From positions 1 to 48,450 of the forward strand of contig JAKAGZ010000016.1 of assembly GCA_021815365.1 (NCBI GenBank): a stretch of 48,450 nt of DNA. Reading direction: 5' to 3'. The notes under the pieces are model-generated. The model was given only the letters and a program-made list of their open reading frames with translations. It had not been told where the DNA came from and did not search any database. A program made the translations under genes and the position numbers. How positions within the stretch are numbered: position 1 is the stretch's first letter; every line of letters begins with the position of its first letter. The stretch comes from Bacteroidota bacterium. GTDB lineage: Bacteria > Bacteroidota > Ignavibacteria > Ignavibacteriales > Ignavibacteriaceae. Shown here piece after piece: positions 1 to 48,450 of this stretch.

Positions 1-37
1 TAGCTGTGCTGTTATTGCAAAAATTCTTTAACAATTC

Positions 38-1840
38 TCAGATCTCTTCCGCCTGCTGTTTTGCCCATGAAGACAAATACTTATTAAAAATATTCGACTT
101 GGATATGAAACCGCGGTACTTCCCGTTTTCAGTAACAGCTAAATTCCACACATTATCTTCTTCAAATTTATTGAGTGCAAAAAACAATTCGGAATTAATA
201 TCAATAGAATTGAAACCTGTATTCATTATTTCATAAGCGAGTACAACGTCATAAACATCAGGGTTCAGCATAACTTCCCTTATATCATCAAGCGTAATTA
301 TTCCAAGAAGTTTTTCTTCAGAATCAACTACAGGGAATAAATTACGTTTAGACTTCACAATCTTCCTCATAACTTCCCTTAAAGTCATCTCAGGGCGAAC
401 GCGGACAAAATCATTCTCTATTATATCCCTGATGCCTATCATTCGGATAAAATATTTTTCCTTCTCTGACCTGAACTTAATTCCTTTCTCAACCAGCGGG
501 GCTGTGTAGATAGATTCGTGATGGAAATAACGCGAGATAAAATATGAAAGTGCTGTAACTATCATAAGAGGAACAATCAGTTTATACCCGCCTGTAACTT
601 CTGCGCCGAGGAATATTCCCGTCAGCGGCGCGTGCAAGACTCCGCTTAATATTCCTGCCATTCCTACCACAATAAAATTAGGGTGATTCAAATTTGCCAG
701 TCCGAGATAACCAACTAACTGCGCAAGCAAAAAACCAGTAAACGCTCCTGTAAAAAGTGAAGGCGCGATAATTCCACCATTACCACCTGAGCTGATCGTA
801 ACAGTAGTGGCGATAACTTTTGTAAGGATTATCAAGGCAGCTATTACAATCAGGGCGAGGTTTTTATCAATGAAATTTATTGCGAAGCCTCCGGGAATAA
901 TTTTATCATACTGCCCTGCCAATAAGAACTTCACTGCAATATATCCTTCACCGTAAAGTGATGGAAAAAGGATAACGAGCAAACACAACACAGCGCCGCC
1001 TAATATTATTCTTAAATATGTTTTACCGATCTTTTCAAAAATTTTTTCTATGAAAAAAGTAGACTTGATATTATAGAAAGAAATTACGCCACAGAGAATC
1101 CCTAATACTATATAAAACGGAATCGCATTTAGCTGCCAGCCTTCCGTAACAAGATAAAAAATCTGACCGCTGTAAAGAAATCTTGAAACCACTGCTGCTG
1201 AAGCTGATGCAATGAGAAGTGGAATAAAATAAGGAATAGAAAATTCAGGCAGTAAAATCTCAACTGCAAAAATCACACCGGCAATCGGGCTGTTAAATAT
1301 TGCAGAAATTCCTGCAGCAGATCCGCTTGCCAGTAAAATTGTTTTAACTTTATAATTAAATTTCATTTCCTTAGCTAAGTTAGACCCGATGGCAGCACCT
1401 GTAATAACAATGGGCGCTTCGAGACCTGCGGAACCACCAAGCCCTACAGATAATCCGCTGGTTATATAATGCGAAAAAATATCCTGCTTCGGAATATCGG
1501 AAGCTTTTCTTGTGATAAGGTAAATCACGTTCGATATTCCTTTGCTTAATTTACCGTTAAAGAATAAGATTGTCACAGCAACAGATAATATAATACCTAT
1601 CATCGGAAAGAACGGAAGTATAAAACCTATTCCATGCTGATTAAAATAATTGCCGGGTTTTTCTTCAAGAAAATGAACGAAGTTTTTTAATAAAGCGGAT
1701 GCAAGACCGGTAAGAACGCCGACTGCAAGACTTGATAAAATTATAAATGTTCGTTGCTCTATTTTCGAACGAAGGATTTCGGGTATCTTTTTAAAAAAAT
1801 TTCTTAAACTTAATGCAATGTTCCTTATAGTGTAGTTCAT
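38..1840 (-). CDS. clcA: CLC-family chloride channel/transporter with C-terminal CBS pair
   Basis: This is an integral inner-membrane CLC protein that moves chloride. Its 600 residues hold a hydrophobic core at about 30-440 and two CBS domains at about 470-590 that probably bind nucleotides. Visible family motifs are the filter segment GLEAP with gating Glu141, GGNGGIIAP at about 352-360, and Tyr419 in GGYKL at the place of the anion-coordinating tyrosine. The position matching the internal proton glutamate (E203 of E. coli ClcA) is Ile195, directly after Glu194 in FAVEILLPEF. Channel versus antiporter behaviour therefore cannot be assumed. The ATG at 1840 gives a normal cytoplasmic N-terminus. 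The gene is divergent from the M13 peptidase. Family assignment is certain; the mechanism is inference. Confidence 0.93.
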   Translation of the reverse strand: MNYTIRNIALSLRNFFKKIPEILRSKIEQRTFIILSSLAVGVLTGLASALLKNFVHFLEEKPGNYFNQHGIGFILPFFPMIGIILSVAVTILFFNGKLSKGISNVIYLITRKASDIPKQDIFSHYITSGLSVGLGGSAGLEAPIVITGAAIGSNLAKEMKFNYKVKTILLASGSAAGISAIFNSPIAGVIFAVEILLPEFSIPYFIPLLIASASAAVVSRFLYSGQIFYLVTEGWQLNAIPFYIVLGILCGVISFYNIKSTFFIEKIFEKIGKTYLRIILGGAVLCLLVILFPSLYGEGYIAVKFLLAGQYDKIIPGGFAINFIDKNLALIVIAALIILTKVIATTVTISSGGNGGIIAPSLFTGAFTGFLLAQLVGYLGLANLNHPNFIVVGMAGILSGVLHAPLTGIFLGAEVTGGYKLIVPLMIVTALSYFISRYFHHESIYTAPLVEKGIKFRSEKEKYFIRMIGIRDIIENDFVRVRPEMTLREVMRKIVKSKRNLFPVVDSEEKLLGIITLDDIREVMLNPDVYDVVLAYEIMNTGFNSIDINSELFFALNKFEEDNVWNLAVTENGKYRGFISKSNIFNKYLSSWAKQQAEEI

Positions 1841-2151
1841 TATACTGATTGAAATTTTTCACGAAAAGTTCAACCTGATTATCAGTTGAACAAGAATTAT
1901 TTGCAAAGATAATATAAAATTGATTTTAAAACCTATGAAATGTTTTCACATTTTATGTAATTGCATAATGACGAGTTCAGATTTGCAGAACAATGCTTAT
2001 TCTTTTTAATTTATTAAAAATTTATTTCGAAAAACATTGGTTTTACAAGCCACTTATCATTTTTTTTAATATCTTCTCAAGGAAAATTTTATTTTTACAT
2101 TATTTAATAATAAACATAGGCTTCAGTCACAATTTAACTAAAAGGTGTATC
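1841..2151. promoter_or_regulatory. Divergent intergenic region with an inverted repeat
   Basis: About 310 bases separate clcA from the preferred start of the M13 peptidase. At 1868-1891 there is an inverted repeat: GTTCAAC and GTTGAAC arms, with a nested TGAT/ATCA pair, so almost the whole 24 bases pair with one bulged C. It lies 28 bases upstream of the clcA start, where an operator or a 5' leader hairpin would be expected. No clear -10/-35 or TAnnTTTG promoter was assigned. The rest is A+T-rich and open in one frame only because of an over-long upstream extension of the peptidase ORF. Confidence 0.35.
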
Positions 2152-4224
2152 ATGCTTAAAAATAAAGGTACAATTATAATCCTGTTAATAATTACTATTT
2201 CCTTTCTAAGTCTCTGTGACTTATCTGCAGGAGGCAGGAAGAAATCGGAGATAGCTCGTTCGGGAGAAGTGAAAGGATTTGACAGAAGTAATATGGATAC
2301 AACAGTCAGCCCCGCTGTAAATTTTTATGAATATGCAAACGGCAACTGGCTGAAAAACAACCCAATACCTGACGAGTACAGCATTTGGGGAACGTTCAAT
2401 CAATTGGCAGAAGAGAATTATAAAATCCTGAAAAAAATTCTTGAAAAGGCTGCTAAGGATAAAAATGCTGAAAGAGGAAGCAATGAGCAGAAGATCGGTG
2501 ATTTTTATTTCACCGGTATGGACAGCACACAGATCGAAAAAGATGGTTATAACCCTATAAAACCTGAGCTGAAAAAAATTGCAGCAATAAAATCCAGGCA
2601 GGATCTGTACAAAGAAATCGCTGAACTTCATAAAAAAGGAACCCCTGCTCTGTTTAATTTTTTTGGCAATGCAGATGCAAAGAACAGCGATATGGAAATT
2701 GCACAGCTTGCTCAGGGCGGGCTGGGTTTGCCTGACAGAGATTATTATACACATGAAGATGCCCGTTCAAATGATGTGAGAACAAAATACGTAGAACACG
2801 TAGCCAAAATGTTTATACTGATCGGACAGGATAAAGAGCTTGCTGAAAAAAATGCAAACATTGTAATGAACATCGAAACACGTTTAGCTAAAGCTTCACT
2901 GACCAGAGTTGAAAGAAGAGATCCCAACAAGAATTACAATAAGATGACCCTTGCACATCTTTCAGAAATTGATCCGGGCTTCGAATGGAAAAATTATTTT
3001 AAGCTGGTCGGCATGACAAACCCGGGAGATATAAACGTCGGGCAGCCGGACTTCTTTAAAGAAGTGGCTGTGATGATAAATGATGTTCCTCTTGCCGACT
3101 GGAAAGTTTATTTAACCTGGAAAGTTGTTGACGATGCAGCAGCTTATTTAAGCTCCCCTTTTGAAAATGAAAATTTCGAGTTTAACGGAAAATTTATGAG
3201 CGGTGCAAAGGTAATGCCTGAACGCTGGAAAAGAGTTATGCAAAGTGTTAACCGCAGCCTTGGCGAAGCTTTAGGTCAGCTTTATGTTCATGAAACTTTT
3301 CCACCCGAAGCAAAAGAGCGCGCTCACAAAATTGTAATGAACCTGCTTGAAGCTATGGGTGAAAGAATAAAAGCTCTCGAATGGATGAGTGAAACAACAA
3401 AAAAGATGGCACTGAAAAAACTGGCTTCTTTTACTGTTAAGATAGGTTACCCGGATAAATGGAGAGACTATTCCAAGCTCAATATCAAAAGAGATTCTTA
3501 CGCTGCTAACATGATGCGCGCAAGTGAATTTGCTGTACACAGAAATCTTAGTAAGATCGGCAAGCCTGTTGATAAAACTGAATGGGGTATGACTCCACAA
3601 ACAGTCAATGCCTACTACAGCCCGAGCAAAAATGAAATAGTTTTTCCAGCCGGAATTTTACAGCCTCCTTTCTTTAACCAGCAGGCAGACGATGCAATAA
3701 ATTACGGAGCTATGGGTGCTGTTATCGGTCACGAAATCTCCCACGGCTTCGACGACCAGGGCAGGCAGTTCGATGCTCAGGGAAACCTTAAAGACTGGTG
3801 GACTAAAGAGGATGCGGATAAATTTAAAGAACGCGCACAAAAAATTATTGACCAGTTCAATTCTTTTGTTCCGATAGACTCAATGCACATAAATGGTTCT
3901 TTGACTACAGGCGAAAATATCGGCGACCTCGGCGGATTAAATGTTGCTTTTACTGCTTTCAAAAAAACTGATGAATATAAGAATAACGAAATTGTAGACG
4001 GGTTCACTCCCGCACAAAGATTCTTCTTGGCATGGGCACAGGTGTGGAGAAATAATATCAGACCGCAGGCATTAATGCTCAGGTTAAAAACCGATCCTCA
4101 CTCGCCTGGTGAATATCGCGTTAACGGACCATTAAGCAATATGCCGGAATTCTGGAAAGCCTTCAATGTAAAAGAAGGAGACCCGATGAGAAATCCGCCG
4201 GATAAGGTTGTAAAGATCTGGTAG
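2152..4224 (+). CDS. M13 family zinc metallopeptidase (neprilysin/PepO-like), exported
   Basis: This is a neprilysin-type endopeptidase of about 690 residues that probably degrades peptides in the cell envelope. The zinc site HEISH is at residues 527-531. The third ligand is Glu588 in ENIGDLGG, and FDDQGRQFD follows the first motif as in the family. The C-terminus ends in PPDKVVKIW, close to the usual final CxxW with the cysteine missing. The frame is open from 1993, but I chose the ATG at 2152: AAAGGTG lies just before it, and the protein then begins with a normal signal peptide (MLKNKG, a hydrophobic stretch, LSAGG). The cysteine in FLSLCD does not fit a lipobox because Leu is at -1. It is monocistronic. 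Function is confident; substrate is unknown. Confidence 0.94.
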   Translation: MLKNKGTIIILLIITISFLSLCDLSAGGRKKSEIARSGEVKGFDRSNMDTTVSPAVNFYEYANGNWLKNNPIPDEYSIWGTFNQLAEENYKILKKILEKAAKDKNAERGSNEQKIGDFYFTGMDSTQIEKDGYNPIKPELKKIAAIKSRQDLYKEIAELHKKGTPALFNFFGNADAKNSDMEIAQLAQGGLGLPDRDYYTHEDARSNDVRTKYVEHVAKMFILIGQDKELAEKNANIVMNIETRLAKASLTRVERRDPNKNYNKMTLAHLSEIDPGFEWKNYFKLVGMTNPGDINVGQPDFFKEVAVMINDVPLADWKVYLTWKVVDDAAAYLSSPFENENFEFNGKFMSGAKVMPERWKRVMQSVNRSLGEALGQLYVHETFPPEAKERAHKIVMNLLEAMGERIKALEWMSETTKKMALKKLASFTVKIGYPDKWRDYSKLNIKRDSYAANMMRASEFAVHRNLSKIGKPVDKTEWGMTPQTVNAYYSPSKNEIVFPAGILQPPFFNQQADDAINYGAMGAVIGHEISHGFDDQGRQFDAQGNLKDWWTKEDADKFKERAQKIIDQFNSFVPIDSMHINGSLTTGENIGDLGGLNVAFTAFKKTDEYKNNEIVDGFTPAQRFFLAWAQVWRNNIRPQALMLRLKTDPHSPGEYRVNGPLSNMPEFWKAFNVKEGDPMRNPPDKVVKIW

Positions 4225-4603
4225 AAGTTTATGGTATAAGGGAATAAAGGTATAGGGTATATGGGAGATGGTGGTTTAAACTTTACTACCTTATTTCTTT
4301 ATATCCATAAACCGGTATAGCCGGAACCAAATGGTAAAGTAAGACTCAGACGATTAGTTTTTCGGTCACGGTAATCCGTCTACACTTCGCTCCGCCGAGA
4401 TCTGCGATGCCCGTTTCGTCTAACGGTTACAGAATTCGGTTGCTTCACCCGATTCACCTTTTACGGCTTTACGATACGGACTTCGTAACCGATTAACGCT
4501 AAACAATTTCTTTTCCATTTTGCGCCTTGGCTGTCCGGTAGGCAGGCAAAATTTTATGACGAACAGAATATATACCCTATTCCTTTATACCTGTGTAACT
4601 GAA
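4225..4603. repeat. Non-coding block bounded by inverted repeats
   Basis: No gene is seen in these 379 bases. The left end (4233-4262) and right end (4570-4591) are inverted copies: the right arm read in reverse complement matches the left arm with one mismatch and an 8-base gap (AAAGGTAT is extra on the left). The left end can also pair locally with 4290-4306. The middle is richer in G+C and C/T-biased, with short recurring pieces such as CGGTAATCCG, CGGTTACAG and GTAACCGATTAACG. At 4537-4547 it contains GGTAGGCAGGC, also present inside the palindrome at 25690-25700. It looks like a small non-autonomous element or a decayed repeat cluster. No target-site duplication was found. Confidence 0.5.
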
Positions 4604-5167
4604 TTACATCTTAGGCCACAGCCAGCCAAAAACCCCGGCGGTTAATAACGCATAAATAAGTCCGTCAAAAACTGATTTGAATGTTGTTTTCCACGAACGT
4701 TTGTACCAAATAGAATGCTGGAAAAGCGCAAGTGCATAACCTGCAAATGCCGTACTGGCGGCGATACGAAATACTGAAAGATAATTTGCACCAGCACCCA
4801 AAGCATGTCCTGATGTATAAGCTGCAAACATTCCGACAACTACGCAATAAATAAACCACTGGATTAAACTCCCTCCCATTTTAAATTCTCCGCTTTGCAT
4901 AACTGTCATAAACAGCACCGGACCTTTTGACAGCTTCTCCTTGAACGCAGCTTCCTTTCTTTCTTTAGAAGATGTGCAGGCAGGAACAACATAATCTCCG
5001 GCAGGAATATTGAGCGGGCGCACGGCATCACTAAACTTGTCCTCTTCAGGAACTTTGCCGTAATCAGTATTATGATAGCCGAGCACGGTATGTATCAGCG
5101 AACTAACTATGAAAACAAGAACAGCAGACAACAAAATAGGCAGCCAAAGTGAAATTATAGTTACCAT
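4604..5167 (-). CDS. Conserved membrane protein of unknown function
   Basis: This is a 187-residue inner-membrane protein. Hydrophobic segments lie at about 5-27, 103-122, 127-149 and 165-185. A soluble stretch between the first two (about 30-100) contains IPAGDYVVP, a cysteine, a charged [12 protein letters not shown] helix and KGPVLFMTV. The pattern (one N-terminal helix, a soluble insert, three C-terminal helices, final WLWP) resembles hypothetical proteins I recall from several environmental phyla, but I know no function. The start is well supported: AGGAGGTCTAA precedes the ATG at 5167, one of the best Shine-Dalgarno sequences in the window. The gene stands alone. Coding status is confident; the role is unknown. 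Confidence 0.82.
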
Positions 5168-5300
5168 TTAGACCTCCTGTGTTTTTAGTAATAACTGATT
5201 TGACCCAAAAATAGTTAAAAGAAATAACAACTGTATTTTTATAATAAGTTTTTTTACGAAGTTCAGCAGCTCGAAACCTTAAAAAAGATCATACTGCCGA

Positions 5301-5320
5301 TGCCGGGTGTTTGCCCGGCA
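5301..5320. terminator. Hairpin after the alpha/beta hydrolase gene
   Basis: A perfect 7-bp stem, TGCCGGG with CCCGGCA, has a loop of about six bases. On the plus strand it is followed by TTTTATT. It sits five bases beyond the stop codon of the minus-strand hydrolase gene. On that strand it lacks a downstream U run, so it may act as a 3' stabilising hairpin or a weak terminator. No plus-strand gene precedes it closely. Confidence 0.45.
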
Positions 5321-5325
5321 TTTTA

Positions 5326-6261
5326 TTACTGTTTGATAAACTCAACTATACTCTCACAAAGCTTTTTTGAGAGTGCTAAATCCGGTTCGCTGTAACTCTG
5401 AATATTTTTAATCCTGTCCAGCGCAGGCACTTCTTTCAATATATGATTCATATTTTCGATGATAACTAATTTCGAGTTCTTGTCAGCACCTGCAAGCAAC
5501 TCAGCATCTTTTACACTTACCTGAATATCAGTTGTACCTTCGACAATCAAAACGGGGATCGAAAGCTTTGCTAATTCCTTCACCGGATCATACCTGAACC
5601 AGGAAATCAAGTAAGGCTGTACACTTTGTCTGAAAAGCATTGCCAAAGCAGGGTCAACATTCTTTACAGTAACTCCTTGTCTTAAACTGTCCATTACAGA
5701 CCTGCAATCATTTAATAACTGCTGAGGCAATTTGTTATTTATTAGCTGCTCTTCAATTAAAGCAAAAGCAGGCTGACCGGCACCGCATAATGATATAAAC
5801 ATATCTGCATTACCCAGCCTTGCGGCAATCATCCCGATTAAAGAACCTTCGCTGTGACCGGCGATGATTATCTTTGAAAAGCGTTTGTCTTTTCTCAGAA
5901 ATTTTATCCACTCAACAGCATCATTGATGTACATATCAAATGTCAGGTCTGATTCATTAACTTTTTCGTTTGCGCCTATACCTCTTTTATCATAACGCAG
6001 CGATGCAATACCATTTTCATATAATGTATCTGCCAGCATTTTTAATGAATTATTTTTCCCGGGCAGTAATATTGAATTACCGTCTCTGTCGGTTGGACCG
6101 GAGCCAGCTATTACCAGCACAACATCTACAGGTTTACCTGATTCAGGTATTTCAAGTGTACCGCTGATTTTATAGCCATTAACAACAATAGATACTTCCT
6201 TAGCTTGTACTCTATAAATTGTAAGGAGGAAAAATAAAACTGTTAAAATTAATTTTTTCAT
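5326..6261 (-). CDS. Exported alpha/beta hydrolase
   Basis: This is a serine hydrolase of 311 residues with a cleavable signal peptide (MKKLILTVLFF to VQA, about 20 residues), so it acts in the periplasm or outside. The nucleophile elbow is GHSEGS with Ser137. Asp245 in GTTDIQV and His273 in NMNHILKE complete the triad. The early GSGPTDRDGN motif (about 53-62) and YDKRGIG (90-96) are typical of the acyl-peptidase/S33-like hydrolases often annotated as 'alpha/beta hydrolase, serine aminopeptidase'. Esterase versus peptidase activity cannot be decided. It is not in an obvious operon; the next upstream gene is about 130 bases away. Catalytic class is confident; substrate is unknown. Confidence 0.88.
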   Translation of the reverse strand: MKKLILTVLFFLLTIYRVQAKEVSIVVNGYKISGTLEIPESGKPVDVVLVIAGSGPTDRDGNSILLPGKNNSLKMLADTLYENGIASLRYDKRGIGANEKVNESDLTFDMYINDAVEWIKFLRKDKRFSKIIIAGHSEGSLIGMIAARLGNADMFISLCGAGQPAFALIEEQLINNKLPQQLLNDCRSVMDSLRQGVTVKNVDPALAMLFRQSVQPYLISWFRYDPVKELAKLSIPVLIVEGTTDIQVSVKDAELLAGADKNSKLVIIENMNHILKEVPALDRIKNIQSYSEPDLALSKKLCESIVEFIKQ

Positions 6262-6339
6262 CTCTTCATCTTTAAATATTTGTAAATTGCTGAATGCGAG
6301 TACGTCCGCCTTTAGGCAAGACCTCGACTCTGCCGGGCT

Positions 6340-6359
6340 TTAGCATCTTGTTATGCTAA
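6340..6359. repeat. Short perfect inverted repeat
   Basis: Perfect 7-base arms TTAGCAT and ATGCTAA are separated by six bases, lying between the small secreted protein gene and the hydrolase gene. A more G+C-rich tract (CCGCC, TGCCGGGC) precedes it at 6306-6338. It may be a weak terminator for the minus-strand gene ending at 6390 or part of a decayed interspersed repeat. Neither can be shown. Confidence 0.4.
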
Positions 6360-6389
6360 CTACCTTGTTTCTTAGACTGGTTTTTTAAA

Positions 6390-6917
6390 CTATAAATACT
6401 TATCAATTATTTTTTGGCTAAAGCTTTCTATCTCATCCATATCTATTATCTCTAAATTATCATTCCTAATCATTCTAAACTGTTTCATATATTCTGAACT
6501 CACATATTCTCTTATAAATTTACCTTCTGCTGGTAAATCTGCTTTCTTATTGTCGCCTAACATTGAGTAAAATATTTCAGCTTTTTTACCAATCTCTACT
6601 GCTTCTTTTGGTAATACCTGCATTTCTAAAACATACAAAATGATTTTATTATCATCTTTTGTTTTCTTTGCTTTTAATAACAATTCTATATTATAATCTC
6701 TTTCCGAAAATAATCCATTTCTTTCCAATACTTTTTTAAACCTATTTAATACTGTCAACTCTAAATCAGAATAACCACCCTTTGATGCTATCATCGTTAC
6801 ATTAATTTTTGAAAGCATTTTATTTTGTTTTTCTTGACTCTGGAGATTGGATTGAAGCACAAAGAATGAAAAGAATAAGACCCATAAAAAAGCTTGAGAA
6901 ATTTTTTGAGAAAGCAT
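6390..6917 (-). CDS. Small exported protein of unknown function
   Basis: This 175-residue protein has an N-terminal signal peptide (hydrophobic WVLFFSFFVLQ, probable cleavage near LQSQEKQ). The mature part is charged and alternates hydrophobic and polar residues, with a YSDLELTVLNRFKKVLER helix, a KIILYVLEMQVL strand and a C-terminal ESFSQKIIDKYL helix. I recognise no domain. The start is supported by AGAGGTG about six bases before the ATG at 6917. The gene is A+T-rich and stands alone between two short intergenic regions. It is likely a periplasmic or secreted protein; the role is unknown. Confidence 0.72.
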   Translation of the reverse strand: MLSQKISQAFLWVLFFSFFVLQSNLQSQEKQNKMLSKINVTMIASKGGYSDLELTVLNRFKKVLERNGLFSERDYNIELLLKAKKTKDDNKIILYVLEMQVLPKEAVEIGKKAEIFYSMLGDNKKADLPAEGKFIREYVSSEYMKQFRMIRNDNLEIIDMDEIESFSQKIIDKYL

Positions 6918-7178
6918 AACACACCTCTTTTATTTGTTATAGGATGTAAATTAATATTTAGAACATTTATAGAGATGGTAAAATTTATCCATAATTCCCT
7001 TGTTTTGTTTTATACAACCTTTATAATTGCTAGTGCCTAACTATCCTTTTAACCCCGATTATACTTTGCTTCATTTGGCGTGTTAGCCCGATTTACTATC
7101 CTGCCTGACACTCCTAACTAAACATAATCTTTATAACTCGCTTATTTATATATGTTAAATATAATCACTACCGTTATT

Positions 7179-8579
7179 CTATACCCCTTTCGTATCACCT
7201 TTTATCATTTGCCAGAGGGTAAGCAGAATTATCTGCATATCGAGCCAGAGCGACCAGTTCTCGATATACCAGAGATCATATTCAATTCTTTTGATTGTCC
7301 GTTTTTTATTTTCTTCATAATCCAGCACATCACCTCTGAAACCGTGAACCTGTGCCCAGCCGGTAAGACCGGGTTTTACCCACGTGCGGATCTTTATCTC
7401 TTCAACAATTTTTTTATAAACTTCATGGAAGGCTACCGGGTGCGGGCGTGGACCGACAACAGACATTTCACCTTTTAAGACGTTTATAAACTGCGGCAGC
7501 TCGTCAATATTTGATTTCCGTAAAAACCTGCCGACCTTTGTTACCCTCGGATCATTTTCAACTGCAGGCTGAAACAAACCGTAGGATTTATTATCCGTGT
7601 GCATAGTCCTGAATTTATAGCACCTGAAAATTTCGTCCTTTGCGCCGACACGATCCTGGATAAACAATAATTGTCCCGGCGATGTAAATTTATTTAGTAT
7701 GAACAGAAGCGGGAACAGCCATGTGAAAATAAAAATGATGACAAAAACTGAAATGACAATATCAATCGTTCGTTTTATGAAACGCCAGTGAGCTTCGGCA
7801 AGCGGCTCGTCTCTTACTGTAATTATCGGGAAATCGCCTATCATATTTACCTGGAATTTTTTCGAAAGGAAACGGAAGTAGTCAGGTATAATATGTACTC
7901 TTAATGCATGCCTGTTGCATATCTTTATTATTTCGTCAAGCTGATCTGAATCATAAATTGAAAGAGCAACTACGACTACATCAATATTTTTATTCAGGAT
8001 TACATTTTCGAGTTCGGAAATTTTTCCTAAAATTTCATCGCCGGCATTATCAGTGTTGTCGTCAAGAAATCCTGTAAAGCTGTAGCCGAAATCCTCTCTC
8101 TTTTTTATCAGTTCTTTAAAATTATTTCCGATCTCACCTGCCCCGATGATAAGGACATTTTTAATATTTTTCTGTCTGCCCCTTATACTGACGAGCAGAT
8201 GCCGTATGATCTGGATACGAGCGCTTAACAAAATTAAAAGGAGGAGTGAATAAAAGAGAATGAAATTACGAGTAAAGAGATCTTCTTTTGCTATGAAAAT
8301 AAAGAATACAGCAGCAACATCCTGAACGAAAATGCTTTTTATAATATTTGATACCTGGTAGGAAAAAGATTTTGCTGCGGCGTCCTCATAGAATTCTGTT
8401 ACGTTGGAAAAAAAATACCACAGGAAGTTTAATCCTGCCATCAGCACGAACATATACGGACGAGAAAAAAGGATTGCCAGCGACTGCGACAGTTTTGCCG
8501 ATAAAACAAAAGAAAAGTTTAACAGGATTAAATCTGTAAACAGGCGCAAGTAATAAACTGATTTCCGGTTAGTTATCAT
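7179..8579 (-). CDS. wcaJ: Polyprenyl-phosphate glycosyl-1-phosphate transferase (WcaJ/WbaP type)
   Basis: This is an initiating enzyme of surface polysaccharide synthesis: it transfers a sugar-1-phosphate from a UDP-sugar to undecaprenyl phosphate at the inner membrane. The 466 residues contain several N-terminal membrane helices (about 13-130), a Rossmann-like domain starting at NVLIIGAGEIG (about 141-151), a membrane hairpin (RFIKRTIDIVISVFVIIF, near 268) and the C-terminal catalytic domain. That domain shows CYKFRTM, GRFLRKSNIDELPQ, SVVGPRPHPV and KPGLTGWAQVHG. These motifs and the length fit the WcaJ-like family. It is the last gene of the left arm of the locus, after two glycosyltransferases. 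The exact sugar (glucose or galactose) is not determined. Confidence 0.94.
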   Translation of the reverse strand: MITNRKSVYYLRLFTDLILLNFSFVLSAKLSQSLAILFSRPYMFVLMAGLNFLWYFFSNVTEFYEDAAAKSFSYQVSNIIKSIFVQDVAAVFFIFIAKEDLFTRNFILFYSLLLLILLSARIQIIRHLLVSIRGRQKNIKNVLIIGAGEIGNNFKELIKKREDFGYSFTGFLDDNTDNAGDEILGKISELENVILNKNIDVVVVALSIYDSDQLDEIIKICNRHALRVHIIPDYFRFLSKKFQVNMIGDFPIITVRDEPLAEAHWRFIKRTIDIVISVFVIIFIFTWLFPLLFILNKFTSPGQLLFIQDRVGAKDEIFRCYKFRTMHTDNKSYGLFQPAVENDPRVTKVGRFLRKSNIDELPQFINVLKGEMSVVGPRPHPVAFHEVYKKIVEEIKIRTWVKPGLTGWAQVHGFRGDVLDYEENKKRTIKRIEYDLWYIENWSLWLDMQIILLTLWQMIKGDTKGV

Positions 8580-8600
8580 AAAAAAACAAGGATTGAATTT

Positions 8601-9719
8601 TCAGCTTTTAAACTTCTCATTAATCTTTTCATCAATAAAAGTTTTTATTTTCTGCTCAAACACTTTTCTGTCATACTGCTTTGCATAATTTGCAAGAGTC
8701 AAAGGATTAAATTTGTTCTGTACCATTTCAAACTTTTCGACAGCTTGTTTGATCAGTTCAGGTTTCTGTTCGTTGAATAAAATTCCGTTCACGCCGTCCT
8801 GAATTGTTTCCGAAACACCACCTTTATTAAGTGCTATAACTGGAGTTCCGCTTGCTAATGCTTCAATGACTACAATCCCAAAATCCTCTTCGGCTGCAAA
8901 GATAAATCCTTTTGCCTTCTTCATATAGTTTTTATATTTCTCTCCGTTCAGGAAGCCGGTAAACTCAATATTGTTTCCGGCTTTTCTCCTGATCTTTTCT
9001 TCGTCAGGTCCGTCGCCGACAATAATTAATTTTTTATCGGGCATCATTGAAAAGGCTTCGGCAATTATATCAATTCTTTTATATGGAACGAACCGCGATG
9101 CAGTCAGATAATAATTTTCTTTTTCAGCACAGCATTCGAAACGATCAATATCCACAGGGGGATTTATCACGGTTGATTCGCGGTTGTAAATCTTTTTAAT
9201 TCTTTTAGCGATGTAATTTGAATTTGCAATAAAATGATCAGGTCTGTTTGCCGTGGCTGTGTCCCACATTCTTATATAGTGGAGTATCCATTTGGCAAAA
9301 GTTCCGCTTAACCCGCTTGATAAATTTGATTCCCTCAGATACTGATGTGTTAAATCCCAGGCATACCTGATAGGAGTGTGGCAGTAGCAAATATGAAGCT
9401 GGTTTTGATTTGTCAATACGCCTTTTGCAACAGCATGCGAGCTTGAAATAACGAGGTCATATTCTGAAAGGTCAAATTGTTCTATTGCAAAAGGGCAGAA
9501 CGGAAGCAGTTTCCTGTGATGATTTTTTGCAAAGGGAAGTTTCTGGATAAAAGAAGTTCTTGGCGGTTTATCTTTAAAAATTATTTTCCTTTCCTCTTCA
9601 GTGAGGAAATCGAATAACATAAATGTATCCGCATCAGGGAAAAGATTTGTGAAAGATTCCACGCATCTTTCTGATCCTGCATAACCGGTTGACCAGTCGT
9701 GTACTATTGCTGTTTTCAA
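8601..9719 (-). CDS. Glycosyltransferase family 4
   Basis: This is a GT-B fold retaining glycosyltransferase of 372 residues. It begins MKTAIVHDWSTGYAGSE, with the glycine-rich acceptor loop. The C-terminal nucleotide-sugar domain carries EEDFGIVVIEALASGTPVIA, the GT4 E-x7-E motif. The HICYCHTPIRYAWD segment is typical of mannosyl- or rhamnosyltransferases annotated WbaZ-like. The start codon is TTG at 9719 with no strong Shine-Dalgarno; the next methionine would remove the acceptor loop. It lies 21 bases before wcaJ and about 36 bases after the preceding GT4, so co-transcription is likely. Family is certain; donor and acceptor are unknown. Confidence 0.92.
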   Translation of the reverse strand: MKTAIVHDWSTGYAGSERCVESFTNLFPDADTFMLFDFLTEEERKIIFKDKPPRTSFIQKLPFAKNHHRKLLPFCPFAIEQFDLSEYDLVISSSHAVAKGVLTNQNQLHICYCHTPIRYAWDLTHQYLRESNLSSGLSGTFAKWILHYIRMWDTATANRPDHFIANSNYIAKRIKKIYNRESTVINPPVDIDRFECCAEKENYYLTASRFVPYKRIDIIAEAFSMMPDKKLIIVGDGPDEEKIRRKAGNNIEFTGFLNGEKYKNYMKKAKGFIFAAEEDFGIVVIEALASGTPVIALNKGGVSETIQDGVNGILFNEQKPELIKQAVEKFEMVQNKFNPLTLANYAKQYDRKVFEQKIKTFIDEKINEKFKS

Positions 9720-9755
9720 TGGTTACTCAAAAAGTAATATTTTGATTACGATAAT

Positions 9756-10916
9756 TTAAGCTAAATTGCAAAAAATAGAATCAAAAAGTTTTTTATAGCC
9801 CTCTGTAAAATTTTCGACGCTGTATTTTTCGGCAACTGTTTTTCTTGCGTTATTCCTGATCTCAGAGAATTTATCGGAGAATAAATTTTCAACACAAAAT
9901 TTAAGTTTGTCAGATAATGCTTTTACGTCAAGGGGGTTAACTAAAAAACCGTTTACACCGTTAGATAGAAATTCTTTTGGACCTCCAACATCCGAAGCGA
10001 TTACTATTTTTCCATAAGACATTGCTTCGAGAACCGAATATGAAAAAGATTCCGGAACAGTTGAGAAACTTACGAGGATGTCAAAACTGTTGTAAAGTCT
10101 GTCTTTATCTTTTTCAAAACTAAAAAAATGTACACTCTCTTCAAGACTATTTTCACTTATCAGAAATTTTAACTCCTCAAGATATTTCTCAGAGTCTTTC
10201 TCTCTTGTATTTCCATAAATTTTGAGATGAATATCCTCATTGCTTCTGATAACTTCCTTTGCTGCATTGATAATCATGTCAATCCCTTTCAGTCTTACAA
10301 TGCTGCCAACAACACCAATGCTGATCTGGTTGGATTTTTTATCCTGAATTTTTGCCGGCGGGAGTTCTATCCCGTTATTAATGATTAAGATTTTTTCGTC
10401 AGAGTATTTTCCTATTAATTCTTTTATATTTTCTTCCACAGATTTTGAAACAGCAATAAATTTCAGGATTCTTCTGTTGAGAAGCTTTATTATTTTTTCT
10501 TCAACGGAATTTTTCCTGTGGATAAGATGCTGTATCCCGATAAATTTTCTCCTCGTAAAAAAAGAAGCCGGCAAAGCATAGACAGCCGCAAAATTCCCGT
10601 TAGCAATTATCAGATCGATTTTATTTTTCAAAATTATTCTTACTAAACTTAAAGATGAAAGTTTTGCGTAGAACAGCGTCTTTAAGACTGCTGACAAACT
10701 CCATCCCCATTCAGCCCGGTAGAATTTTTTTAGCGAGCTGATATGAAACACATTTAAGCCTTCATTTTCAAATCTTTGGGAGACAGCATTTTGCGGGCTG
10801 GCAATATAAAATTTATATTCTGATAAATTCTTTGTCAGCCGGAGGATAAATTCCTCTCCCCCGCCCCAGCTATCCATTACAGAAATAATCAATATTTTTT
10901 TCTTTTTTTCATTCAT
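9756..10916 (-). CDS. Glycosyltransferase family 4
   Basis: A second GT4 enzyme of the left arm, about 386 residues. It opens with KKILIISVMDSWGGGEEF, where the glycine run forms the acceptor-side loop, and its donor domain has the E-x7-E motif in PESFSYSVLEAMSYGKIVIAS. GVVGSIVRLKGID marks the start of the C-terminal Rossmann domain. The frame opens at a TTG at 10928, but the ATG at 10916, just before NEKKKK, is the more likely start. It is the first gene of the minus-strand arm and faces the GT2 gene across a short divergent promoter region (10917-11085). Specificity is unknown. Confidence 0.91.
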   Translation of the reverse strand: MNEKKKKILIISVMDSWGGGEEFILRLTKNLSEYKFYIASPQNAVSQRFENEGLNVFHISSLKKFYRAEWGWSLSAVLKTLFYAKLSSLSLVRIILKNKIDLIIANGNFAAVYALPASFFTRRKFIGIQHLIHRKNSVEEKIIKLLNRRILKFIAVSKSVEENIKELIGKYSDEKILIINNGIELPPAKIQDKKSNQISIGVVGSIVRLKGIDMIINAAKEVIRSNEDIHLKIYGNTREKDSEKYLEELKFLISENSLEESVHFFSFEKDKDRLYNSFDILVSFSTVPESFSYSVLEAMSYGKIVIASDVGGPKEFLSNGVNGFLVNPLDVKALSDKLKFCVENLFSDKFSEIRNNARKTVAEKYSVENFTEGYKKLFDSIFCNLA

Positions 10917-11085
10917 ATTTATAATCAAAAATCTTTATTAACAAACGACTCCCCGACAACAGAATAACCTTATTCCATTATTCCTATGAATTTACTACAA
11001 ATGGTCAATCCTCCGATTACACTTAAGTTGTTTCTGAGGACATATATGATTCTGATAATTTCCTCTGAATCTGTATATTTAATAT

Positions 11086-11907
11086 ATGATTAAAATTTCA
11101 ATAATCACTCCTGCTTTCAACAACGAAAAGACAATAGAGCAGACGGTTGTTTCTGTAATAAATCAATCCTACCAGCGGTTTGAACACATTATTATAGATA
11201 ATTGCAGTTCAGACAGCACACTGGATATTGTAAAGAAGTTATACCATGGCAATAAGAAGAATGAAAAACTTAAAATTATTTCTGAACCAGACTGCGGGAT
11301 ATCCGATGCCTTTAACAAAGGAATAAAAATTTCGGGCGGAGATGTTATAGGTATACTTAACGCCGATGACTATTATTATGATAATTCAGTTCTGCAAAAA
11401 ATCTCAGATGCTTTTGAGAACGAAAATATTATCTACACACACGGAAATATTTTATTTGAAGATAGAAAATACGGCTCCAACATCCGCAGACCGCTGCTCT
11501 GCCCGGTTACGCAAGCGCTTCCGTTCAATCACCCGACTATGTTTTTCCGGAAAGAAGTTTATGAAAAACATGGTTTGTATAATGTTGATTACAAACAGGC
11601 TATGGATTTTGAATTTATATGCCGCCTTGAAAAAAGCATTGATGATTTCCGCTCAAAAGGGAAATATATAAATGGCGAACCGCTTGTTTATATGCGTGCA
11701 GGCGGATCTTCGTGGGAGAATGAACTTGGTTCCCTGGAAGAAGTGAAACGGGCTTTGATGAAATATGGTTTCTGGAATAAAGATGCTGAAAGATCATTCA
11801 ATGCGCGTATTTTCAGAACAAAGACAAAAAAAATTTTAGATTACCTCGGGCTTAATTCCCTTGTAAAGTTGTGGCGTAAAAATAAATGGGATAAGAAAAA
11901 CCATTGA
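11086..11907 (+). CDS. Glycosyltransferase family 2
   Basis: This is an inverting GT-A fold transferase of 273 residues and the first gene of the right arm. MIKISIITPAFNNEKTIEQTVVSVINQ is the family start. The metal-binding motif is in LNADDYYY, preceded by EPDCGISDAFNKGI, which places it with WcaA-like polysaccharide GT2 enzymes. FNHPTMFFRKEVYEKHG and the MDFEF segment follow in the usual order. The ATG at 11086 has only a weak Shine-Dalgarno. Its stop codon overlaps the TTG start of the flippase, so translation is probably coupled. The sugar is unknown. Confidence 0.92.
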   Translation: MIKISIITPAFNNEKTIEQTVVSVINQSYQRFEHIIIDNCSSDSTLDIVKKLYHGNKKNEKLKIISEPDCGISDAFNKGIKISGGDVIGILNADDYYYDNSVLQKISDAFENENIIYTHGNILFEDRKYGSNIRRPLLCPVTQALPFNHPTMFFRKEVYEKHGLYNVDYKQAMDFEFICRLEKSIDDFRSKGKYINGEPLVYMRAGGSSWENELGSLEEVKRALMKYGFWNKDAERSFNARIFRTKTKKILDYLGLNSLVKLWRKNKWDKKNH

Positions 11908-13271
11908 AGCTATTTATTCTGAAAACAAAAAACCTTATAAGGTTTGAAGGAAATTCCCGTTCGGATAAAGCAAAAAAGAATATCGTTCTGCTGTTTGTAT
12001 TTAATGCAGTAAATTTTGCTGCAACCCTTATCATTATACCTTTAACCCTGAAATATCTCGGCGCTGTTGAATATGGTGTATGGCTAACCATCAGTTCTGT
12101 TCTGACGTGGTTCAGTTATTTTGATTTCGGAATCGGGAACGGGTTAAGAAATAAACTTGCTGAAGCCATCTCAGAAAATTCTTTTGAGAAAGCCAAAACA
12201 TTTGTAAGTACAGCCTATGCTGTTTTTGGTCTTGGCATTTTGGCTTTGTGTATGGTCTTTTATATAATATATGGATTCATAAACTGGCAATTAATTTTCA
12301 ATGTACCGGAATACCTGGCTTCGAAGGTTAATGTACTGATTGCTGTGGTGTTTCTGCTTTTTTCACTTCAACTTTTTTTAAAATTAATTTACTCTGTAAA
12401 CCAGGCAGACCAGCGCCCTGCAGTCAATGGATTTTTAAGTGCATTAGTAAACATTTTCAGCGTTTTATTCCTGTTTATTATTTATAAGACATACCGGAGA
12501 AATATTGTGATGTTAGGAACAGGATTAAGCCTGATCCCTGTGATAATTCTGCTTCTTGCTTCATTGATATTGTTTTTAAAATATTACAAAAGAATAGCAC
12601 CGGCTTTTAAGAATATCCAATTTAAATATTCCAGTGTGCTGGTAAAACTGGGTGTTCAGTTTTTTGTAATTCAGCTTTCCAGCCTGGTTTTATTTGCTAC
12701 TGACAGTCTGATTATTACCAGGATTTTTGGTCCGGCGGAGGTTACTACTTATAATATTGCGTATAAATTATTTTATTTTATACCCTTATTTTTCAATATA
12801 ATTTTAACTCCGTTCTGGTCAGCATATACAGAAGCTTATGTGAAAGAAGATTTTCAATGGATACGTAATTCGACATCAAAGATAATTAAAATATGGTCTC
12901 TTTTATCAGTTGGTGCTGCTGCGCTCGTTTTTCTTGCAGAACCAATTTATAGATTATGGGTTGGCTCTGAAATAAAAATCCCATTTTACCTTTCAGCAGT
13001 AATGGGAGTATTTGTGATACTTTCTAACTGGAATAATATTTTTGCATTCTTTATTAATGGAGTAGGAAAGATCAGGCTGCAGTTCTATTCTTCAATTTTT
13101 GTTGCAGTGATAAACATTCCGCTTTCAATATATTTTGCGAAAAATCTTGGTATGGGGATAACAGGAGTTATGGCTGCGACGTGTGTTTGTGTTGCGGTGG
13201 GTTCTGTCTGGGCTCCGGTTCAATACTCAAAAATAATTAGTAGAAAAGCAGCGGGAATATGGTATCAATAA
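11904..13271 (+). CDS. Polysaccharide flippase (Wzx/MOP superfamily)
   Basis: This membrane protein of 455 residues has about 12-14 helices spread over the whole length. It begins after a basic N-terminus with NIVLLFVFNAVNFAATLIIIPLTLKYLGAVEYGVW, the N-terminal pattern of Wzx/RfbX-type lipid-linked oligosaccharide flippases. It would move the undecaprenyl-linked repeat unit across the inner membrane. The start is TTG at 11904, overlapping the stop of the preceding GT2 in a TTGA arrangement; no ATG occurs until well inside the first helices. Context between glycosyltransferases supports the role. No polymerase (Wzy) was recognised nearby. Confidence 0.9.
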   Translation: MKLFILKTKNLIRFEGNSRSDKAKKNIVLLFVFNAVNFAATLIIIPLTLKYLGAVEYGVWLTISSVLTWFSYFDFGIGNGLRNKLAEAISENSFEKAKTFVSTAYAVFGLGILALCMVFYIIYGFINWQLIFNVPEYLASKVNVLIAVVFLLFSLQLFLKLIYSVNQADQRPAVNGFLSALVNIFSVLFLFIIYKTYRRNIVMLGTGLSLIPVIILLLASLILFLKYYKRIAPAFKNIQFKYSSVLVKLGVQFFVIQLSSLVLFATDSLIITRIFGPAEVTTYNIAYKLFYFIPLFFNIILTPFWSAYTEAYVKEDFQWIRNSTSKIIKIWSLLSVGAAALVFLAEPIYRLWVGSEIKIPFYLSAVMGVFVILSNWNNIFAFFINGVGKIRLQFYSSIFVAVINIPLSIYFAKNLGMGITGVMAATCVCVAVGSVWAPVQYSKIISRKAAGIWYQ

Positions 13272-13274
13272 TTT

Positions 13275-14042
13275 ATGAATTGTAAAATTTGCAGCTCAGA
13301 AGTAAAAAAAAATTTTAAGAAGAAAATTCTGAACAAGTATGATGTTCAGTTTTTTCATTGCAATAACTGCGGTTTTCTTTTCACCGAAGAACCTTACTGG
13401 CTTGCCGAAGCTTACAACAGTGCAATAAATATTTCAGACACTGGAATACTAGACAGAAATATTTATTTCAGCAAAGTTGTTTCCTCCCTCATTTATTTCT
13501 TTTTTGATAAAGAAGGCGTCTTTCTTGATTATGCCGGCGGATACGGAATATTTACCCGCTTGATGAGAGATATCGGCTTTGATTTTTACTGGTCCGATAA
13601 GTACTCACAAAATTTGTTAGCACGCGGATTTGAATATAAGAAAATAAAAAAAGCTCAGGTTGAGGCTCTCACAGCATTCGAAGTCTTTGAGCATCTCGTT
13701 GACCCGCTTGAAGAAATTAATAAAATGCTCGCCGTTTCTGAAAACATTTTCTTTTCGACAAAACTATTGCCTGAGCCAGTGCCGGAAGACTGGTGGTACT
13801 TCGGGTTCAATCACGGTCAGCATATTGCTTTTTATTCAAGGGATACGCTGACTTTTATCGCCAATAAAAACGGTTTAAGGTTTTATAGTTTTGGAGAAAT
13901 TCATTTGTTCACCAGAAAAAAAATAAGCCCGCTTTTATTCTCTGTGATTGTAAAGCTCAGCAAATACGGGATAGCTTTCTTTATTGCAAAAATAATAATG
14001 AAAAGTAAAATTTGGGGAGACCATGTTTTGTTAGAGAAATAA
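13275..14042 (+). CDS. SAM-dependent methyltransferase with N-terminal zinc ribbon
   Basis: This is a class I methyltransferase of 255 residues. The N-terminus has a four-cysteine zinc-binding site (Cys3, Cys6, Cys29, Cys32). The SAM loop is FLDYAGGYGIFTRL at about 82-96, followed by YWSDKY and by FEVFEHLVDP, a typical post-motif. Such enzymes in polysaccharide loci methylate sugars or sugar nucleotides. It begins three bases after the flippase stop and ends 19 bases before the GT9 gene, so it is in the operon. Methyl acceptor and position are unknown. It could alternatively modify a lipid-linked saccharide or cap a chain. Confidence 0.87.
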   Translation: MNCKICSSEVKKNFKKKILNKYDVQFFHCNNCGFLFTEEPYWLAEAYNSAINISDTGILDRNIYFSKVVSSLIYFFFDKEGVFLDYAGGYGIFTRLMRDIGFDFYWSDKYSQNLLARGFEYKKIKKAQVEALTAFEVFEHLVDPLEEINKMLAVSENIFFSTKLLPEPVPEDWWYFGFNHGQHIAFYSRDTLTFIANKNGLRFYSFGEIHLFTRKKISPLLFSVIVKLSKYGIAFFIAKIIMKSKIWGDHVLLEK

Positions 14043-14061
14043 TTATGTCTCCAAATTAATA

Positions 14062-15228
14062 ATGATTTCACTTTACACAAAAAAAATACAGAATCTTTTT
14101 AATTATCTGCAGTTAAGCATTTTACTTTTCTTCGTAAGATTGAGGAGGCATAAAATCAATCCCGGCACGTTACTCATCATCAGGCTCGACTCGATCGGCG
14201 ATTATATTGTGTTTAGAAATTTCCTTAGCGCAGTTAAGAACAGCGAACAATACCGGGGCTACAAGATCACTCTTTGTGGTAATATAATCTGGAAAAATCT
14301 TGCCGAAAATCTTGACAAAATCTTTGTTGATAATTTTATCTGGATTGACAGGAAAAAATTCTACAAAAAAATAAAGTACAGGTATAAAATCCTGAGAGAG
14401 ATCTGTAAAAATGGTTATGAAGTAGTAATCGAAACGACTTACACAAGAGAAATATTGTTTGGGGATTCGATTGTAAAAGCGAGCAGAGCCCGGGTTAAAA
14501 TCGGAAGTGAGGGCGCTTTGGACAAGCATGCTAAATGGAAGAGAGAGCTTATCTCAGATAAATATTATACAAAGCTGCTGCCGGCAGGAAACGATAATTT
14601 GTTCGAGTTCTACAGGAACAAAGAATTTTTTCAGCATCTGCTTAATACTGAACCAAACATAAAGGATACAAAAATCGATCTATCCGGCTACAAATTAAAA
14701 TTTAATTTGCCTGCTAAATATGTTGTAATATTCCCCGGCTCAAGCGATGTAAAACGAAGATGGTCAGCAGAAAATTTTTCTGTTATAGCTAATTACATTA
14801 TTAAAAGATATTCATTAAAAATAGTGATACCTTTATCAGGGAATGAAGCCAAGATAACCAGCTCGATCACTAAAAATTTACCGGCTGAAAGTTTTATTGA
14901 TCTGACAGGACAGACAGACTTAACAGGTCTCGCTAAAGTTTTGCAGAGCGCATTATTCCTGATAACAAATGACACAAGCGCAATGCACTTTGCCGCAGCA
15001 GTAAAAACAAAATTTATTTGTATATCGAACGGCAGCTACTTCGGCAGGTTTCATCCTTATCCTGCTGAAATATTTTCCGGCGCTCATTATGTTTACCCCG
15101 ATGAAATAATGAAAAACCTCAACAACCATGATGAACTCAGCAGGCAATACAGGTTCGGCTCAGATCTCGATATTAACAGTATCAGTCCGGCTTTTGTAAT
15201 CAGCCTTATTAATAAATTGATTCAATAA
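14062..15228 (+). CDS. Glycosyltransferase family 9 (heptosyltransferase-like)
   Basis: This is a GT-B fold enzyme of 388 residues related to LPS heptosyltransferases WaaC/WaaF. The N-terminal domain opens with LLIIRLDSIGDYIVFRNFL, the conserved R-x-D-x-x-GD acceptor loop. The donor domain carries FPGSSDVKRRWSAENFS, LTGQTDLTGLAKVLQSA and the NDTSAMHFAAA motif. It probably adds heptose or another sugar to lipopolysaccharide core or an equivalent. It sits between the methyltransferase and a WaaE/KdtX-like GT2, a neighbourhood that fits core assembly. Donor sugar is not determined. Confidence 0.9.
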   Translation: MISLYTKKIQNLFNYLQLSILLFFVRLRRHKINPGTLLIIRLDSIGDYIVFRNFLSAVKNSEQYRGYKITLCGNIIWKNLAENLDKIFVDNFIWIDRKKFYKKIKYRYKILREICKNGYEVVIETTYTREILFGDSIVKASRARVKIGSEGALDKHAKWKRELISDKYYTKLLPAGNDNLFEFYRNKEFFQHLLNTEPNIKDTKIDLSGYKLKFNLPAKYVVIFPGSSDVKRRWSAENFSVIANYIIKRYSLKIVIPLSGNEAKITSSITKNLPAESFIDLTGQTDLTGLAKVLQSALFLITNDTSAMHFAAAVKTKFICISNGSYFGRFHPYPAEIFSGAHYVYPDEIMKNLNNHDELSRQYRFGSDLDINSISPAFVISLINKLIQ

Positions 15229-15244
15229 TATTATTTTAATTAGT

Positions 15245-16015
15245 ATGATTAAAATATCATCTATTATAATCGCGAAAAACGAGGAGTCAAACATCGGCAG
15301 GTGTATTGAAAGCCAGCTCGGCTGTATTGATGAAATAATTGTGCTTGTGGATAACAGGACTACCGACAGAACTTTTGAGATTGCTAAAACATTTTCTCGT
15401 GTTAAAGTACAAACTGTAAGCTGGCAGGGATATTCTTCAACTAAAAAATTTGGTGTGTCTTTAGCTTCCAATGAATGGATATTCTGGATTGATGCTGATG
15501 AAGCTGTTACAGATAAACTTTGTAAAGAAATTAATAATTTTAAAACTAACGTCCCGCAATTTTCCTCTTACTCTGTACCGCGTAAGGCTTACTTCCTTGG
15601 CAAATGGATCAGGCACAGCGGGTGGTATCCCGGAAGAGTAACCAGGCTGTTCAATAAGAATCAAGCCAGCTTCAGCGATAATGATGTTCACGAGCATCTC
15701 GTTGTGAATGGTTTAACAGGCAGACTTGAAAACGACCTCGATCATTTTACCGACCCGACTATACACCATTATTTTGAAAAGTTTAATCGTTACACTACAC
15801 TTGCTGCAGAAGAAATGCTAAGGGAAGGAAGAGATTTTAAAATCTCAGATATTCTCCTGAGACCCCCTTTTATTTTTATAAAGATGTATTTGCTGAAAGC
15901 CGGATTTTTAGATGGTATTGAAGGGCTTATCCTGGCAGTATTTTCTTCAGCGTATGTTTTTACAAAATATTGTAAATTTTGGGAGTTGAAAAGAAAATCG
16001 GGAAATAAAAAATGA
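15245..16015 (+). CDS. Glycosyltransferase family 2, WaaE/KdtX-like
   Basis: This GT2 enzyme of 256 residues begins KISSIIIAKNEESNIGRCIES and has the DxD-type motif in IFWIDADEAV. SFSDNDVHEHLVVNG and HHYFEKFNRYTTLAAEEM are the C-terminal features of the WaaE/KdtX (beta-1,4-glucosyltransferase-like) group, which modifies inner-core heptose in other bacteria. The pairing with a GT9 enzyme directly upstream strengthens a lipopolysaccharide core role. Its stop overlaps the NAD kinase start (ATGA), so the operon runs on into a housekeeping gene. Specificity is inferred only from similarity. Confidence 0.9.
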   Translation: MIKISSIIIAKNEESNIGRCIESQLGCIDEIIVLVDNRTTDRTFEIAKTFSRVKVQTVSWQGYSSTKKFGVSLASNEWIFWIDADEAVTDKLCKEINNFKTNVPQFSSYSVPRKAYFLGKWIRHSGWYPGRVTRLFNKNQASFSDNDVHEHLVVNGLTGRLENDLDHFTDPTIHHYFEKFNRYTTLAAEEMLREGRDFKISDILLRPPFIFIKMYLLKAGFLDGIEGLILAVFSSAYVFTKYCKFWELKRKSGNKK

Positions 16016-16953
16016 CAGCGAAATCATTAAAGAACAATAAAGTGAAAAGAGACCCGGTCATAGGAATTATTGCAAATACAAATAAGGAAAAAGTTTTCCC
16101 GGTGATCTCAAACTTTGTAAATAAGCTCCGGGAAAATCATCTCAGATTTTTAATAAGCAGCAGTGTGTCTGAACACCAGGAGAAATTAACCACACCAATA
16201 AAAAAAACAGAATTCGTAAAAGATGAAAAGCTTTATAAGAACAGTGATATGATAATTTCTGTTGGCGGCGACGGCACAATGCTGAACACTTCTTATAACG
16301 CCCAGTTTTACGATAAGCCTGTGCTTGGCGTGAACCTCGGCAAGCTTGGTTTTCTTGTTGAGACAAGCGTAGACCAGCTTGATCAGCTCATAAAAGAAAT
16401 TAAAGCCGGCAGGTATTCAATTGATGAGAGAATGCTCATTTCCGGCGAATGTATTGGGCATCAGCTTCAGAAACTTTATGCGATAAATGATGTTGTGGTT
16501 GATAAAGGCGGATGGCCTAAAATGATCGAGATAGAAATTAATGTTGACGGCGAATATGTTACTACATTTTCTGCCGATGGACTGATCATCGCAACGCCGA
16601 CAGGCTCAACAGGTTATTCGATTTCAACCGGCGGACCAATTGTAAGCCCTAAAGCTGATGTAATAACTTTAAGCCCCATCTCTCCGCACAGCCTTACAAT
16701 GAGACCCCTTGTTATTCCCAGCAGTCAGGAGATTACGATCAGAACGAACTCGCTCCATAAAGAGCTGCACATTAACTGCGACGGGCAGAGAGTATTTGCT
16801 TTTCCGCCGCCGCTTGAATTGAAAATTACCAAAAGCAAAAAGTCAGTTAAGCTTGTGCATACTTCATTGACAAATTACTTTGAAACGCTGAGGAAAAAAT
16901 TATTATGGGGAATTGACCTGAGAAATAATTCAATGAACAACAGTGATACCTGA
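16012..16953 (+). CDS. nadK: NAD kinase
   Basis: This cytoplasmic enzyme phosphorylates NAD to NADP using ATP or polyphosphate. In 313 residues it shows the GGDGTML motif at 85-91, the GVNLGKLGFL segment, NDVVVDKG and the TPTGSTGYSISTGGP motif. All are diagnostic for NadK/PpnK. The C-terminus extends some 20 residues beyond the last conserved strand, which is common. It is translationally coupled to the preceding glycosyltransferase by a 4-base overlap. The thioredoxin-like gene begins 16 bases after its stop. Assignment is certain. Confidence 0.97.
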   Translation: MTAKSLKNNKVKRDPVIGIIANTNKEKVFPVISNFVNKLRENHLRFLISSSVSEHQEKLTTPIKKTEFVKDEKLYKNSDMIISVGGDGTMLNTSYNAQFYDKPVLGVNLGKLGFLVETSVDQLDQLIKEIKAGRYSIDERMLISGECIGHQLQKLYAINDVVVDKGGWPKMIEIEINVDGEYVTTFSADGLIIATPTGSTGYSISTGGPIVSPKADVITLSPISPHSLTMRPLVIPSSQEITIRTNSLHKELHINCDGQRVFAFPPPLELKITKSKKSVKLVHTSLTNYFETLRKKLLWGIDLRNNSMNNSDT

Positions 16954-16969
16954 TGTTTATGGAGACAAG

Positions 16970-17521
16970 ATGAAAAAATATATTTTATTGCTGTTTTTCT
17001 TTTTATCAGCAAACACATTCGGACAGGAAATAAATTATATGAGCAAAGATCCAATTACCGGCAAACCAATGCTGACAGGCTATTGTAACCGCGAAGCTTT
17101 CAACGACACTTCATTCTCCTGGTGGTTCAACTCCGAGTATAATATGTATGAAGTAGATTCAGCTTCTCTTGATAAGATCTCAGACAAAATAAAAAACGCA
17201 GACATAACAATTGTAATGGGAACGTGGTGCAGCGACAGCCGGACGCAGGTTCCGAGATTTTATAAAATACTTGACTATCTGAAGTATCCCTCAGATAAAG
17301 TAAAGCTGATTATGGTTGACAGGGATAAGAAAGCCTGCCCGCCGAAGTTTCAACGCAGGCGGGGGAAATCACCCATAGCGGATGATGAAGCTGCCGGCTT
17401 GAAAATTAATTTAGTCCCGACCATAATATTTTATGAAGATGGAAAAGAGAAAGGAAGAATAGTCGAAGCTCCGGCAGAAACTCTTGAAAAGGATATGGTG
17501 AGGATTATAAAGAGGAATTAA
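16970..17521 (+). CDS. Exported thioredoxin-like protein with in-frame palindromic insert
   Basis: This thioredoxin-fold protein has about 183 residues and a signal peptide (MKKYILLLFFF to NTFGQ). The usual CxxC is replaced by WCSDSR, so only one active-site cysteine remains. That variant is common in Bacteroidota thioredoxin-like proteins with the GTWCSDSR...PRF motif. LVPTIIFYEDGKEKGRIVE holds the cis-proline. I chose ATG 16970 over an upstream GTG (16943) because TGGAGAC precedes it and the signal peptide then starts normally. Residues about 122-133 (ACPPKFQRRRGK) are encoded by a G+C-rich palindrome (17333-17364) and sit between a conserved strand and the PIADDEAAG segment. They look like an added loop. 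Reductase activity is uncertain. Confidence 0.86.
   Translation: MKKYILLLFFFLSANTFGQEINYMSKDPITGKPMLTGYCNREAFNDTSFSWWFNSEYNMYEVDSASLDKISDKIKNADITIVMGTWCSDSRTQVPRFYKILDYLKYPSDKVKLIMVDRDKKACPPKFQRRRGKSPIADDEAAGLKINLVPTIIFYEDGKEKGRIVEAPAETLEKDMVRIIKRN
17333..17364. repeat. G+C-rich palindrome inside coding sequence
   Basis: The arms GCCTGC/GCAGGC (17333-17338, 17355-17360) and the overlapping CCCGCC/GGCGGG (17338-17343, 17358-17363) make a strong hairpin in an otherwise A+T-rich gene. The 32-base piece reads through in frame of the thioredoxin-like gene as a Pro/Arg-rich stretch. Its form (CCCGCCGAAG...GCAGGCGGG) resembles palindromic repeats that I recall as common between genes in environmental bacterial genomes. 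Confidence 0.7.
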
Positions 17522-17621
17522 TAACGTTTATATTCGACCAAATCAAAGGATTTTTTGTTATAAATTTACAGTACATTCTCTGTATTGTTTTACTGTCCTG
17601 TTTATTATTCAGCACATTTAC

Positions 17622-17650
17622 TTGACAGTATTAATAATTAATAGTAAAAT
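17622..17650 (+). promoter_or_regulatory. Candidate sigma-70-type promoter
   Basis: TTGACA at 17622-17627, exactly 17 bases, then TAAAAT at 17645-17650, ending 50 bases before the ATG at 17701. This matches the -35/-10 consensus closely, in a 179-base gap between convergently unrelated plus-strand genes. Bacteroidota primary promoters can use other boxes (TTTG/TAnnTTTG), so this is a sequence match rather than proof. Confidence 0.5.
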
Positions 17651-17700
17651 AAAATAATTGAAACAAAATTTAATCCTGATTTCTGGTTTAAAGGGTTCAA

Positions 17701-18480
17701 ATGTCAAGATTACACTTCATAAAATTATTGAGAACCCTATCAATACTTTCCATAATTATTTTACTTGGTAGGTGTAATAATAATCCGATTTCTCCAACGA
17801 CAAAACCAATTTATGGAGTTGGAGGTAAAATTTATGATGCTGACGGAAGCCTAATTAGTGATGCAAAGATTTTTTGTTTATTTTTCTTAAACAGCATCCC
17901 AATAAATCCTACCACAATAGATCTTCAAAAGATATCCAATTCTATGGATTTTAATTTTGAATTGTTCCAAAACTTTCCTAACCCATGCTCTAACTCTTTC
18001 TATGTAAGATTCTCATTACCTGAGAAATGCTCCATCGAATTTACTATCATTAACGAAAGTGATAAGAAACTATTATACAAGCGTTCTGATACTCTTCAGT
18101 ATGGACTATTCCAATTATATTTTAAAAACATAGTTGATAGCCTAGATATAAAAAACGGAGTTTATCTATATCATCTAACTGCTGTTAGCGATAGCGGTAA
18201 AACCTATAACTCAGAGAAATCATTTCTTGTAGTAAATGATTCTGTTAATACAAATGCTGTTTCTGATAACAAAGGTAGTTATTTTTTTAATATACAGGAT
18301 GCTTTTATAGGAGATATAGTAGCGGTAATGAACGGGGATACTTTTGCATACTATCAAATACTTGATACAAATATTAATCTTTTAATAGTTAAAAAAGGTT
18401 ACAAATCAACATTGATAAACGTTCAATTATTGCCCGAAAAAATTTTGAACAGGGATATAATCATCACGAAGGATCAATGA
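17701..18480 (+). CDS. Exported (possible lipoprotein) protein with an internal T9SS-CTD-like module
   Basis: This 259-residue protein has an N-terminal hydrophobic segment ending LLGRCNNN. The cysteine suggests a lipoprotein, but Arg at -1 is atypical. Next comes a short carboxypeptidase-regulatory-like strand pattern (VGGKIYDADGSLISDAKIF, about 41-59). Then comes a region that looks like a type IX sorting or FlgD-like domain: FELFQNFPNPCSNSFYVRFSLP, EFTIINES and NGVYLYHLTAVSDSGKTYNSEKSF. Unusually this module is in the middle (about 83-182) and another 75 residues follow, with a second regulatory-like strand set. Its stop overlaps the next start (ATGA), so the two proteins are likely made together. 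Function is unknown. Confidence 0.78.
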   Translation: MSRLHFIKLLRTLSILSIIILLGRCNNNPISPTTKPIYGVGGKIYDADGSLISDAKIFCLFFLNSIPINPTTIDLQKISNSMDFNFELFQNFPNPCSNSFYVRFSLPEKCSIEFTIINESDKKLLYKRSDTLQYGLFQLYFKNIVDSLDIKNGVYLYHLTAVSDSGKTYNSEKSFLVVNDSVNTNAVSDNKGSYFFNIQDAFIGDIVAVMNGDTFAYYQILDTNINLLIVKKGYKSTLINVQLLPEKILNRDIIITKDQ

Positions 18481-20708
18481 AAACTAAATTAATTTTTGCA
18501 CTATGCATTATTGTTCTTGTCCTATTTGATTTTAAAATCTTAGCTCAGAATTCCTGGAGTATGATTGCTCCATATCCGCCTAAAATAGGCGCATATTCAT
18601 CTGTTACAATCGGCAATAAAGCATATTTTTGGTGTCCAAATAATATAGTTTTTTCCACAGCTGATGCAGCTGATACAATTATTGTTTATCCACCATATGG
18701 ACCAGTTGGTGATATTGTAGGCGGCAGTAATCAAGGAATAGCTTTTGCAGACAGCTTGATAGGGTATGTTACTGATCCTGCACACGGACAATTCCGTACG
18801 ACCGATGGTGGATTTACCTGGAAACAAATGGAACCGTCTGGGGCAAATATTGAGAGAGTTGTTTTTGGTAATAGTAAAGTAGGCTGGAAATTCGGAGTGG
18901 GGGGTACTTACAGGACTACCGATGCGGGAGCTACCTGGAATTTTGTGAATACACCTTACGCCTTTGCAGGAATATTTTCAAAAGCATTTGCACTTGATGA
19001 AAATCGCGTTTGGCTTGCCACAAGTTATTCTAGTTCAGCCAAAACAGGCGGGGCTATTTGGAGTAGCACCAATAGCGGTATATCTTGGACCCAGGTAGAC
19101 TCTGCACCAATGTCGGATACAAATACAAAAATCTCTTACAGTGATTTGAAATATAATCCATCTGGTTTAGGAATTGCAATCGGGACAAAACAAACTGGAA
19201 ATGATACGCTTATTTCTTTTGTTAGCAGAACGACTGATTTGGGGAATACTTGGACGACCACTGAATTTAAGACTGAGACTCCAAAGACAGTTCTTTCTAT
19301 TGGAGATAGTATATGGATAATTTTAGGTGCAGGATCAAATACGTATATGAGGCGTAGTATGGATTCGGGAAAAACATGGGCTTATTCAACTAATATATTT
19401 CCCGGTCAGTATAATGATTTTGCAACTGCAGCATATATTCAAGATAGCAAAATAATTGTAGCAGCAACAAGGTTTAGTATTTATAAATCAAACGACAGTG
19501 GTTTAACATTTAATAAAATTACAAGCACACGTGATATTACAATTAGCGGTATTTCACTTGATAATAAGCCATTAGAGACATCCGAACATTTAGTAGTTGC
19601 TTGGTCTTATACTAATAAGTTTTTGGTTAGCCAAGACGCCGGTAAAACCTGGACACAAGAAAACTTACCAGGTAATTATTACAATTCGTTTTTGCAGATG
19701 TCGATTGCAGAAGGAGTTATTTATACAATACCGGATCAAGAAAGACTATATAAATCAACAGACAACGGTAAATCGTGGCAACAAATTCATTTGCCTTATT
19801 ATAATGGTTCCAGAGCTTTATATGCATATGATAAAAACAATCTTGTTGTTCAGTTATATAAAAACATTTTATATTCATCGAATGGGGGCAGTTCCTGGAA
19901 TCCAACACCTTTCCCAGGAAATTGCTGGTTAAATGAAAGTTCAATGCCAGCACCAGCAACAATTATTGGCGGAGGGGGATATTATGACAGCACCAGCATT
20001 CGAGGAATTATTTACAGATCAACAGATTCTGGTCACGATTGGCAGATAATTGATTTTCCGCGTGAAATTAATCACATTTCAATGATTACGAACACTACAG
20101 GCTATGCCTGCAGTAATTACGAATTTTATAAGACTACAAATGGTGGACAAAACTGGAATAAAATTTTATCCTCATCTGATTACTTCACTCATTATGATGC
20201 ATTCTTTTTTGAAGATTCACTTAAGGGATTATTAAGAATTTCATTTAACTTCGTGGAAACCACGGATGGAGGACTGACCTGGCATACTAAACTATTAGCA
20301 GCTCCTATGTACTCAATATCAGATGTAGCCGAGACAAACACTGGTAACCTGCTCGTTGCTGGAGATGGTATGCTGTGGGAATTACTTGCCTACTCTGTTG
20401 GAAAAGTGACGGAAATTAGTAAAGACTTTAAAAAGAAAAATTATTTGTTACCATTGGAACTTGATGTTTATCCCAATCCATTCAATCCTTCAACGAGCAT
20501 ATCCTTTTTATTGAATTCATATTCGCACGTACGCGTATCGGTTTATGATATATTGGGTAGAAACGTTGCCGAACCACTCAATAAAGAACTACAACCAGGT
20601 CATTATTCAATAATGTTTGACGGATCTTTATTAGCCACCGGAATTTATATTTTCTATTTGCAGACACAATACGGCACTGCTATTAAAAAAGCACTATTAA
20701 TTAAATAG
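18477..20708 (+). CDS. T9SS-secreted beta-propeller protein (BNR/YCF48-like repeats)
   Basis: This 743-residue exported protein has a signal peptide ending near ILAQ (about 23). The body is built of repeated 'TTDGG.TW'-type units (RTTDGGFTWKQM, RTTDAGATWNFV, SSTNSGISWTQV, KSTDNGKSWQQI, KTTNGGQNWNKI, ETTDGGLTWHTK), the BNR/sortilin or YCF48-like beta-propeller signature. The last about 75 residues are a type A T9SS sorting domain: VYPNPFNPSTSISF, VSVYDILGRNV and ATGIYIFYLQT. It should be exported across the outer membrane and either released or attached to the surface. The first codon overlaps the preceding stop. No catalytic motif is seen; binding or structural roles are possible. Confidence 0.9.
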   Translation: MKTKLIFALCIIVLVLFDFKILAQNSWSMIAPYPPKIGAYSSVTIGNKAYFWCPNNIVFSTADAADTIIVYPPYGPVGDIVGGSNQGIAFADSLIGYVTDPAHGQFRTTDGGFTWKQMEPSGANIERVVFGNSKVGWKFGVGGTYRTTDAGATWNFVNTPYAFAGIFSKAFALDENRVWLATSYSSSAKTGGAIWSSTNSGISWTQVDSAPMSDTNTKISYSDLKYNPSGLGIAIGTKQTGNDTLISFVSRTTDLGNTWTTTEFKTETPKTVLSIGDSIWIILGAGSNTYMRRSMDSGKTWAYSTNIFPGQYNDFATAAYIQDSKIIVAATRFSIYKSNDSGLTFNKITSTRDITISGISLDNKPLETSEHLVVAWSYTNKFLVSQDAGKTWTQENLPGNYYNSFLQMSIAEGVIYTIPDQERLYKSTDNGKSWQQIHLPYYNGSRALYAYDKNNLVVQLYKNILYSSNGGSSWNPTPFPGNCWLNESSMPAPATIIGGGGYYDSTSIRGIIYRSTDSGHDWQIIDFPREINHISMITNTTGYACSNYEFYKTTNGGQNWNKILSSSDYFTHYDAFFFEDSLKGLLRISFNFVETTDGGLTWHTKLLAAPMYSISDVAETNTGNLLVAGDGMLWELLAYSVGKVTEISKDFKKKNYLLPLELDVYPNPFNPSTSISFLLNSYSHVRVSVYDILGRNVAEPLNKELQPGHYSIMFDGSLLATGIYIFYLQTQYGTAIKKALLIK

Positions 20709-20758
20709 TATTAAGATAACAATAATGTCTTGGTAAGGTATAGTATATCTCTATTATG

Positions 20759-20798
20759 TTAGCTTTCAACCTCTTCGAGTACCGGTAATTCAATTTTT
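20759..20798 (-). pseudogene. Displaced copy of the kamA 3' end
   Basis: Read on the minus strand, this 40-base piece encodes KIELPVLEEVES followed by TAA. The intact kamA ends KIELPILEEVES-TAA at 21988-22027. The two copies lie in the same orientation and match at 36 of 40 bases. Of the four affected codons, three changes are synonymous and one is Ile to Val. Similarity stops abruptly upstream of the lysine codon. The copies flank the 20892-21926 gene like attachment-site direct repeats, or like the scar of a recombination that brought in a diverged kamA end. Confidence 0.75.
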
Positions 20799-20891
20799 AT
20801 TGCATAGCGATACATTCGGACAGGCTATATACCGAAGATTTTATTCAGACTAAAAAGTTGACTATAATAAAATAAATTTAAGAATATCATA

Positions 20892-21926
20892 ATGAAAAAA
20901 TTATTACTCCTTTTATTATATAATTTTTTAACAATATTTTTATTTGCACAAGACTCAGTTAACTCGATATATGATCTTAGTGTTGGTACGGTAAGATATT
21001 ATTCAAGCTGTGGCGCGTTAGGAATTCCTTGTGCTGGTAACGGTTCATATACTTTAGCTATTGAAAAAGTGATGAATAAAACTTTAATCAGTTCAAAAAT
21101 ATATTCTGTGATTTTATTTGAAAAATATATACATAGCGAACCGGATAATACTAATAAATATTTTACAGATACATTATATCAGATAATTGAGAATAAAAAA
21201 TTATATCAGCATACAACAATAGGAGATTCTTTAATAGCTGATTTCAGCTTTTCAAAGGGTGATTCTTTATATCGGTTTTTCAATTATACAAGTGGAATGG
21301 GGGGTTATAAAGCTTTACCGAAGGTTATTATCTATGATACTACTAAGCAATTTCTGGATGGTAAAAATTATCGATTTCTTTGGAGTGATGATACTACTCA
21401 ATACAGTCATACTCCTAATCTTCAATCTTTCTTAGATTCAATTTTAATCCCAAGTCTAAGCGATTCACTATGGCTTCTTCCTATTGGCAGCAATTCTGTT
21501 TATTCGGTTGTGCATCCCTTCTATTTTGTTGAAAGTTTAGGAATCATAAGAAATTATTATACACACTTAAATTTACCGATGGTTGGCATAATGACAGCTG
21601 ACGGGAAATTATTTGGAGAAAAGTTTTTAATTACTAAGATAAAAGGAGAAAAAACGAGTCCGGAATTATTTTATCTATATCAGAACTTTCCAAATCCCTT
21701 CAACCCGACTACAAAAATAAAATATCAATTACCCAAAGACGGATTTGTTACATTAAAGGTTTATGATATACTTGGCAGAGAAGTAAAAACTCTCGTTAAT
21801 GAATACCAGAGCAAAGGAAGATATGATGTTACTTTCAACGCAGAAAATCTTGCAAGCGGAATTTATATTTATCAGCTAATAGCTAACGACTTTATAGCAA
21901 ACAAAAAATTAGTCCTCTTACGCTAA
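20892..21926 (+). CDS. T9SS-secreted protein of unknown function
   Basis: This 344-residue exported protein has a signal peptide (MKKLLLLLLYNFLTIFLFAQ). The unknown mature part (about 21-255) contains two cysteines in SSCGALGIPCAGNGSY, many Tyr/Ser/Asp residues and short beta-like repeats. A textbook type A sorting domain follows (about 258-344): LYQNFPNPFNPTTKIKYQLP, VYDILGREVKTLV and LASGIYIYQL. The protein should pass the outer membrane through T9SS and be attached or released. The gene lies alone between two direct repeats made of the kamA 3' end, so it may have been acquired separately from its neighbours. Sorting domain is certain; role is unknown. Confidence 0.88.
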   Translation: MKKLLLLLLYNFLTIFLFAQDSVNSIYDLSVGTVRYYSSCGALGIPCAGNGSYTLAIEKVMNKTLISSKIYSVILFEKYIHSEPDNTNKYFTDTLYQIIENKKLYQHTTIGDSLIADFSFSKGDSLYRFFNYTSGMGGYKALPKVIIYDTTKQFLDGKNYRFLWSDDTTQYSHTPNLQSFLDSILIPSLSDSLWLLPIGSNSVYSVVHPFYFVESLGIIRNYYTHLNLPMVGIMTADGKLFGEKFLITKIKGEKTSPELFYLYQNFPNPFNPTTKIKYQLPKDGFVTLKVYDILGREVKTLVNEYQSKGRYDVTFNAENLASGIYIYQLIANDFIANKKLVLLR

Positions 21927-21958
21927 GGCTTCGGACAGGTTTTGAAAAGTAAAAATTA

Positions 21959-21984
21959 AAAAGGCGTCCCAATGGACGCCTTTT
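21959..21984. terminator. Bidirectional intrinsic terminator
   Basis: A perfect stem GGCGTCC/GGACGCC (21963-21969, 21974-21980) has a 4-base loop, flanked by AAAA on the left and TTTT on the right. It lies 33 bases after the stop of the plus-strand T9SS gene and four bases before the stop of minus-strand kamA. It therefore fits a shared terminator for these convergent genes. Confidence 0.88.
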
Positions 21985-21987
21985 CGT

Positions 21988-23148
21988 TTAGCTCTCAACT
22001 TCTTCGAGTATTGGTAATTCAATTTTTGAATAGTCAATCTCCTTGATCTTTGATTTACTATTTTTACCGGAAGTTTTCCCGTTCTTCTTTGTACCGGGAT
22101 TATTCTTATCCTTATAATTTTTATAAACATAAACTTTGTTCTTAAAATTGCGAAGGATAATTTTATCTTCATCGTGGTGAATAACGTATTCCGGCAATAT
22201 TGGAATTTTCCCTCCGCCGCCGGGTGCATCAATAACAAAGTGAGGAATAGCCAGACCGCTTGTGTGTCCCCTGAGATTTTCAATAATTTCAATCCCCGTT
22301 TCAATTGAAGTGCGGAAATGATTGGCGCCTTTTGTTTCATCAGCCATATACATATAGTATGGGCGCACCCTGATCTTCAGCAGTTTCTGCAATAATTCTT
22401 TGACAACTGCGGGGTCATCATTTACGCCTTTCATCAATACCATCTGGTTACCAACCGGCACGCCTGCATTTGCAAGCATCTCGCAGGCACGGCTGCTTTC
22501 AGGGGTGATCTCCCACGGGTGATTGAAATGTGTGTTTACATAAATGGGGTGATATTTTTTTATCATCTCGCAAAGTTCGGGAGTAATTCTGTGCGGAAGA
22601 ACGCACGGCATTTTTGTTCCCAGCCTGATTATCTCAATGTGAGGGATTGCACGCAGCCGCTGCAGGATTTTTTCAAGCATGGCATCAGTAAGCATTAAAG
22701 GATCGCCGCCCGAAAGAATAACATCACGCACTTCAGTATGCTGTTCGAGATACTGGAAAGCGCTTTCGAGCCCCTTCATCGAAATTTTTTCATAATCACC
22801 GACTTTTCTTTTTCTCGTACAGAAACGGCAGTAAAGCCCGCACTGACTCGTGACCAAAAAAAGCGCTCTGTCCGGGTAACGATGCGTAATGTTTGGAACG
22901 GGGCTCATCGAGTCTTCCATCAGAGGATCTTCTTCTCCATCGAAGTCGTCCAACTCCGCTTTATCAGGTACGCATTGAAGCCAGATAGGGTCCCCCGGAT
23001 ATCTGATCAAACTGAAATAGTAGGGGTTTATCCTTGCCTGAAAAAATTCGTCAAGATCTTCAGCAACTTTCCGATCTATATTAAATTTTTCAACAAGTTG
23101 ATCGACAGTGTGTATGCTGTCTCGTATCATTTGCTGCCATAGTTCCAT
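21988..23148 (-). CDS. kamA: Lysine 2,3-aminomutase (radical SAM, PLP)
   Basis: This enzyme converts L-alpha-lysine to beta-lysine. Its 386 residues contain the radical-SAM cluster motif with Cys103, Cys107 and Cys110 (SQCGLYCRFCTRKR), SGGDPLML at 146-153, and the PLP-binding lysine Lys314 in DAPGGGGK. Asp270 (MADET) and Asp307 occupy the spacing of the two aspartates that hold the lysine side-chain amine in clostridial KAM, favouring lysine over glutamate. It is shorter than the clostridial enzyme and has a Lys-rich tail (about 345-372). It is the last gene of a four-gene operon with GNAT and two ATP-grasp proteins; TGAGG precedes its ATG. The final 12 codons are duplicated at 20759-20798. 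Confidence 0.93.
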   Translation of the reverse strand: MELWQQMIRDSIHTVDQLVEKFNIDRKVAEDLDEFFQARINPYYFSLIRYPGDPIWLQCVPDKAELDDFDGEEDPLMEDSMSPVPNITHRYPDRALFLVTSQCGLYCRFCTRKRKVGDYEKISMKGLESAFQYLEQHTEVRDVILSGGDPLMLTDAMLEKILQRLRAIPHIEIIRLGTKMPCVLPHRITPELCEMIKKYHPIYVNTHFNHPWEITPESSRACEMLANAGVPVGNQMVLMKGVNDDPAVVKELLQKLLKIRVRPYYMYMADETKGANHFRTSIETGIEIIENLRGHTSGLAIPHFVIDAPGGGGKIPILPEYVIHHDEDKIILRNFKNKVYVYKNYKDKNNPGTKKNGKTSGKNSKSKIKEIDYSKIELPILEEVES

Positions 23149-23171
23149 GACTGAGCCTCAGATTGTTGTTT

Positions 23172-23645
23172 TTACTTATAAAAATATTTTCCAAAAACCA
23201 GCAGGCTGTCGCCCACTTTATAGAAATTATTTATTTCTGCGATTATCGAATAATTATTTCTCAGATAAAAATTTCTTGTTTTTGCATAACTATCTTTGGA
23301 AGATGTTTCAGCAAGTATCCATCTTCCGTTATTTTTTTTAACAAAATCTTCTGCATGATCCAGTAAACTTTTTCCGATACCTTTTTTCCCGGAATCCGGG
23401 TCAGAAACAATCCAATACAGATCATAAACAGCATCAGTCAGAGGTCGTTTACCGGTACAGTGATAACCCAGAATTTTTCCTTCTTCCTCGTAAACAAAAA
23501 TGTTATAATCAGTCTGAACCGGAACAGTAACTGCTATGTTCACGAGTTCCATAGCAACATCAATCTCTTCTTTGTTAAAGATCGGGACCTTCCTTAAAAT
23601 ATTTTCAATCTCGATTGCATCAGCTTGCTTTATTTTTCGTATCAT
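23172..23645 (-). CDS. GNAT family N-acetyltransferase
   Basis: This GNAT-fold acetyltransferase has 157 residues, about the length of a single GNAT domain. YDLYWIVSDPDSGKKGIGKSLLDHAED contains the beta4 strand and the acetyl-CoA pyrophosphate loop (KKGIGKS). NFYLRNNYSIIAEINNFY is the C-terminal motif B region. It overlaps the end of the ATP-grasp gene by 26 bases and is followed by kamA after 23 bases, so its substrate probably belongs to this pathway. Beta-lysine is a natural guess, as the AblA/AblB pair makes N-acetyl-beta-lysine. However, this protein is much shorter than AblB and I cannot show orthology. An amino group of a ligated product is another option. Confidence 0.88.
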   Translation of the reverse strand: MIRKIKQADAIEIENILRKVPIFNKEEIDVAMELVNIAVTVPVQTDYNIFVYEEEGKILGYHCTGKRPLTDAVYDLYWIVSDPDSGKKGIGKSLLDHAEDFVKKNNGRWILAETSSKDSYAKTRNFYLRNNYSIIAEINNFYKVGDSLLVFGKYFYK

Positions 23646-24681
23646 TTTTCTTTCTTGTTAAAGCAAAATTTGCAATTGAATACAGCAGTTCAGGATAAGA
23701 AATTCCGGCTGCCGAAGCTGCCCGTGCGAAACCTGAATCAGTAGATATATCCGGGTTTGGATTTACCTCAATTACGTAAGGGGTTCCATCTTTAGCCAGG
23801 CGGATATCAACTCTTGCGTAATCTCTGCAGTTCAAAGCGCTGAAAGCGGCGATCGCTGCGTCTTCAATATTTTTTTGTATATCTTTTTCCAGCAGAGCAG
23901 GGCAGCTTGGCTTTGTATTCTGGTAATAAACACTATCCTCTATCCACTTGCTGTCGTACGTAATAATTCTTGGTAAGTCCTCCGGAAGCCCATGGAAAAG
24001 TATTTCAGAAACAGGGAGTATTTTATCTCCCAGTATCGCAATATTAAGCTCGCGCCCGTCAATATATTCTTCAGCGATTACTTCCTGCCTGTAAGTTTCA
24101 AATAAAAATTTTAATTGTTTTTTTAAGTCAGAAAAATTATTAACAACTGAAAATTCAGATATTCCGATGCTTGCATCTTCTGTCATTAATTTCAGGATTA
24201 CAGGAAATTTCAGTTTAAAGTTTTTATCTGAAATTTTTCCATCGGGTTTTATGATCTGTGATTTTGGGGTGGGGATGTCAAAGGACCGTAAAATATTTTT
24301 TGTTCTTTCTTTATTCAGACAGTTTCCGAGAGTTATCGGGGTGTTGCCGGTGAACTCGTAACCGAGCAGTTCAAAAATTCCTGCAATACAAAATTCATAG
24401 GCAGCTACACCTTCGATTGACTCGACAAAATTAAAAATAACATCGGGCGATTTACGGTTTAATTCAGCAATTGTTTTTTCAACATTACCATTTGCGGCAA
24501 ATGTATCAACATTCGAATAATACAAGCTCAGGCTGTCAACTATTTTATTTAGATCCCTTTCGAAAGCATTTTCGGAAAGATCATTCAACCGGCTATTGTG
24601 CTCTGCCGGTTTACCATTGTAGACCGGGAAGATGCTAACAGGAGAGTTGTAGCAGATCAATATTTTCGCATCTGTTTTCAT
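23620..24681 (-). CDS. ATP-grasp ligase, D-Ala-D-Ala ligase-like (second copy)
   Basis: This ATP-grasp enzyme of 353 residues would join a carboxylate to an amine through an acyl phosphate. FVESIEGVAAYE and the TGNTPITLGNCLNKERTKNIL segment are typical of D-alanine-D-alanine-ligase-like proteins. FPVILKLMTEDASIGIS is the ATP-grasp phosphate-binding region. EEYIDGRELNIAILG, YARVDIRLAKDGTPYVIEVNPNPDIS and the Asn/Glu metal ligands (EVNPNP) complete the active site. It is unlikely to be the cell-wall Ddl: it is paired with a paralogue and sits in a kamA operon. Its ATG overlaps the upstream paralogue by 4 bases and its 3' end overlaps GNAT. Substrates are unknown. Confidence 0.88.
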   Translation of the reverse strand: MKTDAKILICYNSPVSIFPVYNGKPAEHNSRLNDLSENAFERDLNKIVDSLSLYYSNVDTFAANGNVEKTIAELNRKSPDVIFNFVESIEGVAAYEFCIAGIFELLGYEFTGNTPITLGNCLNKERTKNILRSFDIPTPKSQIIKPDGKISDKNFKLKFPVILKLMTEDASIGISEFSVVNNFSDLKKQLKFLFETYRQEVIAEEYIDGRELNIAILGDKILPVSEILFHGLPEDLPRIITYDSKWIEDSVYYQNTKPSCPALLEKDIQKNIEDAAIAAFSALNCRDYARVDIRLAKDGTPYVIEVNPNPDISTDSGFARAASAAGISYPELLYSIANFALTRKKNDTKNKAS

Positions 24682-25760
24682 AAAAGCTTATGTCTTTTAG
24701 CTGCAACGAATAGAACCATGTTTATCATTTCGTTGTAACTTAAGCCATGTGTTCTGGCTGCTTTGGGATAACAAGAATTATCCTGAGGATCAGGCAGTAT
24801 CCCGGGCAGAGGATTTATCTCAATAATGTTTGGGATTCCTTTTGAATCAAGTCTTACGTCAATTCTGCCCCAGTCTTTGCAGCGCAGAGTATTATATGCT
24901 TTAAGAACTGTCTCTTTAATTAATATCTCTGTATTTTTATCAAGCTTTGCAGGACAGGTGAAAACATCCAGCGGGTCTTCCCTTGTGTCCAATATCCATT
25001 TAGCTTCGTATGAATATATTGGAACGAAATCATCTGGAAATTCTTTATAGTTTATTTCTACGATTGGCAGCGCTTCGGCTTCGTCTCCGTTTCCTAATAC
25101 AGCCACCGTGAATTCTCTGCCCGGAAGAAATTCTTCAATAAGAGCAGGCTGAGCATATTCTGATAATATTCTTTCAACCTCGCTTCTTAGTTCATTTTCA
25201 TTTCGTACGAAAGATGAAGAGAAAATTCCTTTGCTCGAGCCTTCCGAAATCGGCTTTACGATCAGCGGGTATACCAGGTTATGTCTCTTTATCTTTTCAA
25301 TCGTATCTGCGAAAAGGAATTTTGCAGTAGGAATTTTATAATAAGATAAAATTTCTTTCGTACGTGCTTTATCAAGGCAGGTTGCGAGCGTTAACGGGTC
25401 AGAACCAGTATAAGGTATCTGAAGCAAATCAAGCAAAGCAGGTATCTGCGCCTCTCGGCTTATTCCGCTGAGTCCTTCTGCAACATTAAAGACAATATCC
25501 GGCTTTGCTTCTTTTAATTTTTCAAAAGCAGATTCGTTTGCTTCGACTAAAATAACATCGTGATAAGTTTCAAGTGCTGCTTTAAGTGCAGTAATAGTTT
25601 CCCACGTATCCCACTCAGCGTAAGTGTCGACTGCTTTTTCTGATTGATGTTGAGTGTTTTTCAGATTTGGGGGTAGTTCTTCGAGGAAAGCCTGCCTACC
25701 TGTCAGGCAGGTTTCACTTTCTGGCTTCACATTGAAAGTCAGAGCGACTTTCAATCGCAC
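24678..25760 (-). CDS. ATP-grasp ligase, D-Ala-D-Ala ligase-like (first copy)
   Basis: This is the first gene of the operon, about 360 residues. NVAEGLSGISREAQIPALLDLLQIPYTGSDPLTLATCLDKARTKEIL, YPLIVKPISEGSSKGI, EEFLPGREFTVAVLG and GRIDVRLDSKGIPNIIEINPLPG place it in the D-Ala-D-Ala-ligase-like ATP-grasp family. The start is uncertain. The annotated GTG (25760) has no Shine-Dalgarno next to it, but AAGGAG lies about 30 bases upstream, five bases before an in-frame ATT that would add LSPLFN. Codons 2-9 form a perfect 10-bp hairpin. Residues about 17-24 (ETCLTGRQ) are encoded by a G+C-rich palindrome, within an N-terminal stretch (about 16-45) not expected in the family. Confidence 0.86.
   Translation of the reverse strand: MRLKVALTFNVKPESETCLTGRQAFLEELPPNLKNTQHQSEKAVDTYAEWDTWETITALKAALETYHDVILVEANESAFEKLKEAKPDIVFNVAEGLSGISREAQIPALLDLLQIPYTGSDPLTLATCLDKARTKEILSYYKIPTAKFLFADTIEKIKRHNLVYPLIVKPISEGSSKGIFSSSFVRNENELRSEVERILSEYAQPALIEEFLPGREFTVAVLGNGDEAEALPIVEINYKEFPDDFVPIYSYEAKWILDTREDPLDVFTCPAKLDKNTEILIKETVLKAYNTLRCKDWGRIDVRLDSKGIPNIIEINPLPGILPDPQDNSCYPKAARTHGLSYNEMINMVLFVAAKRHKLL
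25691..25711. repeat. G+C-rich palindrome inside coding sequence
   Basis: Perfect 7-base arms CCTGCCT and AGGCAGG have a 7-base loop, inside the first ATP-grasp gene and in frame (TCLTGRQA). Its reverse complement contains GGTAGGCAGGC, also found at 4537-4547 in a non-coding repeat block. It therefore appears to be one member of an interspersed repeat family. Confidence 0.72.
25731..25755. promoter_or_regulatory. Perfect hairpin at the operon's translation start
   Basis: The 10-base arms ATTGAAAGTC (25731-25740) and GACTTTCAAT (25746-25755) pair perfectly around a 5-base loop. The hairpin covers codons 2-9 of the first ATP-grasp gene, starting three bases after the GTG. A structure there would impede initiation unless opened, so translational control is possible. 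It could also be chance within a conserved RLKVALTFN coding stretch. Confidence 0.5.
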
Positions 25761-26064
25761 ATTAAACAGGGGGGATAAAATAAAATCTCCTTATTATTTT
25801 TTTTGACAAATATAACTAATAAAAATTTTAAGTCAACGACTCTTAAAAAGTTTTCAGAAAAATTTTTCCCCGGATAGTTTTTAAAATTCCTGGTAAAAAT
25901 TTTTTGAAAGAACATGAAAAACATTAGTTATAATTTTTTCTCACCTCAAATTTATAACTAAAATTATAATTAGCAAATAAAAATCTTTAAAATTTTTTGG
26001 GAGAGAAGGCGTCTGTGGCTGGGTGGAAGCGTGCATGTTTACGAAGTGCTGGAGAAAATTTTTT
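25761..26064. promoter_or_regulatory. Intergenic region upstream of the ATP-grasp/kamA operon
   Basis: No gene is seen in these 304 bases. On the minus strand TATATTTG (25807-25814), with TTG about 19 bases further upstream (25834-25836), matches the Bacteroidota-type TTTG/TAnnTTTG promoter and points at the operon start about 47 bases away. At 25924-25961 there is a perfect 10-base inverted repeat (TTAGTTATAA/TTATAACTAA, 18-base loop). A degenerate third copy follows at about 25960-25973. This could be an operator or a structure after recG. The stretch 26008-26045 is more G+C-rich, with no assigned role. Confidence 0.45.
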
Positions 26065-28275
26065 TCATGCGATTTTTGCATACTGAAGATTTTTATAATA
26101 GTGTTTTAAAAGATTTTCTTTTAAAACAAAATTATTTTCTGATCGAAGATGGGGATCTCCCTCAATAACTGTGAACGCAGATTGTTTCGCTTCGGAGATT
26201 ACAGCAGAGTCATTAATTATATCGGCGAACTTAAGCTCAGGGAGACCGCTTTGCTTTGTCCCGAATATATCTCCAGGTCCGCGCAGCTTTAGATCTGTCT
26301 CGGCAATTTTAAAACCATCGTTATACTTCACCATTGTCTGCAGTCTTACCGCAGATTTATATTTCTCAATCTGTGCTGAAGATAAATATTCAAGATCAAA
26401 CCCCAGGTTTTCATTTGCCGCCGCATAATTATCCTTTGTTACAAGAATGCAGTAAGCCTGCCTGCTGCCTCTTCCTATTCTCCCGCGAAGCTGGTGAAGC
26501 TGTGAAAGCCCAAACCTGTGAGCGTCATTAATAAGAATAATATTTGCGTCCGGAATATCTATCCCAACTTCTATTACAGTTGTGCTGATCAGCACATCAA
26601 ATTTTTTTGAAAGGAACATCAGCATTATTTCCTCTTTTTCCTGCCAGCTCATACGACCGTGAATAAGCCCTAATTTCAGGCTCTTTAAGTGTGTTTCCTG
26701 AAGTTCCCTGAAGTATGTTTCGGCGGCTTTCAGTTCCATTTTTTCAGATTCTTCCACAAGGGGATAAACGATAAAAGATTGATAGCCCTCCTTATTCTTA
26801 TCGGCAATGAATTTATATATAGCGGGAAGTTTTTTTTCACCGCGCAGCAGAGTTTTGACGGGTTTCCTGTTTTTTGGCATTTCATCAATTACAGACAGAT
26901 CCAGATCTGCATAAACTGTCATTGATAAAGTTCTCGGTATCGGTGTTGCACTCATCACTAATACATCCGGCACTTTCCCTTTGCTTTGAAGCTTAGCTCT
27001 CTGGGCAACTCCGAATCTATGCTGTTCGTCAACTATTGCAAGTCCCAGATTTTTAAATTTCACCTTTTCCTCGAACAAGGCGTGTGTGCCGATAATAATA
27101 TCAGCTTCCTGCAGCTCGATGTTCTGAAGACTTTTTTCTCTCTCGGATTTTTTCTGACCTCCAAGCAGCAGGCTGACCTTTATGATTCTGTCCTTATGAA
27201 TTTCATATAATTTTTTCATCAGGTGCGAAATATTTTTTGCATGCTGGTCGGCAAGTATTTCTGTAGGCGCCATCAAAGCAGCCTGGCAGCCGTTATCAAC
27301 CGCTATCAACATTGCGATTAATGCCACGATGGTTTTTCCGCAGCCAACGTCTCCCTGCAAAAGACGGTTCATCGGGAAGGGAGATTCCATATCTTTTTTA
27401 ATTTCACTCAAAACTTTTAGCTGCGATCCGGTCAGTTCAAATGGAAGGGTCTTCAGGAAGTCGTGCACAAGATGAGTCCTGACCTTCATTGAATTTCCCC
27501 TCTGCCTTGTCTGGTAGTTATGTTTTCTTAAAGCGACAAGCAGTTCGAGGTAAAATAATTCTTCAAACTTAAATCTTCTCCGTGCCGAAATGAATTTATC
27601 ACGGCTTTCAGGGTAATGAAAATTTTTTACTGCTTCTTTCAGCGGGAGTAATTTGTGTTCTTCAAGAATATTTTTGGGAAGGGTATCCTCCAGCAAGTCC
27701 GCATAATTATCTACTGCATAACTTATGATCCTTCTCAGGCTGAAATCGCCGATGCTTGTAGTTTTTAATTCTTTCGGGATCCTGTAAAACGGAATGATCT
27801 TTCCTGTGTTCAGAAAACTTTTTGTTTCATCTTCTGATATTCTGTCAAAGTCAGGATGTGTGAATTGCAGGTTCCCATATTTTGATATTGCAGGTTTTCC
27901 TGAAACGGCAAAAGTATCGCCTTCGTGAAAAACATTCAGAAAATATTTTATTCCCTGGAACCAGACACACTCAAAAAATCCTGTTGCATCTCTGAACTGG
28001 ACTTTAAGGATTTCCCTTTTTCCGAACCTTCTTTTTTCAACATCCTCAACTTTTGCGATGACAGTTACTTCACCATCGTAGCCGTTTAAAACATACCCGT
28101 AAGCTTTGGCGGAAGAGAGCGTGGTTGTTCTGTCGAGATGACGGGAAGGAAAGTAAAACAGAATATCCCTGATAGTTCCGATCCCGATTTTTTTGAATGA
28201 CTCTGCACGCTTCGGACCAACTGACTTTATATACTGGATTGAGCGTGAAAGAATATTTTCATTGGCATTATTCAT
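26065..28275 (-). CDS. recG: ATP-dependent DNA helicase RecG
   Basis: This helicase remodels branched DNA at stalled replication forks and Holliday junctions. The 736 residues show the N-terminal wedge/OB domain (about 60-160, with VTVIAKVEDVEKRRFG and FFECVWFQG). Helicase domain 1 has Walker A GDVGCGKT (near 310), APTEILADQH and the DEQHRFGVAQR box (near 413). Domain 2 has SATPIPRTLSMT, HGRMSWQEKEEIM, STTVIEVGIDIPDA and QLRGRIGRGSRQAYC. Length is slightly above the usual 690 or so. It ends about 300 bases before the ATP-grasp operon and starts 75 bases after the aspartic protease. Assignment is certain. Confidence 0.97.
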   Translation of the reverse strand: MNNANENILSRSIQYIKSVGPKRAESFKKIGIGTIRDILFYFPSRHLDRTTTLSSAKAYGYVLNGYDGEVTVIAKVEDVEKRRFGKREILKVQFRDATGFFECVWFQGIKYFLNVFHEGDTFAVSGKPAISKYGNLQFTHPDFDRISEDETKSFLNTGKIIPFYRIPKELKTTSIGDFSLRRIISYAVDNYADLLEDTLPKNILEEHKLLPLKEAVKNFHYPESRDKFISARRRFKFEELFYLELLVALRKHNYQTRQRGNSMKVRTHLVHDFLKTLPFELTGSQLKVLSEIKKDMESPFPMNRLLQGDVGCGKTIVALIAMLIAVDNGCQAALMAPTEILADQHAKNISHLMKKLYEIHKDRIIKVSLLLGGQKKSEREKSLQNIELQEADIIIGTHALFEEKVKFKNLGLAIVDEQHRFGVAQRAKLQSKGKVPDVLVMSATPIPRTLSMTVYADLDLSVIDEMPKNRKPVKTLLRGEKKLPAIYKFIADKNKEGYQSFIVYPLVEESEKMELKAAETYFRELQETHLKSLKLGLIHGRMSWQEKEEIMLMFLSKKFDVLISTTVIEVGIDIPDANIILINDAHRFGLSQLHQLRGRIGRGSRQAYCILVTKDNYAAANENLGFDLEYLSSAQIEKYKSAVRLQTMVKYNDGFKIAETDLKLRGPGDIFGTKQSGLPELKFADIINDSAVISEAKQSAFTVIEGDPHLRSENNFVLKENLLKHYYKNLQYAKIA

Positions 28276-28332
28276 CGAACAGAAAAATACTGCAAGACAG
28301 AGGCAATTACAATAAGTTTAAGTTTTCAGCCA

Positions 28333-28384
28333 GAGGCTTGAGCCTGAGGCTCATCCGCCTTTGGAGGAGATCCGCCTCGGCGGA
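28333..28384. repeat. Palindromic G+C-rich repeat cluster at a gene end
   Basis: Consecutive palindromes are visible: AGGCT/AGCCT near 28335, GAGCC/GGCTC near 28341-28353, a direct repeat of TCCGCC (28354-28359, 28371-28376), and TCCGCC/GGCGGA (28371-28376, 28379-28384). The cluster contains the stop codon (28351-28353) and the last 11 codons of the aspartic protease gene, and lies in a G+C-poor neighbourhood. Confidence 0.7.
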
Positions 28385-28794
28385 AAGTTTAAGGGAGGAC
28401 GGATATTAAGATTTTCTGGAATTAATTTATCCCGGCTTGTTTTCGCCAGCATTAATTTCATCGGCTTCAGCTCCCTGCTAAAAGGGTTTAAAACAAGTCC
28501 CAGTGCTTCAAGCGTTAAAGCGCCGAGCAAAGCTTCGTCATTTCCTTCGCCAAAAATTACCGGCGCAGCGCCGCCTTTACCCTGAAATTCAAAATAAGCA
28601 TCGTCAATATTTCTTATTATACTTGTTCCGTCTGCAAGTGTAAATTCCTCTTTCCTATGAGGTTTAATGCCAATCTTTTTAAGTTGCTTTGCAGGAATTA
28701 AACTATATACCGCCCCGGAATCAACAAGAAAATTAATTTCGATAAAATCTTTTTTACGATAATCCTGTTTCACTTTTAATCTGGCGTAGGTCAT
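28351..28794 (-). CDS. Retropepsin-like (clan AA) aspartic protease family protein
   Basis: This small 147-residue protein has one pepsin-half fold. The catalytic motif is LVDSGAVYSLIP with Asp25-Ser26-Gly27, where Ser replaces the usual Thr (DTG). LLGALTLEALGL gives the second hydrophobic-glycine motif and LADGTSI the flap region. Bacterial proteins of this type act as dimers; their substrates are mostly unknown and some are linked to toxin-antitoxin or stress loci. The final residues (about 137-147, FPPRRISSKGG) are encoded by a palindromic repeat cluster, so the original end was probably near the KLMLAK segment (about 113-118) or soon after it. The start is the ATG at 28794. Family fit is good; activity is untested. 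Confidence 0.82.
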   Translation of the reverse strand: MTYARLKVKQDYRKKDFIEINFLVDSGAVYSLIPAKQLKKIGIKPHRKEEFTLADGTSIIRNIDDAYFEFQGKGGAAPVIFGEGNDEALLGALTLEALGLVLNPFSRELKPMKLMLAKTSRDKLIPENLNIRPPLNFPPRRISSKGG

Positions 28795-28992
28795 TCCTAT
28801 TAAATATTCTTCGTAATTTTTTAACTCTGATTATTTTTCAGCATAATATAAAACAAAGTCAAACTATAGTACGACATAAACCAATACACTCATTTCATCT
28901 TACGGACACATAGTTTTTGTTAAAGTAATAGTCTGTACATGCTGCCAGGTTGTTCCTGAATAAAATAGACGAAGTTGTAAAGAGGCTGCTTT

Positions 28993-29988
28993 TCATTCCA
29001 TCTTCATATCTCTCGTCATCAGGTCGGTGGTCGCTTTGACGGGGTCTTTATCTTCAAAAAGGATCCTGTAAACTTCGGTAGTGATGGGTACTTCAACTTT
29101 GTGCTTTTTTGCGAGCTGCGATGCTGACCGGCTTGTTTCAACTCCTTCAGCAACCATCTGCATTGATTTTAAAACTGCTTCTAATTTTTTTCCAGAACCA
29201 ACCTGCTCGCCAACAAACCTGTTCCTGCTGTGGCGGCTCATACAGGTAACGATGAGATCACCCATTCCCGATAAGCCTGCAAAAGTTTCGGGCTGTGCGC
29301 CGAGTGCAACCCCCAGCCTTGAAATTTCTGCGATGCCGCGTGTCATAATAGCCGCTTTTGTATTATCTCCAAACTTAGCTCCGTCGACAATTCCTGCACC
29401 GATTGCAATCACATTCTTAAATGCGCCGCCCAGCTCAACACCTAAAATATCTGTTGAAGCATAGACCCTGAAATATGAAGTAACAAATGCTGCCTGAATT
29501 GATTTAGAAGTTTCGACATTTTTTGATGCAGTAACCACGGCTGTCGGAATTCTTCTGCTGACTTCTTCTGCATGGCTCGGTCCCGACAGCACCCCTATCT
29601 GGTCCGGGCTTAAAGAAGGGATTTCATCTCTCAGCATTTGGGACATTGTCATCAGCGATTTGTTCTCGATTCCTTTTGCAACACTGACTAGTATGGAATT
29701 TTTAATATTTGCCGGCACAATATCTTTTACCACTCCCCTGAGAAACTGTGAAGGAACCGCAAGCACGATCATATTTTTATTTGTGCTCGATTCTTCGAGA
29801 TCGTGTGTTATAAGAATTTTTTTCGGAATTTTTATTCCGGGCAGGTAACGTTCGTTTATCCTGTTTTTATCAAGTACTTTTGAATAGTTTTTTTTATATT
29901 CCCAGAGGGTTACATCGTGTCCGTTATAATGAAGCAGGATGGCGAGGGTCGTTCCCCAGCCGCCTGCGCCTAAAACAGAAATTTTCAT
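28993..29988 (-). CDS. gpsA: Glycerol-3-phosphate dehydrogenase [NAD(P)+]
   Basis: This enzyme reduces dihydroxyacetone phosphate to sn-glycerol-3-phosphate for phospholipid synthesis in the cytoplasm. Its 331 residues start with the Rossmann motif VLGAGGWGTTLA. They contain LAVPSQFLR, SVAKGIE, LSGPSHAEEV, the catalytic GAFKNVIAIGAGIVDG lysine region and FAGLSGMGDLIVTC, all diagnostic for GpsA. Its ATG overlaps the stop of plsY by one base (TAATG). This couples it to the acyltransferase that uses its product. Certain. Confidence 0.97.
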   Translation of the reverse strand: MKISVLGAGGWGTTLAILLHYNGHDVTLWEYKKNYSKVLDKNRINERYLPGIKIPKKILITHDLEESSTNKNMIVLAVPSQFLRGVVKDIVPANIKNSILVSVAKGIENKSLMTMSQMLRDEIPSLSPDQIGVLSGPSHAEEVSRRIPTAVVTASKNVETSKSIQAAFVTSYFRVYASTDILGVELGGAFKNVIAIGAGIVDGAKFGDNTKAAIMTRGIAEISRLGVALGAQPETFAGLSGMGDLIVTCMSRHSRNRFVGEQVGSGKKLEAVLKSMQMVAEGVETSRSASQLAKKHKVEVPITTEVYRILFEDKDPVKATTDLMTRDMKME

Positions 29989-30677
29989 TAACCAAGAGTG
30001 GATTTATTCTTTTTCGAAAAACTTATCTTGCTTTCACTGCCATTAATTAACCGGACAACGTTTCTTCTGTGTGTAAATATAACTAATAATGATGTTGCTA
30101 TTATAAAAGGAAGTATTGTATGATATCCCGGTATGTTTACGTTAAATACATTTTCACGGATGACCAAAGCAAGTGGAACAACAACTGCTGCAACTATCGA
30201 ACCAAGTGAAACATATTTTGAAATTGAAACAACTATAATAAATGCTCCAACAGCAATTAACATATCGACTGTAGCTATCATCAGTAACATTCCCAGCGCT
30301 GTTGCAATGCCTTTGCCCCCCTTAAATCCTGCGAAGACCGTCCAGATATGTCCGATGACTGCCGCTATCCCGGCGATGATCTGAACTAAAGTAAAATCAT
30401 CGAATGGGGTTGCATTATTAAAAGGCATATTGCCGCGGAATATTCTTGCAATAACTATAACTGCAAGCACACCTTTTAATGCATCTAGTATCATTACAAA
30501 TAAACCATGTTTCCAGCCGAGCACACGCATAACATTTGTACCGCCTGCGTTTCCGCTGCCGTAGTCACGAATATCAATTCCTCTTACGACTTTGCTTACA
30601 ATAATGCTTGTCGGTATCGAGCCAACCAGGTATGATAAAGTTACTATGAAAAATAAATTGAGCATTTTAAATTCCAT
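29988..30677 (-). CDS. plsY: Glycerol-3-phosphate acyltransferase PlsY
   Basis: This inner-membrane enzyme acylates glycerol-3-phosphate from acyl-phosphate, the first step of phosphatidic acid synthesis. At 229 residues it has the family motifs: GSIPTS near the start, DIRDYGSGNAGGTNVMRVLGW, GHIWTVFAGFKGGKGIATALG and the C-terminal FTHRRNVVRLINGSESK. Several hydrophobic segments fit the 7-helix fold. Start is either ATG 30677 or the ATG four codons later (30665); the latter would give MLNLFFIV directly. It is coupled to gpsA downstream. Certain. Confidence 0.95.
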   Translation of the reverse strand: MEFKMLNLFFIVTLSYLVGSIPTSIIVSKVVRGIDIRDYGSGNAGGTNVMRVLGWKHGLFVMILDALKGVLAVIVIARIFRGNMPFNNATPFDDFTLVQIIAGIAAVIGHIWTVFAGFKGGKGIATALGMLLMIATVDMLIAVGAFIIVVSISKYVSLGSIVAAVVVPLALVIRENVFNVNIPGYHTILPFIIATSLLVIFTHRRNVVRLINGSESKISFSKKNKSTLG

Positions 30678-30787
30678 TATAATCTACGAGTGATAAAACT
30701 AAAGATAATAGCTGTAAATATCAATGTAAATTTCTTTGCTGCAAGGCTGAATTCAGAGGTGCTTGCAGCACTGTAAAATAGAACAGG

Positions 30788-31459
30788 TTAAATAAGCTTT
30801 CTGAAAAGTTCAATATCAGCTTTTGTTGTAATCTTAAAATTCAGCAGAGAGCCTTCAACAATATTTACCTGTTTTCCTGATCTTTTAACCAGCATAGATT
30901 CGTCTGTACCATAAAATTTTTCGGAGTAGGCTTTCTTCATCGCTCTCATCAGGACTGAATATTTAAATATCTGCGGCGTTTGCACGTAATAGATATTTCC
31001 CCTGTCAATATATTCTTTAACTTTATTGTTCCCTTTAACAATAGTATCACCGGCTTTGATGCATACCACAGCATTTCCCTTTAGCTTTGCAGTATTAATT
31101 GCGCTTGTAAGAACTTCATCAGGCAGAAGCGGTCTTGCGGCATCGTGAACTGCCACCAGGTCATTCGTTTTCGCTTCGATTGATTTTAAAGCGTTAAATA
31201 CCGAGTCCTGTCTTTCCTTTCCGCCTTTAACAATTAAGTTTAGTTTTGTCAGCTTATATTTTCCCTTGAGTTCTTCAAGCAGCTTAAAATAAGCCGGGTC
31301 AGAGGCAACAACAATTTCATCTATTAAATTATTTTTCTGAAAAATTTCAAGTGTGTAAATAATTAATTCCTTTCCACCAAGCTTAATAAACTGCTTGGGA
31401 ATAACATTTCCGCTTCTCTTTCCTTTTCCGCCAGCCGGTATGATAGCAAAGGTTTTCAT
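30788..31459 (-). CDS. ispD: 2-C-methyl-D-erythritol 4-phosphate cytidylyltransferase
   Basis: This is the third step of the MEP isoprenoid pathway: it joins CTP and MEP. The 223 residues begin TFAIIPAGGKGKRSG, the nucleotidyltransferase signature, followed by PKQFIKLGGKELI. The family motif VAVHDAARPLLP is present, as is YVQTPQIFKYS. The protein ends at FRKLI without a fused IspF. Its ATG overlaps the queA stop (ATGA). Alternative IspD-like cytidylyltransferases (TarI) share the fold, but these motifs and the absence of a cell-wall context favour IspD. The active-site loop GKGKR replaces the more usual GxGxR spacing normally. Confidence 0.93.
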   Translation of the reverse strand: MKTFAIIPAGGKGKRSGNVIPKQFIKLGGKELIIYTLEIFQKNNLIDEIVVASDPAYFKLLEELKGKYKLTKLNLIVKGGKERQDSVFNALKSIEAKTNDLVAVHDAARPLLPDEVLTSAINTAKLKGNAVVCIKAGDTIVKGNNKVKEYIDRGNIYYVQTPQIFKYSVLMRAMKKAYSEKFYGTDESMLVKRSGKQVNIVEGSLLNFKITTKADIELFRKLI

Positions 31460-32490
31460 TTTATCAGCATCGCATCGCCGTAGCTCAGAAAGCGGTAATG
31501 TTCCTTCAATGCTTTTTTATAGGCTTTCATCAGGAAATCGTGTCCGGCAAAAGCACTTGCAAGCATAATTAATGTAGATTCAGGCTGATGAAAATTAGTA
31601 ATCAGCCTGTCCGTAATTTTGAAATCATAAAAAGGATAAATGAATTTATCCGTCCAACCCCGGTTTTGCTTTGAAAAACCGTCTGCGGTGACGCTTGTTT
31701 CAAGAGCACGGCAGGTGCTGGTTCCAACAACAAACACTTTATGCCTTGAATGTTTTGCTTTGTTTATAAGCTCGGCAGCTTTTGCAGATATCTCGTAATA
31801 CTCGGAATCCATTTTATGTTTTGTAAGATCCTCAACTTCAACAGCCCTGAAAGTCCCCTGCCCGATATGCAGAAGTATCGGTACAATAGTGACTCCTTTC
31901 TTCTCAATTTTCTGTAAAAGTTTTTGCGTAAAATGTAAACCGGCAGTAGGAGCAGCAACTGCGCCGTCTACTCTCGCATAAACAGTCTGATAATTTTCTT
32001 TATCTTCCTGTTCAGGCTCTCTTTTAATGTATGGTGGAAGCGGGGTCAGCCCGATTTTTTCAACAGCCTTGTAAACGTTCCCCGGCTGGTTGAATCTCAC
32101 AGTTCTTCCGCGTGAAGTTGTGTTGTCAATCACTTCACACCATAATTTATCGTTGAAATAAATTTTATTCCCGATCCTTACTTTTCTTGCAGGATCAACG
32201 ATCACATCCCAGATGCACTCTTCTGCATTTAATTCTCTGAGAAGGAATACTTCTATCTTTGCATTCGTTTTTTCTTTTTTACCATAAAGCCTTGCCTGGA
32301 ACACACGCGTTTCGTTGACGACAAGCACGTCACCTTTTTCCATATAGTTAACTATATCGGTGAAAACCTTGTTCTCGATTTCCTGCGTTTCCCTGTCAAG
32401 CACCATTAACTTAGCTTTATCTCTCGGAGAGACAGGATATTTTGCAATATGTGTTTTAGGTAAGTTGAATTTGAAATCTGATAATTTCAT
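31456..32490 (-). CDS. queA: S-adenosylmethionine:tRNA ribosyltransferase-isomerase
   Basis: This enzyme makes epoxyqueuosine from preQ1 at tRNA position 34, using SAM as ribosyl donor. Its 344 residues show LPKTHIAKYPVSPRDKAKLMVLDR at the N-terminus, VLVVNETRVFQARLYGKK, APTAGLHFT, ILLHIGQGTFRAVEVEDL and the C-terminal TNFHQPESTLIMLASAFAG with FLSYGDAML. All are diagnostic. It is followed by ispD in a 4-base overlap, and ppdK ends 79 bases upstream. No other queuosine gene lies in the window. Certain. Confidence 0.97.
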   Translation of the reverse strand: MKLSDFKFNLPKTHIAKYPVSPRDKAKLMVLDRETQEIENKVFTDIVNYMEKGDVLVVNETRVFQARLYGKKEKTNAKIEVFLLRELNAEECIWDVIVDPARKVRIGNKIYFNDKLWCEVIDNTTSRGRTVRFNQPGNVYKAVEKIGLTPLPPYIKREPEQEDKENYQTVYARVDGAVAAPTAGLHFTQKLLQKIEKKGVTIVPILLHIGQGTFRAVEVEDLTKHKMDSEYYEISAKAAELINKAKHSRHKVFVVGTSTCRALETSVTADGFSKQNRGWTDKFIYPFYDFKITDRLITNFHQPESTLIMLASAFAGHDFLMKAYKKALKEHYRFLSYGDAMLIK

Positions 32491-32569
32491 CCTTTTTTTA
32501 CCTCGTTAAATAAATTATTAATTACAGGGAAGAAGAAAATTCTAGTTCCCTTTAATGTTTGTTAAAAAA

Positions 32570-35368
32570 TTATTTTTCCCTTTTAGCTGAAAGCCCTGAT
32601 CTTTTAGTTCTTGCTTTGCTGTTTTTTTTATTTTTCTTCGAGCCTGTTTCGGATACAACAGCGCGCGCAGCAGCCAGTCTTGCAATCGGAACTCTGAACG
32701 GAGAACAGCTTACATAGTTCAATCCTGCCCTGTGACAGAATTCAACCGACGAGGGTTCGCCGCCATGCTCACCACAGATCCCGACTTTGAGATCGGGTCT
32801 TACTGAACGACCTTTGTTCGTTCCTATTTCGACAAGCTGACCAACACCTGGCTGATCAATTGCCTCGAAAGGATCGCCGGGAAGAATTTCATTCTGGACA
32901 TACAGCGGTAAAAACTTGCCTGCATCATCACGCGAAAGACCAAAAGTAGTTTGCGTCAGGTCATTTGTTCCGAAGCTGAAGAACTCAGCCCTCTGAGCTA
33001 TCTCATCTGCAGTCAATGCAGCCCGGGGGAGTTCTATCATTGTGCCAACCAAGTAATTAATCTTCAGTCCTTTTTCGTTCATTACTTCTTTGGCTATTCT
33101 TCTGACAATTTCTTCCTGCAGTTTGAATTCATTAATGTGCCCGACCAGAGGGATCATAATTTCAGGTTTAACTTTTATCCCCTTTGCAGCAACATCGCAC
33201 GCTGCTTCGAAGATCGCTCTTGCCTGCATTTCAGTTATTTCGGGGTAAAGAATTCCCAAACGGCATCCTCTGAATCCAAGCATTGGATTGAACTCGTGAA
33301 GGCTTGCTATCTTTTCATTCAGTTTGACAGATGAAATTCCTAAAGCAGAAGCAAGCTCGTTTATTTCTTTTTCTTCGTGAGGAAGAAATTCGTGCAGCGG
33401 CGGGTCGAGAGTTCTGATCGTAACAGGATAGCCTTTCATCGCTTGAAATATCCCTGTGAAGTCTTCCCGCTGAAGAGGTAACAATTCTGCAAGAGCTTTC
33501 TTCCGTTCCTCAACAGAGTCGGAGACAATCATTTTTCTTACAGACATGATCCTGTCGCCGCCAAAGAACATGTGTTCGGTTCTGCAAAGACCAATTCCTT
33601 CTGCGCCGAAGGCTATTGCATTTAAAGCCTGGTCCGGCTGATCTGCATTTGTTCTTACATTCATTTTCCTGAGATTGTCCGCCCAGTTCATCAGGCTTGC
33701 ATAAGTCTGATAGACCGGTGAATCTTTCGGATCGAGTGTTTTGGAAATTAAAACCTGTATAACTTCAGATGGTTTTGTTTCAATCTTACCCTGGATTACT
33801 TCGCCTGTGGTTCCGTCAATAGAAATATATTCTCCTTCGTTAATAACAACGCTGTCTTTTCCTTCGATAGCAATTTTCCTTTCCCGGTAATTAATTCTCA
33901 GTGCGCCGCATCCCGCAACACAAACTTTACCCATTTGCCTTGCAACAAGAGCGGCGTGAGAGGTCATGCCGCCACGTGCAGTAAGAATTCCTTCAGAAGC
34001 ATTCATTCCTTTTATATCTTCAGGTGAAGTTTCAATTCTAACAAGAATTACTTTTTCGCCTTTTGCAGCCATTTCTTCTGCATCCTGTGCGCTGAGAGCA
34101 ACTTTACCCGAAGCAGCACCCGGACCGGCATTCAATCCTTTTGCTAATAATCTTCCTTCATCAATTGCTTTCCGTTTTTGTTCCATATCGAAAATTGGTC
34201 TGAGGAGCTGGTTCAACTGGTTTGGCTCAATCCTGAGTATTGCTTCTTCTTTTGAGATCAGTTTTTCTTTGACCATATCCACAGCCATTTTAATTGCAGC
34301 AAAGCCTGTTCTTTTCCCGACACGGCATTGCAGCATCCACAGCTTTCCCTGCTGGATCGTGAACTCAATGTCCATCATATCTTTGTAATGCTTTTCAAGA
34401 TTTTTTCTTATCGTATCAAGCTGCTTATAAATTTTTGCATCGTCTTCTTTCAGTTTTGATATCGGCAGAGGAGTGCGTGTACCTGCAACAACATCTTCTC
34501 CCTGTGCATTGAAAAGATATTCTCCATAAAATTTATTTTCACCCGAAGCAGGGTCCCTCGTGAAAGCAACACCTGTGCCTGAGTCTTCGCCCATATTTCC
34601 AAAAACCATTGACTGAACATTTACAGCAGTTCCCCAGCTTGCAGGAATATTGTTAAGTTTTCTGTAGACGATTGCCCTTTCGTTCATCCACGATCCGAAT
34701 ACAGCACCGATTGCGCCCCATAATTGTTCCATCGGATCATCCGGGAAATCGCTGCCTGTTCTTTCCTTGATAGCAGATTTAAATTCGCCAACCAGCTCTT
34801 TCAGATGTTCTGCTGTTAATTCTGTATCGAGTTTAAGACCGTTCTCGTGTTTCTTTTTTTCAAGGATAACTTCAAAAGGATCCTCTTCGTGTTTGTTTTG
34901 TGGTTTCAATCCAAGCACAACATCGCCGTACATCTGCACAAATCTTCTGTAAGAATCGTAAGCAAAGCGCGGGTTGTTTGTCTTTTCTATCAGTCCCTGG
35001 ACTGTTGTGTCATTCAAACCGAGGTTGAGGATAGTATCCATCATTCCCGGCATTGATGCCCTTGCGCCGCTTCTTACTGAAACAAGCAGCGGATTTTTTG
35101 CATCTCCGAATTTAGCTTTCATGCTCGATTCAATTTTTTTAAGTGCAGCAAGCACCTGTGCTTTTAATTCTTTCGGATATTTTTGTTTGTTGTCATAATA
35201 ATAAGTGCAGACTTCAGTAGTGATCGTAAAACCTGATGGAACAGGCATGCCGATGTTTACCATTTCGGCAAGGTTTGCACCTTTACCGCCTAACAATGCT
35301 TTCATCTCTGCTTTACCTTCTGCCTTCTTATCTCCGAAGTAGTATACATATTTTTGAACTTTAGCCAT
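32570..35368 (-). CDS. ppdK: Pyruvate, phosphate dikinase
   Basis: This enzyme interconverts pyruvate, ATP and phosphate with PEP, AMP and pyrophosphate, linking glycolysis and gluconeogenesis. In 932 residues the order is the N-terminal ATP-grasp ([34 protein letters not shown]), the phosphohistidine domain with His471 in [15 protein letters not shown], and the C-terminal PEP/pyruvate domain with Cys865 in [12 protein letters not shown]. The protein ends with an unusual Lys/Arg/Ser tail of about 30 residues (from GSKKNKK), beyond the normal length of about 880-900. AGGAGAAAAA precedes the ATG at 35368, a strong ribosome site. It lies between lpxK and queA. Certain. Confidence 0.97.
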
Positions 35369-35403
35369 TTTTTCTCCTGTATGATTTAGGTATTCAATAA
35401 TGT

Positions 35404-36447
35404 TTATGAAATATTTTTGATTATAAATTTCCTGAATTCGTTTTTCTCGTCAATCTCAAGCTGGATTTTCAGGTAAAAGATATCTATGTCGTCAAACTCT
35501 TTTGAAAACTTAGAAAGCTTTACTGCATCTTTCTGTGTCGTAACAACCGAATGAGAATTTGTTGCATAGAATTCCTTTCTTATTTTTTGAATTTCCTTAA
35601 AAGTATAATTTTTATGGTCCGAAAAGATCATCTGGTGCTGTGTGTCAACCTTTGTTTGCTTTAAAGCATTGATAAATGAATAAGGATTTGCGATACCCGA
35701 CACAACAAGACTTTTCTGACCCCTGAATTCCTCTATTTTATATTGAACATTTCTTTTAATATCAACGAACCCGATTGCTTTGTAATATGCATTAAAAACT
35801 TTTTTCTGCTCAGAATATTTTTTAAGAACGCCCGGCAGACTTTCTTTTTCCGAAAATTTCCTGTTAATGATCACAGCGTCTGCGCGTTTGACCGATCTGA
35901 AATTTTCTCTCATGTTTCCGCTGGGCAGGAGATTCTGATTCAGGAAATCGGGATTGTTCAGAAAGCGCTGTTCACAAATCAGCAGATCAACATCCCGCGC
36001 AATCCACCTGTGCTGGAAAGCATCGTCCAGAATAACCGTGTCAATACCCGTATCAGCAATTAATCTTTTAGCGCCGTTTACACGCTTTTCGCAAACAGCG
36101 GCAGGAACTTTGCACTCTGTAACAGTATGAAAAATTTCATCCCCGCACTGATCTACTGTAGTTAAAATTTTTTCCTTATCTGCAACAAGAACATAACCGG
36201 AAGACTTTCTTCCGTAACCGCGGCTGAGCACCCCCGCTTTTCTTCCTTCACTTTTAAGAAGGTTAACAAGATAAATCACAAGCGGTGTTTTGCCCGAACC
36301 GCCTACCGTGATATTACCAACGGAAATAATTTTAGCGCCGACGTTCCTAGCTTTAAAAATTCCACTATCAAAGAGCCAGTTCCTTAATGCCATTAAAGCA
36401 GCATAAACAGGAACAAAAGGATACAATATGATTTTTAAGAAATTCAT
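35404..36447 (-). CDS. lpxK: Tetraacyldisaccharide 4'-kinase
   Basis: This enzyme phosphorylates the tetraacyl disaccharide to lipid IVA at the inner membrane. Its 347 residues begin with an N-terminal membrane helix (about 5-25). The P-loop is [18 protein letters not shown] with GGSGKT at 49-54. [21 protein letters not shown] and [19 protein letters not shown] follow, as in Lpx[12 protein letters not shown] and [11 protein letters not shown] are C-terminal landmarks. It is separated from the DUF374 gene by 4 bases and precedes ppdK by 35 bases. Certain. Confidence 0.95.
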
Positions 36448-36451
36448 TTTG

Positions 36452-37111
36452 CTAAAAATCCTTTGCCGCTTCTTCCTGGAGCTGATTTAATTTTATTTCA
36501 CACTCCCGGATCACTTTTGAAGTCTCCTCATAGGAAAGATCATTATTAATGTAAACCGGATCAGAATAAACCAGGTTTACCCTGGTAAATAATTTTGGCA
36601 CCTCAAATTTATCCCAACTGTTCAGAAGCCTTTTTTGTTTTATCCCTACGCCGGCAAGAATAAGCGGCAGCCCGCTTTTCTTTGCTGTAATTACCGCGCC
36701 TGCTTTTAATTTATGCCTTGGTCCCTTCGGTCCATCCGGCGTGATCGTGATCGAGTTTTTGTTTTTAGCATAGTCAATCATAATTCCAAGTGCAACATCA
36801 CCGCCTGTCGTGCTCGATCCGCGGATAACTCCGTAGCCCCAGTTCCTTAAAACCTTAGACAGCAGATCACCGTCTTTACTTTTGCTGATAAGGGCTATCA
36901 TTTTTTTACCGCGGTTTACATACCAGGGCAAAAGCATTGAGCCATGCCAGAAAGCAAGCACAAAATTTTTATTCTGCTTCTCCAGCTCATCTATCACACT
37001 TTTATTTTTTTGTGTGATACGTAAACTTTTACAAAGAACATTTGCCAGGAGTACTAAAAGGAAATGCCCTGCAAATCTTAAGCTGTCCTGTTTAATTTTT
37101 CTGAGTTTCAT
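36452..37111 (-). CDS. Lysophospholipid acyltransferase family protein (DUF374)
   Basis: This membrane-associated acyltransferase has 219 residues. FWHGSMLLPWY (His56) stands in the place of the HX4D-like motif. Further motifs are SKSKDGDLLSKVLRNWG, RGSSTTGGDVAL and TPDGPKGPRHKLKAG, the DUF374 pattern shared with distant LpxL/PlsC-type enzymes. Set between lpxB and lpxK, it may supply the late acylation of lipid A or act on a precursor. This role is inferred from position; classic LpxL/LpxM are not seen in the window. It overlaps the end of lpxB by 20 bases and ends 4 bases before lpxK. Family is confident; substrate is not shown. Confidence 0.86.
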   Translation of the reverse strand: MKLRKIKQDSLRFAGHFLLVLLANVLCKSLRITQKNKSVIDELEKQNKNFVLAFWHGSMLLPWYVNRGKKMIALISKSKDGDLLSKVLRNWGYGVIRGSSTTGGDVALGIMIDYAKNKNSITITPDGPKGPRHKLKAGAVITAKKSGLPLILAGVGIKQKRLLNSWDKFEVPKLFTRVNLVYSDPVYINNDLSYEETSKVIRECEIKLNQLQEEAAKDF

Positions 37112-38240
37112 TCATTACTTTATATATAGACGCCGCAGCCCTTGCCGAGGCTCCCTGCGTACCGAGCTTTTGTTTTATCTGTCCAAGCTTCTTTTTAATT
37201 GAATCGTACAAACTTTTATCCGACAAGATCTTTTTACATTCTTCGTATATGCAATTCTCAGTAACATCTTTCTGAATTAATTCAGGGACGACCTTTTCGC
37301 CTGAAATAATATTTGCCATCCCGATGTTATCAACTTTTATCAGGCTTTTACCGATCAGGTAAGTCATCCTGCTTGTCTTATAAACAATGACCATCGGCAG
37401 TTCGAACAAACCTGCTTCCAATGTAGAAGTACCGGATTTAACAATTCCAAGTTTTGAATGTTTCAGTAAATTGTAAGTATCATCCTTTATTATTATAAAA
37501 TCTTTAACGTCCGAAATTCTGCTGAAAATATTTTTATCAATATTCGAAGAACAAGCAGTAACAGCCTGCAGATCAAATTCTTTTGCCAGCTTAACGGCAG
37601 CTTTAACTGCCTCCGGGAAAATATGTTTGACTTCGTGCTCTCTGCTGCCGGGAAGGATCAGCAGAATTTCTTTATTCTTTTCTAACCCGTATTTATCAAA
37701 GAACTTTTCCTTTGCAATGATTTCATGCTCATTTAATCTTTCCAGTATCGGGTGACCGACAAACTCAACATCAACATTATGATCGCCGTATAATTTTTCC
37801 TCGAACGGGAAAACCACCAGCATTTTATTCACCAGCTTTTTTATTTTACTGATTCTCCCGCCGCCCCATGCCCATATCTGCGGGGAAACGTAGTAAACAA
37901 TTTTTACATTCAGTGCTTTTAATTTTTTAGCAATGCTGAGATTGAATCCCGGGTAATCTATAAGAACAACTGTTTTTATTTTTTCCCTTTTTACTATCTG
38001 AAGCAATTCCTTCTGAACTTTTCTGATGAAAGGAATGTGCTTCACAACTTCGGCAAAGCCTAGGAAAGCCATCCTGTTAATGTGATAAGCCAGGTGCATT
38101 CCGGCTGCCTGCATTTTGTCTCCGCCTATCCCATAAATATTTATCAGCGGGTCGAGTTTTCTCAGTTCAGTTATCAAAGAAGCGCCGAGAAGATCACCTG
38201 AAATCTCACCGGCTATGATCATTAAATTTTTATTAGTCAT
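37092..38240 (-). CDS. lpxB: Lipid-A-disaccharide synthase
   Basis: This GT19 enzyme joins UDP-diacylglucosamine and lipid X to form the lipid A disaccharide. Its 382 residues begin MIIAGEISGDLLGASLI. They carry YGIGGDKMQAAGM, VLIDYPGFNLSIAKKLK, YYVSPQIWAWGGGRI, HPILERL, LLILPGSREHEVKHI and KSGTSTLEAGLFELPMVIVYKTS, the complete LpxB pattern. It heads the lpxB-DUF374-lpxK group. The DUF374 start lies inside its 3' end. Certain. Confidence 0.96.
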   Translation of the reverse strand: MTNKNLMIIAGEISGDLLGASLITELRKLDPLINIYGIGGDKMQAAGMHLAYHINRMAFLGFAEVVKHIPFIRKVQKELLQIVKREKIKTVVLIDYPGFNLSIAKKLKALNVKIVYYVSPQIWAWGGGRISKIKKLVNKMLVVFPFEEKLYGDHNVDVEFVGHPILERLNEHEIIAKEKFFDKYGLEKNKEILLILPGSREHEVKHIFPEAVKAAVKLAKEFDLQAVTACSSNIDKNIFSRISDVKDFIIIKDDTYNLLKHSKLGIVKSGTSTLEAGLFELPMVIVYKTSRMTYLIGKSLIKVDNIGMANIISGEKVVPELIQKDVTENCIYEECKKILSDKSLYDSIKKKLGQIKQKLGTQGASARAAASIYKVMNETQKN

Positions 38241-38283
38241 TTATAATCTGTCAACGCTCATTAAAAACCAATGAGGTAAAATC

Positions 38284-38877
38284 CTAAATTCTTTGTACAA
38301 ACCATAAAAGTATTATTGTTAAAGCAGCAAGAGAAAAAGCCTGTAAACTCCTTTTCTCTGATTTCAGCCCGGCTTTAAAATTGAACGGCGGCTGGACAGC
38401 ATTCCCGGATCTGTACCTTGTTATCCGGGGAAAAAACCGCCGGACATTTTTTACATAGTTTTCAAATTCTTCACCAAAAGTTTTATGCAGATAATTTTCT
38501 TCTTCAAGCACGATAAAAGTGTATTGAATATAAAAGAACAGTAACCCCGCTATCTGCAGGTAAGGGAAAAGAGCAAATGACATTAATCCCAGCCCGGCGT
38601 AGATTAAAATATTTCCAACATAAAGAGGATTACGAACGTAAGCGAACGGACCGCTGACTATCAGAAATGTGCCGCCGACATCCCCTGTCGTTCTAGTTTC
38701 ACTTCCTGCCCAGCTTACACCCCAGAGACGAATGATTTCACCAGCAAGCGAAATTAAAAATCCGGCTATCAAACTCCAGATGTTTGCGTTTATATACATA
38801 ATTGCCAGAACCAAAAAAGGGATTGGTGTGTAGCTTCTGTATTTAAAAAATCCCGCAGAAATTTCTGACCTTGTCAT
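38284..38877 (-). CDS. Isoprenylcysteine methyltransferase-family membrane protein
   Basis: This membrane methyltransferase-like protein has 197 residues and about five hydrophobic segments. The family core is GGTFLIVSGPFAYVRNPLYVGNILIYAG, LEEENYLHKTFGEEFENY and VRRFFPR, which bind S-adenosylmethionine and a lipid substrate in ICMT/PEMT-type enzymes. Bacteria lack prenylated Ras proteins, so the acceptor is likely a lipid or another small hydrophobic compound. It lies 4 bases before the HAD gene and 43 bases upstream of lpxB. Neighbours suggest a membrane-lipid role, but nothing proves it. Confidence 0.82.
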   Translation of the reverse strand: MTRSEISAGFFKYRSYTPIPFLVLAIMYINANIWSLIAGFLISLAGEIIRLWGVSWAGSETRTTGDVGGTFLIVSGPFAYVRNPLYVGNILIYAGLGLMSFALFPYLQIAGLLFFYIQYTFIVLEEENYLHKTFGEEFENYVKNVRRFFPRITRYRSGNAVQPPFNFKAGLKSEKRSLQAFSLAALTIILLWFVQRI

Positions 38878-38880
38878 TTA

Positions 38881-39603
38881 TTATCCTCTTAAATAAACTT
38901 CGTGTCTTTTAAGCGAAGCGCGGTGTCGTTTTTTCAGTCTCTTCTTTGTCCTTAAATCATCAAGACGTTTAATTACATCGTGAAAATTTCTGTAAGGGAA
39001 AAAAGTTATCCTTTCCCTTTCGCAGAATTTCAGCAGGTCATCTTTTGCAAAGATGAAATCGCAAAACTGTGCCGTCTCTTTGTCTGAAACACCGTCCCCG
39101 ATGTAAACTGTAAATTCTTCATCGCTGCTGTGGTTTATTATGTGGTTATGTTTGCAGTTCGCCGAACTTTTTGATTCTTCATCAAGGTACGGGAACAGCG
39201 GCATTAATTTATTGTTTCCGTCAATCAGCAGCTTGTTGGAATAAAATTTCAGGTTCTCAAGTTTTTCGCGCTTAAAAATTTTATTGATGTAATAATCAAA
39301 TCCATCGCTAAGAACATAATGTTCAAATTTATTCTCGCTGCAGTATTTAATGAAGTCGTGAAAAGTCGGATCAATCTCAAATGATTCGATGTATTTGTCA
39401 AACTCTGCACGGTCTAATTCCTTAACAGAATCACAAAGCAGCAGCCAGCATTCTTTCGCTGTTATGCTGTCGTTAAGATATCTTTCTATCACATCAGCAA
39501 CAGCATCAGGCTCGCCAAACTTTTCAAAAATTGCTGAGCCAACATCAACCTTTGTGATTGTTCCATCGAAATCAATAAATATTTTAAAATCTTTATTTTC
39601 CAT
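38881..39603 (-). CDS. HAD-IB phosphatase, MtnX/phosphoserine-phosphatase-like
   Basis: This cytoplasmic HAD phosphatase has 240 residues. The nucleophile motif is IFIDFDGTITK (Asp11, acid/base Asp13). VLSDGFDYYINKIF is motif II and GDGVSDKETAQF is motif IV. The pattern matches MtnX-like enzymes, which in the methionine salvage pathway dephosphorylate a 5-methylthio intermediate, and also SerB. No other salvage gene is nearby. The last about 25 residues are strongly basic (KKRLKKRHRASLKRHE), which is unusual for the family. It sits 20 bases downstream of smc and 4 bases upstream of the ICMT-like gene. Reaction is uncertain. Confidence 0.82.
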   Translation of the reverse strand: MENKDFKIFIDFDGTITKVDVGSAIFEKFGEPDAVADVIERYLNDSITAKECWLLLCDSVKELDRAEFDKYIESFEIDPTFHDFIKYCSENKFEHYVLSDGFDYYINKIFKREKLENLKFYSNKLLIDGNNKLMPLFPYLDEESKSSANCKHNHIINHSSDEEFTVYIGDGVSDKETAQFCDFIFAKDDLLKFCERERITFFPYRNFHDVIKRLDDLRTKKRLKKRHRASLKRHEVYLRG

Positions 39604-39623
39604 TTTACCGCGTTGAACAAAAA

Positions 39624-42600
39624 TTATTTATTTACAAAGTCGAAATCCTCATTAAATCTTACACTGACCAGCTTGGATACCCCTTCTTCCTGCATAGTAA
39701 CACCGTACAAAGTTTCTGCCGCTTCCATAGTGCGCTTGTTGTGAGTAACAACAATGAACTGTGTATCCTTGCTGAAGTCTTTAATGATCTTTGTAAACCT
39801 GTCTATGTTAGCATCATCAAGCGGAGCGTCTATTTCATCTAAGATACAGAACGGGCTTGGTTTTACAAGATAAATTGCAAACAGCAATGCAATCGCCGTT
39901 AAAGTTTTCTCGCCCCCCGATAGCAATTCAATTGAAGTCGGGCGCTTGCCTTTCGGCTTGGCAATAATTTCAATCTTCGCTTCAAGAGGGTCTGCGTTTT
40001 CTTCAATCCTTAAATCTGCTTCATCACCGGGGTTGAACAAGCCGCGGAAAATGTTCACGAAATTAGCCCTGATCTTTTCAAATGTTTCGGAGAACTGTGT
40101 TTGTGCTGTCATGTTAATTTCGTTTATAGTATTGACAACATCTTTCTCGGATTCCAGGAGATCGTTCCTCTGTTTGCTCAGAAATTCAAATCTTCCCTTT
40201 TCTTCCTCGTACTCTGAGTATGCAAGAAGATTAATTGGTCCGAGATTTTTCACCTGTTGTTTTAAAGTCTGGACCTCATCAGTCCTCGACTGAAAATCGA
40301 ATGAATTCAGATCTTCAAATGTTTTGCTCTCAAGAGTGATTGAATAATTTTCTTTAATATGTTCGCGAAGATTATTCATCTTCATTCCCAGTTCGCTGAG
40401 CTTCATATCCGAAGCGTGAATTTCATCAGATAAAGTTTCTCTTTCTTTCCTGAGCTTGTTCTGCACAATTTCTTTTTCAGAAATTCCGGCTTGAATAGAT
40501 TTGTATTTTTTATCTATTCCCTGTTCCTGCTGAATTAAAATGTTTCTTGCCGAAGTTAATTCTGCATATTCATCTTTCAATTCTGAAAGCGCCTTGCTGA
40601 CGGAAGCAGATTCATTGGCGGCAGTCTCAATATCTTCTTCTCTTTTTAAAATTGACCTTTGCAGCGTTTCAATCGTTTCCTCAGCCCGTTTTATTGCATT
40701 TTCTGTATTTCTTTTTTCGCCGCGTAATCTTTCAAGCTCAAGATTTATTTTATTCTGATTTGCAACAACAGAATTATATTCCTGTTCAAATGCGCTGAAC
40801 TCTTTCTCCAATTCTTTGTGCTCACGATCAGCTTTTGATTTTTCCTCTTTCTGAATATTTAACAGCCCGGCAGCCTGATTTTTTTCATTATCAATCTTGT
40901 TTGACTCGGCAACGAGGTCTTTTATTTCAAGTCTTGCTTTCTCAATTTCATCATTGGCTTTTTGTTTTTCATATTCGAACTGCGCAATTTGTTTTTCAAC
41001 ATTTGCAAGATCGTTAAGCAGCATCCTTTCGTTTTCCGAAAGGATTTTCAGATCAATCCGGTTGAGTTTTTCTTCGACAGTTTCAATTGTTGTTTTTAAT
41101 TTCAGCAGCTCTTCCTCATGACGGGGAAATTCTTTTTTCAGATTCTCAAGCAGCCTCATCCTTCCGAATAAAGAATCGCTTAGTTTAGGCTCCGAGCCGC
41201 TTTCAACTACACCTGAGCTGTCAATGTAATCACCTGTGAGCGTTGCAAAATTGAACTCGCTGTATTTTTCAGCAAGAGAGAATGCTGTTTCAAGTGAATT
41301 AACAACTGCAGATTTATCCAATATCAGGTTGAAATATTCTTTCCATTTCGGATCTGTCTGAATGAGATCTTTTGCCCAGCCTGAAAAACCAGCTTCTTTC
41401 TGAAGTTTGCCTGCTCTGCGTTTTGATACTACCTCTTTTATTTTATCGAGGAAGCCTGAACTTCTTTTCCTGAGCAGTGCCGGCACAAAGAAAGAAGCGC
41501 GCCCCGCTTCTTTTTCTTTAAGATATTGAATCCCGCTTTTCAGGTCTTCAATCGTTTCAACAAGTATGTTATTGAGATTATTTCTGAGAGCAGCTTCAAC
41601 AGCTAACCTGTGCTGATCGTCAGTGCTTCCAAGGTAAGCAAGCAGGGTCTTTTCGCCTTGTGCCCATTCAGAATTTTCTACAAGAGTTTTTGCCCCTTTC
41701 GAAACACCTTCAAGATTATCAATCAATGTCTGGACGAAACTTATCTTATCCTTAATTCCGTTTATTGCACCTTTATCTTCAAGCTCTTTTGCTCTTAATA
41801 AATTTAACTCTTTTTCAAGGTCTTCTTTTTCTTTTTGTTTTTGTGCGTAAAGAGATTCTGCCTCAGATAATTTATTTGCAGTCTGGATTTTTTCCTGTCC
41901 AAGCTCTTCAAGGTAACCCACGGTCTTGGCAATGTTGTTTGTCAGTGACTGTATCTTATCGTTCAGTTTACCGATAGATATATTTTTTGCAGCGAGAGAA
42001 TTTTCAATATTTGCCAGCTCGTTCTCTTTGTTAGCTATTTCTTTGAACCTTTCAAGCAGATCATCCGAGCGGGCTTTCAGATGTTTTCTCTTTTCCTCAA
42101 GCTCAGCCTTGTATTTGTTCACTTCGTCTTTTGAAGAAATTATTTCTTTCTCCTTATCTGAAATATTTTTGATGATCTCAGCGATTGAAATATTGCTGTT
42201 CTCAATAAAAATTTTAGCCTGTTTAAGCTGATCGTTAAGCTCTTCAAGCTCCTGCTTATAACGCACTATATTTGCCGCGAGTGATTTTTGCCTTTCTTCC
42301 GCAACCGAGATTTGTTTTTGCGAATTGTATACTCTCTCGGTCTGTGCAGTGACTTCGGTGCGTTTATTGTTCAGTTCATTTTCTGTTTCAGACAGAGTTT
42401 GTTTTACTGCCGAAATTTCATCCTCAAGTTTTGAAAGCTCTGATTCGAGGGAAAGTTTTTTCCTGAAATTTTCTTCTTTTGTAACTCTATATTCTTCTTT
42501 TTGTATATTGAAGAGAGCAAGCTCCTTTTCAGCAAGATCAATCTCAAGCTCTCTCAACTGAGTTGAAATCCTGTTATACTTGTCAGCTTTTTTAGCCTGT

Positions 42601-43220
42601 CGTTCGAGCGAGTTTACTTTTTTTTCTACTTCGGCAACGATGTCATTCACTCTTGTAAGATCGCTGCGGACTTCGTCAAGTTTCCTGAGTGCAAGTCTTC
42701 TGCGCAGTTTATATTTATTCACTCCTGCAGCTTCTTCGAACATTGTTCTCCGTTCTTCCGCTTTATTGCTCAGTATAGTCTCTACCATTTTTAGTTCGAT
42801 GACCGAGTAAGCATTAGCGCCGATGCCTGTATCCATAAAAAGATTTGTAATATCTTTCAGCCGGCAGAGATTTTTATTCAGCAAATACTCGCTTTCACCT
42901 GATCGGAAAATTCTCCTTGTAATTACAACTTCAGAATATTCGGTGGGAAGAATTCCTTTTGTGTTCTGGATTGTAAGAGAAACCTCAGCCATTCCCATTG
43001 GCTTTTTATCTGCGGTGCCGTTGAAGATAACATTTTCCATTTTGTCGCTTCTCAGTGTGCTGCTTCGCTGTTCGCCGAGGCACCACCTGATAGCATCAAC
43101 TATATTTGTTTTGCCGCAGCCGTTAGGTCCAACGATAGAGGTAACACCTTCGTTGAAATTAACAATTGTTTTTTGCGCAAAAGATTTAAAGCCTAATATT
43201 TCAAGTTTTGATAAATACAA
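39624..43220 (-). CDS. smc: Chromosome segregation protein SMC
   Basis: This ABC-type ATPase of 1198 residues organises and segregates the chromosome as a homodimer with ScpA/ScpB. The N-terminal Walker A is GPNGCGKT at 31-38, in VGPNGCGKTNIVDAIRWCLGEQ. Long coiled coils (about 170-500 and 670-1010, heptads rich in Glu/Lys/Leu) flank the hinge at about 510-660. The C-terminus has the ABC signature LLSGGEKTLTAIALLFAIY and Walker B CILDEIDAPLDDANIDRF. Length and order fit bacterial SMC. It starts 7 bases after the GH2-like gene. Certain. Confidence 0.97.
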   Translation of the reverse strand: MYLSKLEILGFKSFAQKTIVNFNEGVTSIVGPNGCGKTNIVDAIRWCLGEQRSSTLRSDKMENVIFNGTADKKPMGMAEVSLTIQNTKGILPTEYSEVVITRRIFRSGESEYLLNKNLCRLKDITNLFMDTGIGANAYSVIELKMVETILSNKAEERRTMFEEAAGVNKYKLRRRLALRKLDEVRSDLTRVNDIVAEVEKKVNSLERQAKKADKYNRISTQLRELEIDLAEKELALFNIQKEEYRVTKEENFRKKLSLESELSKLEDEISAVKQTLSETENELNNKRTEVTAQTERVYNSQKQISVAEERQKSLAANIVRYKQELEELNDQLKQAKIFIENSNISIAEIIKNISDKEKEIISSKDEVNKYKAELEEKRKHLKARSDDLLERFKEIANKENELANIENSLAAKNISIGKLNDKIQSLTNNIAKTVGYLEELGQEKIQTANKLSEAESLYAQKQKEKEDLEKELNLLRAKELEDKGAINGIKDKISFVQTLIDNLEGVSKGAKTLVENSEWAQGEKTLLAYLGSTDDQHRLAVEAALRNNLNNILVETIEDLKSGIQYLKEKEAGRASFFVPALLRKRSSGFLDKIKEVVSKRRAGKLQKEAGFSGWAKDLIQTDPKWKEYFNLILDKSAVVNSLETAFSLAEKYSEFNFATLTGDYIDSSGVVESGSEPKLSDSLFGRMRLLENLKKEFPRHEEELLKLKTTIETVEEKLNRIDLKILSENERMLLNDLANVEKQIAQFEYEKQKANDEIEKARLEIKDLVAESNKIDNEKNQAAGLLNIQKEEKSKADREHKELEKEFSAFEQEYNSVVANQNKINLELERLRGEKRNTENAIKRAEETIETLQRSILKREEDIETAANESASVSKALSELKDEYAELTSARNILIQQEQGIDKKYKSIQAGISEKEIVQNKLRKERETLSDEIHASDMKLSELGMKMNNLREHIKENYSITLESKTFEDLNSFDFQSRTDEVQTLKQQVKNLGPINLLAYSEYEEEKGRFEFLSKQRNDLLESEKDVVNTINEINMTAQTQFSETFEKIRANFVNIFRGLFNPGDEADLRIEENADPLEAKIEIIAKPKGKRPTSIELLSGGEKTLTAIALLFAIYLVKPSPFCILDEIDAPLDDANIDRFTKIIKDFSKDTQFIVVTHNKRTMEAAETLYGVTMQEEGVSKLVSVRFNEDFDFVNK

Positions 43221-43227
43221 AGTTCTT

Positions 43228-45834
43228 CTAAATTCCTATTTTAAATTGCTTGAAAGTCAACAGAAGATAATTTACAACAGAATTATTTACCTGGTAATAA
43301 AGTAAAAACCCGCCGAAGATCAGAAGGAGGAGAAGTATGCTGTAGAAATAAACACTGCCTGCATTCACATCAAAGATTACATATATACCTTTCATAAGCC
43401 GATAGAATATCCAGAGTTTAAAAACGAGCATTCCCCAGTAAACTGCATCATTGGCAATTTTAGCGTTGAGAATGCGGTAAAGAATTATACCGACCGGTAT
43501 CAGCAAAACAAGAGGAAGGAAAGACCATACAACAGTATAAAAAACGCCCGAGAAGTAAACTCTGTTCTTTACAAAGAATGATGCTGCTTTAATTATTATT
43601 GAAAGAAGAATTATTATGAGCAGGTACATTATCGTCAGCCACAGGAGAGAAGTTACGGGATGCCAGGCAAGATAGCTTATCCTCCTGATCAAAGAATGGC
43701 TTCCGAATGCAAGGAGGATTTTGTCCATTATTAATTCATTCTTTAAGTAAGATAAAAGATTTGCAGCTATCAGCGCACCGACTGCCGATATTACAACAAC
43801 CAGAATTGCAGTCTGATAACCCGACATTATTCTTTGATCCCGTACATCGGCAAAAAAATTATATGGTCTTAATAAAGCTCTCGAAGCATCTTCTCTGAAT
43901 TTTTTGCCGGAGTTGACCAGCACACCCATCACGACCGCAAGGAACAACCCAAATAAAATGAAAGACATCGGGGCTGTATCTTTTGTACTTCCAATCGGGA
44001 TAGTAACTTTTTCGTTGTTATGAAGCCTGGAAAAGAGGACCTTATAACCAAGCCTGTTTGTGCCGCGGTCTTCTCCACAGATGCCGGTACGATAAATATT
44101 ATTTTCGTTATAGCCTGCAATTACCGAAGCAAACTCGCCCCGGTAATCGAACATTGAATTAATAAAATAACCTGCAAGATTATTTTTACCAGCATAATCA
44201 AGCAGGTCATCAAAATATTTTGCCTGTGCTTCATAAGAACCAGCATTTACAAAACCATCGCTGCTGCCTTTATTGACCAGGTATGTAGCTTCACTGATAA
44301 ATATTTTGCCTGCACCTAATCTATCCTGTAATGCTTCCAGCTTATCAGATACATTTTTAATTGAACTGTTTAAAAGTTCAACACCGTAAAAGTCAATATC
44401 ATTTATTGGCGGTATATTAAAACCGGTGAATGAAGCATAAATAAGGGCGGAGGTTTTTCTTTTTACAAATGACGACATATTTTTCAGGAATGCTGTCTGA
44501 TCATCTGAATTGGTCAAATAAGAGCCGCCAAGTCCGATAGCTGCAATGGAATAATTTTTATATGCTTTAATAAAATTTGTAAAATAGTTTTGACTTCGTA
44601 TGATAAAGTTTGGGCTTTGTGCAAGCTTTTCGGGAACAGAGTTCAGAGGAATTTCGATGAAGGCAAGCAGCCCGTATCTTTCGCACAGGTACAGATAGTA
44701 AGGATGAGGAACCGCCTTTGCAAATCTTACAGCATTAAAGCCAAGGTCTTTTATCATTCGTATGTCTTTTTCCATATCGCTATATGAAAAAAGATCTCCG
44801 TGACCCTCGTTTGAAGGAATGTATGTGACCCCGTTCAATGCAAACGGTTCATTGTTAAGTCTTAACGATTTCTCTCCTGCAGACAATGAATAAACAGCAA
44901 ACTGCCTCTGTGCAGCATCTATTAAATTTTTGTTCTTCCATAACTCTATTCGCAGAGTATATAATTTGGGAGCGTCAGGTGTCCATAATACAGGGGAATT
45001 TAATTCTGCATACTGCTCAACATTCATTTCTTTATTTCTTTTTAATTCGAAAGGAACATCCGCAGGACTTTGATAGCTGAGACCATCGGGAGAAATTATT
45101 TTTGTCTTTACCAGAAGATTGTTTGTAGTAGTCAGAGTATCATTGATAGAGTTAAACTCCTGGTTCGAAACTCTTGATTGGATTGTGATCTTCGCTTTGC
45201 CGGTCTTGTTATCTATGACACTGGCAACTGAAAAATCTGTGAATGAAATATTTGGTCTTAGCTCAATATAAACATCCCTGAATATACCGCCAAAATTTTT
45301 TGGAAAAAGAAAGCGCTGCTTCAACGGGATAGTATTCTCCGAGTCGAGCCTGTAATGTACTTTAACCGAAAGAATATTATCCCTGTCTGAATGAAGAATA
45401 TCTCTTGGCAGGTCAAACCAGAATGGGAATTCTCCGCCGGTGTGAGTATAAATAATTTTACCATTGACAGAAATTTCGGCAGAATAATTTACTCCCCCGA
45501 ACACCAGTCTCATCTGGTGATTTTTAATTTCAAATTCAGATAAGGAAAAATTTTTTTCAAAAATCAGGTCCCCGTTTCCCTCAAAAACAGAGGGGATGCT
45601 GACAGAGACTTTTTGCTTTTCACTATCCCCTGCGTCTTTAGCGGTGTAAACCTGCCAGCCGCCGTTAAGCGGAATAATATTTCTAAACTGGTTTGTCTCA
45701 AAAAAAGCTGAATCAGATAAATTGATTTTATAGCCGGGCAGTTCCCTGAAAATTATCTGTGCGTTTATTGAAATTGGGAAAATTAAGCTGATAAGAAATA
45801 ATAATAGTAGTTTAAATTTTCGGGGGAAAACCAT
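43228..45834 (-). CDS. GH2-fold protein with C-terminal membrane (Yip1-like) domain
   Basis: The protein has about 868 residues when started at ATG 45834, which gives a signal peptide (FPRKFKLLLLFLISLIFPISINAQ). The longer ORF from 45912 adds 26 residues and is less likely. The GH2 order is a sugar-binding jelly roll (LNGGWQVYTAKD, RLVFGGVNYSAEISVNGKII), Ig-like domains, and the TIM barrel (LNGVTYIPSNEGHGDL, LGFNAVRFAKAVPHPY). A Glu at FISEATY fits the nucleophile. The acid/base 'NE' position, after the strand YSIAAIG, reads LGGSY. The last about 220 residues form around six membrane helices, similar to Yip1-family proteins. Hydrolase activity is doubtful; a membrane sugar-binding or structural role is possible. 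Confidence 0.8.
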   Translation of the reverse strand: MVFPRKFKLLLLFLISLIFPISINAQIIFRELPGYKINLSDSAFFETNQFRNIIPLNGGWQVYTAKDAGDSEKQKVSVSIPSVFEGNGDLIFEKNFSLSEFEIKNHQMRLVFGGVNYSAEISVNGKIIYTHTGGEFPFWFDLPRDILHSDRDNILSVKVHYRLDSENTIPLKQRFLFPKNFGGIFRDVYIELRPNISFTDFSVASVIDNKTGKAKITIQSRVSNQEFNSINDTLTTTNNLLVKTKIISPDGLSYQSPADVPFELKRNKEMNVEQYAELNSPVLWTPDAPKLYTLRIELWKNKNLIDAAQRQFAVYSLSAGEKSLRLNNEPFALNGVTYIPSNEGHGDLFSYSDMEKDIRMIKDLGFNAVRFAKAVPHPYYLYLCERYGLLAFIEIPLNSVPEKLAQSPNFIIRSQNYFTNFIKAYKNYSIAAIGLGGSYLTNSDDQTAFLKNMSSFVKRKTSALIYASFTGFNIPPINDIDFYGVELLNSSIKNVSDKLEALQDRLGAGKIFISEATYLVNKGSSDGFVNAGSYEAQAKYFDDLLDYAGKNNLAGYFINSMFDYRGEFASVIAGYNENNIYRTGICGEDRGTNRLGYKVLFSRLHNNEKVTIPIGSTKDTAPMSFILFGLFLAVVMGVLVNSGKKFREDASRALLRPYNFFADVRDQRIMSGYQTAILVVVISAVGALIAANLLSYLKNELIMDKILLAFGSHSLIRRISYLAWHPVTSLLWLTIMYLLIIILLSIIIKAASFFVKNRVYFSGVFYTVVWSFLPLVLLIPVGIILYRILNAKIANDAVYWGMLVFKLWIFYRLMKGIYVIFDVNAGSVYFYSILLLLLIFGGFLLYYQVNNSVVNYLLLTFKQFKIGI

Positions 45835-45943
45835 CCGTAATTTGTGTCCTTTTTGGTAGAAATTAGGTGCAAATATACTAAAGAAAGGAGGGGAAATCAA
45901 TGTAGATTTCAATAGTTAAGGGACGGACAGCCCCTCTGAATTT

Positions 45944-45961
45944 TTCCTAAATAGTTAGGAA
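45944..45961. terminator. Hairpin after tpiA
   Basis: A perfect 7-base stem TTCCTAA/TTAGGAA with a 4-base loop lies 8 bases beyond the tpiA stop. There is no U run in the tpiA direction (it is followed by A residues on that strand), so transcript stabilisation or weak termination is more likely than a strong intrinsic terminator. Confidence 0.4.
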
Positions 45962-45969
45962 TAAAATAT

Positions 45970-46725
45970 TTATACGGATTTTATGATGCTCATAAAAGAA
46001 TCGGCATCAAGGCAGGCGCCGCCGACAAGCGCACCATCAATATCAGTCTGAGACAAAAGATCAGCAGCATTATCCGGCTTTACACTTCCGCCGTATTGAA
46101 TGATTTGTTTTTCTGCTGTGTCGCTGCCAAAAATTTCTCCAATAAGATTTCTTACAAAAACATGAACCTCCTGTGCCTGCTGTGGTGTTGCATTTACTCC
46201 GGTTCCGATTGCCCAGATTGGTTCGTAAGCAATTATAATTTTTTCCATTTCACCTTTTGATACCTGCTGAAGACCTTCAGTGACCTGTCTTTTTACGACT
46301 TCATTTGTAATACCTTTCTCTCTTTCAACAAGCGATTCGCCGATGCAGAAGATAGGTCTCAGACCTGAGCTTAAAGCTTTTTTAATTTTTTTATTTACTG
46401 TTGAATCAGATTCGCCAAATATTGTTCTTCTTTCCGAATGACCGAGGATCACATATTCGCAGCCGACGCTTTTTAACATTGCTGCTGATATTTCACCCGT
46501 GAAAGCACCTTTATCCTCAAAGTACATGTTCTGTGCGCCGAGCTTTACTTTTGTATTTTTTACCAGTGCTGCTGCCTCGCTTAACGATGTAAAAGGAGGA
46601 CAAATGATCACATCGCACTTTGTCTCCTCTTTGTTCAAAGCGTTGGTCAGTTTTGAAATTAAATTTTGAGATTCGCTCAAATCCTTGTGCATTTTCCAGT
46701 TTCCGGCAATAACTTTTCTGCGCAT
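45970..46725 (-). CDS. tpiA: Triosephosphate isomerase
   Basis: This glycolytic enzyme interconverts dihydroxyacetone phosphate and glyceraldehyde 3-phosphate. The 251 residues contain Lys11 in AGNWKMHK, His96 in ILGHSERR and the catalytic Glu168 in AYEPIWAIGTG, with loop 6 and the GGSVKPDNAADL phosphate-binding site intact. GAGGAAATC precedes the ATG at 46725, a good ribosome site. It is a stand-alone unit after the GH2-like gene. Certain. Confidence 0.97.
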   Translation of the reverse strand: MRRKVIAGNWKMHKDLSESQNLISKLTNALNKEETKCDVIICPPFTSLSEAAALVKNTKVKLGAQNMYFEDKGAFTGEISAAMLKSVGCEYVILGHSERRTIFGESDSTVNKKIKKALSSGLRPIFCIGESLVEREKGITNEVVKRQVTEGLQQVSKGEMEKIIIAYEPIWAIGTGVNATPQQAQEVHVFVRNLIGEIFGSDTAEKQIIQYGGSVKPDNAADLLSQTDIDGALVGGACLDADSFMSIIKSV

Positions 46726-46875
46726 GATTTCCTCTGAAGTATTTTTAAAATTTGATAATTAAAATTACGAATTGAGTTCGATTGCTGCAATTTTTGAAAT
46801 AGTTTGGATTGTGCAAAGTAATGCTTTATTAATCTTTTCTCCCTGCATTAAAGGAGCCGGTCAGGTGAATAAAAC

Positions 46876-46983
46876 TCACGAATCATCTATATCACTTGCT
46901 TTTAAGTAAACAGTCATCCATTCTGTTTTACTGAGGATACCTTTATATTGTTTTACCAGTCTTTCGAAGATTAAGTCATTCAA
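46876..46983 (-). CDS. Possible small ORF downstream of dinD
   Basis: A 35-codon frame starts at TTG 46983, with AGGATT about ten bases upstream. It reads as a normal protein-like sequence (NDLIFERLVKQYKGILSK, then EWMTVYLKASDIDDS), with mixed hydrophobic and charged residues. It lies 28 bases after dinD on the same strand and could be a small partner protein or the remains of a larger gene. No domain is recognised. The rest of 46726-47011 shows nothing else. Confidence 0.3.
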   Translation of the reverse strand: MNDLIFERLVKQYKGILSKTEWMTVYLKASDIDDS

Positions 46984-47011
46984 TTAATAATAATCCTAAA
47001 GAAATATTAAA

Positions 47012-47869
47012 TCATTTTTTATTCTTCCCCCTTATATCTTTCAGCAATTTCTTTTCATCGCCTTTAAGACGTCTTTCAACTTTTTTAACGTCTTCAGCCG
47101 GAGGAAGATTTTCTGGCTGCACTCCGCGCTCTTTTAACATTTTTCTAACGGCTAAATTATTCTCAACGTGTTCGTCAGATATTTGTTCATGACCTTGCAA
47201 GTCCTTTTCGGTTACATTATGGCTAGTCAATTCAGTTGCAAAATCCTTGGCTTTAATTGTAAGAGTTGGTAAGAAATCTGCCAAAGGGCGACCGCTGGGG
47301 ACAGCCAACTTATCTTTCATTGCTTGAGTATTAAACCCGCCAAATAAAGCTTGATCGCCTTTAGAGCGGATAATGGCAAAACCTTTTTCATCAACACCGC
47401 GTTCAAATATAATTCCGGAAAGCTTCTTTTCAGATTGGGAAAGTTTTTCACGGGCAGTTACACGAGAAGCATCAAGTAAGCGTTTCTCTATTATTTCTTG
47501 TTTACGTGTTTGAACAGCAAAGTAAGTTTGGGCAAATGCGACTTCTGATTTTGAAGGATCACCGTTTTGAGCTACAAGATAACAGGCATATCTCGTAAGG
47601 GCAATATCATCGATGGTTCTATCTGCACTGCTTCCGATAACGACCAATTTGTTGACGTCAACAAAATGGTCTGATACTGATTCGCCACTATTAAGACAAG
47701 CGTCTTTAGCCTTTGCTATTACCTTGAGAAAATTTCTCCATTCGGTATAATTAAAAACTATTTGTAATTCCCTTGCGCTCCAGCATTCAACGCCTTCTAA
47801 TAGATAACAAGCGCGTTCAAACTTTTCAAACAGTTCTACAATGAGTTCTTTTTTCATATCAATCTTCAT
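47012..47869 (-). CDS. dinD: DNA-damage-inducible protein D homologue
   Basis: This 285-residue protein matches the E. coli DinD layout: an N-terminal Bro-N/KilA-like region (YLLEGVECWSARELQIVFNYTEWRNFLKVIAKAKDAC), then DDIALTRYACYLVAQNGDPSKSEVAFAQTYFAVQTRKQE, and a helical middle. The C-terminal part has FNTQAMKDKLAVPSGRPLADFLPTLTIKAKDFATELTSHNV. DinD is SOS-induced in E. coli and antagonises RecA filaments; whether it is damage-induced here is not visible and I found no LexA site. Start may be ATG 47869 or the ATG four codons later (47857). Mobile-element-like genes of this type move between phyla. Family match is strong. Confidence 0.9.
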   Translation of the reverse strand: MKIDMKKELIVELFEKFERACYLLEGVECWSARELQIVFNYTEWRNFLKVIAKAKDACLNSGESVSDHFVDVNKLVVIGSSADRTIDDIALTRYACYLVAQNGDPSKSEVAFAQTYFAVQTRKQEIIEKRLLDASRVTAREKLSQSEKKLSGIIFERGVDEKGFAIIRSKGDQALFGGFNTQAMKDKLAVPSGRPLADFLPTLTIKAKDFATELTSHNVTEKDLQGHEQISDEHVENNLAVRKMLKERGVQPENLPPAEDVKKVERRLKGDEKKLLKDIRGKNKK

Positions 47870-48200
47870 TTAATGATGAACAGCCATTAACAAAAATATT
47901 TTGTTTAGTCTTTTTTCTATTTCGGAAATAAGGTCTTCTTTTCTTTAGTTATGTTGCTATTAACTGGCATAATGTTTCCGGATAAAATAATTACTCATCA
48001 CCTGCTCAGAACCCCTGGTGCACTTTAGGAAAATGGGGACAGTTTTCAGATCGTATATTATTAATACATAAACAACTTAAGAAAAATAAGAAATAGATAT
48101 TCAAAAAAGTAAGCTATTGATAAAAAGTTTCTGAAATTTATCCTGACTATTTGTACTTAACTCCGTTTATTCCGATTATTGCCAGTGAATAATTTTTAAG
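47870..48200. other. Divergent intergenic region between dinD and an MFS gene
   Basis: The region has 331 bases, A+T-rich with no coding signal. At about 48028-48047 the plus strand reads GGAAAATGGGGACAGTTTTC, whose TGGGGACAG core resembles a motif I associate with REP-type or transposon-linked sequences; no transposase is beside it. No clear promoter box or LexA-like palindrome was found. Confidence 0.3.
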
Positions 48201-48450
48201 ATGATAATGTCCTCAAAGAAAATCCCCCGCCAGGTAAAAATACTCGGGTTCGTAAGTCTGTTCACGGATATGGCGAGCGAAATGCTTTATCCAGTCACGC
48301 CGATTTTTCTGACTGCAGTGCTCGGCTCTTCTATGGCTGTTGTGGGGCTTATCGAAGGGCTTGCGGAAATCACTGCCGGATTCTTTAAAGGATATTTCGG
48401 AAATCTTTCGGACAGGATTGGAAAGAGATCAGTTTTTGTGAGAATTGGTT
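48201..48450 (+). CDS. MFS transporter, N-terminal part (runs off the window)
   Basis: About 83 residues are visible before the window ends. They read SSKKIPRQVKILGFVSLFTDMASEMLYPVTPIFLTAVLG, then VGLIEGLAEITAGFFKGYFGNLSDRIGKRSVFVRIG. This is the first helices and the loop 2-3 motif (G-x-x-SDRxGKR) of the major facilitator superfamily, in the subgroup with 'DMASEM.YP...FLTA' near the start. Two ATG codons (48201, 48207) are possible. The substrate cannot be inferred. Confidence 0.85.
   Translation, partial: MIMSSKKIPRQVKILGFVSLFTDMASEMLYPVTPIFLTAVLGSSMAVVGLIEGLAEITAGFFKGYFGNLSDRIGKRSVFVRIG

Follow-up and report, generated by a model that had tools for sequence, protein, structure and literature searches.

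What is made by an operon that joins a lysine 2,3-aminomutase-like enzyme (KamA) and a GNAT acetyltransferase to two ATP-grasp ligases (AGA and AGB)? The window analysed here, a 48,450-nt stretch of an Ignavibacteriaceae genome, carries the four genes tightly packed in the order AGA, AGB, GNAT, KamA. Our reading, held with slightly better than even confidence, is that they encode a dedicated small-molecule pathway, passed on mainly by vertical descent, in which beta-lysine is built into a small N-acetylated peptide or amide.

Operon layout and flanking sequence

The open reading frames lie on the minus strand as given in a first-pass annotation made from the sequence alone, with a 4-base overlap between AGA and AGB, a 26-base overlap between AGB and GNAT and a 23-base gap between GNAT and KamA (Table 1). 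Pfam domains (LAM_C and Radical_SAM in KamA, GNAT in the acetyltransferase, Dala_Dala_lig_C in each of AGA and AGB) agree with the identities assigned there, namely two D-Ala-D-Ala-ligase-like ATP-grasp enzymes, a GNAT and KamA. The recG/AGA intergenic region has one 10/12 promoter-like match (25836-25809), promoter-like counts not being above those of shuffles. A lysine riboswitch or other RNA regulator was set aside, as an Rfam scan of 21000-29000 (E up to 0.5) gave only three matches, all below gathering thresholds and none in this intergenic region.

Table 1 Features of the four-gene operon and its flanks in the window.
Feature	Position	Strand	Evidence
AGA, operon gene 1, D-Ala-D-Ala-ligase-fold ATP-grasp ligase, 360 aa, GTG start	24678..25760	-	PF07478, 130.9 bits
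AGB, operon gene 2, paralogous ATP-grasp ligase, 353 aa, NPNPD signature	23620..24681	-	PF07478, 113.5 bits
GNAT acetyltransferase, 157 aa, PDB 2r7h relative	23172..23645	-	PF13508, 39.6 bits
KamA, radical-SAM lysine 2,3-aminomutase clade without AblA tail cysteines, 386 aa	21988..23148	-	PDB 2a5h, TIGR03820
Intrinsic-terminator-like hairpin at operon end, directly 3' of kamA	21958..21985	-	12-pair stem, T-rich tail; consensus match only
Intergenic region recG/AGA, presumed promoter region	25761..26064	-	sequence

KamA resembles a lysine-type aminomutase

KamA matches PDB 2a5h (E 4.7e-121), and the residues singled out by the first-pass annotation (Cys103, Cys107, Cys110, Asp270, Asp307 and Lys314) are all at the positions it gave. 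In alignment these and R112 are kept in the window KamA and in 87/87 operon KamAs; we take them to be the CxxxCxxC radical-SAM motif, the PLP lysine, and the substrate aspartates and arginine. By these residues, KamA is strongly indicated to be a lysine-type enzyme, predicted to convert L-lysine to beta-lysine. Counting against the proposed pathway, operon KamAs fall below the curated AblA cut-off and are without the cysteines of abl-type enzymes. With TIGR03820 (AblA equivalog; cut-off 525.4) the window KamA reaches 469.8 bits, as against 785 and 769 for two abl-type KamAs from this class, and KamA exceeds that cut-off in 0/59 relatives. The Cys at alignment column 245 and the C-terminal tail Cys, presumably structural zinc ligands in the clostridial enzyme, are absent from all 87 operon KamAs; abl-type KamAs have the column 245 Cys and a C-x3-C-x2-C tail in 7/7, the tail being seen in four more. 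Tree support for the operon KamA clade is 93/98, which falls short of the 95 asked for by the tree program and comes with a long-branch warning.

EpmB and fermentative lysine 2,3-aminomutases also belong to the KamA family, and the operon might accordingly serve beta-lysylation of EF-P or another protein, or lysine fermentation; we regard this as very improbable. EF-P modification was rejected because the window KamA scores 234 bits with the EpmB model, whose cut-off is 369, and no EpmA (TIGR00462) exceeds the cut-off in the source genome; the top match there, 256 bits where 287 are required, is a 507-aa frame of lysyl-tRNA-synthetase size. Fermentation was rejected on the absence from the source genome of lysine 5,6-aminomutase (KamD, PF09043), found over cut-off in 3/58 genomes.

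AGA and AGB have the Ddl fold and altered substrate residues

The fold and the ATP-grasp catalytic residues of D-Ala-D-Ala ligase (Ddl) are present in both ligases. The top PDB matches of the AGA AlphaFold model (pLDDT 84) are Ddl (8evy, Z 31.6, 2.4 Å over 293 residues), and the AGB model (pLDDT 90) matches Ddl 8evv (Z 33.4, 2.3 Å over 307 residues). Among the matches listed all are Ddl/Van-type for both ligases, and the fold search was discarded as a pointer to substrate, as it reports fold only. In alignment, the ATP/Mg residues are retained in both and Ddl substrate residues are altered: the substrate-triad Tyr, which we take to be E. coli Y216, is Trp in 56/56 AGA and 91/91 AGB sequences, and AGB also carries a Gly-to-Asp change relative to Ddl. 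E49, S175, R299, D301, E314, N316 and W255 (the last a Tyr in the genome's Ddl) are invariant in the 56 AGA sequences; W246 and D311 are found in 91/91 AGB sequences and A170 in 90/91. An AGA alignment drew on 37/80 loci, the others having been dropped by a start-codon rule.

Neither ligase reaches the cut-off of any of the 25 NCBIfam models listed for it (curated Ddl: 198 and 158 bits, cut-off 243), and PF01820 (the Ddl N-terminal domain) has no match in either at E 0.001. A true Ddl is encoded separately, elsewhere in the source genome, upholding the earlier view that AGA and AGB differ from the cell's Ddl. The AGA clade has tree support of 93/83, again short of 95 and with a long-branch warning. 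AGC, the closest AGB paralogue, shares the NPNPD/W signature and adjoins a C39-peptidase-like protein, not KamA, so that AGB may act on something other than beta-lysine.

The GNAT is not AblB

Residues 3-151 of the GNAT match PDB 2r7h (E 3.6e-24), its closest solved relative, labelled by its depositors 'putative D-alanine N-acetyltransferase of GNAT family'. At 157 aa and with no TIGR03827 (AblB) match at E 0.001, it is not AblB-like, as had been proposed from its length. The AblB search covered 58 genomes and the examined loci; there was no match in the source genome, and 0/58 genomes, source included, were over the cut-off. A deacetylase partner encoded elsewhere was rejected: PF00850 is absent from the source genome and occurs in 15/58 genomes, operon carriers and non-carriers alike.

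Conservation and genomic context

Among 360 public loci, the best 80 include 72 with the AGA-AGB-GNAT-KamA order on one strand, and in the other eight the contig ends before the operon is complete. One of the 72 (L112) has a partial GNAT match only. Carriers of the operon include a record titled Stygiobacter electus strain 09-Me (L083) and assemblies titled Melioribacter roseus (L094, L096). Most of the loci that could be measured repeat the -4 and -26/-23 base overlaps; Kryptonia loci have an AGA-AGB gap of 45-47 bases. Outside the taxonomic order, 20 of 21 same-class KamA loci were examined (one weak match, G233, was left out): 18 have all four genes and two lie on contigs ending before or inside the upstream genes.

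Of 245 genomes sampled across the class, 160 have both AGA and KamA, 69 have neither and 16 have one only; the genomes are phylogenetically related, and a Fisher value for this co-occurrence is not a real probability. The 160 is a genome-level count, adjacency having been seen in the individually examined loci. Homologues of the ligases thus do not occur mostly without kamA, a distribution named beforehand as one that would speak against the pathway. At the threshold used, a second KamA is absent from every one of the 245 genomes. In G460, AGA and KamA are on different contigs, with AGA-AGB at the end of one and GNAT-KamA at the end of another, which looks like a split operon. Among 59 relatives, AGA is found in 51; the eight without it also lack an operon-type KamA, and in three AGA-holding relatives without a full KamA the operon is at a contig end. 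Pairwise distances among 45 operons correlate between genes (r 0.70-0.86) and, like the tree, suggest mainly vertical inheritance. Coverage outside the class comprised 20 KamA loci, against 57 KamA-bearing genomes matched there, with phyla beyond Bacteroidota represented by plasmid records only.

The only widely recurring neighbour is recG (28/41 loci; any other family in at most 14), in a survey where most neighbour names were assigned by eye and an ORF filter lost KamA in L183, L190 and L195. This context bears on two alternatives. Attachment of beta-lysine, or its acetylated form, to peptidoglycan or another envelope precursor would suit the Ddl fold of AGA and AGB, and ATP-grasp ligases are described as building wall cross-links in the available part of PMC2922099; it is nevertheless quite improbable, given that no wall-synthesis gene was recognised by eye among recurring neighbours in the 41 loci, that the housekeeping Ddl lies elsewhere, and that absence of the operon from 8/59 relatives would be odd for a wall component. 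A secreted specialised metabolite, such as a negamycin-like beta-lysine amide acting as antibiotic or metallophore, has in our estimate a similarly low probability. The negamycin cluster holds beta-lysine enzymes and ATP-grasp ligases (PMC12154649, in the part available), and on a Thioflavicoccus plasmid KamA adjoins a Ddl-like ligase and diaminopropionate genes, but the operon has no fixed exporter or regulator (ABC-transporter-like genes in 5/41 loci and regulator-like genes in 8/41, by eye), AGA is carried by most relatives, and inheritance looks largely vertical.

Relation to abl loci and variant operons

All 16 one-gene genomes were checked: five have operons cut by contig ends and 11 have a distant KamA, comprising nine abl loci (KamA with AblB), one abl-like contig-cut locus and one five-gene relative. 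A symporter-like gene lies between KamA and AblB in 7/9 abl loci, where AblB was called by the NCBIfam cut-off in two and by similarity to the L256 protein in seven. The five-gene relative (G472, no AGA match at the threshold used) has KamA, two ligases, a GNAT and a GNAT-deacetylase fusion with an acetylpolyamine-amidohydrolase-like domain; because a deacetylase-like domain has been added, the acetyl group there could be a protecting group instead of a final cap.

These loci bear on whether the operon makes plain N-epsilon-acetyl-beta-lysine from KamA and the GNAT, the ligases being merely co-transcribed for another purpose. KamA plus an acetyltransferase is the logic of abl (PMC1224877, in the part available), and AblB accompanies KamA in 9/11 class genomes where KamA is distant and AGA has no match. 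We consider this distinctly unlikely, however, as the GNAT differs from AblB, 160/245 genomes have AGA together with KamA, and the five-gene variant again unites two ligases, KamA and a GNAT. In other Bacteroidota, Ddl-like ligases are likewise paired with KamAs, of a clade in which D270 is replaced by Q in 8/8; pairing of a KamA-family enzyme with ATP-grasp ligases is as such no proof of lysine as substrate, since this paired clade lacks D270, and convergent pairing was weakened as proof of beta-lysine ligation.

Proposed pathway

In the pathway that we favour, KamA would convert L-lysine to beta-lysine, and AGA and AGB would make two amide bonds from carboxylates activated as acyl phosphates, beta-lysine being the donor or the acceptor in at least one ligation. 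The GNAT would acetylate one amine, either masking a side chain to leave one possible ligation outcome or capping the product, predicted to be a di- or tripeptide that contains beta-lysine, is N-acetylated and stays in the cell. Its most likely role, as a compatible solute or stress metabolite in the place held by N-acetyl-beta-lysine (abl) in sister lineages, is a guess and held as less probable than not; it is drawn solely from the alternation of the operon with abl loci, yet 69/245 genomes have neither AGA nor KamA. Unlikely, in our view, is a broader version in which an N-acetylated beta-lysyl peptide solute replaces abl in a class-wide primary pathway, with the acetyl group a removable protecting group in the deacetylase-containing sister version.

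Comparison with known systems

All four enzyme kinds are individually known, but their constant association suggests a small molecule not found named in the literature searched, which most sampled relatives (51/59 with AGA) appear able to make. Because the linkage is strict and the operon short, the proposal lends itself to direct testing by metabolomics and heterologous expression. No description of the four-gene operon was found in that literature, whose scope excluded the Iyer et al. 2009 amidoligase survey and the Ignavibacterium album genome paper; term searches gave no match for aminomutase or lysine in the Melioribacter roseus genome paper and no match in PMC8939145.

Negamycin-type clusters likewise combine beta-lysine formation with an amide-forming ATP-grasp enzyme, but, from the available text of PMC12154649, that cluster belongs to actinomycetes, makes an antibiotic and includes the formation of an N-N bond, for which the four-gene block has no gene. 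With Ddl (PF07478/PF01820), AGA and AGB share the fold over nearly their whole length and the ATP/Mg residues, and differ in lacking a PF01820 match, in the Tyr-to-Trp change and, in AGB, the Gly-to-Asp change. With the abl operon (AblA and AblB, making the osmolyte N-epsilon-acetyl-beta-lysine) the operon shares a lysine-type KamA-family active site and an acetyltransferase in one operon; it differs in its two ATP-grasp ligases, a GNAT of another subfamily, KamAs without the column 245 and tail cysteines, and the lack of a symporter-like gene. Synthesis of N-acetylglutaminylglutamine amide uses a GNAT and ATP-grasp enzymes, starts from glutamine, not beta-lysine, and has no aminomutase; the common logic is acetylation plus ligation to give a capped dipeptide solute. 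That compound is a named solute (PMC1224877, in the part available). If the product here is a beta-lysine peptide solute, its synthesis would join abl and the acetylated glutamine dipeptide as a further route.

Operon organization and conservation

The first-pass annotation described four minus-strand genes, encoding two D-Ala-D-Ala-ligase-like ATP-grasp proteins (AGA and AGB), an acetyltransferase (GNAT) and a lysine 2,3-aminomutase (KamA), and the ORFs match it exactly: neighbouring genes overlap by 4 or 26 bases or, in one case, stand 23 bases apart. All four family identities are borne out by Pfam and NCBIfam, with KamA scoring below the NCBIfam AblA cut-off (469.8 vs 525.4 bits) and both ligases below that for D-alanine--D-alanine ligase (Ddl; AGA 198 and AGB 158 vs 243 bits). 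A terminator-like hairpin lies directly 3' of kamA. A 40-base, 90% copy of the kamA 3' end is found 1.2 kb beyond the gene, and a sorting-domain gene looks as if brought in with this duplicated tail.

Features of the operon and its surroundings (window coordinates)
Feature	Position	Strand	Comment
AGA	24678-25760	minus	ORF as in first-pass annotation
AGB	23620-24681	minus	ORF as in first-pass annotation
GNAT	23172-23645	minus	ORF as in first-pass annotation
KamA	21988-23148	minus	ORF as in first-pass annotation
Sorting-domain gene	20892-21926		
kamA tail copy	20759-20798		
Palindrome CCTGCCT...AGGCAGG	25691-25711		within AGA

In a collection scan with AGA as query (best 80 of 360 loci kept), record titles among these 80 were mostly Ignavibacteria, Melioribacter, Kryptonia, Stygiobacter and unclassified Bacteroidetes, with one Chlorobiaceae; order and strand of all four genes are kept in 72 of the 80, the contig ending first in the other 8. 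AGA is present in 51/59 close relatives, 48 of them with a full KamA; in the remaining three (G010, G036, G045) the operon lies at a contig end, and no operon-type KamA was found in the eight relatives lacking AGA. G014 and G046 each carry two copies of the operon AGA and KamA genes, unlike the other relatives searched. Class-wide (245 genomes; E 1e-62 for AGA and KamA), AGA was identified in 162 genomes and KamA in 174; 160 have the two together and 69 lack both, so the ligases do not occur mostly without kamA, an outcome the first-pass annotation had named as counting against a shared pathway.

Divergence of the four genes is correlated (r 0.70-0.86; 45 operons). recG is a neighbour in 28/41 loci and every other family in 14 or fewer; recurring neighbours recognised by eye are housekeeping, gpsA-like and plsY-like, with transporter-like and regulator-like families (also named by eye) in 5/41 and 8/41 loci, respectively. 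Neighbour families and joint divergence are more in keeping with a cytoplasmic metabolite whose pathway is inherited than with an antibiotic cluster that is mobile.

KamA and GNAT

All six KamA residues listed in the first-pass annotation are in the sequence, and the lysine-type active-site residues D270, D307, R112 and K314 are unchanged in 87/87 operon KamAs, which form one group in the tree (support 93/98, just below the tool's 95 mark); KamA would act on lysine. In a separate clade Gln occupies the D270 position (8/8 members) and the substrate is probably another amino acid; a single Ddl-like ligase is nearby in 6/20 non-class loci fetched. This ligase adjoins, or lies within 0.8 kb of, the Gln-type KamA in other Bacteroidota (L209-L211, L213-L215), where the product is maybe a different beta-amino acid. 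KamA also adjoins a Ddl-like ligase on Thioflavicoccus mobilis plasmid pTHIMO01 (L173:6691-12172), with neighbours annotated for 2,3-diaminopropionate and diaminobutyrate synthesis, a possible further beta-amino-acid peptide cluster.

GNAT is unlike AblB, as had been proposed from its length, and akin to PDB 2r7h, which was deposited under the name of a putative D-alanine N-acetyltransferase. Neither AblB nor lysine 5,6-aminomutase was found in G000, the genome carrying the operon, nor EpmA above cut-off.

Ligases

Predicted models (mean pLDDT: AGA 84, AGB 90; AGA residues 15-48 not confident) match Ddl structures with Z 31.6 and 2.4 A over 293 residues (AGA) and Z 33.4 and 2.3 A over 307 residues (AGB). 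The low-confidence N-terminal insert of AGA contains a palindrome, present once in the window and in 0 of 100 shuffles. When aligned to E. coli DdlB, with G000's own Ddl as control, the Mg/ATP residues show no variation (AGA D301, E314, N316; AGB D292, E305, N307). Trp replaces Tyr, at the position of DdlB Tyr216, in all AGA and all AGB; in AGB, Ala replaces the substrate-triad Ser in 90/91 and Asp311 a Gly in 91/91. Both carry an extra Glu (AGA E95, AGB E87), aligned in AGA with a His of G000's Ddl. The true Ddl of G000 is encoded elsewhere, with both Ddl domains present. These residues point to AGA and AGB being active ligases with non-Ddl substrates. The extra acidic residues would suit a diamino acid, which is only suggestive because they are shared by AGC, a paralogue without adjoining KamA.

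AGC, a third ligase of AGB type (L230:1128-3149, on G000 contig C88, and L232-L243), is placed among AGB proteins in the tree. A 278-aa C39-peptidase-like protein (by Pfam for L230) divergently adjoins it in 13/13 loci examined, possibly forming a second peptide-forming system.

Proposed pathway

KAM chemistry would provide beta-lysine, and the fixed partners of KamA are the two ligases and GNAT. Because the known consumers searched for are missing from G000, the ligases and GNAT are fixed partners and inheritance appears largely vertical, we read the operon as leading to a beta-lysine peptide or amide that is N-acetylated. Direct observations comprise linkage and geometry of the genes, their content, residues, predicted folds and the absences at the thresholds given; KamA activity on lysine, ligase substrates, step order, acetylation site, product and role are inferred.

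G472 carries a five-gene relative of the operon (L257:4257-9798: KamA, two Ddl-like ligases, a 579-aa GNAT-deacetylase fusion and GNAT), with no AGA match at E 1e-62. The domain joined to GNAT in the fusion belongs to the histone-deacetylase family, with acetylpolyamine amidohydrolases as its nearest relatives. The fusion suggests that the acetyl group can be used for protection; for other systems, passages of PMC2922099 discuss how the lysine side-chain amine is masked ahead of ligation. G000 has no deacetylase of this family, and therefore the acetyl group would stay there unless removed by another enzyme.

Comparison with abl loci

All 16 class genomes with only AGA or only KamA were examined at their loci. 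In the two with only AGA, contigs stop inside AGB; three have an operon-type KamA close to a contig start, two of these retaining GNAT, or AGB and GNAT, upstream. In the remaining 11 the KamA is a distant one, with best E values of 1e-72 to 1e-120; in 9/11 it shares a contig with AblB, the partner of KamA (AblA) in abl loci, which make N-epsilon-acetyl-beta-lysine. Both of the two such loci scored against NCBIfam exceed the cut-offs (AblB 325 and 338 bits; AblA 785 and 769 bits). A sodium:solute-symporter-like gene, a possible solute transporter, lies between KamA and AblB in 7/9 class abl loci (L253-L256, L259, L261-L264); the distant-KamA contig of G381 ends just past the start of such a gene. 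The eleventh distant KamA is that of the five-gene locus in G472.

No second KamA was found at E <= 1e-62 in any of the 245 genomes, so operon and abl KamAs do not coexist in this sample; this concerns KamA, AblB having been sought in relatives and fetched loci. The only hint of an osmolyte role is that the operon and abl loci alternate. The two KamA types also differ in sequence: in 7/7 abl-type KamAs Cys occupies column 245 and the tail has the form C-x3-C-x2-C (four more such tails were seen), and 0/87 operon KamAs have either feature.
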